Below the pieces are notes generated by a model that saw only the letters and a program-made list of their open reading frames with translations, was not told the DNA's origin and did no database searches. Of a stretch of DNA of 64,000 bases, positions 1 through 64,000 are shown one piece after another. A program made the translations under genes and the position numbers. The stretch covers positions 62,001 through 126,000 of the forward strand of contig NZ_BJNG01000018.1 of NCBI RefSeq assembly GCF_006539565.1. The letters run 5' to 3'. This DNA comes from Pseudonocardia hydrocarbonoxydans. Its GTDB lineage: Bacteria > Actinomycetota > Actinomycetes > Mycobacteriales > Pseudonocardiaceae. Every line of letters begins with the position of its first letter. Position 1 is the stretch's first letter.

Positions 1-299
1 GCTCCTCGGGCACCCTCGACACCCGGGCCAACATCAACGAGCTGACGTTGCCGCCGCTCGTGCTGATCTGCGAGCTCCTCGAGCGGGGCACGCCCGAGGC
101 GCTGGCGGAACTGCCGGTGGGTGTCGCCGACGCCTGCGAGGCGCTCGGCCCGCTGGAGGCGCTCCCCCTGCCGTCCGCGGCCGAGGTGATCACCTCGCTG
201 CAGGCGGGCGAGGTGCCACCGGTCCCCGGTCTGGCCCTGCCCACCGCTCCGGCCGGCCCGGCCGCGGCCCAGCCCGCCCGTCCCCTGGATGGTGAGTGA
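1..299 (+). CDS. mceD: Mce family protein, MceD-like, C-terminal end (partial)
   Basis: This is the 3' end of a gene that enters from the left; the reading frame begins at base 3 and stops with TGA at 297-299. The visible 98 residues include a stretch rich in Leu, Pro and Ala (SSGTLDTRANINEL, then LPPLVLICELLERG) and a Pro/Ala tail, typical of the variable C-terminus of Mce substrate-binding proteins of lipid-import ABC systems. Identity rests on position: the next gene is an Mce lipoprotein (E position) and the one after is MceF, so this should be the D member. The MlaD domain itself lies outside the window. Confidence 0.7.
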   Translation, partial: SSGTLDTRANINELTLPPLVLICELLERGTPEALAELPVGVADACEALGPLEALPLPSAAEVITSLQAGEVPPVPGLALPTAPAGPAAAQPARPLDGE

Positions 300-1597
300 T
301 GACCGCACGGACGCTGCGGCTGGCCGCCGTGCTGACGGCCGCGACGATGGTCACGACCGGCTGCGGCCTGCTGTCCGACGGCCTGCGCGGCGTCACCCTC
401 CCCGGTGGTGCCGACCTCGGTGAGACCCCGTTCGAGGTGACCGCCGAGTTCACCGACGTCGTCGACCTGGTGCCCCAGTCGCTGGTGACCGTCGACGACG
501 TGCCGGTCGGCACCGTCACCTCCATCACGGTCAGCGACCGCTGGACCGCGATGGTGACGATGCTGGTCAACGACGACGTCGAGCTGCCCTCCGACGCCTC
601 GGCCCGGGTGCGCACGACGAGCCTGCTGGGGGAGAAGTTCGTCGAGCTGGGCGCGCCCGCCGACGGGGCGGGCTCCGGCACGCTCACCGACGGCGCCGTG
701 ATCCCGCTGGAGCGCTCCGGCCGGGCCGCCGAGGTCGAGGAGGTGCTCGGCGCGCTGTCGATGCTGCTCAACGGCGGCGGCGTCGCGCAGATCCGCACCA
801 TCGCGAACGAGCTGAACCTCGCGCTGGAGGGCAACGAGCCGGAGATCCGGGCGCTGCTCGACGACGTGGACACCCTCGTCGGCGCGCTCGACGAGCGGAA
901 GACCGAGATCACCCGCGCGCTCGACGAGATCAACCGGCTGGGCATCACGCTGGCCGACCGCCGCGGGCAGATCGAGGTCGCCCTCGACGACCTGGAGCCC
1001 GGGCTCACCGAGCTGGAGGACCAGCGCGCCCAGCTCGTCGACATGCTGCAGGCGCTCGACCGGCTCTCCGCCGTCGGCACCGACGTGATCAACCGCAGCC
1101 GCGACGACCTCCTGGCCGACCTGGAGCTGCTGCGCCCGGTCCTGCAGAAGCTCGCGGAGTCCGGCGCCGACCTGCCCGAGTCGCTGCAGCTGCTGTTCAC
1201 CCCGCCGTTCACCGACGCGGGCGAGGCCGCCTTCGCGGGCGACTACGCCAACCTCTACGCCACGGTCGATCTGGACCTGGGGTCGGTGCTGGCGAACCTG
1301 ACGCGGTCCAACCAGCCGCTGCTGGGCCCGGACAGCCCGCTCGCCGCGCTGCCGCCCACCGGCCAGCTGCTCGGGCCCCTGCTCGGCCCGACCGGCGCGC
1401 TGCAGGGCCTGCAGGAGTTCCCGCTGCTGGGCGAGGCCGTCCCGATCCTGCCCGGCCAGGTGCAGCCGCTGCCCGACCGCGCACCCGAGGGCTCCACCCG
1501 GGCCCCCGAGCCGGGGCAACCGACCGAACTCGAACAGCAGGAGGCCGAGCAACGCGGCGGCGGCCTGCTCGGCGGCCTCCTGGGAGGCGGACGATGA
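296..1597 (+). CDS. mceE: Mce family lipoprotein MceE (LprK-like)
   Basis: Encodes 433 residues of the lipoprotein member of an Mce complex, which helps move lipids or sterols through the cell envelope to the YrbE permease. A signal peptide at residues 1-23 ends in a lipobox (VTTGC), so the mature protein should be lipidated on that Cys. An MlaD/Mce domain follows (about residues 45-125, with FTDVVDLVPQSLVTVDDVPVG), then a long helical region (about 150-290) and a Pro/Gly-rich tail. The GTG start overlaps the upstream TGA by four bases; ATG at 299 is an alternative. The gene is translationally coupled to mceF. Confidence 0.85.
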   Translation: MMTARTLRLAAVLTAATMVTTGCGLLSDGLRGVTLPGGADLGETPFEVTAEFTDVVDLVPQSLVTVDDVPVGTVTSITVSDRWTAMVTMLVNDDVELPSDASARVRTTSLLGEKFVELGAPADGAGSGTLTDGAVIPLERSGRAAEVEEVLGALSMLLNGGGVAQIRTIANELNLALEGNEPEIRALLDDVDTLVGALDERKTEITRALDEINRLGITLADRRGQIEVALDDLEPGLTELEDQRAQLVDMLQALDRLSAVGTDVINRSRDDLLADLELLRPVLQKLAESGADLPESLQLLFTPPFTDAGEAAFAGDYANLYATVDLDLGSVLANLTRSNQPLLGPDSPLAALPPTGQLLGPLLGPTGALQGLQEFPLLGEAVPILPGQVQPLPDRAPEGSTRAPEPGQPTELEQQEAEQRGGGLLGGLLGGGR

Positions 1598-2829
1598 TCA
1601 CCCGGTCGACGAGGATCCAGCTGGTGGCGTTCCTGCTGCTCACCGTCATCGGCGTCGGGTACACCGGCTTCCGGTACGCGGGCTTCGGCGACGTCGTCGG
1701 CACCACGACCTACCCCGTGACGATGCGCCTGGCCGACTCCGGCGGCATCTTCACCGGTGCCGACGTCACCTACCGCGGCGTGTCCGTCGGACGGGTGGGG
1801 CCGCTGACGCTGACGGCCGACGGCGTCGACGTGCGGCTCGACGTCGAGCGCAGCGCCCCGGACATCCCCGCCGACGTCGACGCGGCGGTCCGCAACCTGT
1901 CCGCGATCGGCGAGCAGTACGTCGACCTGCAGCCCGCCTCCGACGGCGGGCCGCTGCTGGAGGGCGGCTCGGTCATCCCGGTCGACCGCACCACGGTCCC
2001 GGTGCCGGTCGAGGAGCTCGTCGTCGGCGTCGACGACCTGGCGCGCTCGGTGCCGCTGGAGTCGCTGCAGACCGTCGTGTCCGAGCTGGGCACCGCGTTC
2101 GAGGGCACGGCCGGGCCGCTGCAGCGGATCCTGTCGACCACCGACGCCTTCAGCGAGGACGCCGTCGAGGCCCTCCCGCAGACGCTGGACCTGCTGCGCG
2201 ACGGGCGCACCGTGCTCACCACGCAGAACGAGGTGTCCGGGTCGTTCCAGAACTTCAGTGCCGACCTGGCGCTGCTGGCCGACCAGCTCGCGACCTCCGA
2301 CCCCGACCTGCGGCGCCTGCTGGAGACCGCCCCGCAGGCCTCCGAGCAGATCACCGGGCTGCTGCGGGAGAGCGGCAACGGGCTGTCGGTGCTGCTCTCG
2401 GACCTGCTCACCGTCGCCCGCGTCGCCGAGCCCCGGCAGGCCGGCATCCGGCAGCTGCTGGTGACCTACCCGGCCTTCGCCTCCGTGGGCTACACCGTGG
2501 CCCCCGGCGACGGCACCGCGCACCTCGGCCTGGCCGTCAACCTGTTCGACCCCTACCCCTGCACGCAGGGTTACGAGGGCACCGAACGGCGCAGCGGTAT
2601 CGACATCGCGGACACCCCCGCGAACGCCGACGCCTACTGTGCGGAACCCCCCGGCAGCCCCATCTCCGTGCGCGGGGCGCAGAATGTCCCCCGGGCGGAG
2701 ACCCCCACTCCGCCGAAGGACGCACCGGTCGGGCCGCCCGAGGGCGGCGTGTTCGCCGGCGCGGCACCGGTCGGTTCGCAGACCCCGCTGACCAGCCCGG
2801 CGCAGATCCTCACCGGCCTGCTCCCCTAG
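1594..2829 (+). CDS. mceF: Mce family protein MceF
   Basis: Encodes 411 residues, the last Mce subunit of the operon. An N-terminal membrane anchor (about residues 8-27) precedes the MlaD domain (motif GGIFTGADVTYRGVSVGRVG, about residues 50-69), followed by a predicted helical segment and a Pro-rich C-terminus. ATG overlaps the mceE stop as ATGA. The mceD-mceE-mceF order followed by Mce-associated membrane proteins matches the usual actinobacterial mce layout. The substrate cannot be read from the sequence; lipids, fatty acids or sterols are known for the family. Confidence 0.85.
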   Translation: MITRSTRIQLVAFLLLTVIGVGYTGFRYAGFGDVVGTTTYPVTMRLADSGGIFTGADVTYRGVSVGRVGPLTLTADGVDVRLDVERSAPDIPADVDAAVRNLSAIGEQYVDLQPASDGGPLLEGGSVIPVDRTTVPVPVEELVVGVDDLARSVPLESLQTVVSELGTAFEGTAGPLQRILSTTDAFSEDAVEALPQTLDLLRDGRTVLTTQNEVSGSFQNFSADLALLADQLATSDPDLRRLLETAPQASEQITGLLRESGNGLSVLLSDLLTVARVAEPRQAGIRQLLVTYPAFASVGYTVAPGDGTAHLGLAVNLFDPYPCTQGYEGTERRSGIDIADTPANADAYCAEPPGSPISVRGAQNVPRAETPTPPKDAPVGPPEGGVFAGAAPVGSQTPLTSPAQILTGLLP

Positions 2830-2854
2830 GCCGCGTTCCCCCTTTGGAGGGCGC

Positions 2855-3397
2855 ATGACCCAGCTCGACGAGCGCGACACCGGTCCCGGGCCGGACGCCG
2901 CGCCCCGCCGCGACCCGGTCCGGCTGCTCACGGTGCTCGTCGCCGGGGCGGCGCTCCTCGCTCTGGTGCTCGGCGCGCTGTGGGCGTTCACGGTCACCGA
3001 CGACTCGCTGGATCTCGCCCGGCAGCGCGACGTCGTGCTCGTCGACGCCCGGCAGGCCGCGATCAACCTCAACACCCTCGACTCCACCGACGTGGAGCCC
3101 GGGCTCGACCTGTGGGAGCAGTCGTCCACCGGCGGGCTGCTCGAGGAGTTCCGCGCCAACCGGGCCGAGTACGCCGGGCTGGTCACCGAGTCCGGCCGCA
3201 GCACCGCCGCCTCGGTCACCGACGCCGCCGTCGCCGAGCTCGACCTGCGCTCCGGACTGGCGCGTGTGGTCGTCGGGGTGGACGTGCAGGTCACCGTCCC
3301 CGGCGAGGACCCGGTGCTGCTGCGGCAGCGCCTGCAGATCGAGATGACCCGCACCGAAGCGGGCTGGAAGGCCAGCCGGGCCGACGTCGTCCGCTGA
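2855..3397 (+). CDS. Mce-associated membrane protein
   Basis: Encodes 180 residues: a short cytoplasmic N-terminus with many acidic and Pro residues, one transmembrane helix (about residues 23-47), and an extracytoplasmic domain of about 130 residues. This is the architecture of Mas/OmamA-like Mce-associated proteins, thought to stabilise Mce complexes. The ATG has a clear GGAGG about six bases upstream and lies 25 bases after mceF, so it belongs to the same transcript. The call rests on topology and position; no catalytic motif is visible. Confidence 0.75.
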   Translation: MTQLDERDTGPGPDAAPRRDPVRLLTVLVAGAALLALVLGALWAFTVTDDSLDLARQRDVVLVDARQAAINLNTLDSTDVEPGLDLWEQSSTGGLLEEFRANRAEYAGLVTESGRSTAASVTDAAVAELDLRSGLARVVVGVDVQVTVPGEDPVLLRQRLQIEMTRTEAGWKASRADVVR

Positions 3398-3440
3398 CCG
3401 GCCCCCCACCCGTCCCCGCCCCGAGCAGGAGGTGCGACAG

Positions 3441-4328
3441 ATGCCCGCACGCCGCCGCATGAGCCCCAGCCCCGCCACCCGCCGTCCCAAGGTCGCGGGC
3501 ACCGCGCCCGCGACCCGCCCCGAGACCGACGGCGAGGGCCCCACCCTCACGGGCGTCCGTCCGCCCCGGGCCGCCGCGCCGGCCAGGGCCCGTGGGCGCA
3601 CCGAACCGGGCGTCGTCGACCCCGACGCCGGTCCGGTCTCGCCGGTGACGGCCGACCCCGACGTCGCGGATCCCGCCGAACCCGTCGAGCCGGCCCCCGC
3701 CGACCTCGACGGGGACGCCCCGGAACGGGCGGCCGAGGGCGCCGTCCCGCGCGGCCGCCGCGCGCCGCGCCGCGAGCGGCCCGCACCCACCGCCGACACC
3801 CCCGGCCGGGCCGCCGCGCTGCTCGCCCGGCTGCGCACCGTGCCCGTGCTCGCCGCGGCGCTGGTGGTGCTCGTCGCGCTGTCGGCGTTCTTCGGCATCG
3901 CCACCGCGAGCCTGCGGGGCACCCCGGCCGCGGCCAACACCGCGCTGACCGACCTCGCCGCCACCTCCGAGGTCCAGAGCCAGCTCGGCGACGCGCTGGA
4001 GCTGCTCTACTCCTACGACTTCGCCCGCCTCGACGAGAACGAGCGCGGCGCCCGCGGCGTCATCACCGAGGGCTTCGCCCCGGAGTTCGACCGGCTGTTC
4101 GCCCAGGTCCGCGAGCTCGCCCCGCAGCAGCAGGCCGTCGTCTCCGCGGTCGTCACGGTGTCGGCGGTGCAGTCGATCGACGGCGACCGCGCGGTGCTCG
4201 TCGCGTTCATGGACCAGCAGGCCACCACCGCGGCCAACGCCGAGCAGGTCGCCGCGGCGGGCCGGCTCACCGTCACCGGCGAGCGCGTCGACGGCCGCTG
4301 GCTCATCGCCGGGGTGGAGAGCCGCTGA
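3441..4328 (+). CDS. Mce-associated membrane protein, long N-terminal tail
   Basis: Encodes 295 residues. The first ~125 residues are a Pro/Ala/Arg/Glu-rich, probably disordered cytoplasmic tail. One transmembrane helix (about 131-153) follows, then an extracytoplasmic domain like that of the preceding gene (ends RLTVTGERVDGRWLIAGVESR, positions 4263-4325). ATG at 3441 is chosen because AGGAGG lies at 3427-3432; an in-frame GTG at 3432 lies within that ribosome site and is unlikely. It is the last gene of the mce operon, closed by a hairpin at 4340-4366. Confidence 0.75.
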   Translation: MPARRRMSPSPATRRPKVAGTAPATRPETDGEGPTLTGVRPPRAAAPARARGRTEPGVVDPDAGPVSPVTADPDVADPAEPVEPAPADLDGDAPERAAEGAVPRGRRAPRRERPAPTADTPGRAAALLARLRTVPVLAAALVVLVALSAFFGIATASLRGTPAAANTALTDLAATSEVQSQLGDALELLYSYDFARLDENERGARGVITEGFAPEFDRLFAQVRELAPQQQAVVSAVVTVSAVQSIDGDRAVLVAFMDQQATTAANAEQVAAAGRLTVTGERVDGRWLIAGVESR

Positions 4329-4339
4329 CCTGCTGACAC

Positions 4340-4366
4340 CCCCCGCGCCGGGCCCCGGCGCGGGGG
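4340..4366 (+). terminator. Intrinsic-type hairpin ending the mce operon
   Basis: A perfect GC stem (CCCCCGCGCC pairing with GGCGCGGGGG around a seven-base loop) lies 12 bases after the last mce-associated gene. It has no U-tract, as is common for actinobacterial terminators. It separates the mce transcript from the rplJ leader. Confidence 0.65.
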
Positions 4367-4377
4367 CGTAGCATCGT

Positions 4378-4594
4378 CCTCGGTTCCACCGAAGACCGCA
4401 GGTCTGCGCCCGCTCGTCCAGGGGCGTACGAAGGCCCCGCCAGGAGCGGGCGGCCCGCGCAGGAGGACGAGGCAGCTCCGGGCGCCGACGTGCGCCCCCA
4501 CGCCCCGTGCGCTCCTGCGCCGGGGCGTTCCGCGTCTCCAGGGGCAGTCGCCGGTGGGTCACAACACCGACGACTACCCGAGAGGAGGCAGGGA
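4378..4594 (+). promoter_or_regulatory. Ribosomal protein L10 leader (rplJ-rplL autoregulation)
   Basis: The 217 bases before rplJ contain a GAAGACCGCAGGTC block (about 4390-4403) and several GC-rich inverted repeats. This is where actinobacteria and other bacteria place the L10 leader, the mRNA site bound by the L10(L12)4 complex to repress its own operon. The call rests on position and on my recollection of the conserved block; a covariance-model search was not possible. The promoter should lie near 4360-4390, but no convincing -35/-10 pair was found. Confidence 0.5.
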
Positions 4595-5194
4595 ATGGCT
4601 CGACCCGACAAGGTCGCTGCGGTCGAAGAGATCGCCAGCCGCTTCCGGGGCGCGTCCGCCTCGGTCGTCACCGAGTACCGCGGCCTCAGCATGACCCAGC
4701 TGATCGCGCTGCGCCGCGCTCTGGGCACCGGCACCACCTACCGCGTCGCCAAGAACACCCTGGTGAAGCGGGCGGCGGAGGATGCCGGCGTCGACGGCAT
4801 CGAGTCGCTGCTGGTCGGCCCCACGGCCATCGCGTTCATCAACGGCGAGCCGTCGGAGGCCGCCAAGGCCATCCGCGACTTCGCCAAGGACAACAAGGCC
4901 CTGGTCATCAAGGGCGGCTACATGGACGGTCGCGCTCTGACCGTCGCCGAGGTCGCCTCGCTCGCCGACCTGGAGTCCCGTGAGGTCCTCCTGGCCAAGC
5001 TGGCCGGCGCGATGAAGGCCAACCTGTCCAAGGCCGCCGGCCTGTTCGCCGCTCCGGCGTCCCAGGTCGCGCGCCTCGCCCAGGCACTCGCCGACAAGCG
5101 CGCGGAGGAGGGTGGCGAGGCTGCGGCCCCGGCCGCCGAGGCCCCCGCCGCCGAGGACGCCACCACCGAGGCTCCGGCCGACGCCGAGAGCTGA
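4595..5194 (+). CDS. rplJ: 50S ribosomal protein L10
   Basis: Encodes 199 residues of L10, which anchors L7/L12 dimers to the 50S stalk and recruits translation factors. The N-terminal RNA-binding half is canonical ([13 protein letters not shown], then VTEYRGLSM, then [12 protein letters not shown]). The C-terminal helix that binds L12 is followed by an Ala/Glu-rich acidic tail, longer than in E. coli L10 (165 residues) and usual for actinobacteria. ATG at 4595 is preceded by GAGGAGG; longer in-frame starts upstream lie in the leader and are rejected. It forms an operon with rplL. Confidence 0.95.
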
Positions 5195-5248
5195 GCTCCA
5201 CCCCCACCTGCCGCATCTGTGCTGCACCCCTGAGAAAGGACCGCCACC

Positions 5249-5638
5249 ATGGCGAAGCTGTCCACCGACGAGCTGCTCGAGGCCTTCAAGGACCTCACCC
5301 TCATCGAGCTGTCGGAGTTCGTGAAGAAGTTCGAGGAGACCTTCGACGTCACCGCGGCCGCCCCGGTCGCCGTCGCCGCCGGCCCCGCCGCCGGTGGTGC
5401 CGCCGCGCCCGCCGAGGAGGAGAAGGACGAGTTCAACGTCGTCCTCGACGCCGCCGGTGACAAGAAGATCCAGGTCATCAAGGTCGTCCGCGAGCTCGTC
5501 TCCGGCCTGGGCCTCAAGGAGGCCAAGGACCTCGTCGAGTCGGCCCCGAAGCCGATCCTCGAGGGCGTCGACAAGGCCGCGGCCGACGCCGCCAAGGCCA
5601 AGCTCGAGGAGGCCGGCGCGAAGGTCAGCCTGGCCTGA
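5249..5638 (+). CDS. rplL: 50S ribosomal protein L7/L12
   Basis: Encodes 129 residues of the multicopy stalk protein that activates the GTPases EF-G and EF-Tu. The N-terminal dimerisation domain ([20 protein letters not shown]), Ala/Gly hinge (about residues 36-54) and C-terminal factor-binding domain ([20 protein letters not shown]) are all present. AAAGGA precedes the ATG. It follows rplJ by 54 bases and is closed by a perfect hairpin. Confidence 0.96.
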
Positions 5639-5661
5639 TCACCGCGTCACCACCGCACGCA

Positions 5662-5700
5662 CGACAGGGGCGGCACCCGGACCGGGTGCCGCCCCTGTCG
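5662..5700. terminator. Bidirectional hairpin between rplL and the acyl-CoA synthetase gene
   Basis: A perfect 19-base-pair inverted repeat (arms at 5662-5680 and 5682-5700) sits between two convergent genes. It can end both the rplJL transcript and the reverse-strand transcript. The reverse-strand gene ends at 5705, only five bases away. Confidence 0.8.
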
Positions 5701-5704
5701 CGTG

Positions 5705-7360
5705 TCACCGCCCGCGCAGCTCGCGGCGCAGCAGCTTGCCGGTGACCGTCTTGGGGATCTCGTCGAGGAACTCGATCGACCGCGGGTACTTGTAGGCCGC
5801 CATCCGCTCCCTGGCGAACGCGATGAGGTCGGCCTCGGAGACCTGCTTGCCCGGACGCAGGCTGACGAACGCCTTGACGCTCTCGCCCCGGTACTCGTCG
5901 GGCACCCCGACGACGGCGGCCTCGCGCACCGCCTCGTGCTCGTAGAGCACGTCCTCGACCTCGCGCGGCCACACCTTGTAGCCGCCCGCGTTGATCTGGT
6001 CCTTCTTGCGGTCGACGATGTAGAACCAGCCGTCGGCGTCCATGTACCCGACGTCGCCGGTGTGCAGGGAACCGCCGGGCAGCGCCTTCGCGGTCTCCTC
6101 CGGCTTGTTCCAGTACCCGGCGACGACCTGCGGGCCGGTGGTCACCAGCTCGCCGATCTCCCCGACCGGCAGGTCGTTGCCCTCGTCGTCGACGATCTGG
6201 ACCACGGTGTCGTAGACCGGCACGCCGACCGACAGCGCGCCGGACGCCTCGTCGACGGGCCCCTCGGTGCCGAACGGCGTGCCGTGGCTGGGCGACGTCG
6301 TCTCGGTGAGGCCGTAGACGTTGTGGATGTAGTGCTCGAACGTCGCGGCGAAGGCCTTCACGGTGGACGGCGGGATCGGCGCCCCACCGGAGAGGATCTT
6401 GGTCAGCGACGCCAGCGCGTCCTTCTCGGCCGCGGGGGAGTTCATCAGCGCGATGAACACCGTGATCGAGCCGACGGTGAAGGTGGCCCGCTCGTCGCGG
6501 ATCGTCTCGATCGTCACCGCCGGGTCGAGCCGGTACATCAGCACCAGCGGCGCCCCGATCAGCAGCGAGATCGCGATGTGCGCGATCAGGCCGGTGATGT
6601 GGAACAGCGGGGCGACGCCGAGCACGACGTCGTCGCTGCTCAGGCCCACCCACTCGCGGTAGGTCTGGGCGTTGAACACCACGTTGCGGTGGGTGGTCAT
6701 CGCCCCCTTGGGCGGGCCCGTCGTGCCGGAGGTGTAGGTCAGGAACGCGATGTCGTCCGGGCCGAGGGTGACCGCGGGCGGTGCCTGGCCCGCGAAACGC
6801 TCCAGCAGCCCGGCCATGTCGACGGTGCCCTCGCAGGCGATCCGCTCGACCCCGGTGAAGATCCGCGGGTCGTCGCGGGTCTGGTACTCCAGCTCCGAGG
6901 TGGTGATCACCTGGCGGACCGCGGTGCCCGGGACGACGGCCGCCGCCACGTCGCGGTACAGGCTCTCCAGACACACCAGCACCGTCGACCCGGAGTCGGT
7001 GAGCAGTTCGGTGAGCTCGCGCTCCTTGTTCATCGGGTTGATCGACACGGCGATGCCGCCGGCCTTCCAGCAACCGATCTGCGCGATGAGGAACTGCGGC
7101 ACGTTCTGCAGGTAGACCGCCAGGCGCTCACCCGGCGCGAACCCGGCGTCGACGATCCCGGCGGCGAACGCGTCGGTCAGCGCGTCGAGCTCGCGCAGGG
7201 TGATGCGGCCGTCGAAGTAGCGGATGATCTCCCCGTCGGGGTCGCGCGCCACCGCGGCCCGGAACATCTCCAGCGCGCTGTCGAACTCCGGCGTGATCGA
7301 CGCCGGCTGGCCCGGGGCGTACCGGGCCAGCCACGGCTTCGCGTGGTAGGCGCCGGTCAT
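5705..7360 (-). CDS. Acyl-CoA synthetase / fatty-acid-CoA ligase (ANL superfamily, FadD-like)
   Basis: Encodes 551 residues. The ANL adenylation signature (FLTYTSGTTGPPKGA, about residues 200-215), a YGLTETTSP motif, the aromatic/Asp motif LHTGDVGYMD and the C-terminal catalytic lysine (TGKLLRREL, Lys542) are all intact. It should activate a carboxylic acid with ATP and transfer it to CoA; the acid is not predictable. Its ATG overlaps the stop of the upstream cyclase-family gene by four bases (ATGA), so the two are co-translated and may act in one catabolic route. Confidence 0.85.
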   Translation of the reverse strand: MTGAYHAKPWLARYAPGQPASITPEFDSALEMFRAAVARDPDGEIIRYFDGRITLRELDALTDAFAAGIVDAGFAPGERLAVYLQNVPQFLIAQIGCWKAGGIAVSINPMNKERELTELLTDSGSTVLVCLESLYRDVAAAVVPGTAVRQVITTSELEYQTRDDPRIFTGVERIACEGTVDMAGLLERFAGQAPPAVTLGPDDIAFLTYTSGTTGPPKGAMTTHRNVVFNAQTYREWVGLSSDDVVLGVAPLFHITGLIAHIAISLLIGAPLVLMYRLDPAVTIETIRDERATFTVGSITVFIALMNSPAAEKDALASLTKILSGGAPIPPSTVKAFAATFEHYIHNVYGLTETTSPSHGTPFGTEGPVDEASGALSVGVPVYDTVVQIVDDEGNDLPVGEIGELVTTGPQVVAGYWNKPEETAKALPGGSLHTGDVGYMDADGWFYIVDRKKDQINAGGYKVWPREVEDVLYEHEAVREAAVVGVPDEYRGESVKAFVSLRPGKQVSEADLIAFARERMAAYKYPRSIEFLDEIPKTVTGKLLRRELRGR

Positions 7361-8325
7361 CGGATCACGATCGGGTTCACCGGGGCCCCCGTCCCGTTGA
7401 CGACCTTGAGCGGCGCGGCGACGTAGAGGAAGCTCCACCGTCCGTCGGCGGCGCAGGCGTCGGCGAGATCCTCGAACCAGGCGATCTCGGTCAGCGTGAC
7501 GCCCAGGTTGCGCATCAGCGCGTTGTGCAGCGGCAGCGCGACGCCGGTCTCCGGCTCGTAGGTCACCTCGTTGGCGATGGTGTCGGTGACGAGGTTGGGG
7601 ATCTCGCGGGTCTGGAACCACTCGACGAGCTCGCGCGAATACGTCAGGCCGGGCTCGTTGAACCCGTCGTAGAACGACTCCTTGTCGTTGAGCTCGTACC
7701 AGTACTTCATGAACCCGGTCCGGACGCACAGCACGTCGTGCGGCTCGATCGTGACGCCCTGCGCGGCGGCGGCGGCCTCGAGGTCCTCGTGGGTGAACGT
7801 CTCGCCCTTGTCGAGCCACTGCTTGCCGCGGTGGCGCGCCATGTCGATGAGGACGCCGCGCCCGACGACGCCCTTCTCCGCGATCGGCAGCACCGAGGCC
7901 TTCTGCATGCCGCCGACGGTGCTGCGGGCGTCGTAGCCGTTCCAGAGCTTGCCGTCGTACCAGACGTGGCCCAGCGCGTCGTACTGCGTGGAGCCCTGCA
8001 GGAAGATCAGCGCGGTGTCGTCGGCGTAGTGCAGGCCGCCGGGGAACGCCGGGGCGCCCTCGCCGTCCCAGGTGGACTCGTCCATGACGTTCTGGCGCTG
8101 GATGCCCTCGCGGCCGGGCCACAGCGGGTCGCCCGGCCCGTCCTGGCGGCCCATCTGGATCTGCAGGGTGAAGGTCTCGCCCGACTTCACGTGCTGCACA
8201 CCGCGCAGCACCTCCCCGGCGTCGAGATAGTTGAGCGCGCCGAGCTCGTCGTCGGGCCCCCACTTGCCCCAGTTGGAGGGGGCGTCGGCACCCAGCAGGT
8301 CGCGCATGGCGGGGGCGTCGGACAT
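7357..8325 (-). CDS. Cyclase family protein (putative metal-dependent hydrolase)
   Basis: Encodes 322 residues resembling the cyclase/kynurenine-formamidase-like family (WGPDDELGALNYLDAGEV near the N-terminus; VLCVRTGFMKYW in the core). In isatin hydrolase and formamidases the metal site is HxGTHxDxPxH. Here the corresponding stretch reads QGSTQYDALGH, so both leading His are Gln while the Asp and the last His remain, as in a divergent subgroup. ATG at 8325 is preferred because TTGGAG lies about seven bases upstream; a TTG at 8337 would add four residues. It is coupled to the acyl-CoA synthetase gene. Confidence 0.75.
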   Translation of the reverse strand: MSDAPAMRDLLGADAPSNWGKWGPDDELGALNYLDAGEVLRGVQHVKSGETFTLQIQMGRQDGPGDPLWPGREGIQRQNVMDESTWDGEGAPAFPGGLHYADDTALIFLQGSTQYDALGHVWYDGKLWNGYDARSTVGGMQKASVLPIAEKGVVGRGVLIDMARHRGKQWLDKGETFTHEDLEAAAAAQGVTIEPHDVLCVRTGFMKYWYELNDKESFYDGFNEPGLTYSRELVEWFQTREIPNLVTDTIANEVTYEPETGVALPLHNALMRNLGVTLTEIAWFEDLADACAADGRWSFLYVAAPLKVVNGTGAPVNPIVIR

Positions 8326-8366
8326 CGTCGTCTCCAAGAAGGTCGACAGCAGAGTGGACCTTCGCG

Positions 8367-8396
8367 ATCGTGGTGTCGCCCGTCACAGACTGTCAA
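8367..8396 (-). promoter_or_regulatory. Candidate promoter of the cyclase/acyl-CoA synthetase operon
   Basis: On the reverse strand TTGACA (8396-8391) is a consensus -35; 18 bases later CACGAT (8372-8367) is a weak -10. It lies about 40 bases upstream of the cyclase start. The -35 is convincing, the -10 is not. Confidence 0.4.
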
Positions 8397-8635
8397 ACGG
8401 AAGCCGTTCGCCGTCCCAGCGGGCGGGCGCGGGCGGACCGGGGCGCGCCCCCGCGCCGCCGTCGGCGGTCGCCGCGACGGGACGAGCCCCGGCCGGGGCC
8501 GCCCGTCGGGCGCGATCACCGGGCCCGATCTGCCGGTCGTCCCGCAGAAGGGACCACTTACCGACGCGTAGCGTCTTGACTCGGTGCGCCTGTCAGGTCA
8601 CTCTTAGGTCTCGATGGTTCCCTTGGGGACCTGTC

Positions 8636-8664
8636 TCGACAGCGGCTGCATTTGCAGCTAGACT
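8636..8664 (+). promoter_or_regulatory. Candidate rpoB promoter
   Basis: TCGACA (8636-8641) and TAGACT (8659-8664) are separated by 17 bases, a near-consensus housekeeping-sigma promoter. Transcription from here would give a leader of about 220 bases before the TTG start of rpoB. Confidence 0.55.
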
Positions 8665-8893
8665 GCCTCTTTGCGCTGCCTCCGTCCAGCTTCGCGCGCG
8701 CATCGAGGTCCCTGCCGAGGAGAACGTGCTCCGGCGGTCCACCCCGAGATGCTCGCGAAGGTGGTCGGCGGCCGCGCCCTGACAACAGACGGGGTGCCTC
8801 GGACCTTCCCGCTCCTACCGCAACGATGAGAAACGGTAGCGCGTGGAACCCGCAGCACGCCAGATGAAGAGCGCAGTTCCGGAAGGACGCATC

Positions 8894-12424
<3,531 letters not shown>

Positions 12425-12467
12425 CCGCCCGCCCGAAGCCGATACAACGAAGGACTGAGGACTCATA

Positions 12468-16382
<3,915 letters not shown>

Positions 16383-16401
16383 GTAGCCGCTCGGAGGGTC
16401 C

Positions 16402-16450
16402 CGGACGGGGCCGGCCACCCCTCTCCCGTGGGGGTGTCCGGCCCCGTCCG
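16402..16450. terminator. Terminator after rpoC (convergent with the hydrolase-monooxygenase gene)
   Basis: Inverted repeat CGGACGGGGCCGG (16402-16414) pairs with CCGGCCCCGTCCG (16438-16450). An inner CACCCC/GGGGTG stem extends it. It lies 20 bases after the rpoC stop and could also block read-through from the reverse-strand gene. Confidence 0.75.
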
Positions 16451-16585
16451 CGCGTTCCGCCCCTGCACGAACGGCACTCTGGCCCCACCGAGTTGGGTGA
16501 GAGCGTCGGGGATTCTGCGGGACCTGGCGGTGAACCACGCGCACGCGGCCCGCCGACCACGCCCGCCGGTCCTGGCCGTCCCGGC

Positions 16586-18913
16586 TCAGGGGCGTTCGTA
16601 GTCCGCAGGGTCGAAGTGCGCCGTGCGGCGGCGGTACTCGCGCATCAGGCCGGGCCAGTTGTTGACGATCCGCCCGCTCGCCGTGCGGTACCAGCTCTGG
16701 CAGCCCGTCCACACGCTGTCGCCCAGCCTGTCCTGCATCTCGGTGTCGAAGCGCGACTCCACGTCCGGGCGCACGCTGAGCGGGCCCGCACCGCCGGCGA
16801 CGGCGGCGATCGCCTGCCGCACGTAGGCGATCTGGCTCTCCAGCATGTGCACGATCGACCCGGAGCCGACGTTGGTGTTGGGGCCGTAGAGCAGGAACAG
16901 GTTGGGGAAACCGGGCACGGAGATGCCCAGGTGCGCCCGCGCGCCGTCGCGCCACCGCTCGGACAGCTCGACACCGCCCGGGCCGAAGATCTTCATCGGC
17001 GCCAGGAAGTCGCTGGTGGCGAAGCCGGTGCCCAGGATGATCACGTCGGCCGCGTGCTCGGTGCCGTCCGCGGTGCGGACTCCGGTCGGGGTCACGGCGG
17101 CGATGGCGTCGGTGACGACATCGACGTGGGGGCGGGCCAGCGCCGGGAACCAGTCCGAGGAGATGCCGACGCGCTTGCAGCCGACGGGGTAGTCGGGCTG
17201 CAGCCGCGCGCGCAGCCCGGCGTCGGGCACCTGCCTGCGCAGCATCGCGTGGTGGGCCCAGCGGAACGGCGGGGTGAGCAGCGGGAACCGGGTGAAGCCC
17301 AGCGCGCCGGTCTCGAAGAACAGCGTCCAGAACCCGCGGGCGGGCAGCCGGCCGGCCGGGAGCACGCGCTGCAGCGTGCGGGCCACGCGGCCGTAGGGGC
17401 GGTCCGGCTTGGGGATCAGCCAGGGCGCGGAGCGCTGGAAGACCGTCATCGAGGCGACGTCGTCGACGATGGCGGGCACGAACTGGATGGCGCTGGCCCC
17501 GGTGCCGACGACGGCGACCCGTTTCCCGCGCAGGTCGACGTCGTGGTCCCACTCCGCGGAGTGGAAGACCGGGCCGGCGAAGGTGTCGAGCCCGGGGATC
17601 CGGGGCCGCGCGGGCCGGGACAGCTGCCCGCACGCGGGCACCAGCACGTCGGCCTCCAGCGAGCCGCCGTCGGAGAGGTCGAGCCGCCACGTGGCGCGGG
17701 CGTCGTCCCAGTGGGCCTCGGTGACCTCGGTGCCCAGCCGCGGTGCGAGCCGGTGCTCGGCCGCGACGCGTTCCAGGTAGCGCAGGATGTCGGGCTGCGG
17801 CGCGAAGCGCCGGGTCCACTCGCGCCCCGGGGCGAAGGAGAACGAGTAGAGGTGCGACGGCACGTCGCACGCGGCACCGGGGTAGGTGTTGGCCCGCCAC
17901 ACCCCGCCCACGCCGTCGGCCTTGTCGAGGATCGTCACGTCGGCGACGTCGGACCCGCTCAGCACCGCACCGAGCCCGATGCCCCCGAAACCCGCACCGA
18001 CGACGGCGACGCGCACGCGGTCCGCGGCGCAGTCGCGCCGCACGGCGGCACCGAGCCCGGCCACCGCGGCGTCGGCCTCGGCGAGCAGGCCGGCGAACAC
18101 GGGGTAGGCGTGCCACATCCCGGCCGCGCGGGTGTAGGAGACCGGGACGCCGGCCGCGCGGGCCCGCTCGACCAGCGCGTCGGCGTCGCCGACCAGCACC
18201 TCGTCCGCCCCGGCGACGACGTGCAGCGGGGGGAACCCGGACAGGTCGGCGGCCAGCGGTGCGAGCTCCGAGGCGTCGGCACCGGCCCGGTAGTCCTCGG
18301 CGGCGGGGGTCAGCGTGTCGGCGTCGAGCATGGCGTCGCGCCCGGAGTTGGCGAGCACCCACGGCGAGGACAGGTCGAGGTCGAGCCACGGGGAGATCAG
18401 CCCGATCGACCCGGGCAGCTCCTCGCCCGCGGCCCGCAGCCGCAGGGCGAGCGCCATGGCCAGCCCGCCGCCCGCGGAATCCCCGAGCACCGCGATGTGT
18501 TGTGCACGGTGCCCGGCCGCGCGCAGCGCCCGCCAGGCCGCCACCGCGTCGTCGACGGCGGCCGGGAACGGGTGCTCCGGGGCGAGCCGGTAGTCCGGGA
18601 CGTGCACGGGTGCGCCGCAGGCCCGGCTGAGCTGGGCGGTCAGCGACCGGTGTGATCTCGGGGAGCCGGTCTTGTACCCGCCGCCGTGCAGGTACAGGAC
18701 CTGGTGCGGGCCGTCGGACCCCGGTGTGGCGACCCGCTCCGCAGGCACACCGCCGAGCACGGTGGCGGTGCGCCGGGTGCCCCGGGGCACGGGCAGGACG
18801 TACCCGGTGACGTCGAGCAGCCGGCGGCTGAGCGGCAGCGGCAGCAGCGGGGTCAGCAGCGGCGCGACCACGCCGCGGGTCAGCAGCCGCACGGCGGCAC
18901 GGGGGAGGGGCAT
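16586..18913 (-). CDS. Fusion protein: alpha/beta-hydrolase plus Baeyer-Villiger-type flavin monooxygenase
   Basis: Encodes 775 residues with two enzymes in one chain. Residues 1 to about 290 are a hormone-sensitive-lipase-like alpha/beta-hydrolase: HGGG oxyanion motif at His76, GDSAGG with nucleophile Ser146, then GADEVL (Asp) and GMWHAYP (His) completing the triad. From about residue 303 follows a flavin monooxygenase with an FAD Rossmann motif (GAGFGG), the Baeyer-Villiger fingerprint FAGPVFHSAEW and a second NADPH Rossmann motif (GTGASA). A monooxygenase that makes an ester and an esterase that cleaves it fit together logically. ATG at 18913 is supported by TACCGT five bases upstream; longer in-frame starts lack coding character. 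Confidence 0.85.
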   Translation of the reverse strand: MPLPRAAVRLLTRGVVAPLLTPLLPLPLSRRLLDVTGYVLPVPRGTRRTATVLGGVPAERVATPGSDGPHQVLYLHGGGYKTGSPRSHRSLTAQLSRACGAPVHVPDYRLAPEHPFPAAVDDAVAAWRALRAAGHRAQHIAVLGDSAGGGLAMALALRLRAAGEELPGSIGLISPWLDLDLSSPWVLANSGRDAMLDADTLTPAAEDYRAGADASELAPLAADLSGFPPLHVVAGADEVLVGDADALVERARAAGVPVSYTRAAGMWHAYPVFAGLLAEADAAVAGLGAAVRRDCAADRVRVAVVGAGFGGIGLGAVLSGSDVADVTILDKADGVGGVWRANTYPGAACDVPSHLYSFSFAPGREWTRRFAPQPDILRYLERVAAEHRLAPRLGTEVTEAHWDDARATWRLDLSDGGSLEADVLVPACGQLSRPARPRIPGLDTFAGPVFHSAEWDHDVDLRGKRVAVVGTGASAIQFVPAIVDDVASMTVFQRSAPWLIPKPDRPYGRVARTLQRVLPAGRLPARGFWTLFFETGALGFTRFPLLTPPFRWAHHAMLRRQVPDAGLRARLQPDYPVGCKRVGISSDWFPALARPHVDVVTDAIAAVTPTGVRTADGTEHAADVIILGTGFATSDFLAPMKIFGPGGVELSERWRDGARAHLGISVPGFPNLFLLYGPNTNVGSGSIVHMLESQIAYVRQAIAAVAGGAGPLSVRPDVESRFDTEMQDRLGDSVWTGCQSWYRTASGRIVNNWPGLMREYRRRTAHFDPADYERP

Positions 18914-18918
18914 ACCGG

Positions 18919-18924
18919 ACGGTA
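18919..18924 (-). promoter_or_regulatory. Candidate -10 of a leaderless promoter for the hydrolase-monooxygenase gene
   Basis: TACCGT on the reverse strand ends five bases before the ATG at 18913, with no ribosome-binding site between. This is the usual geometry of actinobacterial leaderless transcripts. No -35 was recognised. Confidence 0.4.
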
Positions 18925-19100
18925 ACCGGAGACGCGGGTCCGGCGGAACGGCTCGCCGGGGCCACGCGCCGCACGCCCGGGCCAGGCACGTCGGGTGCGA
19001 CGAGCGGGTGTCCGTGCGCGGCGAGCGGGCGAGTCCCCTTGCGGCCGGCGGCACGGTGCGGCACTCTGCCCGTACCGGCAGACGCTGACCAGGACCCGTT

Positions 19101-19130
19101 TTGACCCCCTCTCGGCGGGGCGGGTACTCT
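19101..19130 (+). promoter_or_regulatory. str operon promoter (rpsL)
   Basis: TTGACC (19101-19106) and TACTCT (19125-19130) are separated by 18 bases. It resembles the rplM promoter in this window (GTGACC, 18 bases, TACCCT), including the CGGG just before the -10. Confidence 0.6.
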
Positions 19131-19277
19131 TGGTGCTTGCGCTCGACCTCGGTCGGGCCGATCTGCGCGCCCGTGGGTCGTCGATCGCAGGCTCCGGCTC
19201 GCGATCGCGCCGCGACGCGCAGGGCCGATGGCCACCCGGTGAGGTTCCCCGACTTCATGTGCACGGTGTCCAGAGGT

Positions 19278-19327
19278 GCGACACGCCCGACCTCGGGGGA
19301 GGGCGGCCGGTGCTACCGGCCTCCCCG
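19278..19327 (+). promoter_or_regulatory. Conserved leader element plus stem-loop upstream of rpsL
   Basis: An 18-base element identical to one in the S10 leader (23844-23861) is followed directly by a stem-loop. Its inner stem is GGCCGGT / ACCGGCC (loop GCT) and its outer arms are GGGGA / TCCCC. The identity and the shared position before a hairpin suggest a cis-acting RNA element or a processing site. Function is not known to me. Confidence 0.45.
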
Positions 19328-19378
19328 GCACGTCATCCAGAGAGCACAGCACCACCGACGGGAAGAAGCAGACGGTTC

Positions 19379-19753
19379 ATGCCCACGATCCAGCAGCTGG
19401 TCCGCAAGGGCCGTCAGGACAAGGCCACCAAGACGAAGACGGCCGCGCTCAAGGGGAGCCCCCAGCGCCGCGGCGTCTGCACACGCGTCTACACGACCAC
19501 CCCGAAGAAGCCGAACTCGGCGCTTCGCAAGGTCGCGCGCGTCAAGCTGACCAGCCAGATGGAGATCACGGCCTACATCCCCGGTGAGGGCCACAACCTC
19601 CAGGAGCACTCGATCGTCCTCGTCCGCGGCGGCCGCGTGAAGGACCTCCCGGGTGTCCGCTACAAGATCGTCCGCGGCTCGCTGGACACGCAGGGCGTCA
19701 AGAACCGCAAGCAGGCTCGCAGCCGCTACGGCGCGAAGAAGGAGAAGAGCTGA
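19379..19753 (+). CDS. rpsL: 30S ribosomal protein S12
   Basis: Encodes 124 residues of S12, which monitors codon-anticodon pairing in the decoding centre. The loop [17 protein letters not shown] keeps Lys43 and the second loop keeps Lys88 ([13 protein letters not shown]), the residues whose change gives streptomycin resistance, so it looks wild-type. ATG at 19379 gives the standard length; upstream in-frame starts lie in the leader. It is the first gene of rpsL-rpsG-fusA-tuf and overlaps rpsG by one base. Confidence 0.97.
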
Positions 19754-20223
19754 TGCCTCGCAAGGGCCCTGCTCCGAAGCGACCGCTGGTCTCCGACCCG
19801 GTCTACAGCTCGCCGCTGGTCACCCAGCTGGTGAACAAGGTGCTCCAGGACGGCAAGCGCTCGCTGGCCGAGCGCATCGTCTACGCCGCGCTCGAGGGCA
19901 CGCGCGAGAAGACCGGCGCCGACCCCGTCGTCACGCTCAAGCGGGCGCTCGACAACGTCAAGCCCGCCCTGGAGGTGCGCAGCCGCCGCGTCGGTGGCGC
20001 CACCTACCAGGTCCCGGTCGAGGTCCGTGCCGTCCGGCAGACCACGCTGGGCCTGCGCTGGCTGGTGTCCTACGCCGGCGCGCGCCGCGAGAAGACCATG
20101 GTCGAGCGGCTCATGAACGAGCTGCTCGACGCGAGCAACGGCCTCGGTGCCGCCGTCAAGCGGCGCGAGGACATGCACAAGATGGCGGAGTCCAACAAGG
20201 CCTTCGCCCACTACCGCTGGTGA
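19753..20223 (+). CDS. rpsG: 30S ribosomal protein S7
   Basis: Encodes 156 residues of S7, a primary 16S rRNA binder that nucleates assembly of the small-subunit head and lies near the E site. The N-terminal [12 protein letters not shown] and the C-terminal [23 protein letters not shown] are typical. ATG overlaps the rpsL stop as TGATG, so translation is coupled. Confidence 0.97.
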
Positions 20224-20266
20224 CCGACGGACCGTCGATCGCCAACCCTCTGAGGGAGAGCTAGCA

Positions 20267-22366
20267 GTGGCACGGGACGTCCTGACGGACCTGGGCAAGG
20301 TCCGCAACATCGGCATCATGGCGCACATCGACGCCGGCAAGACCACCACGACCGAGCGGATCCTGTACTACACCGGTCTGAACTACAAGATCGGTGAGGT
20401 GCACGACGGCGCGGCCACGATGGACTGGATGGAGGAGGAGCAGAAGCGCGGCATCACGATCACCAGCGCCGCGATCACCTGCTTCTGGAAAGACCACCAG
20501 ATCAACATCATCGACACCCCCGGCCACGTCGACTTCACCGTCGAGGTCGAGCGCTCCCTGCGGGTGCTCGACGGCGCGGTCGCGGTCTTCGACGGCAAGG
20601 AGGGGGTCGAGCCGCAGTCCGAGCAGGTCTGGCGGCAGGCCACCAAGTACGACGTCCCGCGCATCTGCTTCGTCAACAAGATGGACAAGCTCGGCGCCGA
20701 CTTCTACTTCACCGTGAAGACGATCAAGGAGCGGCTCGGCGCCACGCCGCTGCCCCTGCAGCTGCCGATCGGCTCCGAGAACGACTTCATCGGTGTCGTC
20801 GACCTGGTCGAGATGCGCGCGCTCACCTGGCGCGGCGAGGTCAAGATCGGTGAGGACTACACCGTCGAGGAGATCCCGGCCGATCTCGCCGAGAAGGCCG
20901 CGGAGTACCGCACGGCCCTCGTCGAGGCCGTCGCCGAGACCGACGACGAGCTCATGGAGCTCTACCTCGGTGGCGAGGAGCTCACGGTCGAGCAGATCAA
21001 GCACGGCATCCGCAAGATCGTGACCGACCGGATCGCCTACCCGGTGTTGTGCGGGTCCGCGTACAAGAACAAGGGCGTCCAGCCCATGCTCGACGCGGTC
21101 ATCGCCTACCTGCCGTCGCCGCTGGACGTGCCGCCGGTCGAGGGCACGCTGCAGGACGGCGAGACGGTGGCCACCCGCAGGCCGGCCGTCGACGAGCCGT
21201 TCTCCGCGCTCGCGTTCAAGATCGCCGCGCACCCGTTCTTCGGCAAGCTCACCTACATCCGGGTGTACTCCGGCAAGGTCGCCGCGGGGTCCCAGGTCGT
21301 CAACTCGACCAAGGACCGCAAGGAGCGCATCGGGAAGATGTTCCAGATGCAGGCCAACAAGGAGAACCCGGTCGACGAGGCCCAGGCCGGCCACATCTAC
21401 GCGGTCATCGGCCTGAAGGACACCACGACCGGGGAGACCCTGTCGGACCCGCAGCACCCCATCGTGCTCGAGTCGATGTCCTTCCCCGACCCGGTCATCC
21501 AGGTCGCGGTGGAGCCGAAGACCAAGGCCGACCAGGAGAAGCTGGGCGTCGCGATCCAGAAGCTGGCCGAGGAGGACCCCACCTTCCAGGTCACGCAGGA
21601 CGAGGAGTCCGGCCAGACCATCCTCGCCGGCATGGGGGAGCTGCACCTCGAGGTGCTGGTGAACCGCATGAAGACCGACTACAAGGTCGAGGCGAACATC
21701 GGCAAGCCGCAGGTCGCCTACCGCGAGACCATCCGCCGGACGGTGGAGAAGTACAGCTACACGCACAAGAAGCAGACCGGTGGCTCGGGCCAGTTCGCCA
21801 AGGTGATCATCACCATCGAGCCCCTGGACACCGCCGACGGTGCGCTGTACGAGTTCGACAACAAGGTCACCGGTGGCCGCATCCCGCGGGAGTACATCCC
21901 GTCGGTCGACGCCGGTGCACAGGACGCCATGCAGTACGGCATCCTGGCCGGCTTCCCGCTCGTCGGGGTCAAGCTGACCCTGGTCGACGGTGCCTACCAC
22001 GAGGTCGACTCGTCCGAGATGGCGTTCAAGGTCGCCGGCTCGATCGCGCTCAAGGAGGCCGCACGTCAGGCCAGCCCGGCGCTGCTCGAGCCGATGATGG
22101 CCGTCGAGGTCACCACGCCCGAGGACTACATGGGTGAGGTGATCGGCGACCTCAACTCCCGCCGCGGCCAGATCCAGGCCATGGAGGAGCGGGCGGGCGC
22201 CCGCGTCGTCAAGGCGCTGGTCCCGCTGTCCGAGATGTTCGGCTACGTCGGCGACCTCCGGTCGCGGACCCAGGGCCGGGCGAACTACACCATGGTCTTC
22301 GACTCCTACGCGGAGGTCCCGACCAACGTGGCCAAGGAGACCATCGCCAAGGCCACGGGCGAGTAG
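20267..22366 (+). CDS. fusA: Elongation factor G
   Basis: Encodes 699 residues of the translocation GTPase EF-G. The G domain has the P-loop [15 protein letters not shown], switch [11 protein letters not shown] and NKMD; domains II to V follow (e.g. [15 protein letters not shown] in domain [15 protein letters not shown] in domain V). The GTG start at 20267 follows GAGGGAGAG; a longer in-frame start inside rpsG is rejected. It is separated from tuf by a hairpin (22374-22398), which may reduce or tune read-through. Confidence 0.97.
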
Positions 22367-22373
22367 CACTCCC

Positions 22374-22398
22374 CGGCGGGCCCGTCACGGGCCCGCCG
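22374..22398 (+). terminator. Hairpin between fusA and tuf
   Basis: CGGCGGGCCCG (22374-22384) pairs perfectly with CGGGCCCGCCG (22388-22398) around the loop TCA, eight bases after the fusA stop. It is either an attenuator within the str operon or a terminator before a separate tuf promoter. Confidence 0.6.
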
Positions 22399-22470
22399 GA
22401 CCCCGTTCCACCCACAGACCCCCCCCGTCAGCACGGCGGATGAAGTCACTCAGTCCAGGAGGATTCCCCA

Positions 22471-23664
22471 GTGGCGAAGGCGAAGTTCGAGCGGACCAAG
22501 CCGCACGTCAACATCGGCACCATCGGTCACATCGACCACGGTAAGACCACGCTGACGGCGGCAATCACCAAGGTTCTCCACGACAAGTACCCGTCCCTCA
22601 ACGAGGCGTCGGCGTTCGACCAGATCGACAAGGCTCCCGAGGAGCGTCAGCGCGGCATCACGATCTCGATCGCGCACGTCGAGTACCAGACCGAGAAGCG
22701 CCACTACGCGCACGTCGACTGCCCCGGGCACGCCGACTACATCAAGAACATGATCACCGGTGCGGCGCAGATGGACGGCGCCATCCTGGTGGTCGCCGCG
22801 ACCGACGGCCCGATGCCCCAGACGCGTGAGCACGTGCTGCTCGCCCGCCAGGTCGGCGTGCCCTACATCGTCGTCGCGCTGAACAAGGCCGACATGGTCG
22901 ACGACGAGGAGATCCTGGAGCTCGTCGAGCTCGAGGTCCGCGAGCTGCTGTCGTCGCAGGAGTACCCCGGCGACGACCTGCCGATCGTGCGCGTCTCGGC
23001 GCTCAAGGCCCTCGAGGGCGACGCCGAGTGGGCCGACAAGCTGCTCGAGCTCATGGACGCCGTCGACGAGTCGATCCCCGAGCCCGAGCGCGACGTCGAC
23101 CGCCCGTTCCTCATGCCCGTCGAGGACGTCTTCACGATCTCCGGTCGTGGCACCGTCGTCACCGGCCGCATCGAGCGCGGCATCGTCAAGGTGAACGAGG
23201 AGGTGGAGGTGGTCGGCATCAAGGAGAAGTCCTTCAAGACCACCACGACCTCCATCGAGATGTTCAAGAAGTTCCTCGACGAGGGTCGCGCCGGCGACAA
23301 CGCGGCGCTGCTGCTCCGCGGTGTCAAGCGCGAGCAGGTCGAGCGCGGCATGGTCATCGTGAAGCCCGGCACCACCACGCCGCACACCGAGTTCGAGGGC
23401 CAGGTCTACATCCTGTCCAAGGACGAGGGCGGCCGGCACACGCCGTTCTTCAACAACTACCGTCCGCAGTTCTACTTCCGGACGACGGACGTCACCGGCG
23501 TGGTCACGCTGCCCAGTGGCACCGAGATGGTCATGCCCGGCGACAACACCCTCATGGACGTGAAGCTGATCCAGCCGATCGCCATGGAGGAGGGCCTGCA
23601 GTTCGCCATCCGCGAGGGTGGTCGGACCGTCGGCGCCGGCCAGGTCACCAAGATCACCAAGTAA
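22471..23664 (+). CDS. tuf: Elongation factor Tu
   Basis: Encodes 397 residues of EF-Tu, the GTPase that brings aminoacyl-tRNA to the ribosome. GHIDHGKTT (about residues 17-25), [17 protein letters not shown] and NKADMVDD are intact, with domains II ([14 protein letters not shown]) and III complete. GTG start with AGGAGGA upstream. Only one tuf is visible in the window. Confidence 0.97.
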
Positions 23665-23681
23665 CACCGCACCACCCCCCG

Positions 23682-23716
23682 GTCAAGGGTGCCGCACGTC
23701 GTGTGGCATCCTTGAC
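23682..23716 (+). terminator. Terminator after tuf
   Basis: GTCAAGG...TGCC...CAC pairs with GTG...GGCA...CCTTGAC, 17 bases after the tuf stop. It has small internal mismatches and probably ends the str transcript. Confidence 0.6.
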
Positions 23717-23843
23717 GGGTTGCGCGTAGGGCCCCGGCATGCGCGGAGTTCGTCTCCGTGCGTGCCGGGCCCGGCGCCAGCCCCCCGAGCACAGTGACCC
23801 CCCGGGGTCGCGGGTGATCACGGGGAACCGGTACGCGATCCGG

Positions 23844-23920
23844 GCGACACGCCCGACCTCGTGGACCGGAGCCCAGACCGTGCGAACCGACAGCGCCACC
23901 GCGCGCTGCGCCGGTCCACG
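23844..23920 (+). promoter_or_regulatory. Conserved leader element plus long-range stem upstream of rpsJ
   Basis: GCGACACGCCCGACCTCG at 23844-23861 is identical to the element in the rpsL leader. CGTGGACCGG (23860-23869), overlapping its end by two bases, pairs perfectly with CCGGTCCACG (23911-23920). Two ribosomal-protein operons thus share one element followed by a stem. A role in co-regulation or RNA processing is an inference. Confidence 0.45.
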
Positions 23921-23983
23921 GGCCGGGCCCGACCCGGAAACGCCCGCAGCACGCTCCCAGGATGAGAAGGACGACCGACGACC

Positions 23984-24289
23984 ATGGCGGGACAGAAGAT
24001 CCGCATCAGGCTGAAGGCCTACGACCACGAGGCCATCGACGCCTCCGCGCGCAAGATCGTCGAGACGGTCACGCGCACGGGAGCTCGGGTCGTCGGGCCG
24101 GTGCCGCTGCCGACGGAGAAGAACATCTACTGCGTCATCCGCTCGCCGCACAAGTACAAGGACTCGCGCGAGCACTTCGAGATGCGCACCCACAAGCGGC
24201 TGATCGACATCCTCGACCCGACGCCCAAGACGGTCGACGCGCTCATGCGCATCGACCTGCCGGCGTCCGTCGACGTGAACATCCAGTAG
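23984..24289 (+). CDS. rpsJ: 30S ribosomal protein S10
   Basis: Encodes 101 residues of S10, a head protein of the small subunit that also serves as NusE in antitermination. Starts [19 protein letters not shown] and ends [16 protein letters not shown], the usual length. It is the first gene of the S10 cluster, 13 bases ahead of rplC. Confidence 0.97.
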
Positions 24290-24302
24290 GGCTGACGGAC
24301 TC

Positions 24303-24959
24303 ATGAGCGAACGACAGATCACCGGGATCCTGGGCACCAAGCTCGGGATGACCCAGGTCTTCGACGAGAACAACCGGGTGGTCCCGGTCACCGTGGTCCA
24401 GGCGGGCCCGAACGTGGTGACGCAGGTCCGCACGGCCGAGAAGGACGGCTACGTCGCCGTCCAGCTGGCCTACGGCGCCATCGACCCGCGCAAGGTGAAC
24501 AAGCCGCGCACCGGGCACTTCGGCAAGGCGGGCACGACGCCGCGGCGCCACCTGGTGGAGCTGCGCACCTCCGACGCCGCCGAGTACACGCTCGGCCAGG
24601 AGATCACCGCCGAGGTCTTCTCCGACGGCGCGACGGTCGACGTGGTCGGCACCAGCAAGGGCAAGGGCACCGCGGGCGTCATGAAGCGCCACGGCTTCCA
24701 CGGCCTCGGCGCCAGCCACGGTGTGCAGCGCAAGCACCGCTCGCCGGGCTCCATCGGCGGCTGCGCCACGCCGGGCCGCGTCTTCAAGGGCATCAAGATG
24801 GCCGGCCGCATGGGCGTCGCCCGCGTCACCACCCAGAACCTCACCGTGTTCCGGGTCGACGCCGAGCGCGGCCTGCTGCTGATCAAGGGTGCCGTGCCCG
24901 GTCCCCGTGGTGGCCTGCTGCTCGTCAAGACCGCCGCGAAGGGTGGTGTGACCGCATGA
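24303..24959 (+). CDS. rplC: 50S ribosomal protein L3
   Basis: Encodes 218 residues of L3, an early 23S rRNA binder whose loop reaches the peptidyl-transferase centre. [13 protein letters not shown] at the N-terminus and the long extension around [20 protein letters not shown] are diagnostic. The stop overlaps the rplD start (ATGA). Confidence 0.97.
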
Positions 24960-25852
24960 CCACGACCGTGAAGGCAGACCTGCCCGCGCACGTCTTCGAC
25001 GTCACCGCGAACGTGCCGCTGATGCACCAGGTGGTGGTGGCCCAGCTGGCCGCCGCCCGCCAGGGCACGCACGACACGAAGACCCGTGGCGAGGTCCGCG
25101 GCGGCGGCAAGAAGCCGTACCGCCAGAAGGGCACCGGCCGCGCGCGCCAGGGCTCGACCCGCGCGCCGCAGTTCACCGGCGGCGGTGTCGTCCACGGCCC
25201 GACGCCGCGCGACTACACGCAGAAGACGCCCAAGAAGATGAAGGCCGCCGCGCTCCGCGGGGCCCTCTCCGACCGGGCCCGCGCGGGCCGCGTCATCGTC
25301 GTCGACTCGCTCGTCACCGGCGACGCGCCCTCCACCAAGGCCGCGCGCACGACGATCGAGGGCCTCGTCAGCGACGCCGCGCACCGCGTGCTCGCCGTCG
25401 TCGGCCGTGAGGACGTCGTCAGCCAGCTCAGCCTGCGCAACCTGCCGACCGTGCACCTCATCGCGCCCGACCAGCTGAACACCTACGACGTGCTCGTCAA
25501 CGACGTCGTGCTGTTCACCGAGGAGTCGCTCGAGACCTTCCTCGCCGGGCCCGTCGCGGCGCCGACGCGGAGGTCCGCCGCCGCGGCGCAGCCGCAGGGC
25601 CTGCTCAAGAAGCCCGCGGCCCCCGCCGACGACGCCGCGCCGTTCGGCCCGCAGAGCCACGCTCCGCTGGCCGACGGTGGCCAGCCGGAGGGCTTCCCCG
25701 TCAAGGGCAACGCGGACTCGATGCTCTACCACGTGCCGGGCAGCTCGTTCTACGCCCGCACCGTGGCCGAGGTCTGGTTCGCCACCGCCGAGGCTGCCGA
25801 GGCCGCCGGCTTCCAGCTGCCGCCGTCGCAGCGTGAGAAGGAGGGCAAGTGA
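24956..25852 (+). CDS. rplD: 50S ribosomal protein L4 with C-terminal sunset-type domain
   Basis: Encodes 298 residues, about 90 more than a standard L4. Residues 1 to ~200 are ordinary L4, including the loop that enters the exit tunnel ([20 protein letters not shown]). After a Pro/Ala-rich linker, residues 245-295 form a small extra module with [22 protein letters not shown] and AEAAEAAGF. The same module ends L17 in this window (41 of 51 residues identical). It matches what I know as the sunset domain, seen in the ArfC channel accessory protein of mycobacteria. ATGA overlap with rplC; GTGA overlap with rplW, so the tail is read through without a frameshift. Function of the tail is unknown. 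Confidence 0.93.
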
Positions 25853-26151
25853 TCCCCGATCCGCGGGACGTCCTGCTCGCGCCGGTCGTCTCCGAGAAGA
25901 GCTACGGGCTGCTCGAGGAGCGCCAGTACACCTTCCTCGTGAAGCCGGACGCGAACAAGACCGAGATCAAGATCGCCGTCGAGAAGGTGTTCGGCGTCAA
26001 GGTGCTCTCCGTGAACACCCTGAACCGCAACGGGAAGCGCAAGCGCTCCCGCACCGGCTACGGCAAGCGCAGGGACACGAAGCGCGCGATCGTCACGCTC
26101 TCCGAGGAGAGCCGGACGATCGACGTCTTCGGTGGCCGGGCAGGGGCGTAG
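25849..26151 (+). CDS. rplW: 50S ribosomal protein L23
   Basis: Encodes 100 residues of L23, which sits at the tunnel exit and docks trigger factor and [22 protein letters not shown] and the basic [20 protein letters not shown] segment are typical. GTG start overlapping the rplD stop. Confidence 0.96.
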
Positions 26152-26155
26152 GACG

Positions 26156-26992
26156 ATGGGTATCCGTAAGTACAAGCCGACGACCCCCGGTCGCCGTGGC
26201 TCCAGCGTCTCGGACTTCGCCGAGATCACGCGGTCCACGCCCGAGAAGTCGTTGATCCGTCCGCTGCACTCCAAGGGCGGGCGCAACGCGCACGGGCGTA
26301 TCACCACCCGGCACCAGGGCGGTGGCCACAAGCGGGCCTACCGCCTGATCGACTTCCGTCGCAACGACAAGGACGGCGTGCCGGCCAAGGTCGCGGAGAT
26401 CGAGTACGACCCGAACCGCACTTCGCGGATCGCACTGCTGCACTACGCCGACGGCGAGAAGCGCTACATCATCGCGCCGGAGAAGCTCAAGCAGGGCGAC
26501 CGCGTCGAGGCCGGCCCCCGGGCCGACATCAAGGTCGGCAACAACCTGCCGCTGCGCAACATCCCCACCGGCACCGTGATCCACGCGATCGAGCTCCGCC
26601 CCGGTGGCGGCGCGAAGATGGCGCGCTCGGCCGGGGCCAAGGTGCAGCTGGTGGCCAAGGACGGCCCGTACGCGCAGCTCCGGCTGCCGTCGGGGGAGAT
26701 CCGCAACGTCGACGTCCGCTGCCGCGCGACGATCGGCGAGGTCGGCAACTCCGAGCACTCCAACATCAACTGGGGTAAGGCCGGCCGCATGCGGTGGAAG
26801 GGCAAGCGCCCGACCGTCCGCGGTGTGGCCATGAACCCGGTCGACCACCCGCACGGTGGTGGTGAGGGCAAGACCTCCGGTGGTCGCCACCCGGTCAACC
26901 CCGCGGGCAAGCCCGAGGGCCGCACCCGCCGTACCAAGCCGTCCGACAAGTTGATCGTCCGCCGGCGTCGCACCGGCAAGAACAAGCGCTGA
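26156..26992 (+). CDS. rplB: 50S ribosomal protein L2
   Basis: Encodes 278 residues of L2, needed for subunit joining and peptidyl transfer. [14 protein letters not shown] starts it; the conserved C-terminal loop [18 protein letters not shown] carries the essential His. ATG at 26156 is taken over an in-frame GTG inside rplW because it gives the universal N-terminus. Confidence 0.97.
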
Positions 26993-27007
26993 GCAGGGAG
27001 GTAAAAG

Positions 27008-27289
27008 ATGCCACGCAGCCTGAAGAAGGGCCCGTTCGTGGATGACCACCTGCTCAAGAAGGTGGACGTCCTCAACGAGTCGGGCAAGAAGACCGTCATC
27101 CGGACCTGGTCCCGACGGTCGACCATCATCCCCGACATGATCGGGCACACGATCGCGGTGCACGACGGCCGCAAGCACGTGCCGGTGTTCGTGTCGGACT
27201 CCATGGTGGGCCACAAGCTGGGGGAGTTCGCGCCCACGCGGACCTTCCGTGGCCACATCAAGGACGACCGCAAGTCGCGCAGGCGCTGA
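27008..27289 (+). CDS. rpsS: 30S ribosomal protein S19
   Basis: Encodes 93 residues of S19, a head protein near the A site that binds with S13. [19 protein letters not shown] and the [15 protein letters not shown] motif are diagnostic. A GGGAGG ribosome site precedes the ATG. Confidence 0.97.
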
Positions 27290-27311
27290 GACGGAGCAGG
27301 AGGAAGTGACC

Positions 27312-27727
27312 ATGGCTGAAACGGCCGAGAGCACGACCGCCGCGCCCGTCCGGGCGCGCGCGATCGCGCGGCACGTGCACATGTCGCCGACCAAGGTCCG
27401 GCGCGTCATCGCGCTGATCAAGGGTCGGCCGGTCCAGGACGCTCTCGACATCCTGCGGTTCTCGCCGCAGGCTGCCTGTGAGCCCCTGTACAAGGTGGTC
27501 GCCAGTGCGGCGGCCAACGCCCAGAACAACCTCGACCTGGACCCGGACACCCTCGTGGTGGCCGTGGCCATGGCCGACGAGGGCCCGACGCTCAAGCGCA
27601 TCCGCCCGCGGGCCCAGGGCCGCGCGTACCGGATCCGCAAGCGCACGAGCCACATCACCGTCGAGGTCGAGTCGCAGCCCGCCAAGAACGGGCGCGGCGC
27701 TCGTGGTGCGAAGGGGAGGACCCGCTA

Positions 27728-27728
<1 letters not shown>
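27312..27728 (+). CDS. rplV: 50S ribosomal protein L22
   Basis: Encodes 138 residues of L22, which lines the exit tunnel. [19 protein letters not shown] and the beta-hairpin around [22 protein letters not shown] are present. ATG at 27312 lies seven bases after AGGAGGA; an in-frame GTG at 27306 and earlier codons are less likely. The stop overlaps rpsC (TAATG). Confidence 0.95.
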
Positions 27729-28564
<836 letters not shown>

Positions 28565-28566
28565 TC

Positions 28567-28986
28567 ATGCTGATTCCGCGCAGGGTCAAGCACCGCAAGC
28601 AGCACCGTCCGCACCGCACCGGTGCGGCCTCGGGCGGCACCCGCGTCACCTTCGGTGAGTACGGCATCCAGGCCCTCGAGCCCGCCTACGTCACCAACCG
28701 GCAGATCGAGTCCGCTCGTATCGCCATCAACCGGCACATCAAGCGTGGCGGCAAGGTCTGGATCAACATCTTCCCGGACCGCCCGCTCACCAAGAAGCCG
28801 GCCGAGACCCGCATGGGTTCCGGTAAGGGATCCCCCGAGAAGTGGGTGTCCAACGTCAAGCCCGGCCGGGTCCTGTTCGAGATGAGCTACCCGAACGAGC
28901 AGCTCGCCCGCGAGGCCCTGCGCCGCGCGATCCACAAGCTGCCCATGAAGTGCCGGATCGTGACCCGTGAGGGTGGTGACATCTGA
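28567..28986 (+). CDS. rplP: 50S ribosomal protein L16
   Basis: Encodes 139 residues of L16, which contacts A-site tRNA and helps assemble the peptidyl-transferase region. [15 protein letters not shown] and [17 protein letters not shown] are diagnostic. The TGATG overlap couples it to rpmC. Confidence 0.97.
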
Positions 28987-29228
28987 TGGCCGCGTCGACG
29001 ACGACCGCAGCCGAGCTGCGTGAGCTCACCGACGAGGAGCTGGTGCTCCGCGTGCGGGAGGCCAAGGAGGAGCTGTTCAACCTCCGTTTCCAGATGGCCA
29101 CCGGGCAGCTGGACAACAACCGGCGGTTGCGTACCGTCCGGCACGACATCGCGCGGATCTACACGATCATGCGCGAGCGCGAGCTGGGCCTGTCTGCCGC
29201 CCCGGACGAGAATGAGGGCGCGGCATGA
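28986..29228 (+). CDS. rpmC: 50S ribosomal protein L29
   Basis: Encodes 80 residues of L29, a two-helix protein near the tunnel exit. [20 protein letters not shown] and [18 protein letters not shown] are typical. It overlaps rplP by one base and rpsQ by four. Confidence 0.95.
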
Positions 29229-29512
29229 GCGACACAGCGAAGACGCCGCCCACCGAGGTGGAGCGGAACGAGCGCAAGATCCGTGAGGGTCTCGTGGTCT
29301 CCGACAAGATGGCGAAGACGATCGTCGTCGTCGTCGAGGACCGCGTGAAGCACCGGATGTACGGCAAGGTCATCCGCCGGACGACGAAGATCAAGGCGCA
29401 CGACGAGGCCAACACGGCCGGCGTCGGCGACCGCGTCCGGCTGATGGAGACCCGCCCGCTGTCGGCCACCAAGCGCTGGCGCCTGGTGGAGATCCTGGAG
29501 AAGGCGAAGTGA
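29225..29512 (+). CDS. rpsQ: 30S ribosomal protein S17
   Basis: Encodes 95 residues of S17, an early assembly protein with an OB fold. [19 protein letters not shown] and [19 protein letters not shown] are canonical. ATGA overlap with rpmC, GTGA overlap with rplN. Confidence 0.96.
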
Positions 29513-29877
29513 TCCAGCAGGAGTCGCGACTGCGCGTCGCCGACAACACCGGTGCCAAGGAGATCCTGTGCATCCGGGTGCTGGGCGGTTCGGCCCGGCG
29601 CTACGCGGGCATCGGCGACACCATCGTCGCCACGGTGAAGGACGCGATGCCCGGGGCCGGGGTGAAGCGCGGTGACGTCGTCAAGGCGGTCATCGTCCGC
29701 ACCGTCAAGGAGCGTCGCCGCCCGGATGGTTCCTACATCCGTTTCGACGAGAACGCCGCCGTGCTGATCAAGCCGGACGGCGAGCCGCGGGGGACCCGCA
29801 TCTTCGGACCGGTCGGTCGCGAGCTGCGCGACAAGAAGTTCATGAAGATCATCTCCCTCGCGCCGGAGGTGCTGTAA
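29509..29877 (+). CDS. rplN: 50S ribosomal protein L14
   Basis: Encodes 122 residues, the universal L14 length; it forms an inter-subunit bridge and binds silencing factor Rsf[19 protein letters not shown] and [18 protein letters not shown] are diagnostic. GTG start inside the end of rpsQ. Confidence 0.97.
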
Positions 29878-29880
29878 CCC

Positions 29881-30207
29881 ATGAAGATCAAGAAGGGCGA
29901 CACCGTCGTGGTGATCGCCGGCAAGGACAAGGGAGCGAAGGGGAAGGTCATCCAGGCCTACCCCGAGCGTGACCGCGTCCTGGTCGAGGGCGTGAACCGG
30001 ATCAAGAAGCACACCCGGGTCAGCCAGAACCAGCGCGGCGCCCAGTCCGGCGGCATCGTCACGCAGGAGGCCGCCATCCACGTCTCGAACGTGATGGTCG
30101 TCGACTCCGACGGCAAGCCGACGCGCGTGGGCCGTCAGGTCACCCGCGACGAGGACGGCAAGCGGTCCAGCGTTCGGGTCTCCCGGAGCAACGGGAAGGA
30201 GATCTGA
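29881..30207 (+). CDS. rplX: 50S ribosomal protein L24
   Basis: Encodes 108 residues of L24, an assembly initiator. The KOW motif lies at the N-terminus ([20 protein letters not shown]). Three bases separate it from rplN and one base from rplE. Confidence 0.96.
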
Positions 30208-30208
30208 C

Positions 30209-30775
30209 ATGACCAGCACCGAAGAGAAGACGATCCCGCGGCTCAAGCAGCGCTACCGGGACGAGATCGCGGGTGAGCTGCGCGAGCAGTTCTCCTACGC
30301 GAACGTCATGCAGATCCCCGGCGTCGTGAAGGTCGTCGTCAACATGGGTGTCGGCGACGCCGCCCGCGACGCGAAGCTGATCGACGGCGCGATGCGCGAC
30401 CTGGCCACCATCACCGGCCAGAAGCCGCAGATGCGCCGGGCCACCAAGTCGATCGCCCAGTTCAAGCTGCGCGAGGGCATGCCGATCGGCGCGAAGGTCA
30501 CCCTGCGCAGCGACCGGATGTGGGAGTTCCTGGACCGGCTGCTGACGATCGCGCTGCCGCGTATCCGCGACTTCCGCGGCCTCTCGGCCACGCAGTTCGA
30601 CGGCCGGGGCAACTACACCTTCGGCCTGAACGAGCAGTCGATGTTCCACGAGATCGACCCCGACTCGATCGACCGTCCGCGCGGCATGGACATCACGGTC
30701 GTCACCACGGCCACGACCGACGAGGAAGGCCGGGCGCTGCTGCGCAAGCTCGGCTTCCCGTTCAAGGAGGCGTGA
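30209..30775 (+). CDS. rplE: 50S ribosomal protein L5
   Basis: Encodes 188 residues of L5, which binds 5S rRNA and contacts P-site tRNA. Typical segments are [34 protein letters not shown] and the C-terminal [18 protein letters not shown] follows the rplX stop immediately. Confidence 0.97.
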
Positions 30776-30776
30776 G

Positions 30777-30962
30777 ATGGCCAAGAAGGCCCTCCGGATC
30801 AAGGCCGCGGCCGTTCCGAAGTTCAAGGTCCGCGGTTACACCCGCTGCCAGAAGTGCGGACGGCCCCGCGCCGTGCTGCGCAAGTTCGGCCTCTGCCGGA
30901 TCTGCGTCCGCGAGATGGCCCACGCCGGCGAGCTGCCGGGCGTGAGCAAGTCCTCCTGGTAG
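30777..30962 (+). CDS. rpsN: 30S ribosomal protein S14, zinc-binding short type
   Basis: Encodes 61 residues, the short S14 type Z. Cys24, Cys27, Cys40 and Cys43 form a zinc ribbon. Actinobacteria often carry a second, zinc-free S14 under zinc control elsewhere in the genome; none is in this window. One base follows rplE. Confidence 0.96.
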
Positions 30963-30989
30963 CCCCACCCTCCTCCAGATCGTCACAGG

Positions 30990-31011
30990 CCCCCGGGTGC
31001 GAGCCCGGGGG
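30990..31011 (+). terminator. Hairpin between rpsN and rpsH
   Basis: CCCCCGGG pairs with CCCGGGGG around a six-base loop in the 76-base gap after rpsN. It may act as an attenuator or mRNA stabiliser at the boundary with rpsH. Confidence 0.45.
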
Positions 31012-31038
31012 AACCAGGCGGGAAAGCAGTGACGTCAC

Positions 31039-31437
31039 ATGACGATGACCGATCCCATCGCGGACATGCTCACGCGTCTGCGCAACGCCAACTCGGCGTA
31101 CCACGACCGCGTGGTCATGCCCCACTCCAAGCTCAAGGTGTCGATCGCCGAGATCCTCCAGCGTGAGGGCTACATCGCCTCGCACTCCGTCGAGGACGCC
31201 GAGGTCGGCAAGTCCCTGGTCATCGAGCTGAAGTACGGCCGCAACCGCGAGCGGAGCATCGCCGGCCTGCGCCGCGTCTCCAAGCCCGGTCTGCGCGTCT
31301 ACGCCAAGTCCACGAACCTGCCGCGCGTGCTCGGCGGTCTGGGCGTGGCCATCATCTCCACGTCCGCCGGTCTCCAGACCGAGCGGCAAGCACACAAGAA
31401 CGGCGTGGGCGGAGAAGTCCTCGCCTACGTCTGGTGA
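31039..31437 (+). CDS. rpsH: 30S ribosomal protein S8
   Basis: Encodes 132 residues of S8, a primary 16S rRNA binder and, in E. coli, the repressor of the spc operon. [19 protein letters not shown] and the C-terminal [13 protein letters not shown] are canonical. Two in-frame ATG codons (31039 and 31045) are possible starts. Confidence 0.97.
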
Positions 31438-31449
31438 GGGGGTAACACC

Positions 31450-31989
31450 ATGTCCCGAATCGGGAAGCTGCCCATCACCGTTCCGTCCGGTGTGGATGTC
31501 CAGATCGACGGTCGTACGGTGACGGTCAAGGGGCCCAAGGGCACCCTGACGCACACCGTCATCGAGCCGATCACGGTCGAGCGCGACGACACCGGTGCCG
31601 TGGTCGTCAAGCGGCCGGACGACGAGCGGCGCAGCAAGGCCTACCACGGCCTGTCGCGCACGCTGGTCAACAACCTCATGCTCGGCGTCACCACGGGCTA
31701 CGAGAAGAAGCTCGAGATCGTCGGCGTCGGCTACCGCGTCGCCCTCAAGGCGGGCAACCTCGAGTTCGCGCTCGGGTTCAGCCACCCCGTGGTCGTCCAG
31801 CCGCCGGAGGGCATCACCTTCGTCGTCGAGACCCCGAACCGGTTCTCCGTCCAGGGGATCGACAAGCAGCTGGTCGGCGAGACCGCCGCCAACATCCGCA
31901 AGATCAGGAAGCCCGAGCCCTACAAGGGCAAGGGCGTGCGGTACGCGGGCGAGAACGTGCGCCGCAAGGTCGGGAAGACGGGTAAGTAA
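31450..31989 (+). CDS. rplF: 50S ribosomal protein L6
   Basis: Encodes 179 residues of L6, located near the factor-binding site. [17 protein letters not shown] and the [20 protein letters not shown] motif are diagnostic. The stop overlaps rplR (TAATG). Confidence 0.97.
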
Positions 31990-32393
31990 TGGCCGAGACA
32001 ATTTCCGCGGCGGCCAGGAAGCGGACCGCCTCCCAGGTGTCGGCCAAGCGCCGTACCGCCGTCACCCGCCGGCACGCCCGGCTCCGCAAGAAGGTCAGCG
32101 GCAGCCCGGAGCGTCCCCGGCTCGCGGTCAAGCGCAGCTCGCGGCACATCCTCGTGCAGCTGATCGACGACCTCGCAGGCCGCACGCTGGCCTCGGCGTC
32201 GACGATGGAGGCCGACGTCCGCGCGCTCGACGGCGACAAGAAGGCCCGTGCGGCCAAGGTCGGCGAGCTCGTGGCCACCCGGGCCCGCGAGGCCGGCGTC
32301 ACTGCCGTCGTGTTCGACCACGGTGGTTTCGGCTACCACGGCCGGATCGCCGCGCTGGCCGACGCCGCGCGCGAGGGTGGTCTGGAGTTCTGA
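31989..32393 (+). CDS. rplR: 50S ribosomal protein L18
   Basis: Encodes 134 residues of L18, which binds 5S rRNA with L5. The body [20 protein letters not shown] and C-terminal [20 protein letters not shown] are typical. Confidence 0.96.
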
Positions 32394-32424
32394 TGCACAC
32401 GAACAACATGGAAGGAAACCACTG

Positions 32425-33090
32425 ATGCCGGGACGTGCACGGCGCGACGGCGGAGGGCCCGGTGGGTCCGGAGGGCCCAACAGCGGGCCCGGTGGCGAGC
32501 GCAACAACTCCGGCGGCGGCCGTGACCGCCGCGACGGGGGCGGCCGGGGCGGAGCCCAGGACAAGACCCCGTACATCGAGCGGCTGGTCACGATCAACCG
32601 TGTCGCCAAGGTCGTCAAGGGTGGTCGGCGCTTCAGCTTCACCGCGCTGATGATCGTCGGCGACGGCGACGGCCTGGTGGGCGTCGGCTACGGCAAGGCC
32701 AAGGAGGTGCCCGCGGCGATCGCCAAGGGTGTGGAGGAGGCGAAGAAGAACTTCTTCCGCGTCCCCCGCATCGGCGGCACGATCGTCCACCGGGTGCAGG
32801 GCGAGGCCGCTGCCGGCGTCGTCCTCCTCCGCCCGGCCAGCCCCGGTACCGGCGTCATCGCCGGTGGTCCGGTGCGTGCCGTGCTGGAGTGCGCCGGGAT
32901 CCACGACATCCTCTCCAAGAGCCTGGGCTCCGACAACGCGATCAACGTCGTGCACGCCACGATCGCCGCGCTGCGGATGATCCAGCGTCCCGAGGAGGTG
33001 GCGGCCCGCCGTGGCCTGCCGCTCGAGGACGTCGCCCCGGCCCAGATGATGCGTGCGCGTGCGGAAGCCGCACAGGCGGCGAGGGTCTGA
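32425..33090 (+). CDS. rpsE: 30S ribosomal protein S5 with Gly-rich N-terminus
   Basis: Encodes 221 residues. A Gly/Arg/Asp-rich N-terminal extension of about 45 residues precedes the S5 body ([20 protein letters not shown]; the double-stranded RNA-binding domain; [21 protein letters not shown]). S5 sits at the mRNA entry and affects fidelity. ATG at 32425 follows AAGGAAA; upstream in-frame codons lie in rplR. Confidence 0.95.
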
Positions 33091-33275
33091 TGTCGAAGCT
33101 GATCATCACCCAGCGCAAGAGCGTCATCGGCGCCAAGGCCAACCAGCGCGCCACGATGCTCTCGCTCGGGCTGCGCAAGATCCGCCAGACGGTGGAGAAG
33201 GACGACACCCCGCAGATCCGGGGCATGGTCCACACCGTCCGGCACCTCGTGACGGTTGAGGAGGTGAACTCGTGA
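33090..33275 (+). CDS. rpmD: 50S ribosomal protein L30
   Basis: Encodes 61 residues of L30. [20 protein letters not shown] and [17 protein letters not shown] are diagnostic. ATG overlaps the rpsE stop (TGATG), and its own stop overlaps the rplO GTG. Confidence 0.96.
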
Positions 33276-33727
33276 GCGAGTCCACCATCAAGATCCACCA
33301 CCTGCGCCCCGCGCCGGGTGCGAAGACCGCGAAGACCCGCGTCGGACGCGGTGAGGGCGGCAAGGGCGGCAAGACCGCCGGCCGCGGCACCAAGGGCACG
33401 CGCGCCCGCAAGGGCGTGCCCGCGGGCTTTGAGGGCGGGCAGATGCCGCTGCACATGCGGCTGCCCAAGCTGAAGGGGTTCAAGAACCGCTTCCGCGTGG
33501 AGTTCCAGGTCGTGAACGTCGGCGACCTGGCCACCCTGTTCCCGCAGGGTGGCACCGTCGGTCCCGACGAGCTCGTCGAGGCCGGTGCGGTCCGCCGCAA
33601 CCAGCCCGTCAAGGTGCTGGGCAACGGTGACCTCGACGGCGTCAAGCTCACCGTGAGTGCTCACGCGTTCTCGGGCAGCGCCCGCGACAAGATCGCGGCC
33701 GCGGGCGGGTCCGTCACCGAGCTGTGA
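33272..33727 (+). CDS. rplO: 50S ribosomal protein L15
   Basis: Encodes 151 residues of L15, a late-assembly protein. [20 protein letters not shown] and the Gly/Lys-rich [16 protein letters not shown] segment are typical. GTG start. Last ribosomal gene of the spc group before secY. Confidence 0.96.
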
Positions 33728-33739
33728 CACCCGTTCGGT

Positions 33740-33770
33740 GCGGACCGGGGCCCTACCGGCTCCGGTCCGC
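33740..33770 (+). terminator. Hairpin between rplO and secY
   Basis: GCGGACCGG (33740-33748) pairs with CCGGTCCGC (33762-33770) across a 13-base loop, 12 bases after the rplO stop. A TAGGGT at 33796-33801 could be the -10 of a separate secY promoter, but no -35 is evident. Confidence 0.5.
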
Positions 33771-33874
33771 GCCGTGGGGGCGGTACAGCCGCTGTTAGGG
33801 TTCTGCGCGGGTCGGCCGGGTGCCGCCGCGGCAGCCCGCGACGCGGGGGCCACCAGTACAGGAGGATCACACCA

Positions 33875-35191
33875 GTGCTCAGCGCTTTCCGGTCGGCACT
33901 GACCACGCCGGATCTCCGGAAGAAGATCCTCTTCACGCTCGGGATCGTCGCGGTCTACCGGCTCGGTGCCACCATCCCGTCGCCGGGTGTCTCGTACCCG
34001 GCCGTGCAGCAGTGCATCGCCGACGTCTCCGGCGGGGCGAACGCCAGCGTCTACTCGCTGATCAACCTGTTCTCCGGCGGGGCGTTGCTCCAGCTGTCGA
34101 TCTTCGCGCTCGGCATCATGCCGTACATCACGTCGAGCATCATCGTGCAGCTGCTCACCGTGGTCATCCCGCGGTTCGAGCAGCTGAAGAAGGAAGGGCA
34201 GTCGGGTCAGGCCAAGCTGACCCAGTACACCCGCTACCTGACGATCGCGCTCGGCGTCCTGCAGGCCACCGGCATCGTCGCGCTGGCCGACCGCGGGCAG
34301 CTGTTCCAGGGCTGCACCCAGGACATCATCCCGGGCAACAGCGTCTTCGACCTCGCCCTGATCGTCGTCGTGATGACCGCGGGCACCGCCGTCGTCATGT
34401 GGCTGGGCGAGCAGGTCACCGAGCGCGGCGTCGGCAACGGCATGTCGCTGCTGATCTTCGCCTCGATCGCCGCGCGGATCCCGGCCGAGGGCGCCAACAT
34501 CCTCAACAACCCCGAGGGCGGCCCGCTGATCTTCGCCGGGGTCTGCGTCTTCGGTCTGGCCATCATCGCGAGCGTGGTGTTCGTCGAGCAGGGCCAGCGC
34601 CGGATCCCGGTGCAGTACGCGAAGCGGATGGTCGGTCGCCGGATGTACGGCGGCACGTCCACGTACCTGCCGCTCAAGGTCAACCAGGCCGGCGTCATCC
34701 CCGTCATCTTCGGCTCGTCGCTGCTGTACCTGCCGCAGCTGATCTCGCAGCTGGCCGGGAGCGTCGACGGCGGGTTCCAGCAGTTCGTGCAGACCTATCT
34801 GGTCGATCAGTCCAACCCGGTGCACATCCTGCTGTACGTCGCACTGATCATCTTCTTCACGTACTTCTACGTCGGCATCACGTTCAACCCCGACGAGCGG
34901 GCCGACGAGATGAAGAAGTTCGGCGGCTTCATCCCCGGCATCCGCCCGGGCCGGCCCACCGCCGAGTACCTGAACTACGTGCTCTCGCGCATCACGCTGC
35001 CCGGATCGCTCTACCTCGGCCTGATCGCGGTGCTCCCGAACTTCTTCCTGGGGATCACCGGATCGGGTCAGAACCAGAACTTCCCGTTCGGCGGCACGGC
35101 TGTTCTGATCATGGTCGGCGTGGGTCTCGACACCGTGAAGCAGATCGAGAGCCAGCTCATGCAGCGCAACTACGAGGGATTCCTGCGCTAA
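33875..35191 (+). CDS. secY: Preprotein translocase subunit SecY
   Basis: Encodes 438 residues, the channel subunit of the Sec translocon in the cytoplasmic membrane, with ten predicted transmembrane helices. The plug/TM2 region (FSGGALLQLSIFALGIMPYI) and cytoplasmic loop motifs (MVGRRMYGGTSTYLPLKVNQ; FGGFIPGIRPGRPT) are conserved. GTG start with AGGAGG ten bases upstream. It precedes adk and map, the classical order. Confidence 0.96.
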   Translation: MLSAFRSALTTPDLRKKILFTLGIVAVYRLGATIPSPGVSYPAVQQCIADVSGGANASVYSLINLFSGGALLQLSIFALGIMPYITSSIIVQLLTVVIPRFEQLKKEGQSGQAKLTQYTRYLTIALGVLQATGIVALADRGQLFQGCTQDIIPGNSVFDLALIVVVMTAGTAVVMWLGEQVTERGVGNGMSLLIFASIAARIPAEGANILNNPEGGPLIFAGVCVFGLAIIASVVFVEQGQRRIPVQYAKRMVGRRMYGGTSTYLPLKVNQAGVIPVIFGSSLLYLPQLISQLAGSVDGGFQQFVQTYLVDQSNPVHILLYVALIIFFTYFYVGITFNPDERADEMKKFGGFIPGIRPGRPTAEYLNYVLSRITLPGSLYLGLIAVLPNFFLGITGSGQNQNFPFGGTAVLIMVGVGLDTVKQIESQLMQRNYEGFLR

Positions 35192-35236
35192 CGTCGCATC
35201 GACAAGCTGTAGAACAACAGGGGAAGGCGGGCTCGC

Positions 35237-35785
35237 GTGCGACTCGTTCTGGTGGGGCCGCCGGGTGCGGGCAAGGGAACTCAGGCTGAGCGGATGGCGG
35301 AGCGGCTCGACGTGCCGCACATCTCGACCGGCGACCTGTTCCGGGCCAACCTCAAGGAGGAGACCCCCCTGGGGGTCGAGGCCAAGCGCTACATGGACGC
35401 GGGTGACCTGGTCCCCGACGAGGTCACGGTCGCGATGGTCCGCGAGCGCCTCACCGAGCCCGACGCCGCGAAGGGCTTCATCCTCGACGGCTTCCCGCGC
35501 ACGGCCCCGCAGGCCGAGTCGCTGGCCGGGCTGCTGAGCGAGCAGGGCCTCGAGCTCGACGCGGTCGTCGAGTTCGACGTCGCCGACGAGGTCGTCGTGC
35601 AGCGGCTGCTCGGGCGCGGGCGCAGCGACGACACCGAGGACGTCATCCGTCGCCGCCAGCAGGTCTACCGCGACGACACCGCCCCGCTGCTCGAGTACTA
35701 CGCCGACCGCCTGGTCAGCGTCGACGCCGTCGGTACCGTCGAGGAGATCACCGACCGGGTGTTCGACGCCCTGCCCCGGCCGTGA
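35237..35785 (+). CDS. adk: Adenylate kinase (short form)
   Basis: Encodes 182 residues; interconverts ATP + AMP and 2 ADP. The P-loop [10 protein letters not shown] is at residues 7-16, and [13 protein letters not shown] and the Arg-rich [15 protein letters not shown] are present. The zinc/LID insertion of long forms is missing, as in mycobacteria. GTG start. Its stop overlaps the map start (GTGA). Confidence 0.95.
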
Positions 35786-36609
35786 GCCGGGGGCGCGGAG
35801 GGGTCCGCGGCCTGGTGGCCCGGCTGCGTGGCCGGGACATCGAGCTGAAGACGCCGGGCGAGCTGGAGGCGATGCGGGCCGCGGGCGCGCTCGTCGCCCG
35901 CACGCTCGCGGCCGTCGTCGACCTGGCCAAGCCGGGCGTCAGCACCGGTGAGCTCGACGCGCTGGCCGAGCAGACCATCCGCGACGGCGGCGCCGTGCCC
36001 TCGTTCCTCGGCTACCACGGGTTCCCGGCGTCGATCTGCGCCTCGGTGAACGAGCAGATCGTGCACGGCATCCCGTCCACGGCCACGCTCCTCGCCGACG
36101 GCGACCTGATCTCCGTCGACTGCGGCGCGATCCTGGACGGCTGGCACGGCGACGCCGCGGTCACGATCCCGATCGGTGCGGTCAGCGAGGCCGACCGGAA
36201 GCTGTCGGCGGCGTGCGAGGCCGCGCTGCACGCCGGGATCGCCGCCGTCGTGCCCGGCGGGCGGCTCTCCGACATCTCCCACGCCGTGCAGACGGCCTGC
36301 GAGGAGGCCGGGCGCCGCGACGGCGTCGAGTACGGGATCGTCGCCGAGTACGGCGGCCACGGCATCGGCACCGCCATGCACATGGACCCGTTCCTGCCCA
36401 ACCACGGCGACCCCGGACAGGGGCCGCGGCTGCGTGCCGGCATGGCGCTGGCGGTGGAGCCGATGCTCACCGGCGGCGACCCGGAGACCCTCGAGCTGCC
36501 CGACGGCTGGACGGTCGTCACCGCCGACGGGAGCCGCGCCGTGCACTGGGAGCACAGTGTCGCCGTCACCGAGGACGGGCCCCGGATCCTCACCCTGCCC
36601 GGATCCTGA
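35782..36609 (+). CDS. map: Methionine aminopeptidase, type I
   Basis: Encodes 275 residues; removes the initiator Met from new proteins. Metal ligands align with the E. coli enzyme: Asp113, Asp124, His193, Glu226 and Glu257; the catalytic His corresponds to the [19 protein letters not shown] stretch. An Arg-rich N-terminal extension of about 18 residues precedes the catalytic body ([15 protein letters not shown]). GTG start overlapping the adk stop. Confidence 0.93.
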
Positions 36610-36677
36610 ATCGGTCGAGCACACCGTCGTGACCCAACACTGATCACACGGCGGGTCCGCTCGCCGGGGTGCTGGGC

Positions 36678-36683
36678 TAGGTT
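36678..36683 (+). promoter_or_regulatory. Leaderless -10 for pntAA
   Basis: TAGGTT ends six bases before the ATG at 36690 and no ribosome-binding site lies between, so the transcript probably starts at the ATG. The -35 region is not recognisable. Confidence 0.5.
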
Positions 36684-36689
36684 CCGGCA

Positions 36690-37790
36690 ATGACAGCAGC
36701 AGACGGGGGCGCCACCGTAGGGGTGCCCCGCGAGTCCGGAGCGGGGGAGCGCCGGGTCGCGCTGGTCCCCAAGGTCGTGGAGAAGCTCGTCGGGAAGGGC
36801 GTGCGGGTCGTCGTCGAGTCCGGGGCCGGGCTCGGGGCGCTGATCCCCGACGACGTGTACGTCGCCGCGGGCGCCACCATCGGCGACCCGTGGACGGCCG
36901 ACGTCGTGGCGAAGGTCGCGCCGCCGACCACCGAGGAGATCGGCAGGCTCCGCCGGGGTGCCACGCTCATCGGCTTCCTCGCCCCGCGCACCGCACCCGA
37001 GTCGCTCGCCGCCCTCAAGGAGGCCGGTGTGGTGGCCTACGCGATGGAGGCGATCCCGCGCATCTCCCGCGCCCAGTCGATGGACGCGCTGTCCTCGCAG
37101 GGCAACGTGGCCGGCTACAAGGCCGTGCTGCTCGCGGCGGAGCGCTCGACGCGCTTCTTCCCGATGCTCACGACCGCGGCGGGCACCGTGAAGCCGGCCC
37201 AGGCGCTCGTGCTGGGCGTCGGCGTGGCGGGACTGCAGGCGCTGGCCACCGCCAAGCGCCTCGGCGCCCGCACCACCGGGTACGACGTGCGGCCCGAGGT
37301 GGCCGACCAGGTGCGGTCCCTGGGCGCGCAGTGGCTCGACCTGGGCATCGAGGCGGTCGGCGAGGGCGGCTACGCCCGCGAGCTCACCGAGGAGGAGCGC
37401 GCCGAGCAGCAGACGCGGCTGGAGGAGGCCATCACCGGCTTCGACATCGTGATCACCACCGCGAACGTGCCGGGCCGCACGGCGCCGACCCTGGTCACCG
37501 CGAAGGCCGTGGAGGGCATGCGCCCGGGCAGCGTCGTCGTCGACATGGCGGGCGAGAGCGGCGGCAACTGCGAGCTCACCGAGCCCGGCGAGGTCGTCGT
37601 CAAGCACGACGTCACGATCGCCGCGCCGCTCAACCTGCCGGCGACGATGCCCGAGCACGCCTCGGAGCTCTACGCGCGCAACGTCTCGTCGCTGCTCGAG
37701 CTGATGCTCGACGACGAGGGCCGGCTCGCGCCCGACTACGACGACGAGGTGCTCGCGAAGTCCTGCGTCACCCGGGAGGAGACCTCATGA
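36690..37790 (+). CDS. pntAA: NAD(P) transhydrogenase subunit alpha part 1 (PntAA)
   Basis: Encodes 366 residues, the cytosolic NAD(H)-binding subunit of proton-translocating transhydrogenase, which makes NADPH from NADH using the proton gradient. The N-terminus resembles alanine dehydrogenase (GVPRESGAGERRVALVPKVV), followed by a Rossmann fold (VLGVGVAGLQALATAKRLGA). The split alpha subunit is typical of actinobacteria. It overlaps pntAB by four bases. Confidence 0.94.
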   Translation: MTAADGGATVGVPRESGAGERRVALVPKVVEKLVGKGVRVVVESGAGLGALIPDDVYVAAGATIGDPWTADVVAKVAPPTTEEIGRLRRGATLIGFLAPRTAPESLAALKEAGVVAYAMEAIPRISRAQSMDALSSQGNVAGYKAVLLAAERSTRFFPMLTTAAGTVKPAQALVLGVGVAGLQALATAKRLGARTTGYDVRPEVADQVRSLGAQWLDLGIEAVGEGGYARELTEEERAEQQTRLEEAITGFDIVITTANVPGRTAPTLVTAKAVEGMRPGSVVVDMAGESGGNCELTEPGEVVVKHDVTIAAPLNLPATMPEHASELYARNVSSLLELMLDDEGRLAPDYDDEVLAKSCVTREETS

Positions 37791-38136
37791 CCGGCGCGGT
37801 CCTGGCCGCCGAGGCCGCCGAGGCGGGCTCCACGGGCCTGCTCGCGAACATCGCGATCCTGGTGCTGGCCGGCTTCGTCGGCTTCGCGGTGATCTCGAAG
37901 GTGCCCAACACGCTGCACACGCCGCTGATGTCGGGCACCAACGCCATCCACGGCATCGTCCTGCTGGGCGGGCTCATCGTGCTGGGCCGCCTGGAGAACC
38001 CCTCCGTCGGCGACGCGATCATCCTGGTCGTCGCCATCGCCTTCGGCATGATCAACGTGATCGGCGGCTTCCTGGTCACCGACCGGATGCTCGGCATGTT
38101 CAAGGCCAAGCCCGCGCAGAAGAAGGGCGACTCCTG

Positions 38137-38137
<1 letters not shown>
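37787..38137 (+). CDS. pntAB: NAD(P) transhydrogenase subunit alpha part 2 (PntAB)
   Basis: Encodes 116 residues with about four hydrophobic helices, the membrane part that completes the alpha subunit. The motif VPNTLHTPLMSGTNAIHGIV is characteristic. ATGA overlap with pntAA and TGATG overlap with pntB show a tightly coupled operon. Confidence 0.93.
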
Positions 38138-39519
<1,382 letters not shown>

Positions 39520-39524
39520 CGGGA

Positions 39525-39561
39525 GGCGGGTACGGCCGCCCGGGCGGCGGCCGTACTCGCC
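39525..39561 (+). terminator. Terminator of the pnt operon
   Basis: GGCGGGTACGGCCGCC (39525-39540) pairs with GGCGGCCGTACTCGCC (39546-39561), one mismatch, five-base loop. It lies directly before the methyltransferase promoter. Confidence 0.7.
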
Positions 39562-39588
39562 GCCCGTCGACGACAGTGGGCGACCGGC

Positions 39589-39594
39589 TACGGT
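39589..39594 (+). promoter_or_regulatory. Leaderless -10 for the methyltransferase gene
   Basis: TACGGT ends seven bases before ATG 39602 with no ribosome site between. This favours ATG 39602 over the in-frame GTG at 39593, which would overlap the -10. Confidence 0.45.
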
Positions 39595-39601
39595 GCCCGT
39601 C

Positions 39602-40291
39602 ATGATCGATCTGGGCCGCGTGTCGGCGCTCTACCGGACCCACGCCGCCGACCTGGCCCGGGTGGTGGCCGACCAGCGGCGGTTCCGGGAGTCGACGCCG
39701 TCGATGACCCCGCAGCTCGACGACCTGGAAGCCGAGATCACCTACCTGCTGCTGCGCGACGCCCGCCCGGCGCACGTGATGGAGCTGGGCACCTTCCACG
39801 GCTGGTCGACGAGCTGGATCCTGCAGGCGTTGCGCGACAACGGGTCCGGGCACCTGCACTCGTTCGACCGCATCGACAACGTGCGGCACACCGTGCCGCG
39901 GGAGCTGACCGGCGACCGGTGGACGTTCGTGCACGGCGACGTGCGCAGGCGCCTGTCGGACGTGCCCCGCGACACGGGTTACCTGTTCGTCGACGCCGCG
40001 CACACGGCGGCGTTCGCACGCTGGTTCCTCGCCGACCTGTTCCCGCTCGTGCCGTCCGGGATCCCGGTGAGCGTGCACGACGTGCACCACGGCCGGTTCG
40101 TGCTGCCGTTCACCGAGGGCGCGGTGCTGCTGCGGTGGATGCGCGAGCGCGGCGTCGAGGGCTTCACGGCGTCGCGGCGGCGGGCACCCGGCGTGTACGC
40201 ACGCCTGATGGCCCTGCGCGAGGAGCTCGGCCTGGCCGGCGCCCGCGGCACCACCCGCAACCCGATGCTGTGGTTCACGATGCCGGGCTGA
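39602..40291 (+). CDS. Class I SAM-dependent methyltransferase
   Basis: Encodes 229 residues with a Rossmann-type SAM-binding core: motif I HVMELGTFHGWSTSWILQAL (about residues 59-78), then HLHSFDRID and YLFVDAAHTAAF, as in Methyltransf_24-like proteins. The substrate cannot be predicted. It is a single gene after the pnt terminator. Its last 17 bases overlap, antisense, the end of the convergent MFS gene. Confidence 0.75.
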   Translation: MIDLGRVSALYRTHAADLARVVADQRRFRESTPSMTPQLDDLEAEITYLLLRDARPAHVMELGTFHGWSTSWILQALRDNGSGHLHSFDRIDNVRHTVPRELTGDRWTFVHGDVRRRLSDVPRDTGYLFVDAAHTAAFARWFLADLFPLVPSGIPVSVHDVHHGRFVLPFTEGAVLLRWMRERGVEGFTASRRRAPGVYARLMALREELGLAGARGTTRNPMLWFTMPG

Positions 40292-41582
40292 CCGGGGTGA
40301 CCGGGGTGACCGGGGTGTCCAGCGGGTGGGCGATCTCGTCGCGGTACAGGCGCCAGCCCAGGATCGCCGCGACCGCCAGTAACACCGGGATCGCGCCGGC
40401 GAGCACGAACGTCAGCGGCAGGCCCAGTGCGTCGCCGACGGGACCGGCCAGCGCCATCGACACCGGCATCAGGGCGAGCGAGACGAAGAAGTCCAGGCTC
40501 GACACCCGCCCCAGCATGTGCGGCGGCACCCGGCGCTGCAGCAGCGTGCCCCAGATGACCTGGGCCCAGGAGTGCGCGACGCCCACCGCGACCGCGGCGA
40601 CCACCATCAGCCAGAGGCGGTCGGTGAGCCCCATGACCGCGAGCGGGAGCGATCCCGGGCCCCACAGCAGGATCATCAGGGTCAGGTAGCGGCGGGGCAG
40701 GCGCACGGCCGACGCCCCGAACGAGCCGAGCACGCCGCCGATGCCGTAGCCGGCCAGCACGAGGGCGTACCCCTGCGGCCCGGCGCCGGTCTGGTCGCGC
40801 ACCGCGAAGGGCACCAGCACCTCGATCGGCCCGATGACGACCAGCACGAGCAGGGTCGCGAAGACCAGCGTGGCGAAGAACCACCCCGTGCGCAGGAAGT
40901 AGCCGACGGCCTCGCGCAGGTCGCCCAGCACGGAGCTGCGTTCCGCGGCCGCGGTGACCGGCGCGACCCGCATCACGAGCAGCGGCAGCAGGGCGAGGAC
41001 GTAGACCGCGGTGGCGGCGGCGAGCGCGGCACCGGGTGCGATCGCCGCGACCAGTGCACCGGCCGCGGCCGGGCCCAGCGCCTGCAGGGCGACCGGGCGC
41101 AGCATCCCCTCGACGCCGTTGGCCGCGAGCAGCTCCTCGGCCGGGAGCATGGTGGGCAGCAGCGCGGAGTAGGCGGGGAAGAAGAACGCCTCGGCCGCCC
41201 CGACGGCGAACGCGATCACCGTGAGCTGCCACAGCCGCAGCCCCCCGGTCAGCGACAGGACGGTGACCAGGCCGACCGCCCCGATCCGCAGCACCTCGAC
41301 GCCGATCAGCAGGGCCCGGCGCGGCAGCCGGTCCGCGGCCACCCCGCCCAGCAGCACGCTGACCAGCAGCCCCGCCGACAGCCCGGTCATCACCAGCGAC
41401 AGCTCCGACGGCCCGCCGCCCAGCGCGATGACCTGGAAGACCAGCGCCACCGTCCACATGCCGCTGGCGAACAGCGACACGCCCATCGACGCGACGAGCA
41501 GCCGGTAGTCGCGGTGGCGGAACGGGCGCAGCGGACGGGGCAGGGTACGGACCACGCGTACCCCGGGCTGCTCGATGCTCAC
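40275..41582 (-). CDS. MFS transporter (enterobactin-exporter-like family)
   Basis: Encodes 435 residues with about 12 hydrophobic helices. Loop motifs such as [14 protein letters not shown] (the A-type MFS motif after helix 2), a central cytoplasmic loop ([20 protein letters not shown]) and [20 protein letters not shown] fit the MFS_3/EntS-like drug or siderophore exporters. The substrate is unknown. GTG start at 41582. The C-terminus is a Thr-Pro-Val repeat encoded by the short tandem repeat. Confidence 0.85.
40289..40317. repeat. Short tandem repeat at the convergent gene ends
   Basis: The nine-base unit TGACCGGGG occurs three times in a row, followed by TGTCC. It starts at the methyltransferase stop codon and encodes the Thr-Pro-Val repeats at the C-terminus of the MFS protein on the other strand. 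Confidence 0.7.
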
Positions 41583-41616
41583 GCCGCCCAGCTCACCCGT
41601 CGCCCGGGGGGACGGT

Positions 41617-41639
41617 CAAGGCGATTGCGGGGCGCCTTG
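41617..41639. terminator. Small hairpin upstream of infA
   Basis: CAAGGCG pairs with CGCCTTG around a nine-base loop in the divergent MFS/infA region. Its role could be an operator or an mRNA leader structure for the MFS gene rather than a terminator. Confidence 0.3.
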
Positions 41640-41671
41640 TACCCCATGCGCGAGGGGTCCGGCAAGGGTCG

Positions 41672-41677
41672 TACACT
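41672..41677 (+). promoter_or_regulatory. Candidate -10 of the infA (alpha) operon promoter
   Basis: TACACT is a good -10 and lies 123 bases before infA. No convincing -35 is found at normal spacing. Confidence 0.4.
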
Positions 41678-41800
41678 GGAGTTTCGGCGCGCCCCTGCGC
41701 CGGTTCCGTCGCGTGCCTGAGAGGGCCTCACGGTCCCGGGTCGGCGGCGCTCCTGCACGACCATCCACAGTACGCACACCTGTCACGGATCGCGGAGGAC

Positions 41801-42022
41801 ATGGCCAAGAAGGACGGGGCGATCGAAGTCGAGGGCCGGGTCGTCGAGCCCCTGCCGAACGCGATGTTCCGCGTGGAGCTGGAGAACGGACACCGGGTCC
41901 TCGCCCACATCAGCGGCAAGATGCGGCAGCACTACATCCGGATCCTCCCCGAGGACCGGGTCGTCGTGGAGCTGTCTCCCTACGACCTCACCCGCGGCCG
42001 CATCGTCTACCGATACAAGTGA
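41801..42022 (+). CDS. infA: Translation initiation factor IF-1
   Basis: Encodes 73 residues of IF-1, an OB-fold protein that blocks the A site during initiation. [20 protein letters not shown], the [20 protein letters not shown] stretch and the C-terminal [13 protein letters not shown] are canonical. GCGGAGG precedes the ATG. It is the first gene of the alpha operon. Confidence 0.97.
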
Positions 42023-42046
42023 CCGACAACTGAGAGAGCGACGGAC

Positions 42047-42160
42047 GTGAAGGTCCAGCCGAGCGTCAAGAAGATCTGCGACAAGTGCAAGGTGATCCGC
42101 CGTCACGGGCGGGTCATGGTGATCTGCGAGAACCTGCGCCACAAGCAGCGTCAGGGCTGA
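42047..42160 (+). CDS. rpmJ: 50S ribosomal protein L36, zinc-binding type
   Basis: Encodes 37 residues: starts [20 protein letters not shown] and ends with [10 protein letters not shown]. Cys11, Cys14, Cys27 and His32 form the zinc site. GTG start at 42047. It sits between infA and rpsM, its usual place. Confidence 0.95.
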
Positions 42161-42322
42161 TCACCGCACCGTAGATCGACGCACCAGAAGAGGAACTCGA
42201 CGCACCTGCCGCGCCACACGGGCGCAACCACCCCCGGAACCAGGCCGGGGCCCGGGACTCAGCGGCTCCGGGACGGGCGTCGGGCAGACCTGGCACACAG
42301 CATCGACAGGAGAAACCGCCGC

Positions 42323-42703
42323 ATGGCACGTCTTTCCGGCGTCGACCTCCCCCGCGACAAGCGGATGGAGATCGCGCTCACCTACATCTACGGGATCGGT
42401 CGCACCCGCTCCCTGGAGATCCTCGCCGCCACGGAGATCGACCGCGACCTGCGCTCGAAGGACCTGACCGACGAGGACCTCGCCAAGCTCCGCGCGTACA
42501 TCGAGGAGAACCTGCGGGTCGAGGGTGACCTGCGCCGCGAGGTGCAGGCCGACATCCGCCGCAAGATCGAGATCGGCTGCTACCAGGGGATCCGGCACCG
42601 CCGCGGCCTGCCCGTGCGCGGCCAGCGCACCAAGACCAACGCCCGCGGCCGCAAGGGACCGAAGAAGACGGTCGCCGGCAAGAAGAAGGCAGGTAAGAAG
42701 TAA
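42323..42703 (+). CDS. rpsM: 30S ribosomal protein S13
   Basis: Encodes 126 residues of S13, which contacts P-site tRNA and bridges to the 50[21 protein letters not shown] and the C-terminal [20 protein letters not shown] are diagnostic, ending in a Lys-rich tail. The 162 bases before it carry an inverted GC-rich region but no clear promoter. TAATG overlap with rpsK. Confidence 0.97.
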
Positions 42704-43110
42704 TGCCGCCCCGCACTCGCCAGCAGGCCGGACCCAAGAAGGTCCGCCGCAAGGAGAAGAAGAACGTCGCGCACGGGCACGCGCACATCAAGAGCACCTT
42801 CAACAACACCATCGTGTCGATCACCGACCCGACCGGTGCCGTGATCGCGTGGGCCTCCGCGGGCCACGTCGGTTTCAAGGGCTCGCGCAAGTCCACGCCG
42901 TTCGCCGCCCAGATGGCCGCCGAGAGCTGCGCCCGCAAGGCCGCCGAGCACGGCATGAAGAAGGTCGACGTGTTCGTGAAGGGCCCCGGGTCCGGCCGCG
43001 AGACCGCGATCCGTTCCCTGCAGGCCGCCGGCCTCGAGGTCGGCACGATCTCCGACGTGACCCCGCAGCCGCACAACGGCTGCCGCCCGCCCAAGCGGCG
43101 CCGGGTCTAG
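42703..43110 (+). CDS. rpsK: 30S ribosomal protein S11
   Basis: Encodes 135 residues of S11 on the platform near the E site. [19 protein letters not shown] and the C-terminal [18 protein letters not shown] are canonical. Overlaps rpsM by one base. Confidence 0.97.
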
Positions 43111-43126
43111 GGGAGGTAGGACAGAC

Positions 43127-43732
43127 ATGGCTCGCTACACCGGACCCATGACGCGCAAGTCGCGTCGCCTCAAGGTCGACCTCGTCGGGGGAGACCAGGC
43201 ATTCGAGCGTCGCCCCTACCCGCCCGGCCAGCACGGCCGGATCCGGATCAAGGAGACCGAGTACCTCCTGCAGATGCAGGAGAAGCAGAAGGCCCGCTTC
43301 GCGTACGGCGTGCTGGAGAAGCAGTTCCGCCGCTACTACGAGGAGGCCAACCGTCGCCAGGGCAAGACCGGTGACAACCTGCTGCAGATCCTCGAGACGC
43401 GTCTGGACAACGTCGTGTACCGCGCGGGCCTGGCCCGCACCCGGCGCATGGCCCGCCAGCTCGTGAACCACGGTCACTTCCTGGTCAACGGCCAGAAGGT
43501 CGACATCCCGAGCTTCCGCGTCTCCCAGTACGACGTGATCGACGTCAAGCCGAAGTCGGTCAACACGGACCCGTTCATCATCGCCAAGGAGCTCCTCGGC
43601 GACCGTCCGGTTCCGGCATGGCTGCAGGTCGTCCCCTCGAACCTGCGCATCCTGGTCCACCAGTTGCCCGAGCGTGCGCAGATCGACACGCAGGTCACCG
43701 AGCAGCTGATCGTCGAGCTCTACTCCAAGTAG
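43127..43732 (+). CDS. rpsD: 30S ribosomal protein S4, zinc-free type
   Basis: Encodes 201 residues of S4, an assembly initiator and fidelity protein. The N-terminal zinc Cys residues of some S4 proteins are absent, so this is the C-minus form. The S4 RNA-binding domain (ETRLDNVVYRAGLARTRRMA) is intact. GGGAGG precedes the ATG. Confidence 0.97.
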   Translation: MARYTGPMTRKSRRLKVDLVGGDQAFERRPYPPGQHGRIRIKETEYLLQMQEKQKARFAYGVLEKQFRRYYEEANRRQGKTGDNLLQILETRLDNVVYRAGLARTRRMARQLVNHGHFLVNGQKVDIPSFRVSQYDVIDVKPKSVNTDPFIIAKELLGDRPVPAWLQVVPSNLRILVHQLPERAQIDTQVTEQLIVELYSK

Positions 43733-43742
43733 CGGCTCGACA

Positions 43743-43771
43743 CCCCCGGTCCCGCAGGGAGGGGCCGGGGG
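43743..43771 (+). terminator. Hairpin between rpsD and rpoA
   Basis: CCCCCGG (43743-43749) pairs with CCGGGGG (43765-43771) across a 15-base loop, 10 bases after the rpsD stop. It may attenuate or separate rpoA transcription. Confidence 0.45.
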
Positions 43772-43824
43772 CTCACTGCGGCATCAAATAGCGGTTGCCG
43801 CAGGCCTGAAGGAGGCCCATTCCC

Positions 43825-44871
43825 ATGCTGATCTCTCAGCGCCCCACCCTGGCCGAGGACTCGGTCGTCGACACCCGCTCCCGGTTCGTCATCGAGCCGC
43901 TGGAGCCCGGTTTCGGCTACACGCTGGGCAACTCGCTCCGGCGCACGCTGCTGTCGTCCATCCCGGGCGCGGCGGTCACCAGCATCCGCATCGACGGCGT
44001 GCTCCACGAGTTCACCACCGTCCCGGGGGTGAAGGAGGACGTCACCGACATCATCCTGAACCTCAAGGAGCTGGTGGTCTCCTCCGAGGAGGACGAGCCG
44101 GTCACGATGTACCTGCGCAAGCAGGGCCCCGGCCCGGTCACGGCGGGCGACATCGTCCCGCCCGCCGGCGTCACCGTGCACAACCCGGACCTGCACATCG
44201 CCACGCTCAACGACAAGGGCCGCCTCGAGGTGGAGCTCGTCGTCGAGCGGGGTCGCGGCTACGTCCCGGCCATGCAGAACAAGGCCACCGGCGCCGAGAT
44301 CGGCCGCATCCCGGTCGACTCGATCTACTCGCCGGTCCTCAAGGTGACCTACAAGGTCGAGGCCACCCGTGTCGAGCAGCGCACCGACTTCGACAAGCTG
44401 GTGCTCGACGTCGAGACGAAGCCCTCGATCACCCCCCGCGACGCGCTGGCCTCGGCCGGCAAGACGCTCGTCGAGCTGTTCGGGCTCGCCCGCGAGCTCA
44501 ACGTCGACGCCGAGGGCATCGAGATCGGCCCGTCGCCGCAGGAGGCCGACACCATCGCGGCCTTCGCGATGCCGATCGAGGAGCTCGACCTCACGGTCCG
44601 CTCCTACAACTGCCTCAAGCGCGAGGGCATCCACACCGTGGGTGAGCTCGTCGGGCGCAGCGAGGCGGACCTGCTCGACATCCGCAACTTCGGGGCGAAG
44701 TCGATCGACGAGGTCAAGATGAAGCTCGTCGGCCTCGGGCTCGCGCTCAAGGACAGCCCGCCCGGATTCGACCCGTCGGCCGCGGCCGCCGAGTACGGCT
44801 CCGACACCTACGACGCCGACCAGCCGTTCGGCGACGACGGCCAGGACTACGCAGAAACGGAGCAGCTGTAG
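43825..44871 (+). CDS. rpoA: DNA-directed RNA polymerase subunit alpha
   Basis: Encodes 348 residues. The N-terminal dimerisation domain ([20 protein letters not shown]) and the C-terminal domain that binds UP elements and activators ([20 protein letters not shown]) are intact, joined by a flexible linker. The tail is acidic and Asp/Tyr-rich. GAAGGAGG precedes the ATG. rplQ follows two bases later. Confidence 0.97.
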
Positions 44872-44873
44872 CC

Positions 44874-45644
44874 ATGCCTCAGCCCACCAAGGGGGCCCGC
44901 CTGGGCGGGTCACCCGCGCACCAGCGGCTGATCCTGGCCAACCTCGCGACCTCGCTGTTCGAGCACGGCCGGATCACGACGACCGAGGCCAAGGCGCGCA
45001 AGCTGCGTCCGTACGCCGAGCGTCTGATCACCAAGGCCAAGGTGAACGACCTGCACAACCGTCGCGAGATCCAGAAGGTCATCCGCGACAAGACCGTCGT
45101 GCACCGCCTGCTCGCCGACATCGGACCGTTCTTCGCCGACCGGCCCGGTGGCTACACGCGGATCACCAAGACGCTGCCGCGCAAGGGCGACAACGCCCCC
45201 ATGGCCGTGATCGAGCTGGTCTCGCAGAAGACGGTCACCGACGAGGCCAACCGCGCCCGCCGCGCGGCGGCGTCGCAGGCGGCCACCACCTCGGCCGCCG
45301 AGGCGGCCGAGGAGGCGTCGGAGAAGGCTCTCGAGGCCGCGGCCGAGGCGCCCGAGGGCAGCGAGACCCAGGAGAAGGCGCTCGACGCGGCCGAGGCCGC
45401 CGAGGACGCCGCCGACTCCGCCGACGCGCCGTACGGCGAGGGCAGCCACGCCCCGCTGGACGACCCGCAGGAGGCGCCGGAGGGCTTCGAGATCAAGGGC
45501 AACGCCGACTCGATGCTCTACCACGTCCCCGGCTCGCGGTTCTACGACAACACCGTGGCCGAGGTCTGGTTCGCCAGCGCCGAGGCCGCGGAGGCCGCCG
45601 GGTTCTCGCTCCCTGCCTCACAGCAGGACAAGGACGAGTCCTGA
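44874..45644 (+). CDS. rplQ: 50S ribosomal protein L17 with C-terminal sunset-type domain
   Basis: Encodes 256 residues, about twice E. coli L17 (127). Residues 1 to ~120 are ordinary L17 ([33 protein letters not shown]), located beside the tunnel exit. A long Ala/Glu-rich linker (about 120-185) leads to a module at residues 203-253 with [22 protein letters not shown] and AEAAEAAGF, almost the same as the tail of L4 here. The identity of the module as a sunset-type domain is from memory. The stop overlaps the likely CTG start of truA. Confidence 0.93.
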
Positions 45645-46501
45645 GCGACCCGCACCACCCCACCGAGCCCGTCGTCCCCCCGGACGGCGGGCTCGGTCGC
45701 TTCCGCCTGGACCTGGCCTACGACGGCACCGACTTCTCGGGGTGGGCGATGCAGCCCGGCCTGCGCACGGTGTGCGGGGTCCTCGTCGACGCGCTGTCGA
45801 CGGTGCTGCGCGAGCCCGTCGCGCTCACGGTGGCCGGGCGCACGGACGCGGGGGTGCACGCCACCGGGCAGGTGGCGCACGCCGACCTGTCCCCGACGCT
45901 GGACACGGCGTGGCTGGTGCGCCGACTGGCCCGGCTGCTGCCCCCCGACGTCCGGGTCCGGGCGGTGAGCCCCGTACCACCGGCGTTCGACGCCCGGTTC
46001 TCCGCGCTGCGCAGGCACTACCGCTACCGGGTGGCCACCGCGGTGCACGGGGCCGACCCGCTGCGGGCCCGCGACACGCTGTCCTGGCCCTTCCCGCTCG
46101 ACGTCGACGCCGTGAACGCCGCGTCGGCCGGGCTGCTGGGCGAGCACGACTTCGCCGCGTTCTGCAAGCGGCGCGACGGCGCCACCACGGTGCGGGCGCT
46201 GCAGGAGCTGCGCTGGACCGTCGACGACGACGGCGTGGCCACCGCCGGCGTGTCCGCCGACGCCTTCTGCCACTCGATGGTGCGCAGCCTGGTGGGCGCC
46301 CTGCTCGACGTCGGCCGCGGGCGGCGCCCGGTGGGGTGGCCCGCCGCGCTGCTCACCCGCACCGAGCGGGCGAGCGAGGTGCCGGTGGCCCCCGCGCACG
46401 GCCTGAGCCTGGTGGGCGTCGACTACCCCGCCGACGCCGATCTCGCGGCGCGCGCCGAGCGGACCCGGCGGGTCCGGGTGCCGGGGGAGGCCGGTCCTTG
46501 A
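45641..46501 (+). CDS. truA: tRNA pseudouridine synthase A
   Basis: Encodes about 286 residues; converts U38-U40 of the tRNA anticodon arm to pseudouridine. The conserved N-terminus [19 protein letters not shown] and the catalytic [10 protein letters not shown] (Asp of GRTDAG) are present. No ATG, GTG or TTG lies in frame between the second half of rplQ and Met at 45749. Starting at 45749 would remove the conserved N-terminal strand. CTG at 45641 overlaps the rplQ stop as CTGA and has AAGGA six bases upstream, so it is the best start. The TruA assignment is firm; the start is inferred. Confidence 0.88.
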
Positions 46502-46532
46502 TCGCCGCGGTGATCGGCCGGAGCATGGGCGG

Positions 46533-46973
46533 ATGAACCCGATGCTCGACGTCGCCGTCGAGGAGGCCCGGGCCGGTCTGGCCGAGGGCGGCATCCCGAT
46601 CGGCGCGGCCCTGTTCGCGAGCGACGGCGCGCTGCTCGGGCGCGGCCACAACCGCCGCGTCCAGGACGGCGACCCGTCGCTGCACGCCGAGACCGCGGCG
46701 TTCCGGGCCGCGGGGCGCCGGCGCGACTACCGGTCGACGATCATGGTGACGACGCTGTCCCCGTGCTGGTACTGCTCGGGCCTGGTGCGCCAGTTCGGGA
46801 TCGGGGCGGTGCTCGTCGGCGAGGCGCGGACGTTCCACGGCGGGCACGACTGGCTCGCCGAGCACGGCGTCACGGTCACCGTCCTGGACGACGAGCGGTG
46901 CGTCGGGCTGATGGAGGAGTTCGTCGCGGCCCGTCCCGACCTGTGGTTCGAGGACATCGGCGAGGTCCGGTGA
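46533..46973 (+). CDS. Nucleoside/cytosine deaminase (CDA superfamily, yeast Fcy1-like)
   Basis: Encodes 146 residues of a zinc-dependent deaminase. His51 and Glu53 (HAET) and Cys78 and Cys81 (LSPCWYCSG) give the zinc and proton-shuttle site. The C-terminus (LMEEFVAARPDLWFEDIGE) closely resembles yeast cytosine deaminase, so cytosine to uracil is the likely reaction; another nucleobase is possible. It lies between truA and the ESX-4 locus on the same strand. Confidence 0.8.
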   Translation: MNPMLDVAVEEARAGLAEGGIPIGAALFASDGALLGRGHNRRVQDGDPSLHAETAAFRAAGRRRDYRSTIMVTTLSPCWYCSGLVRQFGIGAVLVGEARTFHGGHDWLAEHGVTVTVLDDERCVGLMEEFVAARPDLWFEDIGEVR

Positions 46974-47011
46974 GTTCTCCCGAACGCCCACGGGCGGGGG
47001 CGCCGCGGGGT

Positions 47012-47017
47012 TAGCGT
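47012..47017 (+). promoter_or_regulatory. Leaderless -10 for eccB4
   Basis: TAGCGT ends six bases before the GTG start at 47024, with no clear ribosome site. Confidence 0.4.
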
Positions 47018-47023
47018 CCCGAG

Positions 47024-48460
47024 GTGCGTACGAGCGCGGAGTCCGGCGGAGCGACGCGGGCACCCGCCACCCGCGACCAGGTAGACGCCTACCGGTTCGG
47101 GCTGCGCCGGCTGGAGGCCGCGCTGGTCCGCGGCGACCCGGTGCCGCTGCACGAGCAGCTGCGGTCGCAGCGGCGGGCCGCGATCGCCGGGGCGCTGGTC
47201 GGGATGCTGGCGCTGGGCGGGGTCGCGATCTGGGCGCAGGTGGCGCCGCGGCCGGACTGGACGCGGCAGGCCGTCGTCGTCGGGTCCGGGTCGGGTGCGA
47301 TGTACGTGGTGGCGCACGAGCCCGACCGGCTGGTGCCCGTCGCCAACCTCCCCGCGGGGCGGCTGGTGCTCGCGGCGCTGCGCGCGGGCGGGGCGAGCGC
47401 GGCCGACCCGGCGACGGCCGTCCCGGTCCTGGTCGCCGACGCCGACCTCGACGCCGCCCCGCGCACCCCCACCGCCGCCGTCGCCGGTGCCACGGCGGTG
47501 CGCCTGGGCGGTGCGGTGATCGCGCCGCGCTGGGCGGTCTGCGACACCGCCGATCCCGAGTCCGGTCGCGGTGCGCTGCGCACGACCGTCGTCGGCGGAG
47601 CGGAACCGGTGGCCCCCTCGGGCGGCGCCGTGCTGCTCGCCGTCCGCGGTGGCGACACCTGGCTGGTCACCGGCGGCCGGCGGCACCGCGTCGACCTGGC
47701 CGACCGCGCCGTCGTCAGCACCATGGGGCTCGGCGGACGGGAGCCGCGCCCGGCGTCGGCGGCGCTGCTCAACGCACTGCCGGAGGGGCCGCCGCTGCGC
47801 ACCCCGCGCATCCCCGGCGCGGGCGCCGCGAACGGCCCCGGACGGGTGGGCGACGTCCTGGTCGGCCGCCCGGCGGGCGAGGGCCCGCCGACCCACCACG
47901 TGCTGCTCTCCGGCGGCGCACAGCAGGTCGGCCCGGCCGTGGCGCAGACACTGCGGGCCGCCGGCTCCCGGACGCGGGAGGTCGGGCCGGAGGAGCTGGC
48001 CGGGCTGCCGCCCGTCGAGGAGCTGGACGTCGAGGGCTGGCCGGAGACGGTGGGCCCGCTGCGCGAGGCCGGGGACGCGCCCGTCGTGTGCGGCGTGTGG
48101 TCCGCGGCCGACGGCGGTGCGCTGCTGGTCGGGTCGGCGCTGCCGGTCCCGGCGGGTGCCGCGGGGGTCGACCTGGTGCAGGCCGACGGGGCCGGGGAAC
48201 GCGCCGACGCCGTCGTGCTCTCCCCGGCCGGGGGCGGGGCGGTGCGGGCCACCGCGCCGGGCCGGGCCGACGGGGCCGGGCCGCTGTGGCTGGTGGCGGC
48301 CTCCGGCGTCGCCTACGGGGTGGCCGACGAGCCCACGGCGCAGGCCCTCGGCGTCACCGCGGCCGAGCCCGCCCCGGAGTGGGCGCTGCGGCTGCTGCCC
48401 GTCGGCGGCACGCTGGACCTGGCCGCGGCCCGCGAGACGGTCGACGTCCTGCCCGGCTGA
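47024..48460 (+). CDS. eccB4: ESX-4 type VII secretion protein EccB
   Basis: Encodes 478 residues: a cytoplasmic N-terminus with the EccB motif QVDAYRFGLRRLEAALVRGD, one transmembrane helix (about 51-72), and a large extracytoplasmic domain. EccB is a core membrane subunit of the ESX machine. Gene order with reversed mycP and eccD, then eccC, an Rv3446c-like gene, two esx genes and rplM reproduces the mycobacterial ESX-4 locus. Confidence 0.9.
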   Translation: MRTSAESGGATRAPATRDQVDAYRFGLRRLEAALVRGDPVPLHEQLRSQRRAAIAGALVGMLALGGVAIWAQVAPRPDWTRQAVVVGSGSGAMYVVAHEPDRLVPVANLPAGRLVLAALRAGGASAADPATAVPVLVADADLDAAPRTPTAAVAGATAVRLGGAVIAPRWAVCDTADPESGRGALRTTVVGGAEPVAPSGGAVLLAVRGGDTWLVTGGRRHRVDLADRAVVSTMGLGGREPRPASAALLNALPEGPPLRTPRIPGAGAANGPGRVGDVLVGRPAGEGPPTHHVLLSGGAQQVGPAVAQTLRAAGSRTREVGPEELAGLPPVEELDVEGWPETVGPLREAGDAPVVCGVWSAADGGALLVGSALPVPAGAAGVDLVQADGAGERADAVVLSPAGGGAVRATAPGRADGAGPLWLVAASGVAYGVADEPTAQALGVTAAEPAPEWALRLLPVGGTLDLAAARETVDVLPG

Positions 48461-48467
48461 GGGACCG

Positions 48468-49757
48468 TCAGCCGTGGGCCGGGCGGCGGCGCAGGCCCAC
48501 CGCCGTGGCCGCCGCGACGGCGAGCAGCCCGCCCAGCACGGCGAGGTCGACGGGCGGGAGCGGGGCCGGCGGGTCGCCCACCGGGTCGGTGCCGGCGAGC
48601 GTCGCGGTCGGGGCCTGCGCGGGGCCGTCGGTCACCTCCAGCACCGCGGGCTCGGCCGTGAGCGCGGCGACCGGGTCGATCACGCCGAGGCCGAGCGCGG
48701 CGTCACGGCCGCCCGCCGGGCGCCGGGCCGTCGCCAGGATCCGGTCGACGACCTGTGCCGCGGTCAGCTCGGGGAACCGCTCCCGCACCAGCGCGGCCAG
48801 CCCGGCCACCAGCGGCGCGGCGAAGCTGGTGCCCGCCACCGGGTCGGCGGTCACGCCGCCGTCTACGGCGAGCGAGCGCATCCCGGTACCGGGGGCCGCG
48901 AGGTCGACCCACCGCCCGCCGACGGTGAACGGGGCGGCGGCGTCGTCGGGGCCGGTGGCGCCGACGGCGACCAGCTCGTCGTACCAGCCGGGCAGCGACA
49001 CCTGCGCGCCCGCGTCGGCGCCCGGCTCGGCGCAGAGCCCGACCCCCGCGTTGCCCGCCGCGGCCACCACCACGACCCCGGCGTCCTCGGCGTAGCGGAG
49101 CGCGGCGTGCAGCTCGGCGCCCTCGACCGCCGCCCGGTCCGGGGGCAGGCACACCGCCTCGGAGACGTTGACGACGTCGGCGCCGGAGCGCACGGCCAGC
49201 ACCACCGCCTCGGCCAGGGTGGCGACGTCGCCCGCCGGGCGCTGCCGCCCGTCGGCGGCCGGGACCGTGTACGAGGGGCTGGACTGCCGGATCGACAGGA
49301 CCTCGGCGCCCGGCGCGATCCCGACCACCTCGTCGTCGGCGGACGGGGACGCGGCGAGCAGCCCGGCCACCGCGGTGCCGTGGCCGTCGCAGTCGTCGAG
49401 GCCGTCGCCGCCGGTGAGGTAGTCGCCGCCGCCGCGCAGCCGGTCGCCCAGCCGCGGGTGCGGGGCCACCCCGGTGTCGATGACGGCGATGAGCGTGCCC
49501 GCCCCGGTGGCGATGCGGTGGGCGGCCGCCAGCTGCAGCCGCCGCGCGGGCGCCGGGTCGGTCGACGCCGGCGGCCCGGACGCGGGCGGCGTGCAGGACC
49601 GTGGCGACCGGAGCCCGGGTGCGGGCCCCGGGGGCCGGCCCGCGGGGGCCGCGACGGTGACCGGCGGCGGGTCGCCGGGGTCGGGTGGCGGGTCGGCCGC
49701 CGGGACCGGGACGAGCAGCAGCGCTGCGAGCAGCACCGCCCCGCGACCGCCGCTCAC
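48468..49757 (-). CDS. mycP4: Mycosin (S8 subtilisin-like serine protease), ESX-4
   Basis: Encodes 429 residues. A signal sequence (about 5-20) leads to a subtilisin domain with intact Asp94 (AVIDTG), His126 (DGHGT), Asn236 (AAAGNAG) and Ser311 (GTSFAAP). A C-terminal transmembrane helix anchors it on the outside of the membrane. Mycosins are required for ESX stability and process substrates. The GTG start overlaps the eccD stop (GTGA), which rules out the longer in-frame reading upstream. Confidence 0.9.
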   Translation of the reverse strand: MSGGRGAVLLAALLLVPVPAADPPPDPGDPPPVTVAAPAGRPPGPAPGLRSPRSCTPPASGPPASTDPAPARRLQLAAAHRIATGAGTLIAVIDTGVAPHPRLGDRLRGGGDYLTGGDGLDDCDGHGTAVAGLLAASPSADDEVVGIAPGAEVLSIRQSSPSYTVPAADGRQRPAGDVATLAEAVVLAVRSGADVVNVSEAVCLPPDRAAVEGAELHAALRYAEDAGVVVVAAAGNAGVGLCAEPGADAGAQVSLPGWYDELVAVGATGPDDAAAPFTVGGRWVDLAAPGTGMRSLAVDGGVTADPVAGTSFAAPLVAGLAALVRERFPELTAAQVVDRILATARRPAGGRDAALGLGVIDPVAALTAEPAVLEVTDGPAQAPTATLAGTDPVGDPPAPLPPVDLAVLGGLLAVAAATAVGLRRRPAHG

Positions 49758-51106
49758 AGGCCGCGGACCAGGGCGAACAGGCCCATCGCGCCCAGCGCGA
49801 GCGGCACGGCGGCGGCGGTGAGCACCCCCTCCAGGATGTCGACGGCCCGCCGGGCGACCGGGGACGGCGGTGGCCCGCCGCCGACGGTGACGGCCAGCAC
49901 GGCGCCCAGCACGGCGGCGCAGGCCACCAGCAGCCGCCCCGGCCCGCCCGAGCCCAGACACAGGACGGCGGCCAGCGCGACACCCCCGCCGACCGCGCAG
50001 GCCAGCAGCGTGCGGGCCGGGGCGGGGTCGGCGAAGCTGCGTGCGCGCAGGCCGAGCACGGCCACGACGGCGCCGCCGAGCACCGGCCCCGTCCAGCCCC
50101 CACCGGCCGCGACGGGCCCGACCGACGCCGCCGCCACCACCGCGCAGCCGCCGACCAGCCCGGCGAGGTGGCCGCGGGCGAGCGCGGCGCGGGCGGCGAG
50201 CTCGGCCGGGGGCAGCAGGTCGGGACCGTCGTCGGCGTCGGCCAGCTCGCCCGCGTCGGAGGCGACGACCGGCCCGGGCAGCCCGGCCAGGCGCAGCGCC
50301 GCGCGGGGCAGCAGCGGGGCGGCGAGGACGGCCCCGGCCCCGGCCCCGGCGGCCAGCGCGGCCACCGGGATGTCGAACCGCAGGGCCGCGACCGCGGCGA
50401 CGGCGACCGGCACGGCCGCGACGACGACCGCGACGAGCGCGGGGGTGACCGCCCGCAGCAGGGCCTGCCCCGCCGCCGCGGCGACCCCGGCGGCGGCCGC
50501 CGCCAGCAGCACCTGCGCGGCACCCGGGACGGCGGCCGTCGCGGCGGCGCCCGCCCCGGCGGCGAGCGGGACGGCGACGAGCGCGGGCGTCACCGCGTGG
50601 GTGCGGGCCGCCCGCGTCAGCGCGGCCGCGGCGGCGGCGGTGCCCAGCAGCGCCGCCGTCACCGCCCACGGGCCGGGCGGCACCGAGGCGAGCACCGCCG
50701 CCGCGAGGCCGCCGAGCACGACCGCGACCGCGGCGCGGGGCGTGACCCGCGGCCCGGCCGTGCGGCCGGCGGAGGAGGCCAGCGCGTCGACCGGGTCGTC
50801 GAACACCGGCGACGGGGGCGGGGCCGTCGCCGGGCCGATCCGCAGCATCTCGCCGTCCAGGACGCCCAGCTCGTCGAGGGTGGCGGCGGGGTGCAGCGGC
50901 CCGCCGGTGACGCCGGAGAGCCGCCACGGCAGCGGTGCGTGGCCCGGACCCGGCTCGCCGACCAGCTCCAGCACCATCGGCACCAGCTCGCCGAGCGGGA
51001 GGTCGGCGGGCAGCGCGACGTCGACGCGCGTGCGCGGGGCCAGCACGGTGAGCCGGGTGTAGGCGGGCGGGGCCGGATCGGCCACCGGGGGTCGGACGGA
51101 CGGCAT
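49754..51106 (-). CDS. eccD4: ESX-4 type VII secretion integral membrane protein EccD
   Basis: Encodes 450 residues: an N-terminal ubiquitin-like domain (about 17-93, TRLTVLAPRTRVDVALPADL and the GVLDGEMLRIG end) followed by a chain of about 11 transmembrane helices rich in Ala, Val and Leu. EccD dimers form the bulk of the ESX membrane pore. GAGGAG precedes the ATG at 51106. It is divergent from eccC. Confidence 0.88.
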   Translation of the reverse strand: MPSVRPPVADPAPPAYTRLTVLAPRTRVDVALPADLPLGELVPMVLELVGEPGPGHAPLPWRLSGVTGGPLHPAATLDELGVLDGEMLRIGPATAPPPSPVFDDPVDALASSAGRTAGPRVTPRAAVAVVLGGLAAAVLASVPPGPWAVTAALLGTAAAAAALTRAARTHAVTPALVAVPLAAGAGAAATAAVPGAAQVLLAAAAAGVAAAAGQALLRAVTPALVAVVVAAVPVAVAAVAALRFDIPVAALAAGAGAGAVLAAPLLPRAALRLAGLPGPVVASDAGELADADDGPDLLPPAELAARAALARGHLAGLVGGCAVVAAASVGPVAAGGGWTGPVLGGAVVAVLGLRARSFADPAPARTLLACAVGGGVALAAVLCLGSGGPGRLLVACAAVLGAVLAVTVGGGPPPSPVARRAVDILEGVLTAAAVPLALGAMGLFALVRGL

Positions 51107-51217
51107 CGCGCTCCTCGGGTTTCTCCGTATCGCCTCGCCGGGCGGGATCGGCTGCCTACTATCCGCCGCGCCGGGGTCGCCCCGTGGCCGTTTGACCGAA
51201 GTCGCGGAGGTGGGTGC

Positions 51218-54200
51218 GTGGGCACCGTCGGAGTGGTCCGGACGCCGCGTCCGGTGCGGCACAGCCCGTCGGGCGAGCTGACGCTGGAGCCGCCCCCCGA
51301 GCCGGAGCGGGTCGTCCCCGCCGGGGTGATGGCGCGGCTGCTGCCGCTGGTGATGCTGCTCGCCTCCGTCGGGTTCATCGCGGTCCTGGGCGTGCGGAAC
51401 CCGACGTCGTGGCTGTTCGGCGGCATGTTCATGGTCTCGACGCTGGGCATGATGCTCACCGGCGCGGGCGGTCGCGGCGGGGGCAACCGCTCGGCCTCGG
51501 TCGACGAGGACCGCCGCGACTACCTGCGCTACCTCGCCCAGGTGCGCCGTCGCGTCCGGGGGATCGCCGGGCAGCAGCGCGCGGTGCTGGAGTCGGTGCA
51601 CCCCGAGGTCGGGGCCTGGCCGGTGGTGCTCGCGGCCGGGCGGCTGTGGGAGCGGCGGCCCGCCGATCCCGACTTCGGGAGGCTGCGCGTCGGGTGCGGG
51701 CCGCAACGCCTCGCGACGCGGCTGGTCGCCCCGCAGACCGGGCCCGTCGAGGGCATCGAGCCGATCACCGCGCTGGCGCTGCGCCGGTTCCTGCTCCGGC
51801 ACGCGGTGGTGCCCGACCTGCCGGTGGCCCTGTCGCTGCGGGCCAGCTCGACGGTGTGGCTGGAGCCGCCCGCCGACTCCGCCGACCTGCGGCCGGCCCG
51901 CGCGCTGGCCCGGGCGATGGTGGCGCAGTACGCGCTGTGGCACAGCCCGGCCGACGCCCTGCTCGCCGTCGTCGCCCCGCCCCCGCTGGCGGGGGAGTGG
52001 GAGTGGGCGAAGTGGCTGCCGCACACCGCGCACCCCCGCCGGCGCGACGCCATCGGCGCGCTGCGGATGCTCACCGCCGACGCCGACGAGGTGCGCCGCT
52101 GGTGGGTCACCGAGCTCGCCGGGCGTCCCGCGGGGCCGGGGGCGGGCGAGCCGCACCTGCTCGTCGTCGTCGACGAGGTCGCCGACGGGCCCGGCCCGTG
52201 GGCCGCGGTGGCCGGGGTGACGGTGCTGCGGGTCGGGCCGCCGCCGGGCAGGCGGCCGTCCCCGTCGGTGGTGCGGTTGCTGGTCGGGCCCGACGCCGTC
52301 GAGCGCACCGGTGGGGGCCCACCCGACGGCGACGGGGCACCGCGGGTGATCGGGCGGCCCGACGCGCTCGGCGTCGCCGAGGCCCGCGCACTGGCGCGGC
52401 GGCTGGCCCGCTACCGGCCCGGCGGCGCCGGATCGTCCACCGCCGACGGCCCGCGTCCCGCCGCGGGCCTGCCCGCGCTGCTCGGGATGGCAGGCGGGCG
52501 CGACGGGGTGACCGAGCTGCGGGCGCGCCGGCGCCGCAGCGAGACCGACCGGCTGCGCGTGCCGATCGGGCTCGACGAGAGCGGCGGCGCCCTGCACCTG
52601 GACCTCAAGGAGTCGGCCCAGGGCGGCAGCGGGCCGCACGGCCTGTGCATCGGCGCCACCGGCTCGGGCAAGAGCGAGCTGCTGCGCACGCTGGTGCTCG
52701 CCCTCGCCGCCACCCACTCCTCCGACGAGCTCAACCTGGTGCTCGTCGACTTCAAGGGCGGCGCCACCTTCCTCGGGCTCTCGGCGCTGCCGCACGTCTC
52801 GGCCGTCATCACCAACCTGGCCGACGAGCTGACGCTGGTCGACCGCATGGCCGACGCGCTGGCCGGGGAGATCACCCGGCGCCAGGAGCTGCTGCGCGAC
52901 GCCGGCAACCTCGTCGGCGTCGCCGACTACGCCGCGGCGCGCCGGGCCGGCGCGGACCTGCCGCCGCTGCCCGCGCTGCTGGTCGTGGTCGACGAGTTCT
53001 CCGAGCTGCTCGCGCAGCGCCCCGAGCTGCTGGAGCTGCTGGTCACGATCGGCAGGCTCGGCCGGTCGCTGGGGCTGCACCTGCTGCTCGCCTCGCAGCG
53101 GCTGGAGGAGGGGCGGCTCCGGGGGCTGGAGTCGCACCTGTCCTACCGGATCGCGCTGCGCACGTTCTCCGCGGCGGAGTCGCGCGCCGTGCTCGGCGTT
53201 CCCGACGCGCACCAGCTCCCGGCCACCCCCGGTGCGGCGTTCCTGTCCACCGGCACCGACGAGCTGGTCCGGTTCCGCGCCGCCTACGTGTCGGGCCCGT
53301 CCGGCGCGCCGGGGCGGCCCCGCGGCCCGGTCGAGGGCCGCACGGCGCACCTGTTCGGGGTGCGCCCGGTCGCGCCGCCCGCCCCGCCCGGTCCCGAGCC
53401 GGAGGAGCCCGCCGACGGGCCGACGGTGCTGGAGACCGTCCTCGCCGCGCTCGACGGGCTGGGCCCGCCCGCGCACCGGGTGTGGCTGCCGCCGCTGGGC
53501 GACCCCCCGCCGCTGGACGCGCTGGTCGGCGACCCGCGCCCGGTGCCCGGCCGGGGGCTGGCCGCGTCCGGCGGGCGCGGCGGGGCGCTGCGCGTGCCGA
53601 TCGCGCTCGTCGACCGGCCCTACCAGCAGCGGCGCGACCCGCTGCTGCTCGACGTCTCCGGCGCCGCGGGGCACCTGGCGGTGGTGGGCGGGCCGCGGTC
53701 GGGGAAGTCGACGACGCTGCTCACCGCCGTGCTGGGCCTCGCGCTGACCCACACCCCCGCCGAGCTGGGGGTGCACGTGCTCGACTTCGGCGGCGGGGCG
53801 CTCACCCCGCTGGGCGGGCTGCCGCACGTCGGCACCGTCGCCGACCGGCTCCAGCCCGACCTGGTGCGCCGCACCGTCGCCGAGATCGCCGCCCTGCTCG
53901 CCCGGCGCGAGCGGCTGTTCCGCGACGCCGGGGTGGCGGGCATCGAGGCGTTCCGGTCCCGGCGCGCGGCAGGCGAGTTCGCCGCCGAACCCGCCACCGA
54001 CGTGCTGCTCGTCGTCGACGGGTACCTCACGCTGCGGCACGACTTCGAGGACCTGGAGACGCGGCTGCTGCCCGTCGCCGCGCAGGGCCTGTCGTTCGGG
54101 GTGCACCTGGCCGTCACCGCGGGGCGGTGGAGCGAGCTGCGACCGGCGTTCAAGGACCTGTTCGGGAGCCGGCTGGAGCTGCGCCTGGGCGACGTGTCCG

Positions 54201-55144
54201 ACTCCGAGGTCGACCGGCGCCGCGCGGCCGCCGTGCCCGCCCGTCCGGGGCACGGCCTGGCCCCCGACGGCGCGGCGATGGTGCTCGCCGCACCGCGGCT
54301 CACCGGGTCGGACACCGTCGCGCTCGTCGGCGACGTGGCCGCGGCCTGGCCGGACGCCGGGTTCGCCCCGGTGCGCCAGCTGCCCGACCGGCTCGACCAC
54401 GACCGGCTGCCCGATCCCGAACCGGGCTCGGCGGGCCTCCCGCTCGGCGTCGACGAGGAGCGGCTGGCGCTCGTGCAGTTCGACGTGGCGGCCGAGCCGC
54501 ACCTGCTGTGCTTCGCCGACGCGGAGAGCGGCAAGACCACGCTGCTGCGGCTGCTCGCGCACGGGATCGTCGGGCGGTTCCGGCCCGACGAGGCGCGGGT
54601 GGTCGTCGTCGACTACCGGCGGACGCTGCTCGGCGCCGTCCCGGACAGCCACCTCATCGGCTACGCCAGCACGCCCGACGCGGCCCTCGACGCGGCCCGG
54701 GAGGTCGCGTCGTCGCTGCGCCGCAGGCTCCCAGGACCCGACGTCGGGCCCCGCGAGCTGCGCGAACGGAGCTGGTGGAGCGGGCCGGAGGTGTTCGTGC
54801 TGGTCGACGACTACGACCTCGTCGCCCCCACCGGGGGCCACGGCGGCGCGCACCCGCTGCTGCCGCTGCTGGAGTTCCTACCGCAGGCCAAGGACGTCGG
54901 GCTGCACCTGGTGGTGGCGCGGCGCTGCGGCGGGGCGGGCCGGGCGATGTTCGACCCGGTGCTCGGGCGGCTGCGCGAGCTGTCCACCCCCGGCCTGGTG
55001 ATGAACGGTCGGCCGGACGAGGGGGCGCTGGTGGAGACCGTGAAGGCCACTCCGTCGCCGCCGGGGCGCGGCACGTTCGTCGACCGCAGACACGGCGCAC
55101 GGCGCATCCAGCTGGCCTGGATGCCGCCCGCCGACGCGCCGTGA
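51218..55144 (+). CDS. eccC4: ESX-4 type VII secretion ATPase EccC (FtsK/SpoIIIE family)
   Basis: Encodes 1308 residues, EccCa and EccCb in one chain. Two transmembrane helices (about 37-57 and 62-84) precede three ATPase domains. Their Walker A lysines are Lys485 (GATGSGKSE), Lys830 (GPRSGKST) and Lys1106 (DAESGKTT); Walker B motifs are LLVVVDEFSELL, LLVVDGYLTL and VFVLVDDYDL. EccC recognises the YxxxD/E signal of secreted dimers and powers export. GTG at 51218 follows GGAGG; longer in-frame readings start within the divergent eccD gene and are rejected. Confidence 0.93.
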   Translation: MGTVGVVRTPRPVRHSPSGELTLEPPPEPERVVPAGVMARLLPLVMLLASVGFIAVLGVRNPTSWLFGGMFMVSTLGMMLTGAGGRGGGNRSASVDEDRRDYLRYLAQVRRRVRGIAGQQRAVLESVHPEVGAWPVVLAAGRLWERRPADPDFGRLRVGCGPQRLATRLVAPQTGPVEGIEPITALALRRFLLRHAVVPDLPVALSLRASSTVWLEPPADSADLRPARALARAMVAQYALWHSPADALLAVVAPPPLAGEWEWAKWLPHTAHPRRRDAIGALRMLTADADEVRRWWVTELAGRPAGPGAGEPHLLVVVDEVADGPGPWAAVAGVTVLRVGPPPGRRPSPSVVRLLVGPDAVERTGGGPPDGDGAPRVIGRPDALGVAEARALARRLARYRPGGAGSSTADGPRPAAGLPALLGMAGGRDGVTELRARRRRSETDRLRVPIGLDESGGALHLDLKESAQGGSGPHGLCIGATGSGKSELLRTLVLALAATHSSDELNLVLVDFKGGATFLGLSALPHVSAVITNLADELTLVDRMADALAGEITRRQELLRDAGNLVGVADYAAARRAGADLPPLPALLVVVDEFSELLAQRPELLELLVTIGRLGRSLGLHLLLASQRLEEGRLRGLESHLSYRIALRTFSAAESRAVLGVPDAHQLPATPGAAFLSTGTDELVRFRAAYVSGPSGAPGRPRGPVEGRTAHLFGVRPVAPPAPPGPEPEEPADGPTVLETVLAALDGLGPPAHRVWLPPLGDPPPLDALVGDPRPVPGRGLAASGGRGGALRVPIALVDRPYQQRRDPLLLDVSGAAGHLAVVGGPRSGKSTTLLTAVLGLALTHTPAELGVHVLDFGGGALTPLGGLPHVGTVADRLQPDLVRRTVAEIAALLARRERLFRDAGVAGIEAFRSRRAAGEFAAEPATDVLLVVDGYLTLRHDFEDLETRLLPVAAQGLSFGVHLAVTAGRWSELRPAFKDLFGSRLELRLGDVSDSEVDRRRAAAVPARPGHGLAPDGAAMVLAAPRLTGSDTVALVGDVAAAWPDAGFAPVRQLPDRLDHDRLPDPEPGSAGLPLGVDEERLALVQFDVAAEPHLLCFADAESGKTTLLRLLAHGIVGRFRPDEARVVVVDYRRTLLGAVPDSHLIGYASTPDAALDAAREVASSLRRRLPGPDVGPRELRERSWWSGPEVFVLVDDYDLVAPTGGHGGAHPLLPLLEFLPQAKDVGLHLVVARRCGGAGRAMFDPVLGRLRELSTPGLVMNGRPDEGALVETVKATPSPPGRGTFVDRRHGARRIQLAWMPPADAP

Positions 55145-56283
55145 GGGTCGCGGTCCAGCCCGGCGCCACCGTCGTGCGGGTCGCCCGGCCCGGACCCGAC
55201 GGCGCGCCGCGGGTGGTGGAGGTCCCCGCCGAAGCGGGGGTGCCGCTGCCGGTCCTGCTGCGCGGCCTGCTCGACGGTGCGACCGAGACGGTGCTCCTCG
55301 GCCGCGCGGCCGGGCTGCCCGGGCGGGTCGTCGCCGTCGACGCGGCGGTGGCCGTGGCGGGCGGCCGGGCGGAGGCGCTCGTGCTCGACGTCGGGGCGTC
55401 GGCCACGCGGGTCCGCATGGTCCGCGGTGGCCGGGTGGTGGCGCGGCGCACGGCCCCCGGTGGCGACCGGCTCGGGGCGGCGGCGACCTGGGTGGAGGTC
55501 GTGGGGGCGGCCCGGGAGGTGGCCGGGCGGCCGGACGTGCCGGTGCTGCTGGCCGGCGGGTGCGCCCGCGCGCCGGGGCTCGCCGCGTGCCTCGACGCGG
55601 CGGGCTTCGTCGACGTCACCGTGGTGCCCCGGCCCGACGCGGCGGCGGTGCTGGCGGCACTGGACCTGCCGCTGCCGCCCGCGGTACCGCCGCCCGGTGG
55701 GTGGTGCCCACCGCCGCAGCCGTGGCTGCCACCCGTCCCCGAACCGGTCCGGCGCCGGGGCCGGGTGCTCCTGGGCGCCGCCGCCGTGGCCGCCGCACTG
55801 GGAGCGCTGCACGCGCTCGGGCGGCTCGTCGAGCCGGGAGCCGAGCCCCCACCCGAGGGCGTGCTCGCCCAGTACGGGTACCGGCTGGCCCTGCCGGCGG
55901 GCTGGGCGCACACCGGTGGCCTGCCCGAGCGGCGCCGCAGCCTGCTGACCCCGGTGGCCGCGCCCGAGGGCAGCGACCTGATCGCGGTGGAGGCCACCCC
56001 GCTGGGCTACGACGCGTCGGCCGAGCCGCGCCGCGCGGCGGCGGAGCTGCGGGCGGAGTTCGACGCCGCCGGGCCCGCGCTGTCGGGCTACGAGGCGGAC
56101 GCGCGGTTCGGCGGCCGGGCCGTCACCGCCTACCGCGAGCAGGACGGCGTCACGCAGGTGCGGTGGTACGTCGTCCTCGACGGCGGCACCCAGCTCAGCG
56201 TCGGCTGCCGGCACACCCCGTCCGGGGCGGCGGCGGTGGCCGCGGCCTGCGCCGAGGTGGTGGCCACGATCCGCGGCGGCTGA
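55141..56283 (+). CDS. Type VII secretion-associated protein, Rv3446c-like
   Basis: Encodes 380 residues. The N-terminal ~180 residues look like an actin-fold-type or regulatory domain (DVGASATRVRMVRGG; GGCARAPGLAACLDA). A Pro-rich segment, one transmembrane helix (about 203-225) and an extracytoplasmic domain follow. Position between eccC4 and the esx pair matches Rv3446c of M. tuberculosis ESX-4. Its function is not known. GTG start overlaps the eccC stop. Confidence 0.8.
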   Translation: MRVAVQPGATVVRVARPGPDGAPRVVEVPAEAGVPLPVLLRGLLDGATETVLLGRAAGLPGRVVAVDAAVAVAGGRAEALVLDVGASATRVRMVRGGRVVARRTAPGGDRLGAAATWVEVVGAAREVAGRPDVPVLLAGGCARAPGLAACLDAAGFVDVTVVPRPDAAAVLAALDLPLPPAVPPPGGWCPPPQPWLPPVPEPVRRRGRVLLGAAAVAAALGALHALGRLVEPGAEPPPEGVLAQYGYRLALPAGWAHTGGLPERRRSLLTPVAAPEGSDLIAVEATPLGYDASAEPRRAAAELRAEFDAAGPALSGYEADARFGGRAVTAYREQDGVTQVRWYVVLDGGTQLSVGCRHTPSGAAAVAAACAEVVATIRGG

Positions 56284-56410
56284 CCGCCGGCGCCCGGCCG
56301 TTCGCACCAGCACACGTCTGCCCCGAACGGCCACGGGCGCCCGGCCGGGGGTGACACGGTCCGGCGCACAGGGGTGACCACCGTCGCGGTCACCGCACGG
56401 AGGAGGAGAC

Positions 56411-56719
56411 ATGGACGGTTTCGGTACCTCGACCGAGGAGATGATGGCCGCGGGTACGCGGGCGATGGAGGTGAGGGACACCATCCTGGCCGACCTGCGC
56501 GCGCTGCAGGGCAGGCTCGCGCCGCTCGCCGCCGAATGGTCCAGCGACAGCTACCGGGTCTTCGTCCAGCTCATGGCCCGCTGGGACACCGACGCCAACC
56601 GCCTCGGGGAGGCGCTCGGCGCGATCGGGGAGGCGATCCGCACCTCGGGCACCGGCTACCAGGCCTCCGAGGACGCCTCGCGCGACCAGCTGACCACGAT
56701 CACCGCCGCACTGGGCTGA
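56411..56719 (+). CDS. esxU: WXG100-family protein, EsxU-like (ESX-4 substrate)
   Basis: Encodes 102 residues, a helix-turn-helix protein. The turn reads [12 protein letters not shown], so the usual WxG is WSS. The C-terminus has the export signal YxxxE (YQASE). GGAGGAG precedes the ATG. It should pair with the next gene product as a secreted heterodimer. Confidence 0.85.
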
Positions 56720-56730
56720 GGGAGGACGAC

Positions 56731-57018
56731 ATGTCGCAGATCAAGGTGGGGTTCGCCGCGCTGGCCACGGCGCAGGAGGACATCCGGGCCACGACGAAGC
56801 GGATGAACGACCGGCTCGTGGAGCTGGAGGACGGGCTGCGGCCGGTCGCGGCGTCCTGGCAGGGCGAGGCCGCGCTGTTCTACCGGGAGAAGCAGCGGGA
56901 GTGGAACGACGCGGCCGTCGACATCGCGGCCGTGCTCGACCAGATCGGGCGTGCGGTCGGCACGGCGAACGAGAACTACCAGCAGGTGGAGGCCCGCAAC
57001 CGGTCGCTCTGGACCTGA
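56731..57018 (+). CDS. esxT: WXG100-family protein, EsxT-like (ESX-4 substrate)
   Basis: Encodes 95 residues with the classical turn [10 protein letters not shown] (WxG) and a C-terminal YxxxE signal (YQQVE). GGGAGGACGAC precedes the ATG, 11 bases after esxU. It is the last gene of the ESX-4 locus before rplM, as in mycobacteria. Confidence 0.88.
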
Positions 57019-57025
57019 GCGACGG

Positions 57026-57060
57026 GGTCCGGAGGGGGCGTTGTGACCCTCCTCCGGACC
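57026..57060 (+). terminator. Terminator of the ESX-4 operon, overlapping the rplM promoter
   Basis: GGTCCGGAGG (57026-57035) pairs with CCTCCGGACC (57051-57060). The loop and descending arm contain the putative rplM -35, so termination and initiation signals are interleaved. Confidence 0.6.
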
Positions 57061-57072
57061 TGCGGGTACCCT
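57043..57072 (+). promoter_or_regulatory. rplM-rpsI promoter
   Basis: GTGACC (57043-57048) and TACCCT (57067-57072) are separated by 18 bases, with CGGG just before the -10, as in the rpsL promoter. A leader of about 140 bases follows. Confidence 0.5.
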
Positions 57073-57218
57073 CGACAACCGATAGTGCGGCGAGAGGTCG
57101 TGCCCTCCGTGTGCGGGCATTCCGCCTCCGGGGCCGGTGGCCTTCTCCGCACCAGATGCACCAGAGGCAGCTCCCGAGCCCGCAGTTCGACGAGCCCAGA
57201 CAGCGACGAGGTAGGTCC

Positions 57219-57662
57219 GTGTCCACGTACAGCCCGAAGCCCGGCGAGATCAACCGCGCCTGGCACGTGATCGATGCTACGGACGTGGTGCTCGGCCGCC
57301 TCGCCACGCACGCCGCCACGCTCCTGCGCGGCAAGCACAAGCCCACCTACGCGCCGCACATGGACACCGGTGACTTCGTCGTCATCGTGAACGCCGAGAA
57401 GATCTCCGTGTCCGGCAACAAGCGCGACGACAAGTTCGTCTACCGGCACAGCGGTTTCCCGGGCGGCCTCCGGCAGCGCTCGGTCGGCGAGATGATCGAG
57501 AAGCAGCCCGACCGCCTCGTCGAGAAGGCCGTCAAGGGCATGCTGCCGAAGAACAAGCTCGGCCGGGCCATGGGCAAGAAGCTCAAGGTCTACGCCGGGC
57601 CGGACCACCCGCACGCCGCGCAGCAGCCGGCCGCGTTCGAGATCACCCAGGTCGCTCAGTGA
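57219..57662 (+). CDS. rplM: 50S ribosomal protein L13
   Basis: Encodes 147 residues of L13, an early 50S assembly protein. [20 protein letters not shown], the [20 protein letters not shown] segment and [14 protein letters not shown] are canonical. GTG at 57219 gives the standard length. The upstream region belongs to the leader. Confidence 0.96.
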
Positions 57663-57706
57663 CCACCTCTGAGCCGACCAGTTCCGAGTCAGTGGAAGGA
57701 CAGCCC

Positions 57707-58270
57707 GTGAGCAGCCCCGAGCCCGAGGTCGAGGCCCCCGCGGAGACCGAGGCCGTCGAGGCCGAGGCCGGCTCCGACGAGGTCGCCGAGATCGACTCCG
57801 CCCCCGTCGACGCCGACGCCGACGCCGACGACACCGACGTCGAGGTCGACGTCGCGAGCGACCTCACCGACGCCGTGTTCTCCGACCGCCCGGTGCAGAC
57901 CGTCGGCCGTCGCAAGGAGGCGGTTGTCCGCGTCCGCCTGATGCCCGGCACCGGCAACTTCACGCTCAACGGCAAGAGCCTGGAGACCTACTTCCCGAAC
58001 AAACTGCACCAGCAGCTGATCCGGGAGCCGCTGGTGCTGCTGGAGAAGACCGAGCGTTTCGACATCTTCGCCAACCTGCACGGCGGCGGGATCTCGGGCC
58101 AGGCCGGCGCGCTGCGTCTGGCGATCGCCCGTGCGCTGATCGAGGTCGACTCCGAGGACCGCCCGCCGCTCAAGCGCGCCGGCTTCCTCACGCGTGACCC
58201 CCGCGTCATCGAGCGCAAGAAGTACGGCCTGAAGAAGGCCCGCAAGGCGCCCCAGTACAGCAAGCGCTGA
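57707..58270 (+). CDS. rpsI: 30S ribosomal protein S9 with acidic N-terminal extension
   Basis: Encodes 187 residues. A Glu/Asp/Ala-rich extension of about 55 residues precedes the S9 body ([20 protein letters not shown]) and the universal C-terminus [12 protein letters not shown], whose last Arg contacts P-site tRNA. GTG at 57707 is chosen because GGAAGGA lies six bases upstream. An in-frame GTG at 57659, overlapping the rplM stop, would add 16 residues but has no ribosome site and uses codons rare in this genome (TCT, AGT, TCA, GAA, GGA). Confidence 0.9.
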
Positions 58271-58272
58271 AC

Positions 58273-59613
58273 ATGGGCGAACGACGTCTCTTCGGTACCG
58301 ACGGCGTTCGCGGACTGGCCAACGGCGAGCTCCTCACCCCGGAGCTCGCCGTTGCGCTGTCCGCCTCCGCGGCCCGCGTGCTTGCCGAGCGTGACCGCTC
58401 GCACCGCCCGGTCGCGGTGGTCGGGCGTGACCCCCGCGCCAGCGGCGAGATGCTCGAGGCGGCCGTGGTGGCCGGTCTCACCAGCGCCGGTGCCGACGCC
58501 GTCCGGGTCGGTGTGCTGCCGACCCCGGCCGTCGCGCACCTCGTCGACGCCCTCGGTGCCGACCTGGGCGTGATGATCTCCGCCTCGCACAACCCGATGC
58601 CCGACAACGGCATCAAGCTGTTCGCCTCGGGCGGGCACAAGCTGCCCGACGCCCTCGAGGTCGCGGTCGAGGACGGGCTGCGCGACACCGGGCCGCGGCC
58701 CACCGGCGCCGCGATCGGCCGCGTCCGCGACCTCGCCGACGCCGCCGAGCGCTACACCGCCCACCTGCTCGACGGCACGCCGTCGCTTGCGGGGCTGCGG
58801 GTCGTCGTCGACTGCGCGCACGGGGCCGCGTCCGCCGTCGCCCCCGACGCCTACCGGCGCGCCGGGGCGGAGGTCGTGGCGCTGCACGCGGAGCCGGACG
58901 GGCTCAACATCAACGACGGTGTCGGTTCCACCCACCTCGGCCCGCTGCAGGACGCCGTCCGCGAGCACGGCGCCGACCTGGGCGTCGCCCACGACGGCGA
59001 CGCCGACCGGTGCCTGGCCGTCGACGCGGCGGGTGCGGTGGTCGACGGCGACCGGATCATGGCCGTGCTCGCGGTCGCGATGCGCGACGCGGGCGAGCTC
59101 GCCGAGGACACGCTGGTCACCACGGTGATGAGCAACCTCGGGCTGCACCTGGCCATGGAGGCGGCGGGCATCGCGGTGCGCACCACCGCGGTCGGCGACC
59201 GGTACGTTCTGGAGGAGCTGCGCGCGGGCGGGTTCACCCTCGGCGGCGAGCAGTCCGGGCACCTCGTGCTGCCCGCCCGCTCCACCACCGGCGACGGGCT
59301 GCTCACCGCGCTGCGGCTGATGGCGCGGATGGCCGGGACGGGGTCGTCGCTGGCGGAGCTGGCGGGGATCGTCACGCCGCTGCCGCAGGTGCTGCACAAC
59401 GTGGTCGTCGCCGACAAGGCGGCCGTGGCGGACTCGGCGGCCGTGCGCGACGCCGTCGAGGCGGCGCAGGTGGAGCTGGGCGGCACCGGCCGTGTGCTGC
59501 TGCGGCCCTCGGGCACCGAGCAGCTGGTGCGGGTGATGGTGGAGGCCCCCACCGAGGAGCAGGCCCGCGACACCGCCGTGCGGCTGGCCGAGGTCGTGGC
59601 CGCCGCGCACTGA
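58273..59613 (+). CDS. glmM: Phosphoglucosamine mutase
   Basis: Encodes 446 residues; converts glucosamine-6-phosphate to glucosamine-1-phosphate for UDP-GlcNAc and peptidoglycan. Ser105 in ISASHNP is the phosphorylated active-site Ser; DGDADR binds Mg; the C-terminal [14 protein letters not shown] binds the substrate phosphate. It follows rpsI by two bases, so it is co-expressed with ribosomal proteins. Confidence 0.95.
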
Positions 59614-59662
59614 GTTCCGCCGTTCGGCCCCGTGCCGGGTGCGGGTCGGTCAGGATCGGCCC

Positions 59663-59962
59663 ATGGCGCACGAGCTGCAGCTGGATCCCGACCGCCTGCA
59701 CGTCCACGGGAGGCGGCTGTCCGCGCTCCTCGACGGGCTGGTCCCGGCGCCCGCGGTCGATGCCGCGACGCGTGCGACGCTGGCGCGCACCCCGGGCGGG
59801 GCGGCGGTGCTCGCCGAGCTCGACCGGGTGGCCGCCGCCGTCGACCGGACGGGACGGGAGCTCTCCGGGCTGGCCGCGGGTCTGCACGTCGCCGCGTACG
59901 CCGCGGCGGCCGTCGACGGCGACACGGCCGGGCGGCTCGGCGAGCTGGTGGACCGGCCGTGA
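59663..59962 (+). CDS. Small protein, possible EspC-like type VII secretion partner
   Basis: Encodes 99 residues, mostly helical and rich in Ala, Leu and Asp. The pattern of an N-terminal helix (DPDRLHVHGRRLSALLDGL), a second helix (LDRVAAAVDRTGRELSGLAA) and a late Tyr/Asp region (AYAAAAVDGDTAGRL) resembles EspC/Esx-like proteins, but no diagnostic motif is seen. A CAGGAT six bases before the ATG could be a leaderless -10. It overlaps the next gene (GTGA) and follows glmM, where mycobacteria also have small conserved hypotheticals. Confidence 0.6.
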   Translation: MAHELQLDPDRLHVHGRRLSALLDGLVPAPAVDAATRATLARTPGGAAVLAELDRVAAAVDRTGRELSGLAAGLHVAAYAAAAVDGDTAGRLGELVDRP

Positions 59963-60354
59963 ACCCCGGCGACGCCGCCGATCACGGCCTCGACGAGGCC
60001 CTGCGGGCCGCGGCCGGGCTGGTGCTCGTGACCGCCGCCCGCCTGCAGGAGGCCCTGCCCGGGCTGGGGCGGGTGATCGACGACGTGGCGGGTGACTGGT
60101 CCGACGACGCGGGGCGCGCCTGGGCGGAGCGGGCGCGGCTGGTCCGGCGGGTGCTGGACCGCGAGCTGGAGGCGACGGTGGCCGTGGGGAGGCTGCTCGC
60201 TGCGGCGGCGACCGGCCCGGTGGACGCCTCCGTGGACGGCCCGGTGGCGTCCGGTCCGTCCGGCTCCGGGCCGCGCCTGGGCGGGACCGGGGCACGCCGG
60301 GTCGACGACGAGCGGGGCATGAGCATCGCCCGCCTGTCCGACGACGGGCGCTGA
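59959..60354 (+). CDS. Small hypothetical protein, WXG100-like helix pair
   Basis: Encodes 131 residues. An Ala-rich helical N-terminal half has a turn-like GDWSDDAGRAW, reminiscent of WXG100 proteins (here WSD), followed by helix LVRRVLDRELEATVAVGRLL. The C-terminal third is Gly/Pro/Ser-rich and ends with an acidic basic-mixed stretch. GTG start overlapping the upstream stop suggests the two small proteins act together, perhaps with ESX-4 just upstream. This is inference. Confidence 0.6.
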   Translation: MNPGDAADHGLDEALRAAAGLVLVTAARLQEALPGLGRVIDDVAGDWSDDAGRAWAERARLVRRVLDRELEATVAVGRLLAAAATGPVDASVDGPVASGPSGSGPRLGGTGARRVDDERGMSIARLSDDGR

Positions 60355-60384
60355 GCCCGTCCACCCGCGTGAACGGCACCGGGT

Positions 60385-61236
60385 TCAGGAACGGGCGACG
60401 ACCTCGGTGCCGGCGACCTTGCCGTCGACCAGCTCGTCGAGGGCGTCGGCGCGCTCGTCACCCAGCTCGCGCAGCAGGAACGCCGTGACGAGCCCGCGCG
60501 TGACGCGGCGGGTCCGCTCGTCGGGGCTTCCGGCCAGCAGCAGGTCGCTCCAGTGCAGGCCGTCGAGGAACCCGGTGTGGGTGGCCTTCTTCAGCGTGCG
60601 CAGCACGACCGGTCCGCCTGCGGCCATCGAGACCGGCTCGGCGTGCCCGGCGGCGGGGGCGACGGTGTCCCGGCCCGCGGTGAGGTGCAGCGTCGGGACG
60701 GTGACGGTGCGGGCCGCGTCGAGCGCCGACGGGCGGGTCTGGGCCATCGCGATCGTCACGACGGCCCGCACCCGCGGGTGCCCGGCGGCCGCCAGGATCG
60801 CGACGCCGCCACCGATCCCGTGCCCGGCGAAGGCGGTGCGGCGGGCGTCGACACTGATCCGGCCGTCGCCCAGCCGCACCCCCGCGCACACGTCCAGCGT
60901 GGTGCGCAGGTCGGCCGCGAACCCGGCGTGGCTGGGCAGGGCGCCCCGATGGCTGCCCGGGGCCGCCGCGACGATGCCCCAGGTGGCCAGGTGCCGCAGC
61001 AGGTCGGCGTAGCGGTCGGGGGGCTGGAGCCAGTCGTGGCCGAACGCGACGGCGGGCAGCCCGAGCCCCTCCTCCGGCGCGAACACGACGCCCGGGATGC
61101 CGACCATGCCCAGATCTCCGCGCAGGGCCACCAGGGGGCCGGGGCGGGAGAGCTGGGCGAGGGCGTCCTTGCCGCCGCGCAGCCCCGAGAGCTGCGCCTG
61201 CACCGCGGTGGGCGTGGACGAACGGGTCCGGGTCAC
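60385..61236 (-). CDS. Dienelactone-hydrolase-like alpha/beta-fold protein lacking the nucleophile Ser
   Basis: Encodes 283 residues of an alpha/beta-hydrolase fold similar to dienelactone hydrolase and PET-hydrolase-like proteins (VAFGHDWLQPPDRYADLLRH; TAGRDTVAP; KKATHTGF). The Asp (190) and His (220) are in place, but the nucleophile elbow reads GHGIGGG, with Gly140 where Ser is expected. It may be a pseudoenzyme or use another residue. GTG start with TACGGT eight bases upstream, suggesting a leaderless transcript. Confidence 0.75.
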   Translation of the reverse strand: MTRTRSSTPTAVQAQLSGLRGGKDALAQLSRPGPLVALRGDLGMVGIPGVVFAPEEGLGLPAVAFGHDWLQPPDRYADLLRHLATWGIVAAAPGSHRGALPSHAGFAADLRTTLDVCAGVRLGDGRISVDARRTAFAGHGIGGGVAILAAAGHPRVRAVVTIAMAQTRPSALDAARTVTVPTLHLTAGRDTVAPAAGHAEPVSMAAGGPVVLRTLKKATHTGFLDGLHWSDLLLAGSPDERTRRVTRGLVTAFLLRELGDERADALDELVDGKVAGTEVVARS

Positions 61237-61244
61237 AGCGCAGA

Positions 61245-61250
61245 ACCGTA
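61245..61250 (-). promoter_or_regulatory. Leaderless -10 for the hydrolase-like gene
   Basis: TACGGT on the reverse strand lies eight bases before the GTG start at 61236, with no ribosome site. Confidence 0.4.
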
Positions 61251-61328
61251 GTACCGCGGCCCGCCCGTCGCCGGTCCGGGACGGGACTCACCCGATCGGG
61301 CCCGGGCGACGGGAGCGGCCGGCCCGCC

Positions 61329-61334
61329 TACCCT
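61329..61334 (+). promoter_or_regulatory. Leaderless -10 for nnr
   Basis: TACCCT ends seven bases before the ATG at 61342, with no ribosome site, consistent with transcription starting at the ATG. Confidence 0.45.
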
Positions 61335-61341
61335 CGCCCGC

Positions 61342-62790
61342 ATGTGGGGTGTGTGGACCGCCGGTCAGATCCGGGAGGCCGAGGCGTCGATGATGCGGCG
61401 GGTGCCCGGCGAGACGATCATGCGGCGGGCGGCGTACGGGCTCGCGGTGCGGGTGCGCGCGATGCTGGGGGACGGGGTGGCCGGGCGCCGCGTGGTGCTG
61501 CTGGTCGGGGCCGGTCACAACGGTGGTGACGCCCTGTGGGCCGGTTACGAGCTGCGCCGCCGCGGTGTCGCGGTGACGGCGGTGCTGCTGGTGCCGGAGC
61601 GCGCCTACGAGCCGGGGCTGGTGGCGTTGCGCCGGGTCGGCGGCCGCGTCGCCGCGGCGGCGGGGGCCGCGGCGCTGGTGGAGCGGGCCGATCTGGTCGT
61701 CGACGGGATCGTGGGGATCTCCGGTCACGGTGCGGTGCGTGAGCCGGGGGCCGGGCTGCTCGCCGCGGCGGAGCGGGCGCGGGTGCCGGTCGTGGCCGTC
61801 GACCTGCCGAGCGGTGTCGACACCGACACCGGTGAGGTGCACGACCCCGCGGTCCGCGCGTCGGCGACCGTCACCTTCGGGGCCCGCAAGCCGGTGCACG
61901 TCCTCGCCGCGCCGTCGTGCGGACCGGTGCACCTCGTCGACTTCGGGCTGGGGCCCTACCTGCCCGCGCCGCACGCGCAGGTCCTCGAGGCGGCCGACGT
62001 GGCGGACCGCTGGCCGGTGCCCGGACCGGCGGACGACAAGTACAGCCAGGGGGTGGTCGGGATCGCGGCCGGATCCGCGGTCTATCCCGGCGCGGCCGTG
62101 CTGGCCGCGGGCGCCGCGGTGCTGGCGACCAGCGGCATGGTGCGCTACGCGGGCACCGGGGCCGAGGCCGTGCACGCGCGCTGGCCCGAGGTGGTGGCGA
62201 CCGCCGACATCGGTGGTGCGGGCCGGACCCAGGCCTGGACGGTGGGCCCCGGTTCCGGCACCGACGACACCGGGTACGCCACGGTCGTGGCCGCACTCGA
62301 CCGCGACGTGCCGCTGTGCCTCGACGCCGACGCGATCACCCTGCTCGCGCGCCACGCCGACCTGCGCGCCGCCGTGCGGGGCAGGCCCGTGGTGGTGACC
62401 CCGCACGCCGGCGAGTTCGCCCGGCTGGCCGGGGACGTGGGCGTCGACCGGATCGCCGCGGCCCGGCGCGCGGCGGCCGGGCTCGGGGTGACGGTGCTGC
62501 TCAAGGGCAACGCCACCGTCGTGGCCGCGCCCGACGGACGTGCCCTGGTGCACCCGTCGACGACGTCGTGGGCGGCCACGGCCGGGTCGGGTGACGTGCT
62601 GTCGGGGATCATCGGGGCGCTGCTCGCCTCCGGTCTGGAGCCGTGGTGGGCGGCGGGGTGCGCCGCGTTCGTGCACGCCCGGGCGGCGGAGCTGGCCGCC
62701 GACGGCGCGCCCGCCCCGGCCTCGCTGCTGCAGGCCGCGATCCCGGCCGCCGTGCGCTCGCTGCACGCCGCGGGCGGGGGCCGGCAGTGA
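61342..62790 (+). CDS. nnr: Bifunctional NAD(P)H-hydrate repair enzyme (epimerase + ADP/ATP-dependent dehydratase)
   Basis: Encodes 482 residues. The N-terminal YjeF_N epimerase domain has GAGHNGGDAL (about 56-65). The C-terminal ribokinase-like dehydratase has HAGEFARLAGD, LKGNATVVAAPDG and AGSGDVLSGIIGAL (about 415-428). The enzyme repairs damaged NAD(P)H hydrates. It precedes alr by 58 bases, the usual actinobacterial order. Confidence 0.93.
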   Translation: MWGVWTAGQIREAEASMMRRVPGETIMRRAAYGLAVRVRAMLGDGVAGRRVVLLVGAGHNGGDALWAGYELRRRGVAVTAVLLVPERAYEPGLVALRRVGGRVAAAAGAAALVERADLVVDGIVGISGHGAVREPGAGLLAAAERARVPVVAVDLPSGVDTDTGEVHDPAVRASATVTFGARKPVHVLAAPSCGPVHLVDFGLGPYLPAPHAQVLEAADVADRWPVPGPADDKYSQGVVGIAAGSAVYPGAAVLAAGAAVLATSGMVRYAGTGAEAVHARWPEVVATADIGGAGRTQAWTVGPGSGTDDTGYATVVAALDRDVPLCLDADAITLLARHADLRAAVRGRPVVVTPHAGEFARLAGDVGVDRIAAARRAAAGLGVTVLLKGNATVVAAPDGRALVHPSTTSWAATAGSGDVLSGIIGALLASGLEPWWAAGCAAFVHARAAELAADGAPAPASLLQAAIPAAVRSLHAAGGGRQ

Positions 62791-62848
62791 GCCGGCGCAC
62801 GCCGTGCGGGGGACGCCCCGCGCCGACCGGTGATGCGATGATGCGGGC

Positions 62849-63994
62849 GTGACTTCGTCGGGGACGGCCCGGGTCGAGGCGGTGATCGACCTCGACGCCG
62901 TGCGCCACAACATCGGGGTGCTCGCCACCGCGGCCGCGGATGCCCAGGTCATGGCCGTGGTGAAGGCCGACGGGTACGGCCACGGCGCCGTACCGGTGGC
63001 ACGGGCCGCGCTGTCGGCCGGGGCGTCCTGGCTGGGCGTCTGCACGATCGAGGAGGCGCTGGAGCTGCGCGCGGCCGGCATCACGGCGCCCCTGCTGTCC
63101 TGGCTGCACGTGCCCGACGACGACTTCGCGGCCGCGCTGACCGCCGACGTCGACCTGTCGGTGGCCTCGCGCGAGCACCTGGCCGCCGTGCTGGCCGCCG
63201 CCCGGTCGACCGGACGCCCGGCCCGCCTGCACCTCAAGATCGACACCGGGCTGTCCCGCAACGGCGCGCCCGCCGCCGCGTGGGCCGACCTGCTCGACGA
63301 CGCCGCCAAGGCCGCGGCCGACGGGTCGTGCGAGGTGGTGGCCGTCTGGTCGCACCTCGCGCACGCCGACGCCCCGCACCACCCGACGCTCGACCGGCAG
63401 GCCGCCCGGCTCACCACGGCCTGGCAGGCCGCCCGCGACCGCGGCCTGTCGCCGCTGCGCCACCTCGCCAACTCCGCCGCCACGCTCACGCGCCCCGACC
63501 TGCACTTCGACATCGTCCGGCCGGGCATCGCGGTGTACGGGCTCGACCCGCTCGACCGGCCGGTCGACGAGAGCCCCCTGCGCCCGGCGATGACGCTGCG
63601 GGCCCGGGTGGCGCTGGTGAAGCGGGTGCCCGCCGGCGAGGGCGTGTCCTACGGCCACGAGTGGACCACGCCTGCGGAGACGACGCTGGCGCTGGTGCCC
63701 GCGGGTTACGCCGACGGGGTGCCGCGGCGACTGAACCGGAACGGGCGGATGCGGGTGTCGATCGGAGGCCGGTCGCGGCCGGTGGTGGGGCGGGTCTGCA
63801 TGGACCAGTTCGTGGTCGACTGCGGGCCCGACGCCGACGTCCGCACGGGTGACGGGGCGGTGCTGTTCGGCCCGGGCGACGGGGGCGGGCCCACCGCGCA
63901 GGAGTGGGCCGACGAGCTCGACACGATCCACTACGAGATCGCCACGGGCGTGCACGGCTCCCGGGTGACTCGCACGGTGGTGGGGCAGGCGTGA
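62849..63994 (+). CDS. alr: Alanine racemase
   Basis: Encodes 381 residues; makes D-alanine for peptidoglycan. The PLP lysine is Lys39 (VVKADGYGHG) and the second catalytic base is Tyr268 (GVSYGHEW). HLKIDTGLSRNG and the C-terminal domain (GRVCMDQFVVDCG) are intact. GTG start. Confidence 0.95.
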   Translation: MTSSGTARVEAVIDLDAVRHNIGVLATAAADAQVMAVVKADGYGHGAVPVARAALSAGASWLGVCTIEEALELRAAGITAPLLSWLHVPDDDFAAALTADVDLSVASREHLAAVLAAARSTGRPARLHLKIDTGLSRNGAPAAAWADLLDDAAKAAADGSCEVVAVWSHLAHADAPHHPTLDRQAARLTTAWQAARDRGLSPLRHLANSAATLTRPDLHFDIVRPGIAVYGLDPLDRPVDESPLRPAMTLRARVALVKRVPAGEGVSYGHEWTTPAETTLALVPAGYADGVPRRLNRNGRMRVSIGGRSRPVVGRVCMDQFVVDCGPDADVRTGDGAVLFGPGDGGGPTAQEWADELDTIHYEIATGVHGSRVTRTVVGQA

Positions 63995-64000
63995 AGCGTC
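63991..64000 (+). CDS. Possible start of the next gene (partial)
   Basis: A GTG at 63991 overlaps the alr stop as GTGA, the coupling used throughout this window, so the next gene of the alr operon may begin here. Only three codons are visible, so its nature cannot be told. Confidence 0.3.

What the first reader, a model, noticed from the sequence alone, without database searches (positions are those of the whole stretch)
25631..25852. L4 carries an extra C-terminal sunset-type module, shared with L17
L4 residues 245-295 and L17 residues 203-253 (45480-45632) align with 41 of 51 identical residues and no gaps; the similarity also extends upstream (SHAPL). The core [14 protein letters not shown] and TVAEVWFA are identical. 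Both sit behind Ala/Pro linkers on ribosomal proteins of the large subunit, L17 beside the tunnel exit. I associate this sequence with the sunset domain known from mycobacterial ArfC; its role is unknown. Two ribosomal proteins with the same appendage suggest a common ligand, a ribosome-bound sensor, or a recent copying event.
Basis: partly seen in the sequence, partly recalled or inferred. Interest (0 to 1): 0.8.

Follow-up and report, generated by a model that had tools for sequence, protein, structure and literature searches.

The report
Mobile folded tail on ribosomal proteins
In this Pseudonocardia-like bacterium two ribosomal proteins end in the same small folded domain on a floppy linker; the domain is already catalogued but its job is unknown, and related bacteria carry it on other core machines too, which suggests a shared docking handle.

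Summary
Both proteins pass NCBIfam's cut-offs for 'L4/L17, sunset domain variant', so they are catalogued; no paper on the domain was found in the held library. AlphaFold2 gives a confident ~55-residue fold behind a disordered linker. In Pseudonocardia the domain is about as constrained as L4 itself (pN/pS 0.29; core 0.35, linker 0.87), yet optional: on L4 in 28 of 60 genomes, on L17 in 48. Besides NCBIfam's hosts (L4, L17, L20, S2, ArfC) I found it on L22, S16, ATP-synthase gamma, NuoC and NusA. Four-cysteine relatives link it to the Ada zinc domain, whose cysteines it lacks. A C. acnes ribosome paper found no density for the uL4 extension, 'likely disordered'; that protein contains this domain. 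Best reading: a detachable docking handle for a common cytosolic partner (inferred, 0.42). Recent L4-L17 copying is not supported.

The parts
24956..25852 (+). rplD (uL4) with C-terminal sunset domain, 298 aa
   Evidence: NF051449 432.7 bits, cut-off 385
25541..25645 (+). Ala/Pro-rich linker of uL4, about residues 196-230; predicted disordered at 212-225
   Evidence: pLDDT under 50 at 212-225; aa identity 0.46, pN/pS 0.87 in 28 L4 sequences
25646..25825 (+). folded sunset module of uL4, about residues 231-290, including the SHAPL segment
   Evidence: pLDDT blocks 90-95; separate model mean pLDDT 84.8; NF051437 core at residues 249-287
25849..26151 (+). rplW (uL23); its GTG start overlaps the uL4 stop codon
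   Evidence: coordinates; identity as uL23 by eye
44874..45644 (+). rplQ (bL17) with C-terminal sunset domain, 256 aa
   Evidence: NF051448 339 bits, cut-off 280
45222..45443 (+). Ala/Glu-rich linker of bL17, about residues 117-190
   Evidence: aa identity 0.58, pN/pS 0.76 in 34 sequences
45444..45626 (+). sunset module of bL17, about residues 191-251
   Evidence: NF051437 at residues 207-245, 75.8 bits

Best explanation
The module is a self-standing ~55-residue domain, probably of Ada-like ancestry without the metal cysteines, hung on a flexible linker at the C-terminus of L4 and L17. It most likely works as a detachable docking handle: it sticks out from the ribosome and is bound by one common cytosolic partner, the same partner (or another sunset domain) that binds the cytosolic tails of sunset-bearing membrane proteins and, in other Actinomycetota, the copies on ATP synthase, complex I and NusA. 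The effect would be to place or hold ribosomes near other machines or the envelope, optionally and perhaps conditionally. Shown here: the sequence, the predicted fold on a disordered linker, purifying selection, acquisition by unrelated machines, presence/absence within the genus. Inferred: binding, the common partner, the localising effect.
For: Confident fold behind a disordered linker. In an unranked genus set the L4 domain is at least as constrained as the L4 core (identity 0.86 against 0.82, pN/pS 0.29 against 0.35) while the linker is variable (0.46, 0.87). In 91 domains on different hosts H, E, F, A and G positions outside the search pattern are also invariant (K, G, N and S are partly invariant by construction, because the scan asked for [IV]KGN[AE][DGQ]SML). 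Hosts are parts of several large cytosol-facing machines. Of 41 other sunset ORFs with a predicted membrane segment, 22 of 29 without the Cys pair score with the domain in the cytosol and 10 of 12 with the pair score as exported. C. acnes uL4, which holds the domain, showed no density for its extension, as expected for a tether.
Against: No partner was found. In 5 of 60 Pseudonocardia genomes (G515, G525, G528, G551, G555) the ribosomal copies are the only sunset domains detected at E 0.001, so a membrane sunset partner cannot be required there. G511 (97% complete) has no sunset match at all. L4 and L17 copies show no matched co-variation. In L17 the domain is less constrained than the core (pN/pS 0.48 against 0.29). 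Five Cys-less membrane copies score as outside and two are tied. No docking experiment or interaction prediction could be run.
Confidence: 0.42

Rival explanations
1. Intragenomic mobile tail that is tolerated rather than used: C-terminal copying onto highly expressed genes, with conservation only for folding or solubility.
For: Patchy presence in one genus (28 of 60 on L4, 48 of 60 on L17); near-identical L4 and L22 copies in one MAG (54 of 56 aa, L095); 20 host changes on the domain tree against a least possible 6.
Against: The L4 domain is kept about as strictly as the L4 core while the linker beside it varies; H, E, F, A and G positions stay invariant across hosts.
Confidence: 0.28
2. Nucleic-acid arm: the domain keeps an old Ada-like nucleic-acid role and gives the ribosome an extra RNA contact.
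For: Four-Cys relatives hit the Ada zinc domain at 39-49 bits (cut-off 23), and Cys-pair relatives sit on SNase and DUF559 proteins. Six ribosomal hosts and NusA work with RNA.
Against: The cytosolic form lacks the cysteines; hosts include ATP synthase gamma and NuoC and LGFP proteins, which are not nucleic-acid proteins. The window domains carry more Asp/Glu than Lys/Arg (sequence).
Confidence: 0.2
3. Regulatory sensor or degradation handle: a small ligand or a protease adaptor binds the domain and controls activity or turnover of the host machines.
For: Shared by several abundant machines; Lys and His invariant in the 10 Cys-pair domains aligned and in the cytosolic set.
Against: No linked regulator or adaptor was looked for systematically or seen. 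Lys is also invariant in exported forms, which argues against a cytosolic Lys tag such as pupylation.
Confidence: 0.1

Closest known systems
NCBIfam sunset domain NF051437 and its exception models NF051449 (L4), NF051448 (L17), NF051450 (L20), NF051451 (S2), NF051433 (ArfC)
   Same: The window's L4 and L17 pass the domain cut-off and their own variant cut-offs.
   Different: The models name the domain; no function was shown to me. The L22, S16, AtpG, NusA and NuoC proteins scanned here matched their plain host families plus the generic sunset domain, with no variant model of their own among the hits. The L20 and S2 proteins found here stay under the variant cut-offs (203.7 of 375; 402.9 of 710).
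Ada N-terminal zinc domain (PF02805; 1wpk)
   Different: The window domains have no cysteine, so no Ada-type zinc site or methyl acceptor. Direct profile comparison is weak (30.6% probability; Cys-pair set 83.4% over 19 columns only).
Cutibacterium acnes uL4 C-terminal extension (8crx, PMC10085706)
   Same: Contains the domain (E 2.3e-22, residues 231-289 of 301).
   Different: The passages I read call the extension solvent-exposed and 'likely disordered' for lack of density; they do not name a domain there.
ArfC of the mycobacterial arfABC operon
   Same: Same domain on a short membrane anchor: the Mycolicibacterium arenosum protein L105 scored 164.1 bits (cut-off 100). This genome has an ArfA/OmpATb-like gene (85.3 bits, cut-off 81) upstream of a membrane sunset gene.
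   Different: ArfC is a membrane protein; the window copies are on ribosomal proteins. The own-genome membrane sunset gene stays under the ArfC-sunset cut-off (67.1 of 100), its N-terminus hits the ArfB model under cut-off (31 of 40), and the small ORF in the ArfB position has no NCBIfam hit.

Membership tests
sunset domain (NF051437) | score over the curated 27-bit cut-off | tested here: met
   76.8 bits (L4) and 75.8 bits (L17)
50S ribosomal protein L4, sunset domain variant (NF051449) | whole-protein score over 385 bits | tested here: met
   432.7 bits
50S ribosomal protein L17, sunset domain variant (NF051448) | whole-protein score over 280 bits | tested here: met
   339 bits
Ada zinc-binding domain (PF02805) | score over the Pfam gathering score of 23 bits | tested here: not met
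   no hit for the window L4, L17 or isolated L4 domain
Ada zinc-binding domain (PF02805) | four metal-binding cysteines | tested here: not met
   no Cys in either window domain; four-Cys relatives L225, L226, L229 do score over the cut-off
Ada zinc-binding domain (PF02805) | same fold | tested here: inconclusive
ArfC, sunset domain variant (NF051433) | whole-protein score over 100 bits | tested here: not met
   76.3 (L4) and 85.9 (L17) bits: shared domain only
common-partner docking handle | specific binding of the domain to one partner | not testable with these tools
   no interaction data; needs a pull-down

The most novel reading that the evidence does not exclude
A general addressing system of Actinomycetota: one small Ada-derived domain, copied onto the ribosome, ATP synthase, complex I, NusA and the cytosolic tails of envelope proteins, lets a common partner gather transcription, translation and energy machines at the same place in the cell.
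Probability: 0.14. Interest if true: 0.88.

Novelty: new member of a known kind. Interest (0 to 1): 0.6.

Why it matters
An optional domain that is kept about as strictly as the ribosomal protein that carries it, and that recurs on ribosome, respiratory and transcription parts, is unusual. If it is a shared docking handle, it would show bacterial machines being co-addressed by a common tag. It also changes how the 'disordered' uL4 extension of published C. acnes ribosome structures may be read: likely a folded domain on a tether.

Tried and rejected
Recent copying or gene conversion between the window's L4 and L17: not supported. Copies group by gene in Pseudonocardia and matched pairs are no more alike than shuffled ones (12 pairs p 0.73 and 9 pairs p 0.91; 18 pairs p 0.995). 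Intragenomic copying is visible elsewhere (L095).

Obligatory membrane sunset partner: rejected as a strict rule (5 of 60 Pseudonocardia genomes have ribosomal copies only).

Tunnel-exit-only function: disfavoured by S2, S16, AtpG, NusA and NuoC hosts. The positions of these proteins on the ribosome are recalled, not computed.

My own first constraint estimate (L4 sunset identity 0.92, pN/pS 0.17) was too strong. Its sequences were the loci ranked best by likeness to the window's L4 domain and had to match a search pattern inside it. I repeated it on all 28 Pseudonocardia L4 genes over the NCBIfam cut-off and 34 of 48 L17 genes, chosen without regard to that ranking: 0.86 and 0.29 for L4, 0.82 and 0.48 for L17; leaving out the 9 pattern columns changes little. 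The report uses these values, and the odds were lowered slightly for it. They are uncorrected proportions, and the sequences passed a model that includes the domain.

Phage or plasmid origin: the L4 form found nothing in the phage records or viral contigs (118 pattern matches, none confirmed). The Cys-pair form found Bacillus phage G (two records of one phage, E 4e-4) and 13 plasmid records, of which those with an annotation under the match say hypothetical protein or DNA/RNA non-specific endonuclease and seven show none.

Disordered or low-complexity tail: not supported. In one search the pTM is only 0.55 and the L4 loop 38-88 is also low. Foldseek against PDB gave nothing useful. Paper searches for the domain and for L4/L17 extensions gave no description in the listings; most subscription journals are not held. 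The arfABC search led me only to a reference-list entry on the ompATb operon.

L4 and L17 sunset copies co-occur in the genus (26 both, 1 L4 only, 22 L17 only, 8 neither among 57 genomes after leaving out G505, G520 and G539; Fisher p 0.027), but without correction for kinship, so I do not lean on it. In G505 and G539 no L4 or L17 was matched at all, so '28 of 60' and '48 of 60' are lower bounds; the 14 control genomes gave no match over either cut-off.

Other limits. The 80 genome-contig loci are the best 80 of 219. The domain tree is a quick one with 69 columns, 8 of 88 inner branches starred; one row labelled 'other' (L111) is probably L4, and one AtpG row falls inside the L4 group. In the topology count ORFs matched to a machine host, rows with E over 1e-6, exact duplicates and the S16 and NusA frames were dropped; the two NuoC frames stayed in; orthologues such as L130-L134 count several times; L105, an ArfC, was scored outside probably because upstream non-coding residues were included. 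In the phylum sample the matches in G280 and G222 were not fetched, L227 and L228 gave no domain in my own search, and the host of L009 was not identified.

Full report
Observation. L4 (24956-25852, 298 aa) and L17 (44874-45644, 256 aa) share 41 of 51 residues without gaps at the stated places; 100 shuffles of the L17 tail gave at most 15. Both proteins pass NCBIfam's cut-offs for the generic sunset domain and for the L4 and L17 'sunset domain variant' models. Pfam gave no hit on the domain in the window. So the kind of thing is catalogued. Searches of the held papers for the domain's name found nothing relevant.

Own genome. The host looks like a Pseudonocardia (97% domain identity to two Pseudonocardia contigs). 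The genome has five sunset matches: L4, L17, one on a protein with a hydrophobic N-terminal segment (L003), and two at one place on contig C3. On C3 an ArfA/OmpATb-like gene (85.3 bits, cut-off 81) lies upstream of a membrane-anchored sunset gene. Against it, the sunset gene scores under the ArfC-sunset cut-off (67.1 of 100) and the small ORF between the two has no NCBIfam hit.

Fold. AlphaFold2 on 91 domain sequences gives mean pLDDT 84.8 with three short strands and two helices. In full-length L4 with 25 sequences, residues 231-290 score 90-95 while residues 212-225 fall below 50. This is a folded domain on a tether; the overall pTM is 0.55. The only PDB sequence matched is C. acnes uL4 (8crx and five further entries). 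I read passages of the C. acnes ribosome paper PMC10085706: they state that the uL4 C-terminal extension is 100 residues longer than in E. coli, solvent-exposed, without density and 'likely disordered'. The domain lies at residues 231-289 of 301, inside that extension.

Selection. In 28 L4 sequences (window and 27 Pseudonocardia genomes), amino-acid identity is 0.82 (core), 0.46 (linker) and 0.86 (sunset), with pN/pS 0.35, 0.87 and 0.29. In 34 L17 sequences the values are 0.89, 0.58, 0.82 and 0.29, 0.76, 0.48. The L4 copy is thus about as constrained as L4 itself, the L17 copy less than its core, and both far more than the linkers. An earlier estimate from similarity-ranked loci was stronger and biased; I do not use it.

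Distribution. Within the genus (60 genomes) the domain is on L4 in 28 and on L17 in 48, and some sunset domain is present in 58. Eight tail-less L4 and six tail-less L17 genes that I fetched end in or after the linker, so the module is optional. In a sample of 396 Actinomycetota genomes 39 have a match; by the hosts I could classify, 8 of these 39 have it on a ribosomal protein, NusA or NuoC (G000, G031, G085, G097, G113, G214, G316, G353).

Hosts. The best 80 of 219 genome-contig loci gave 89 domains, scored as L17 29, L4 25, L22 17, AtpG 7, S2 1, L20 1 and other 9 (the tally also counts the two window rows). All 7 AtpG frames pass the ATP synthase F1 gamma cut-off. L22 (L079, L008), S2 (L091) and L20 (L006, L110, which score identically and look like one protein) pass their plain families. 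S16 (L237) and NusA (L209) pass NCBIfam or Pfam cut-offs. NuoC (L213, L221) stays under the NCBIfam cut-offs but passes Pfam Complex1_30kDa at 112.5 and 118.5 bits, cut-off 22.5. One 'other' (L111) is probably an L4 with two sunset domains, since it directly precedes L23.

Copying. On the domain tree host labels need 20 changes against a least possible 6, so the module probably moved between genes several times; the alignment is short and 39 of 88 inner branches are open. In one MAG the L4 and L22 copies share 54 of 56 residues (L095). In Pseudonocardia L4 and L17 copies form separate groups and matched pairs are no more alike than shuffled ones, so the window's pair is an older duplication.

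Compartment. Of 72 distinct sunset ORFs not assigned to a ribosomal, AtpG, NusA or S16 host, 41 have a predicted membrane segment (30 none, 1 too short). Of 12 with the Cys pair, 10 score as exported; of 29 without it, 22 score with the domain in the cytosol, 5 outside, 2 tied. The scoring is a simple charge rule. Two LGFP-repeat proteins (PF08310) score as carrying the domain on a cytosolic tail.

Mechanism. A conserved fold on a variable linker, moved between unrelated machines and present on predicted cytosolic tails of membrane proteins, fits a docking handle for a common partner best. Binding, partner and effect are inferred. Against it: no partner was found; five genomes have only ribosomal copies; no co-variation between L4 and L17 copies; one genome (G511, 97% complete) has no sunset match. 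The tolerated-mobile-tail and nucleic-acid-arm rivals remain open.

Verdict. The L4/L17 variants are already in NCBIfam.

Noticed in passing
L055, L082, L083, L086, L088, L100, L107: ATP synthase F1 gamma subunits of Acidimicrobiia and related MAGs carry a C-terminal sunset domain; 7 of 7 pass the gamma-subunit cut-off TIGR01146.
   Followed up: partly
L209:504-2024; L213:1-2682; L221:2-2548: NusA (one genome) and NuoC (two genomes of one genus) open frames carry a sunset domain; in NuoC it lies behind a very long acidic linker.
   Followed up: partly
   Followed up: partly
L246:5053-6549 and L004:1318-1680 (genome contig C3): Two sunset domains lie next to each other in different frames; in at least seven sampled Pseudonocardia genomes (G508, G523, G538, G547, G549, G556, G559) two neighbouring sunset domains share one open frame. 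Frameshift or assembly error in this genome, not resolved; orthology not checked.
   Followed up: partly
L108:3-2786: A 928-residue open frame of an Acidimicrobiales MAG with three sunset domains and a hydrophobic segment near its end.
   Followed up: no
L111:2-397: Probably the end of an L4 with two sunset domains in tandem, just upstream of L23; the contig starts inside the gene.
   Followed up: partly
L003: The sunset gene with a hydrophobic N-terminal segment lies downstream of a photolyase-like gene (recognised by eye).
   Followed up: no
control genomes; Bacillus phage G 444235-444360: The sunset model also scores over its cut-off in Bacillus subtilis (protein not identified), and Bacillus phage G gp605 has a Cys-pair relative.
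   Followed up: no
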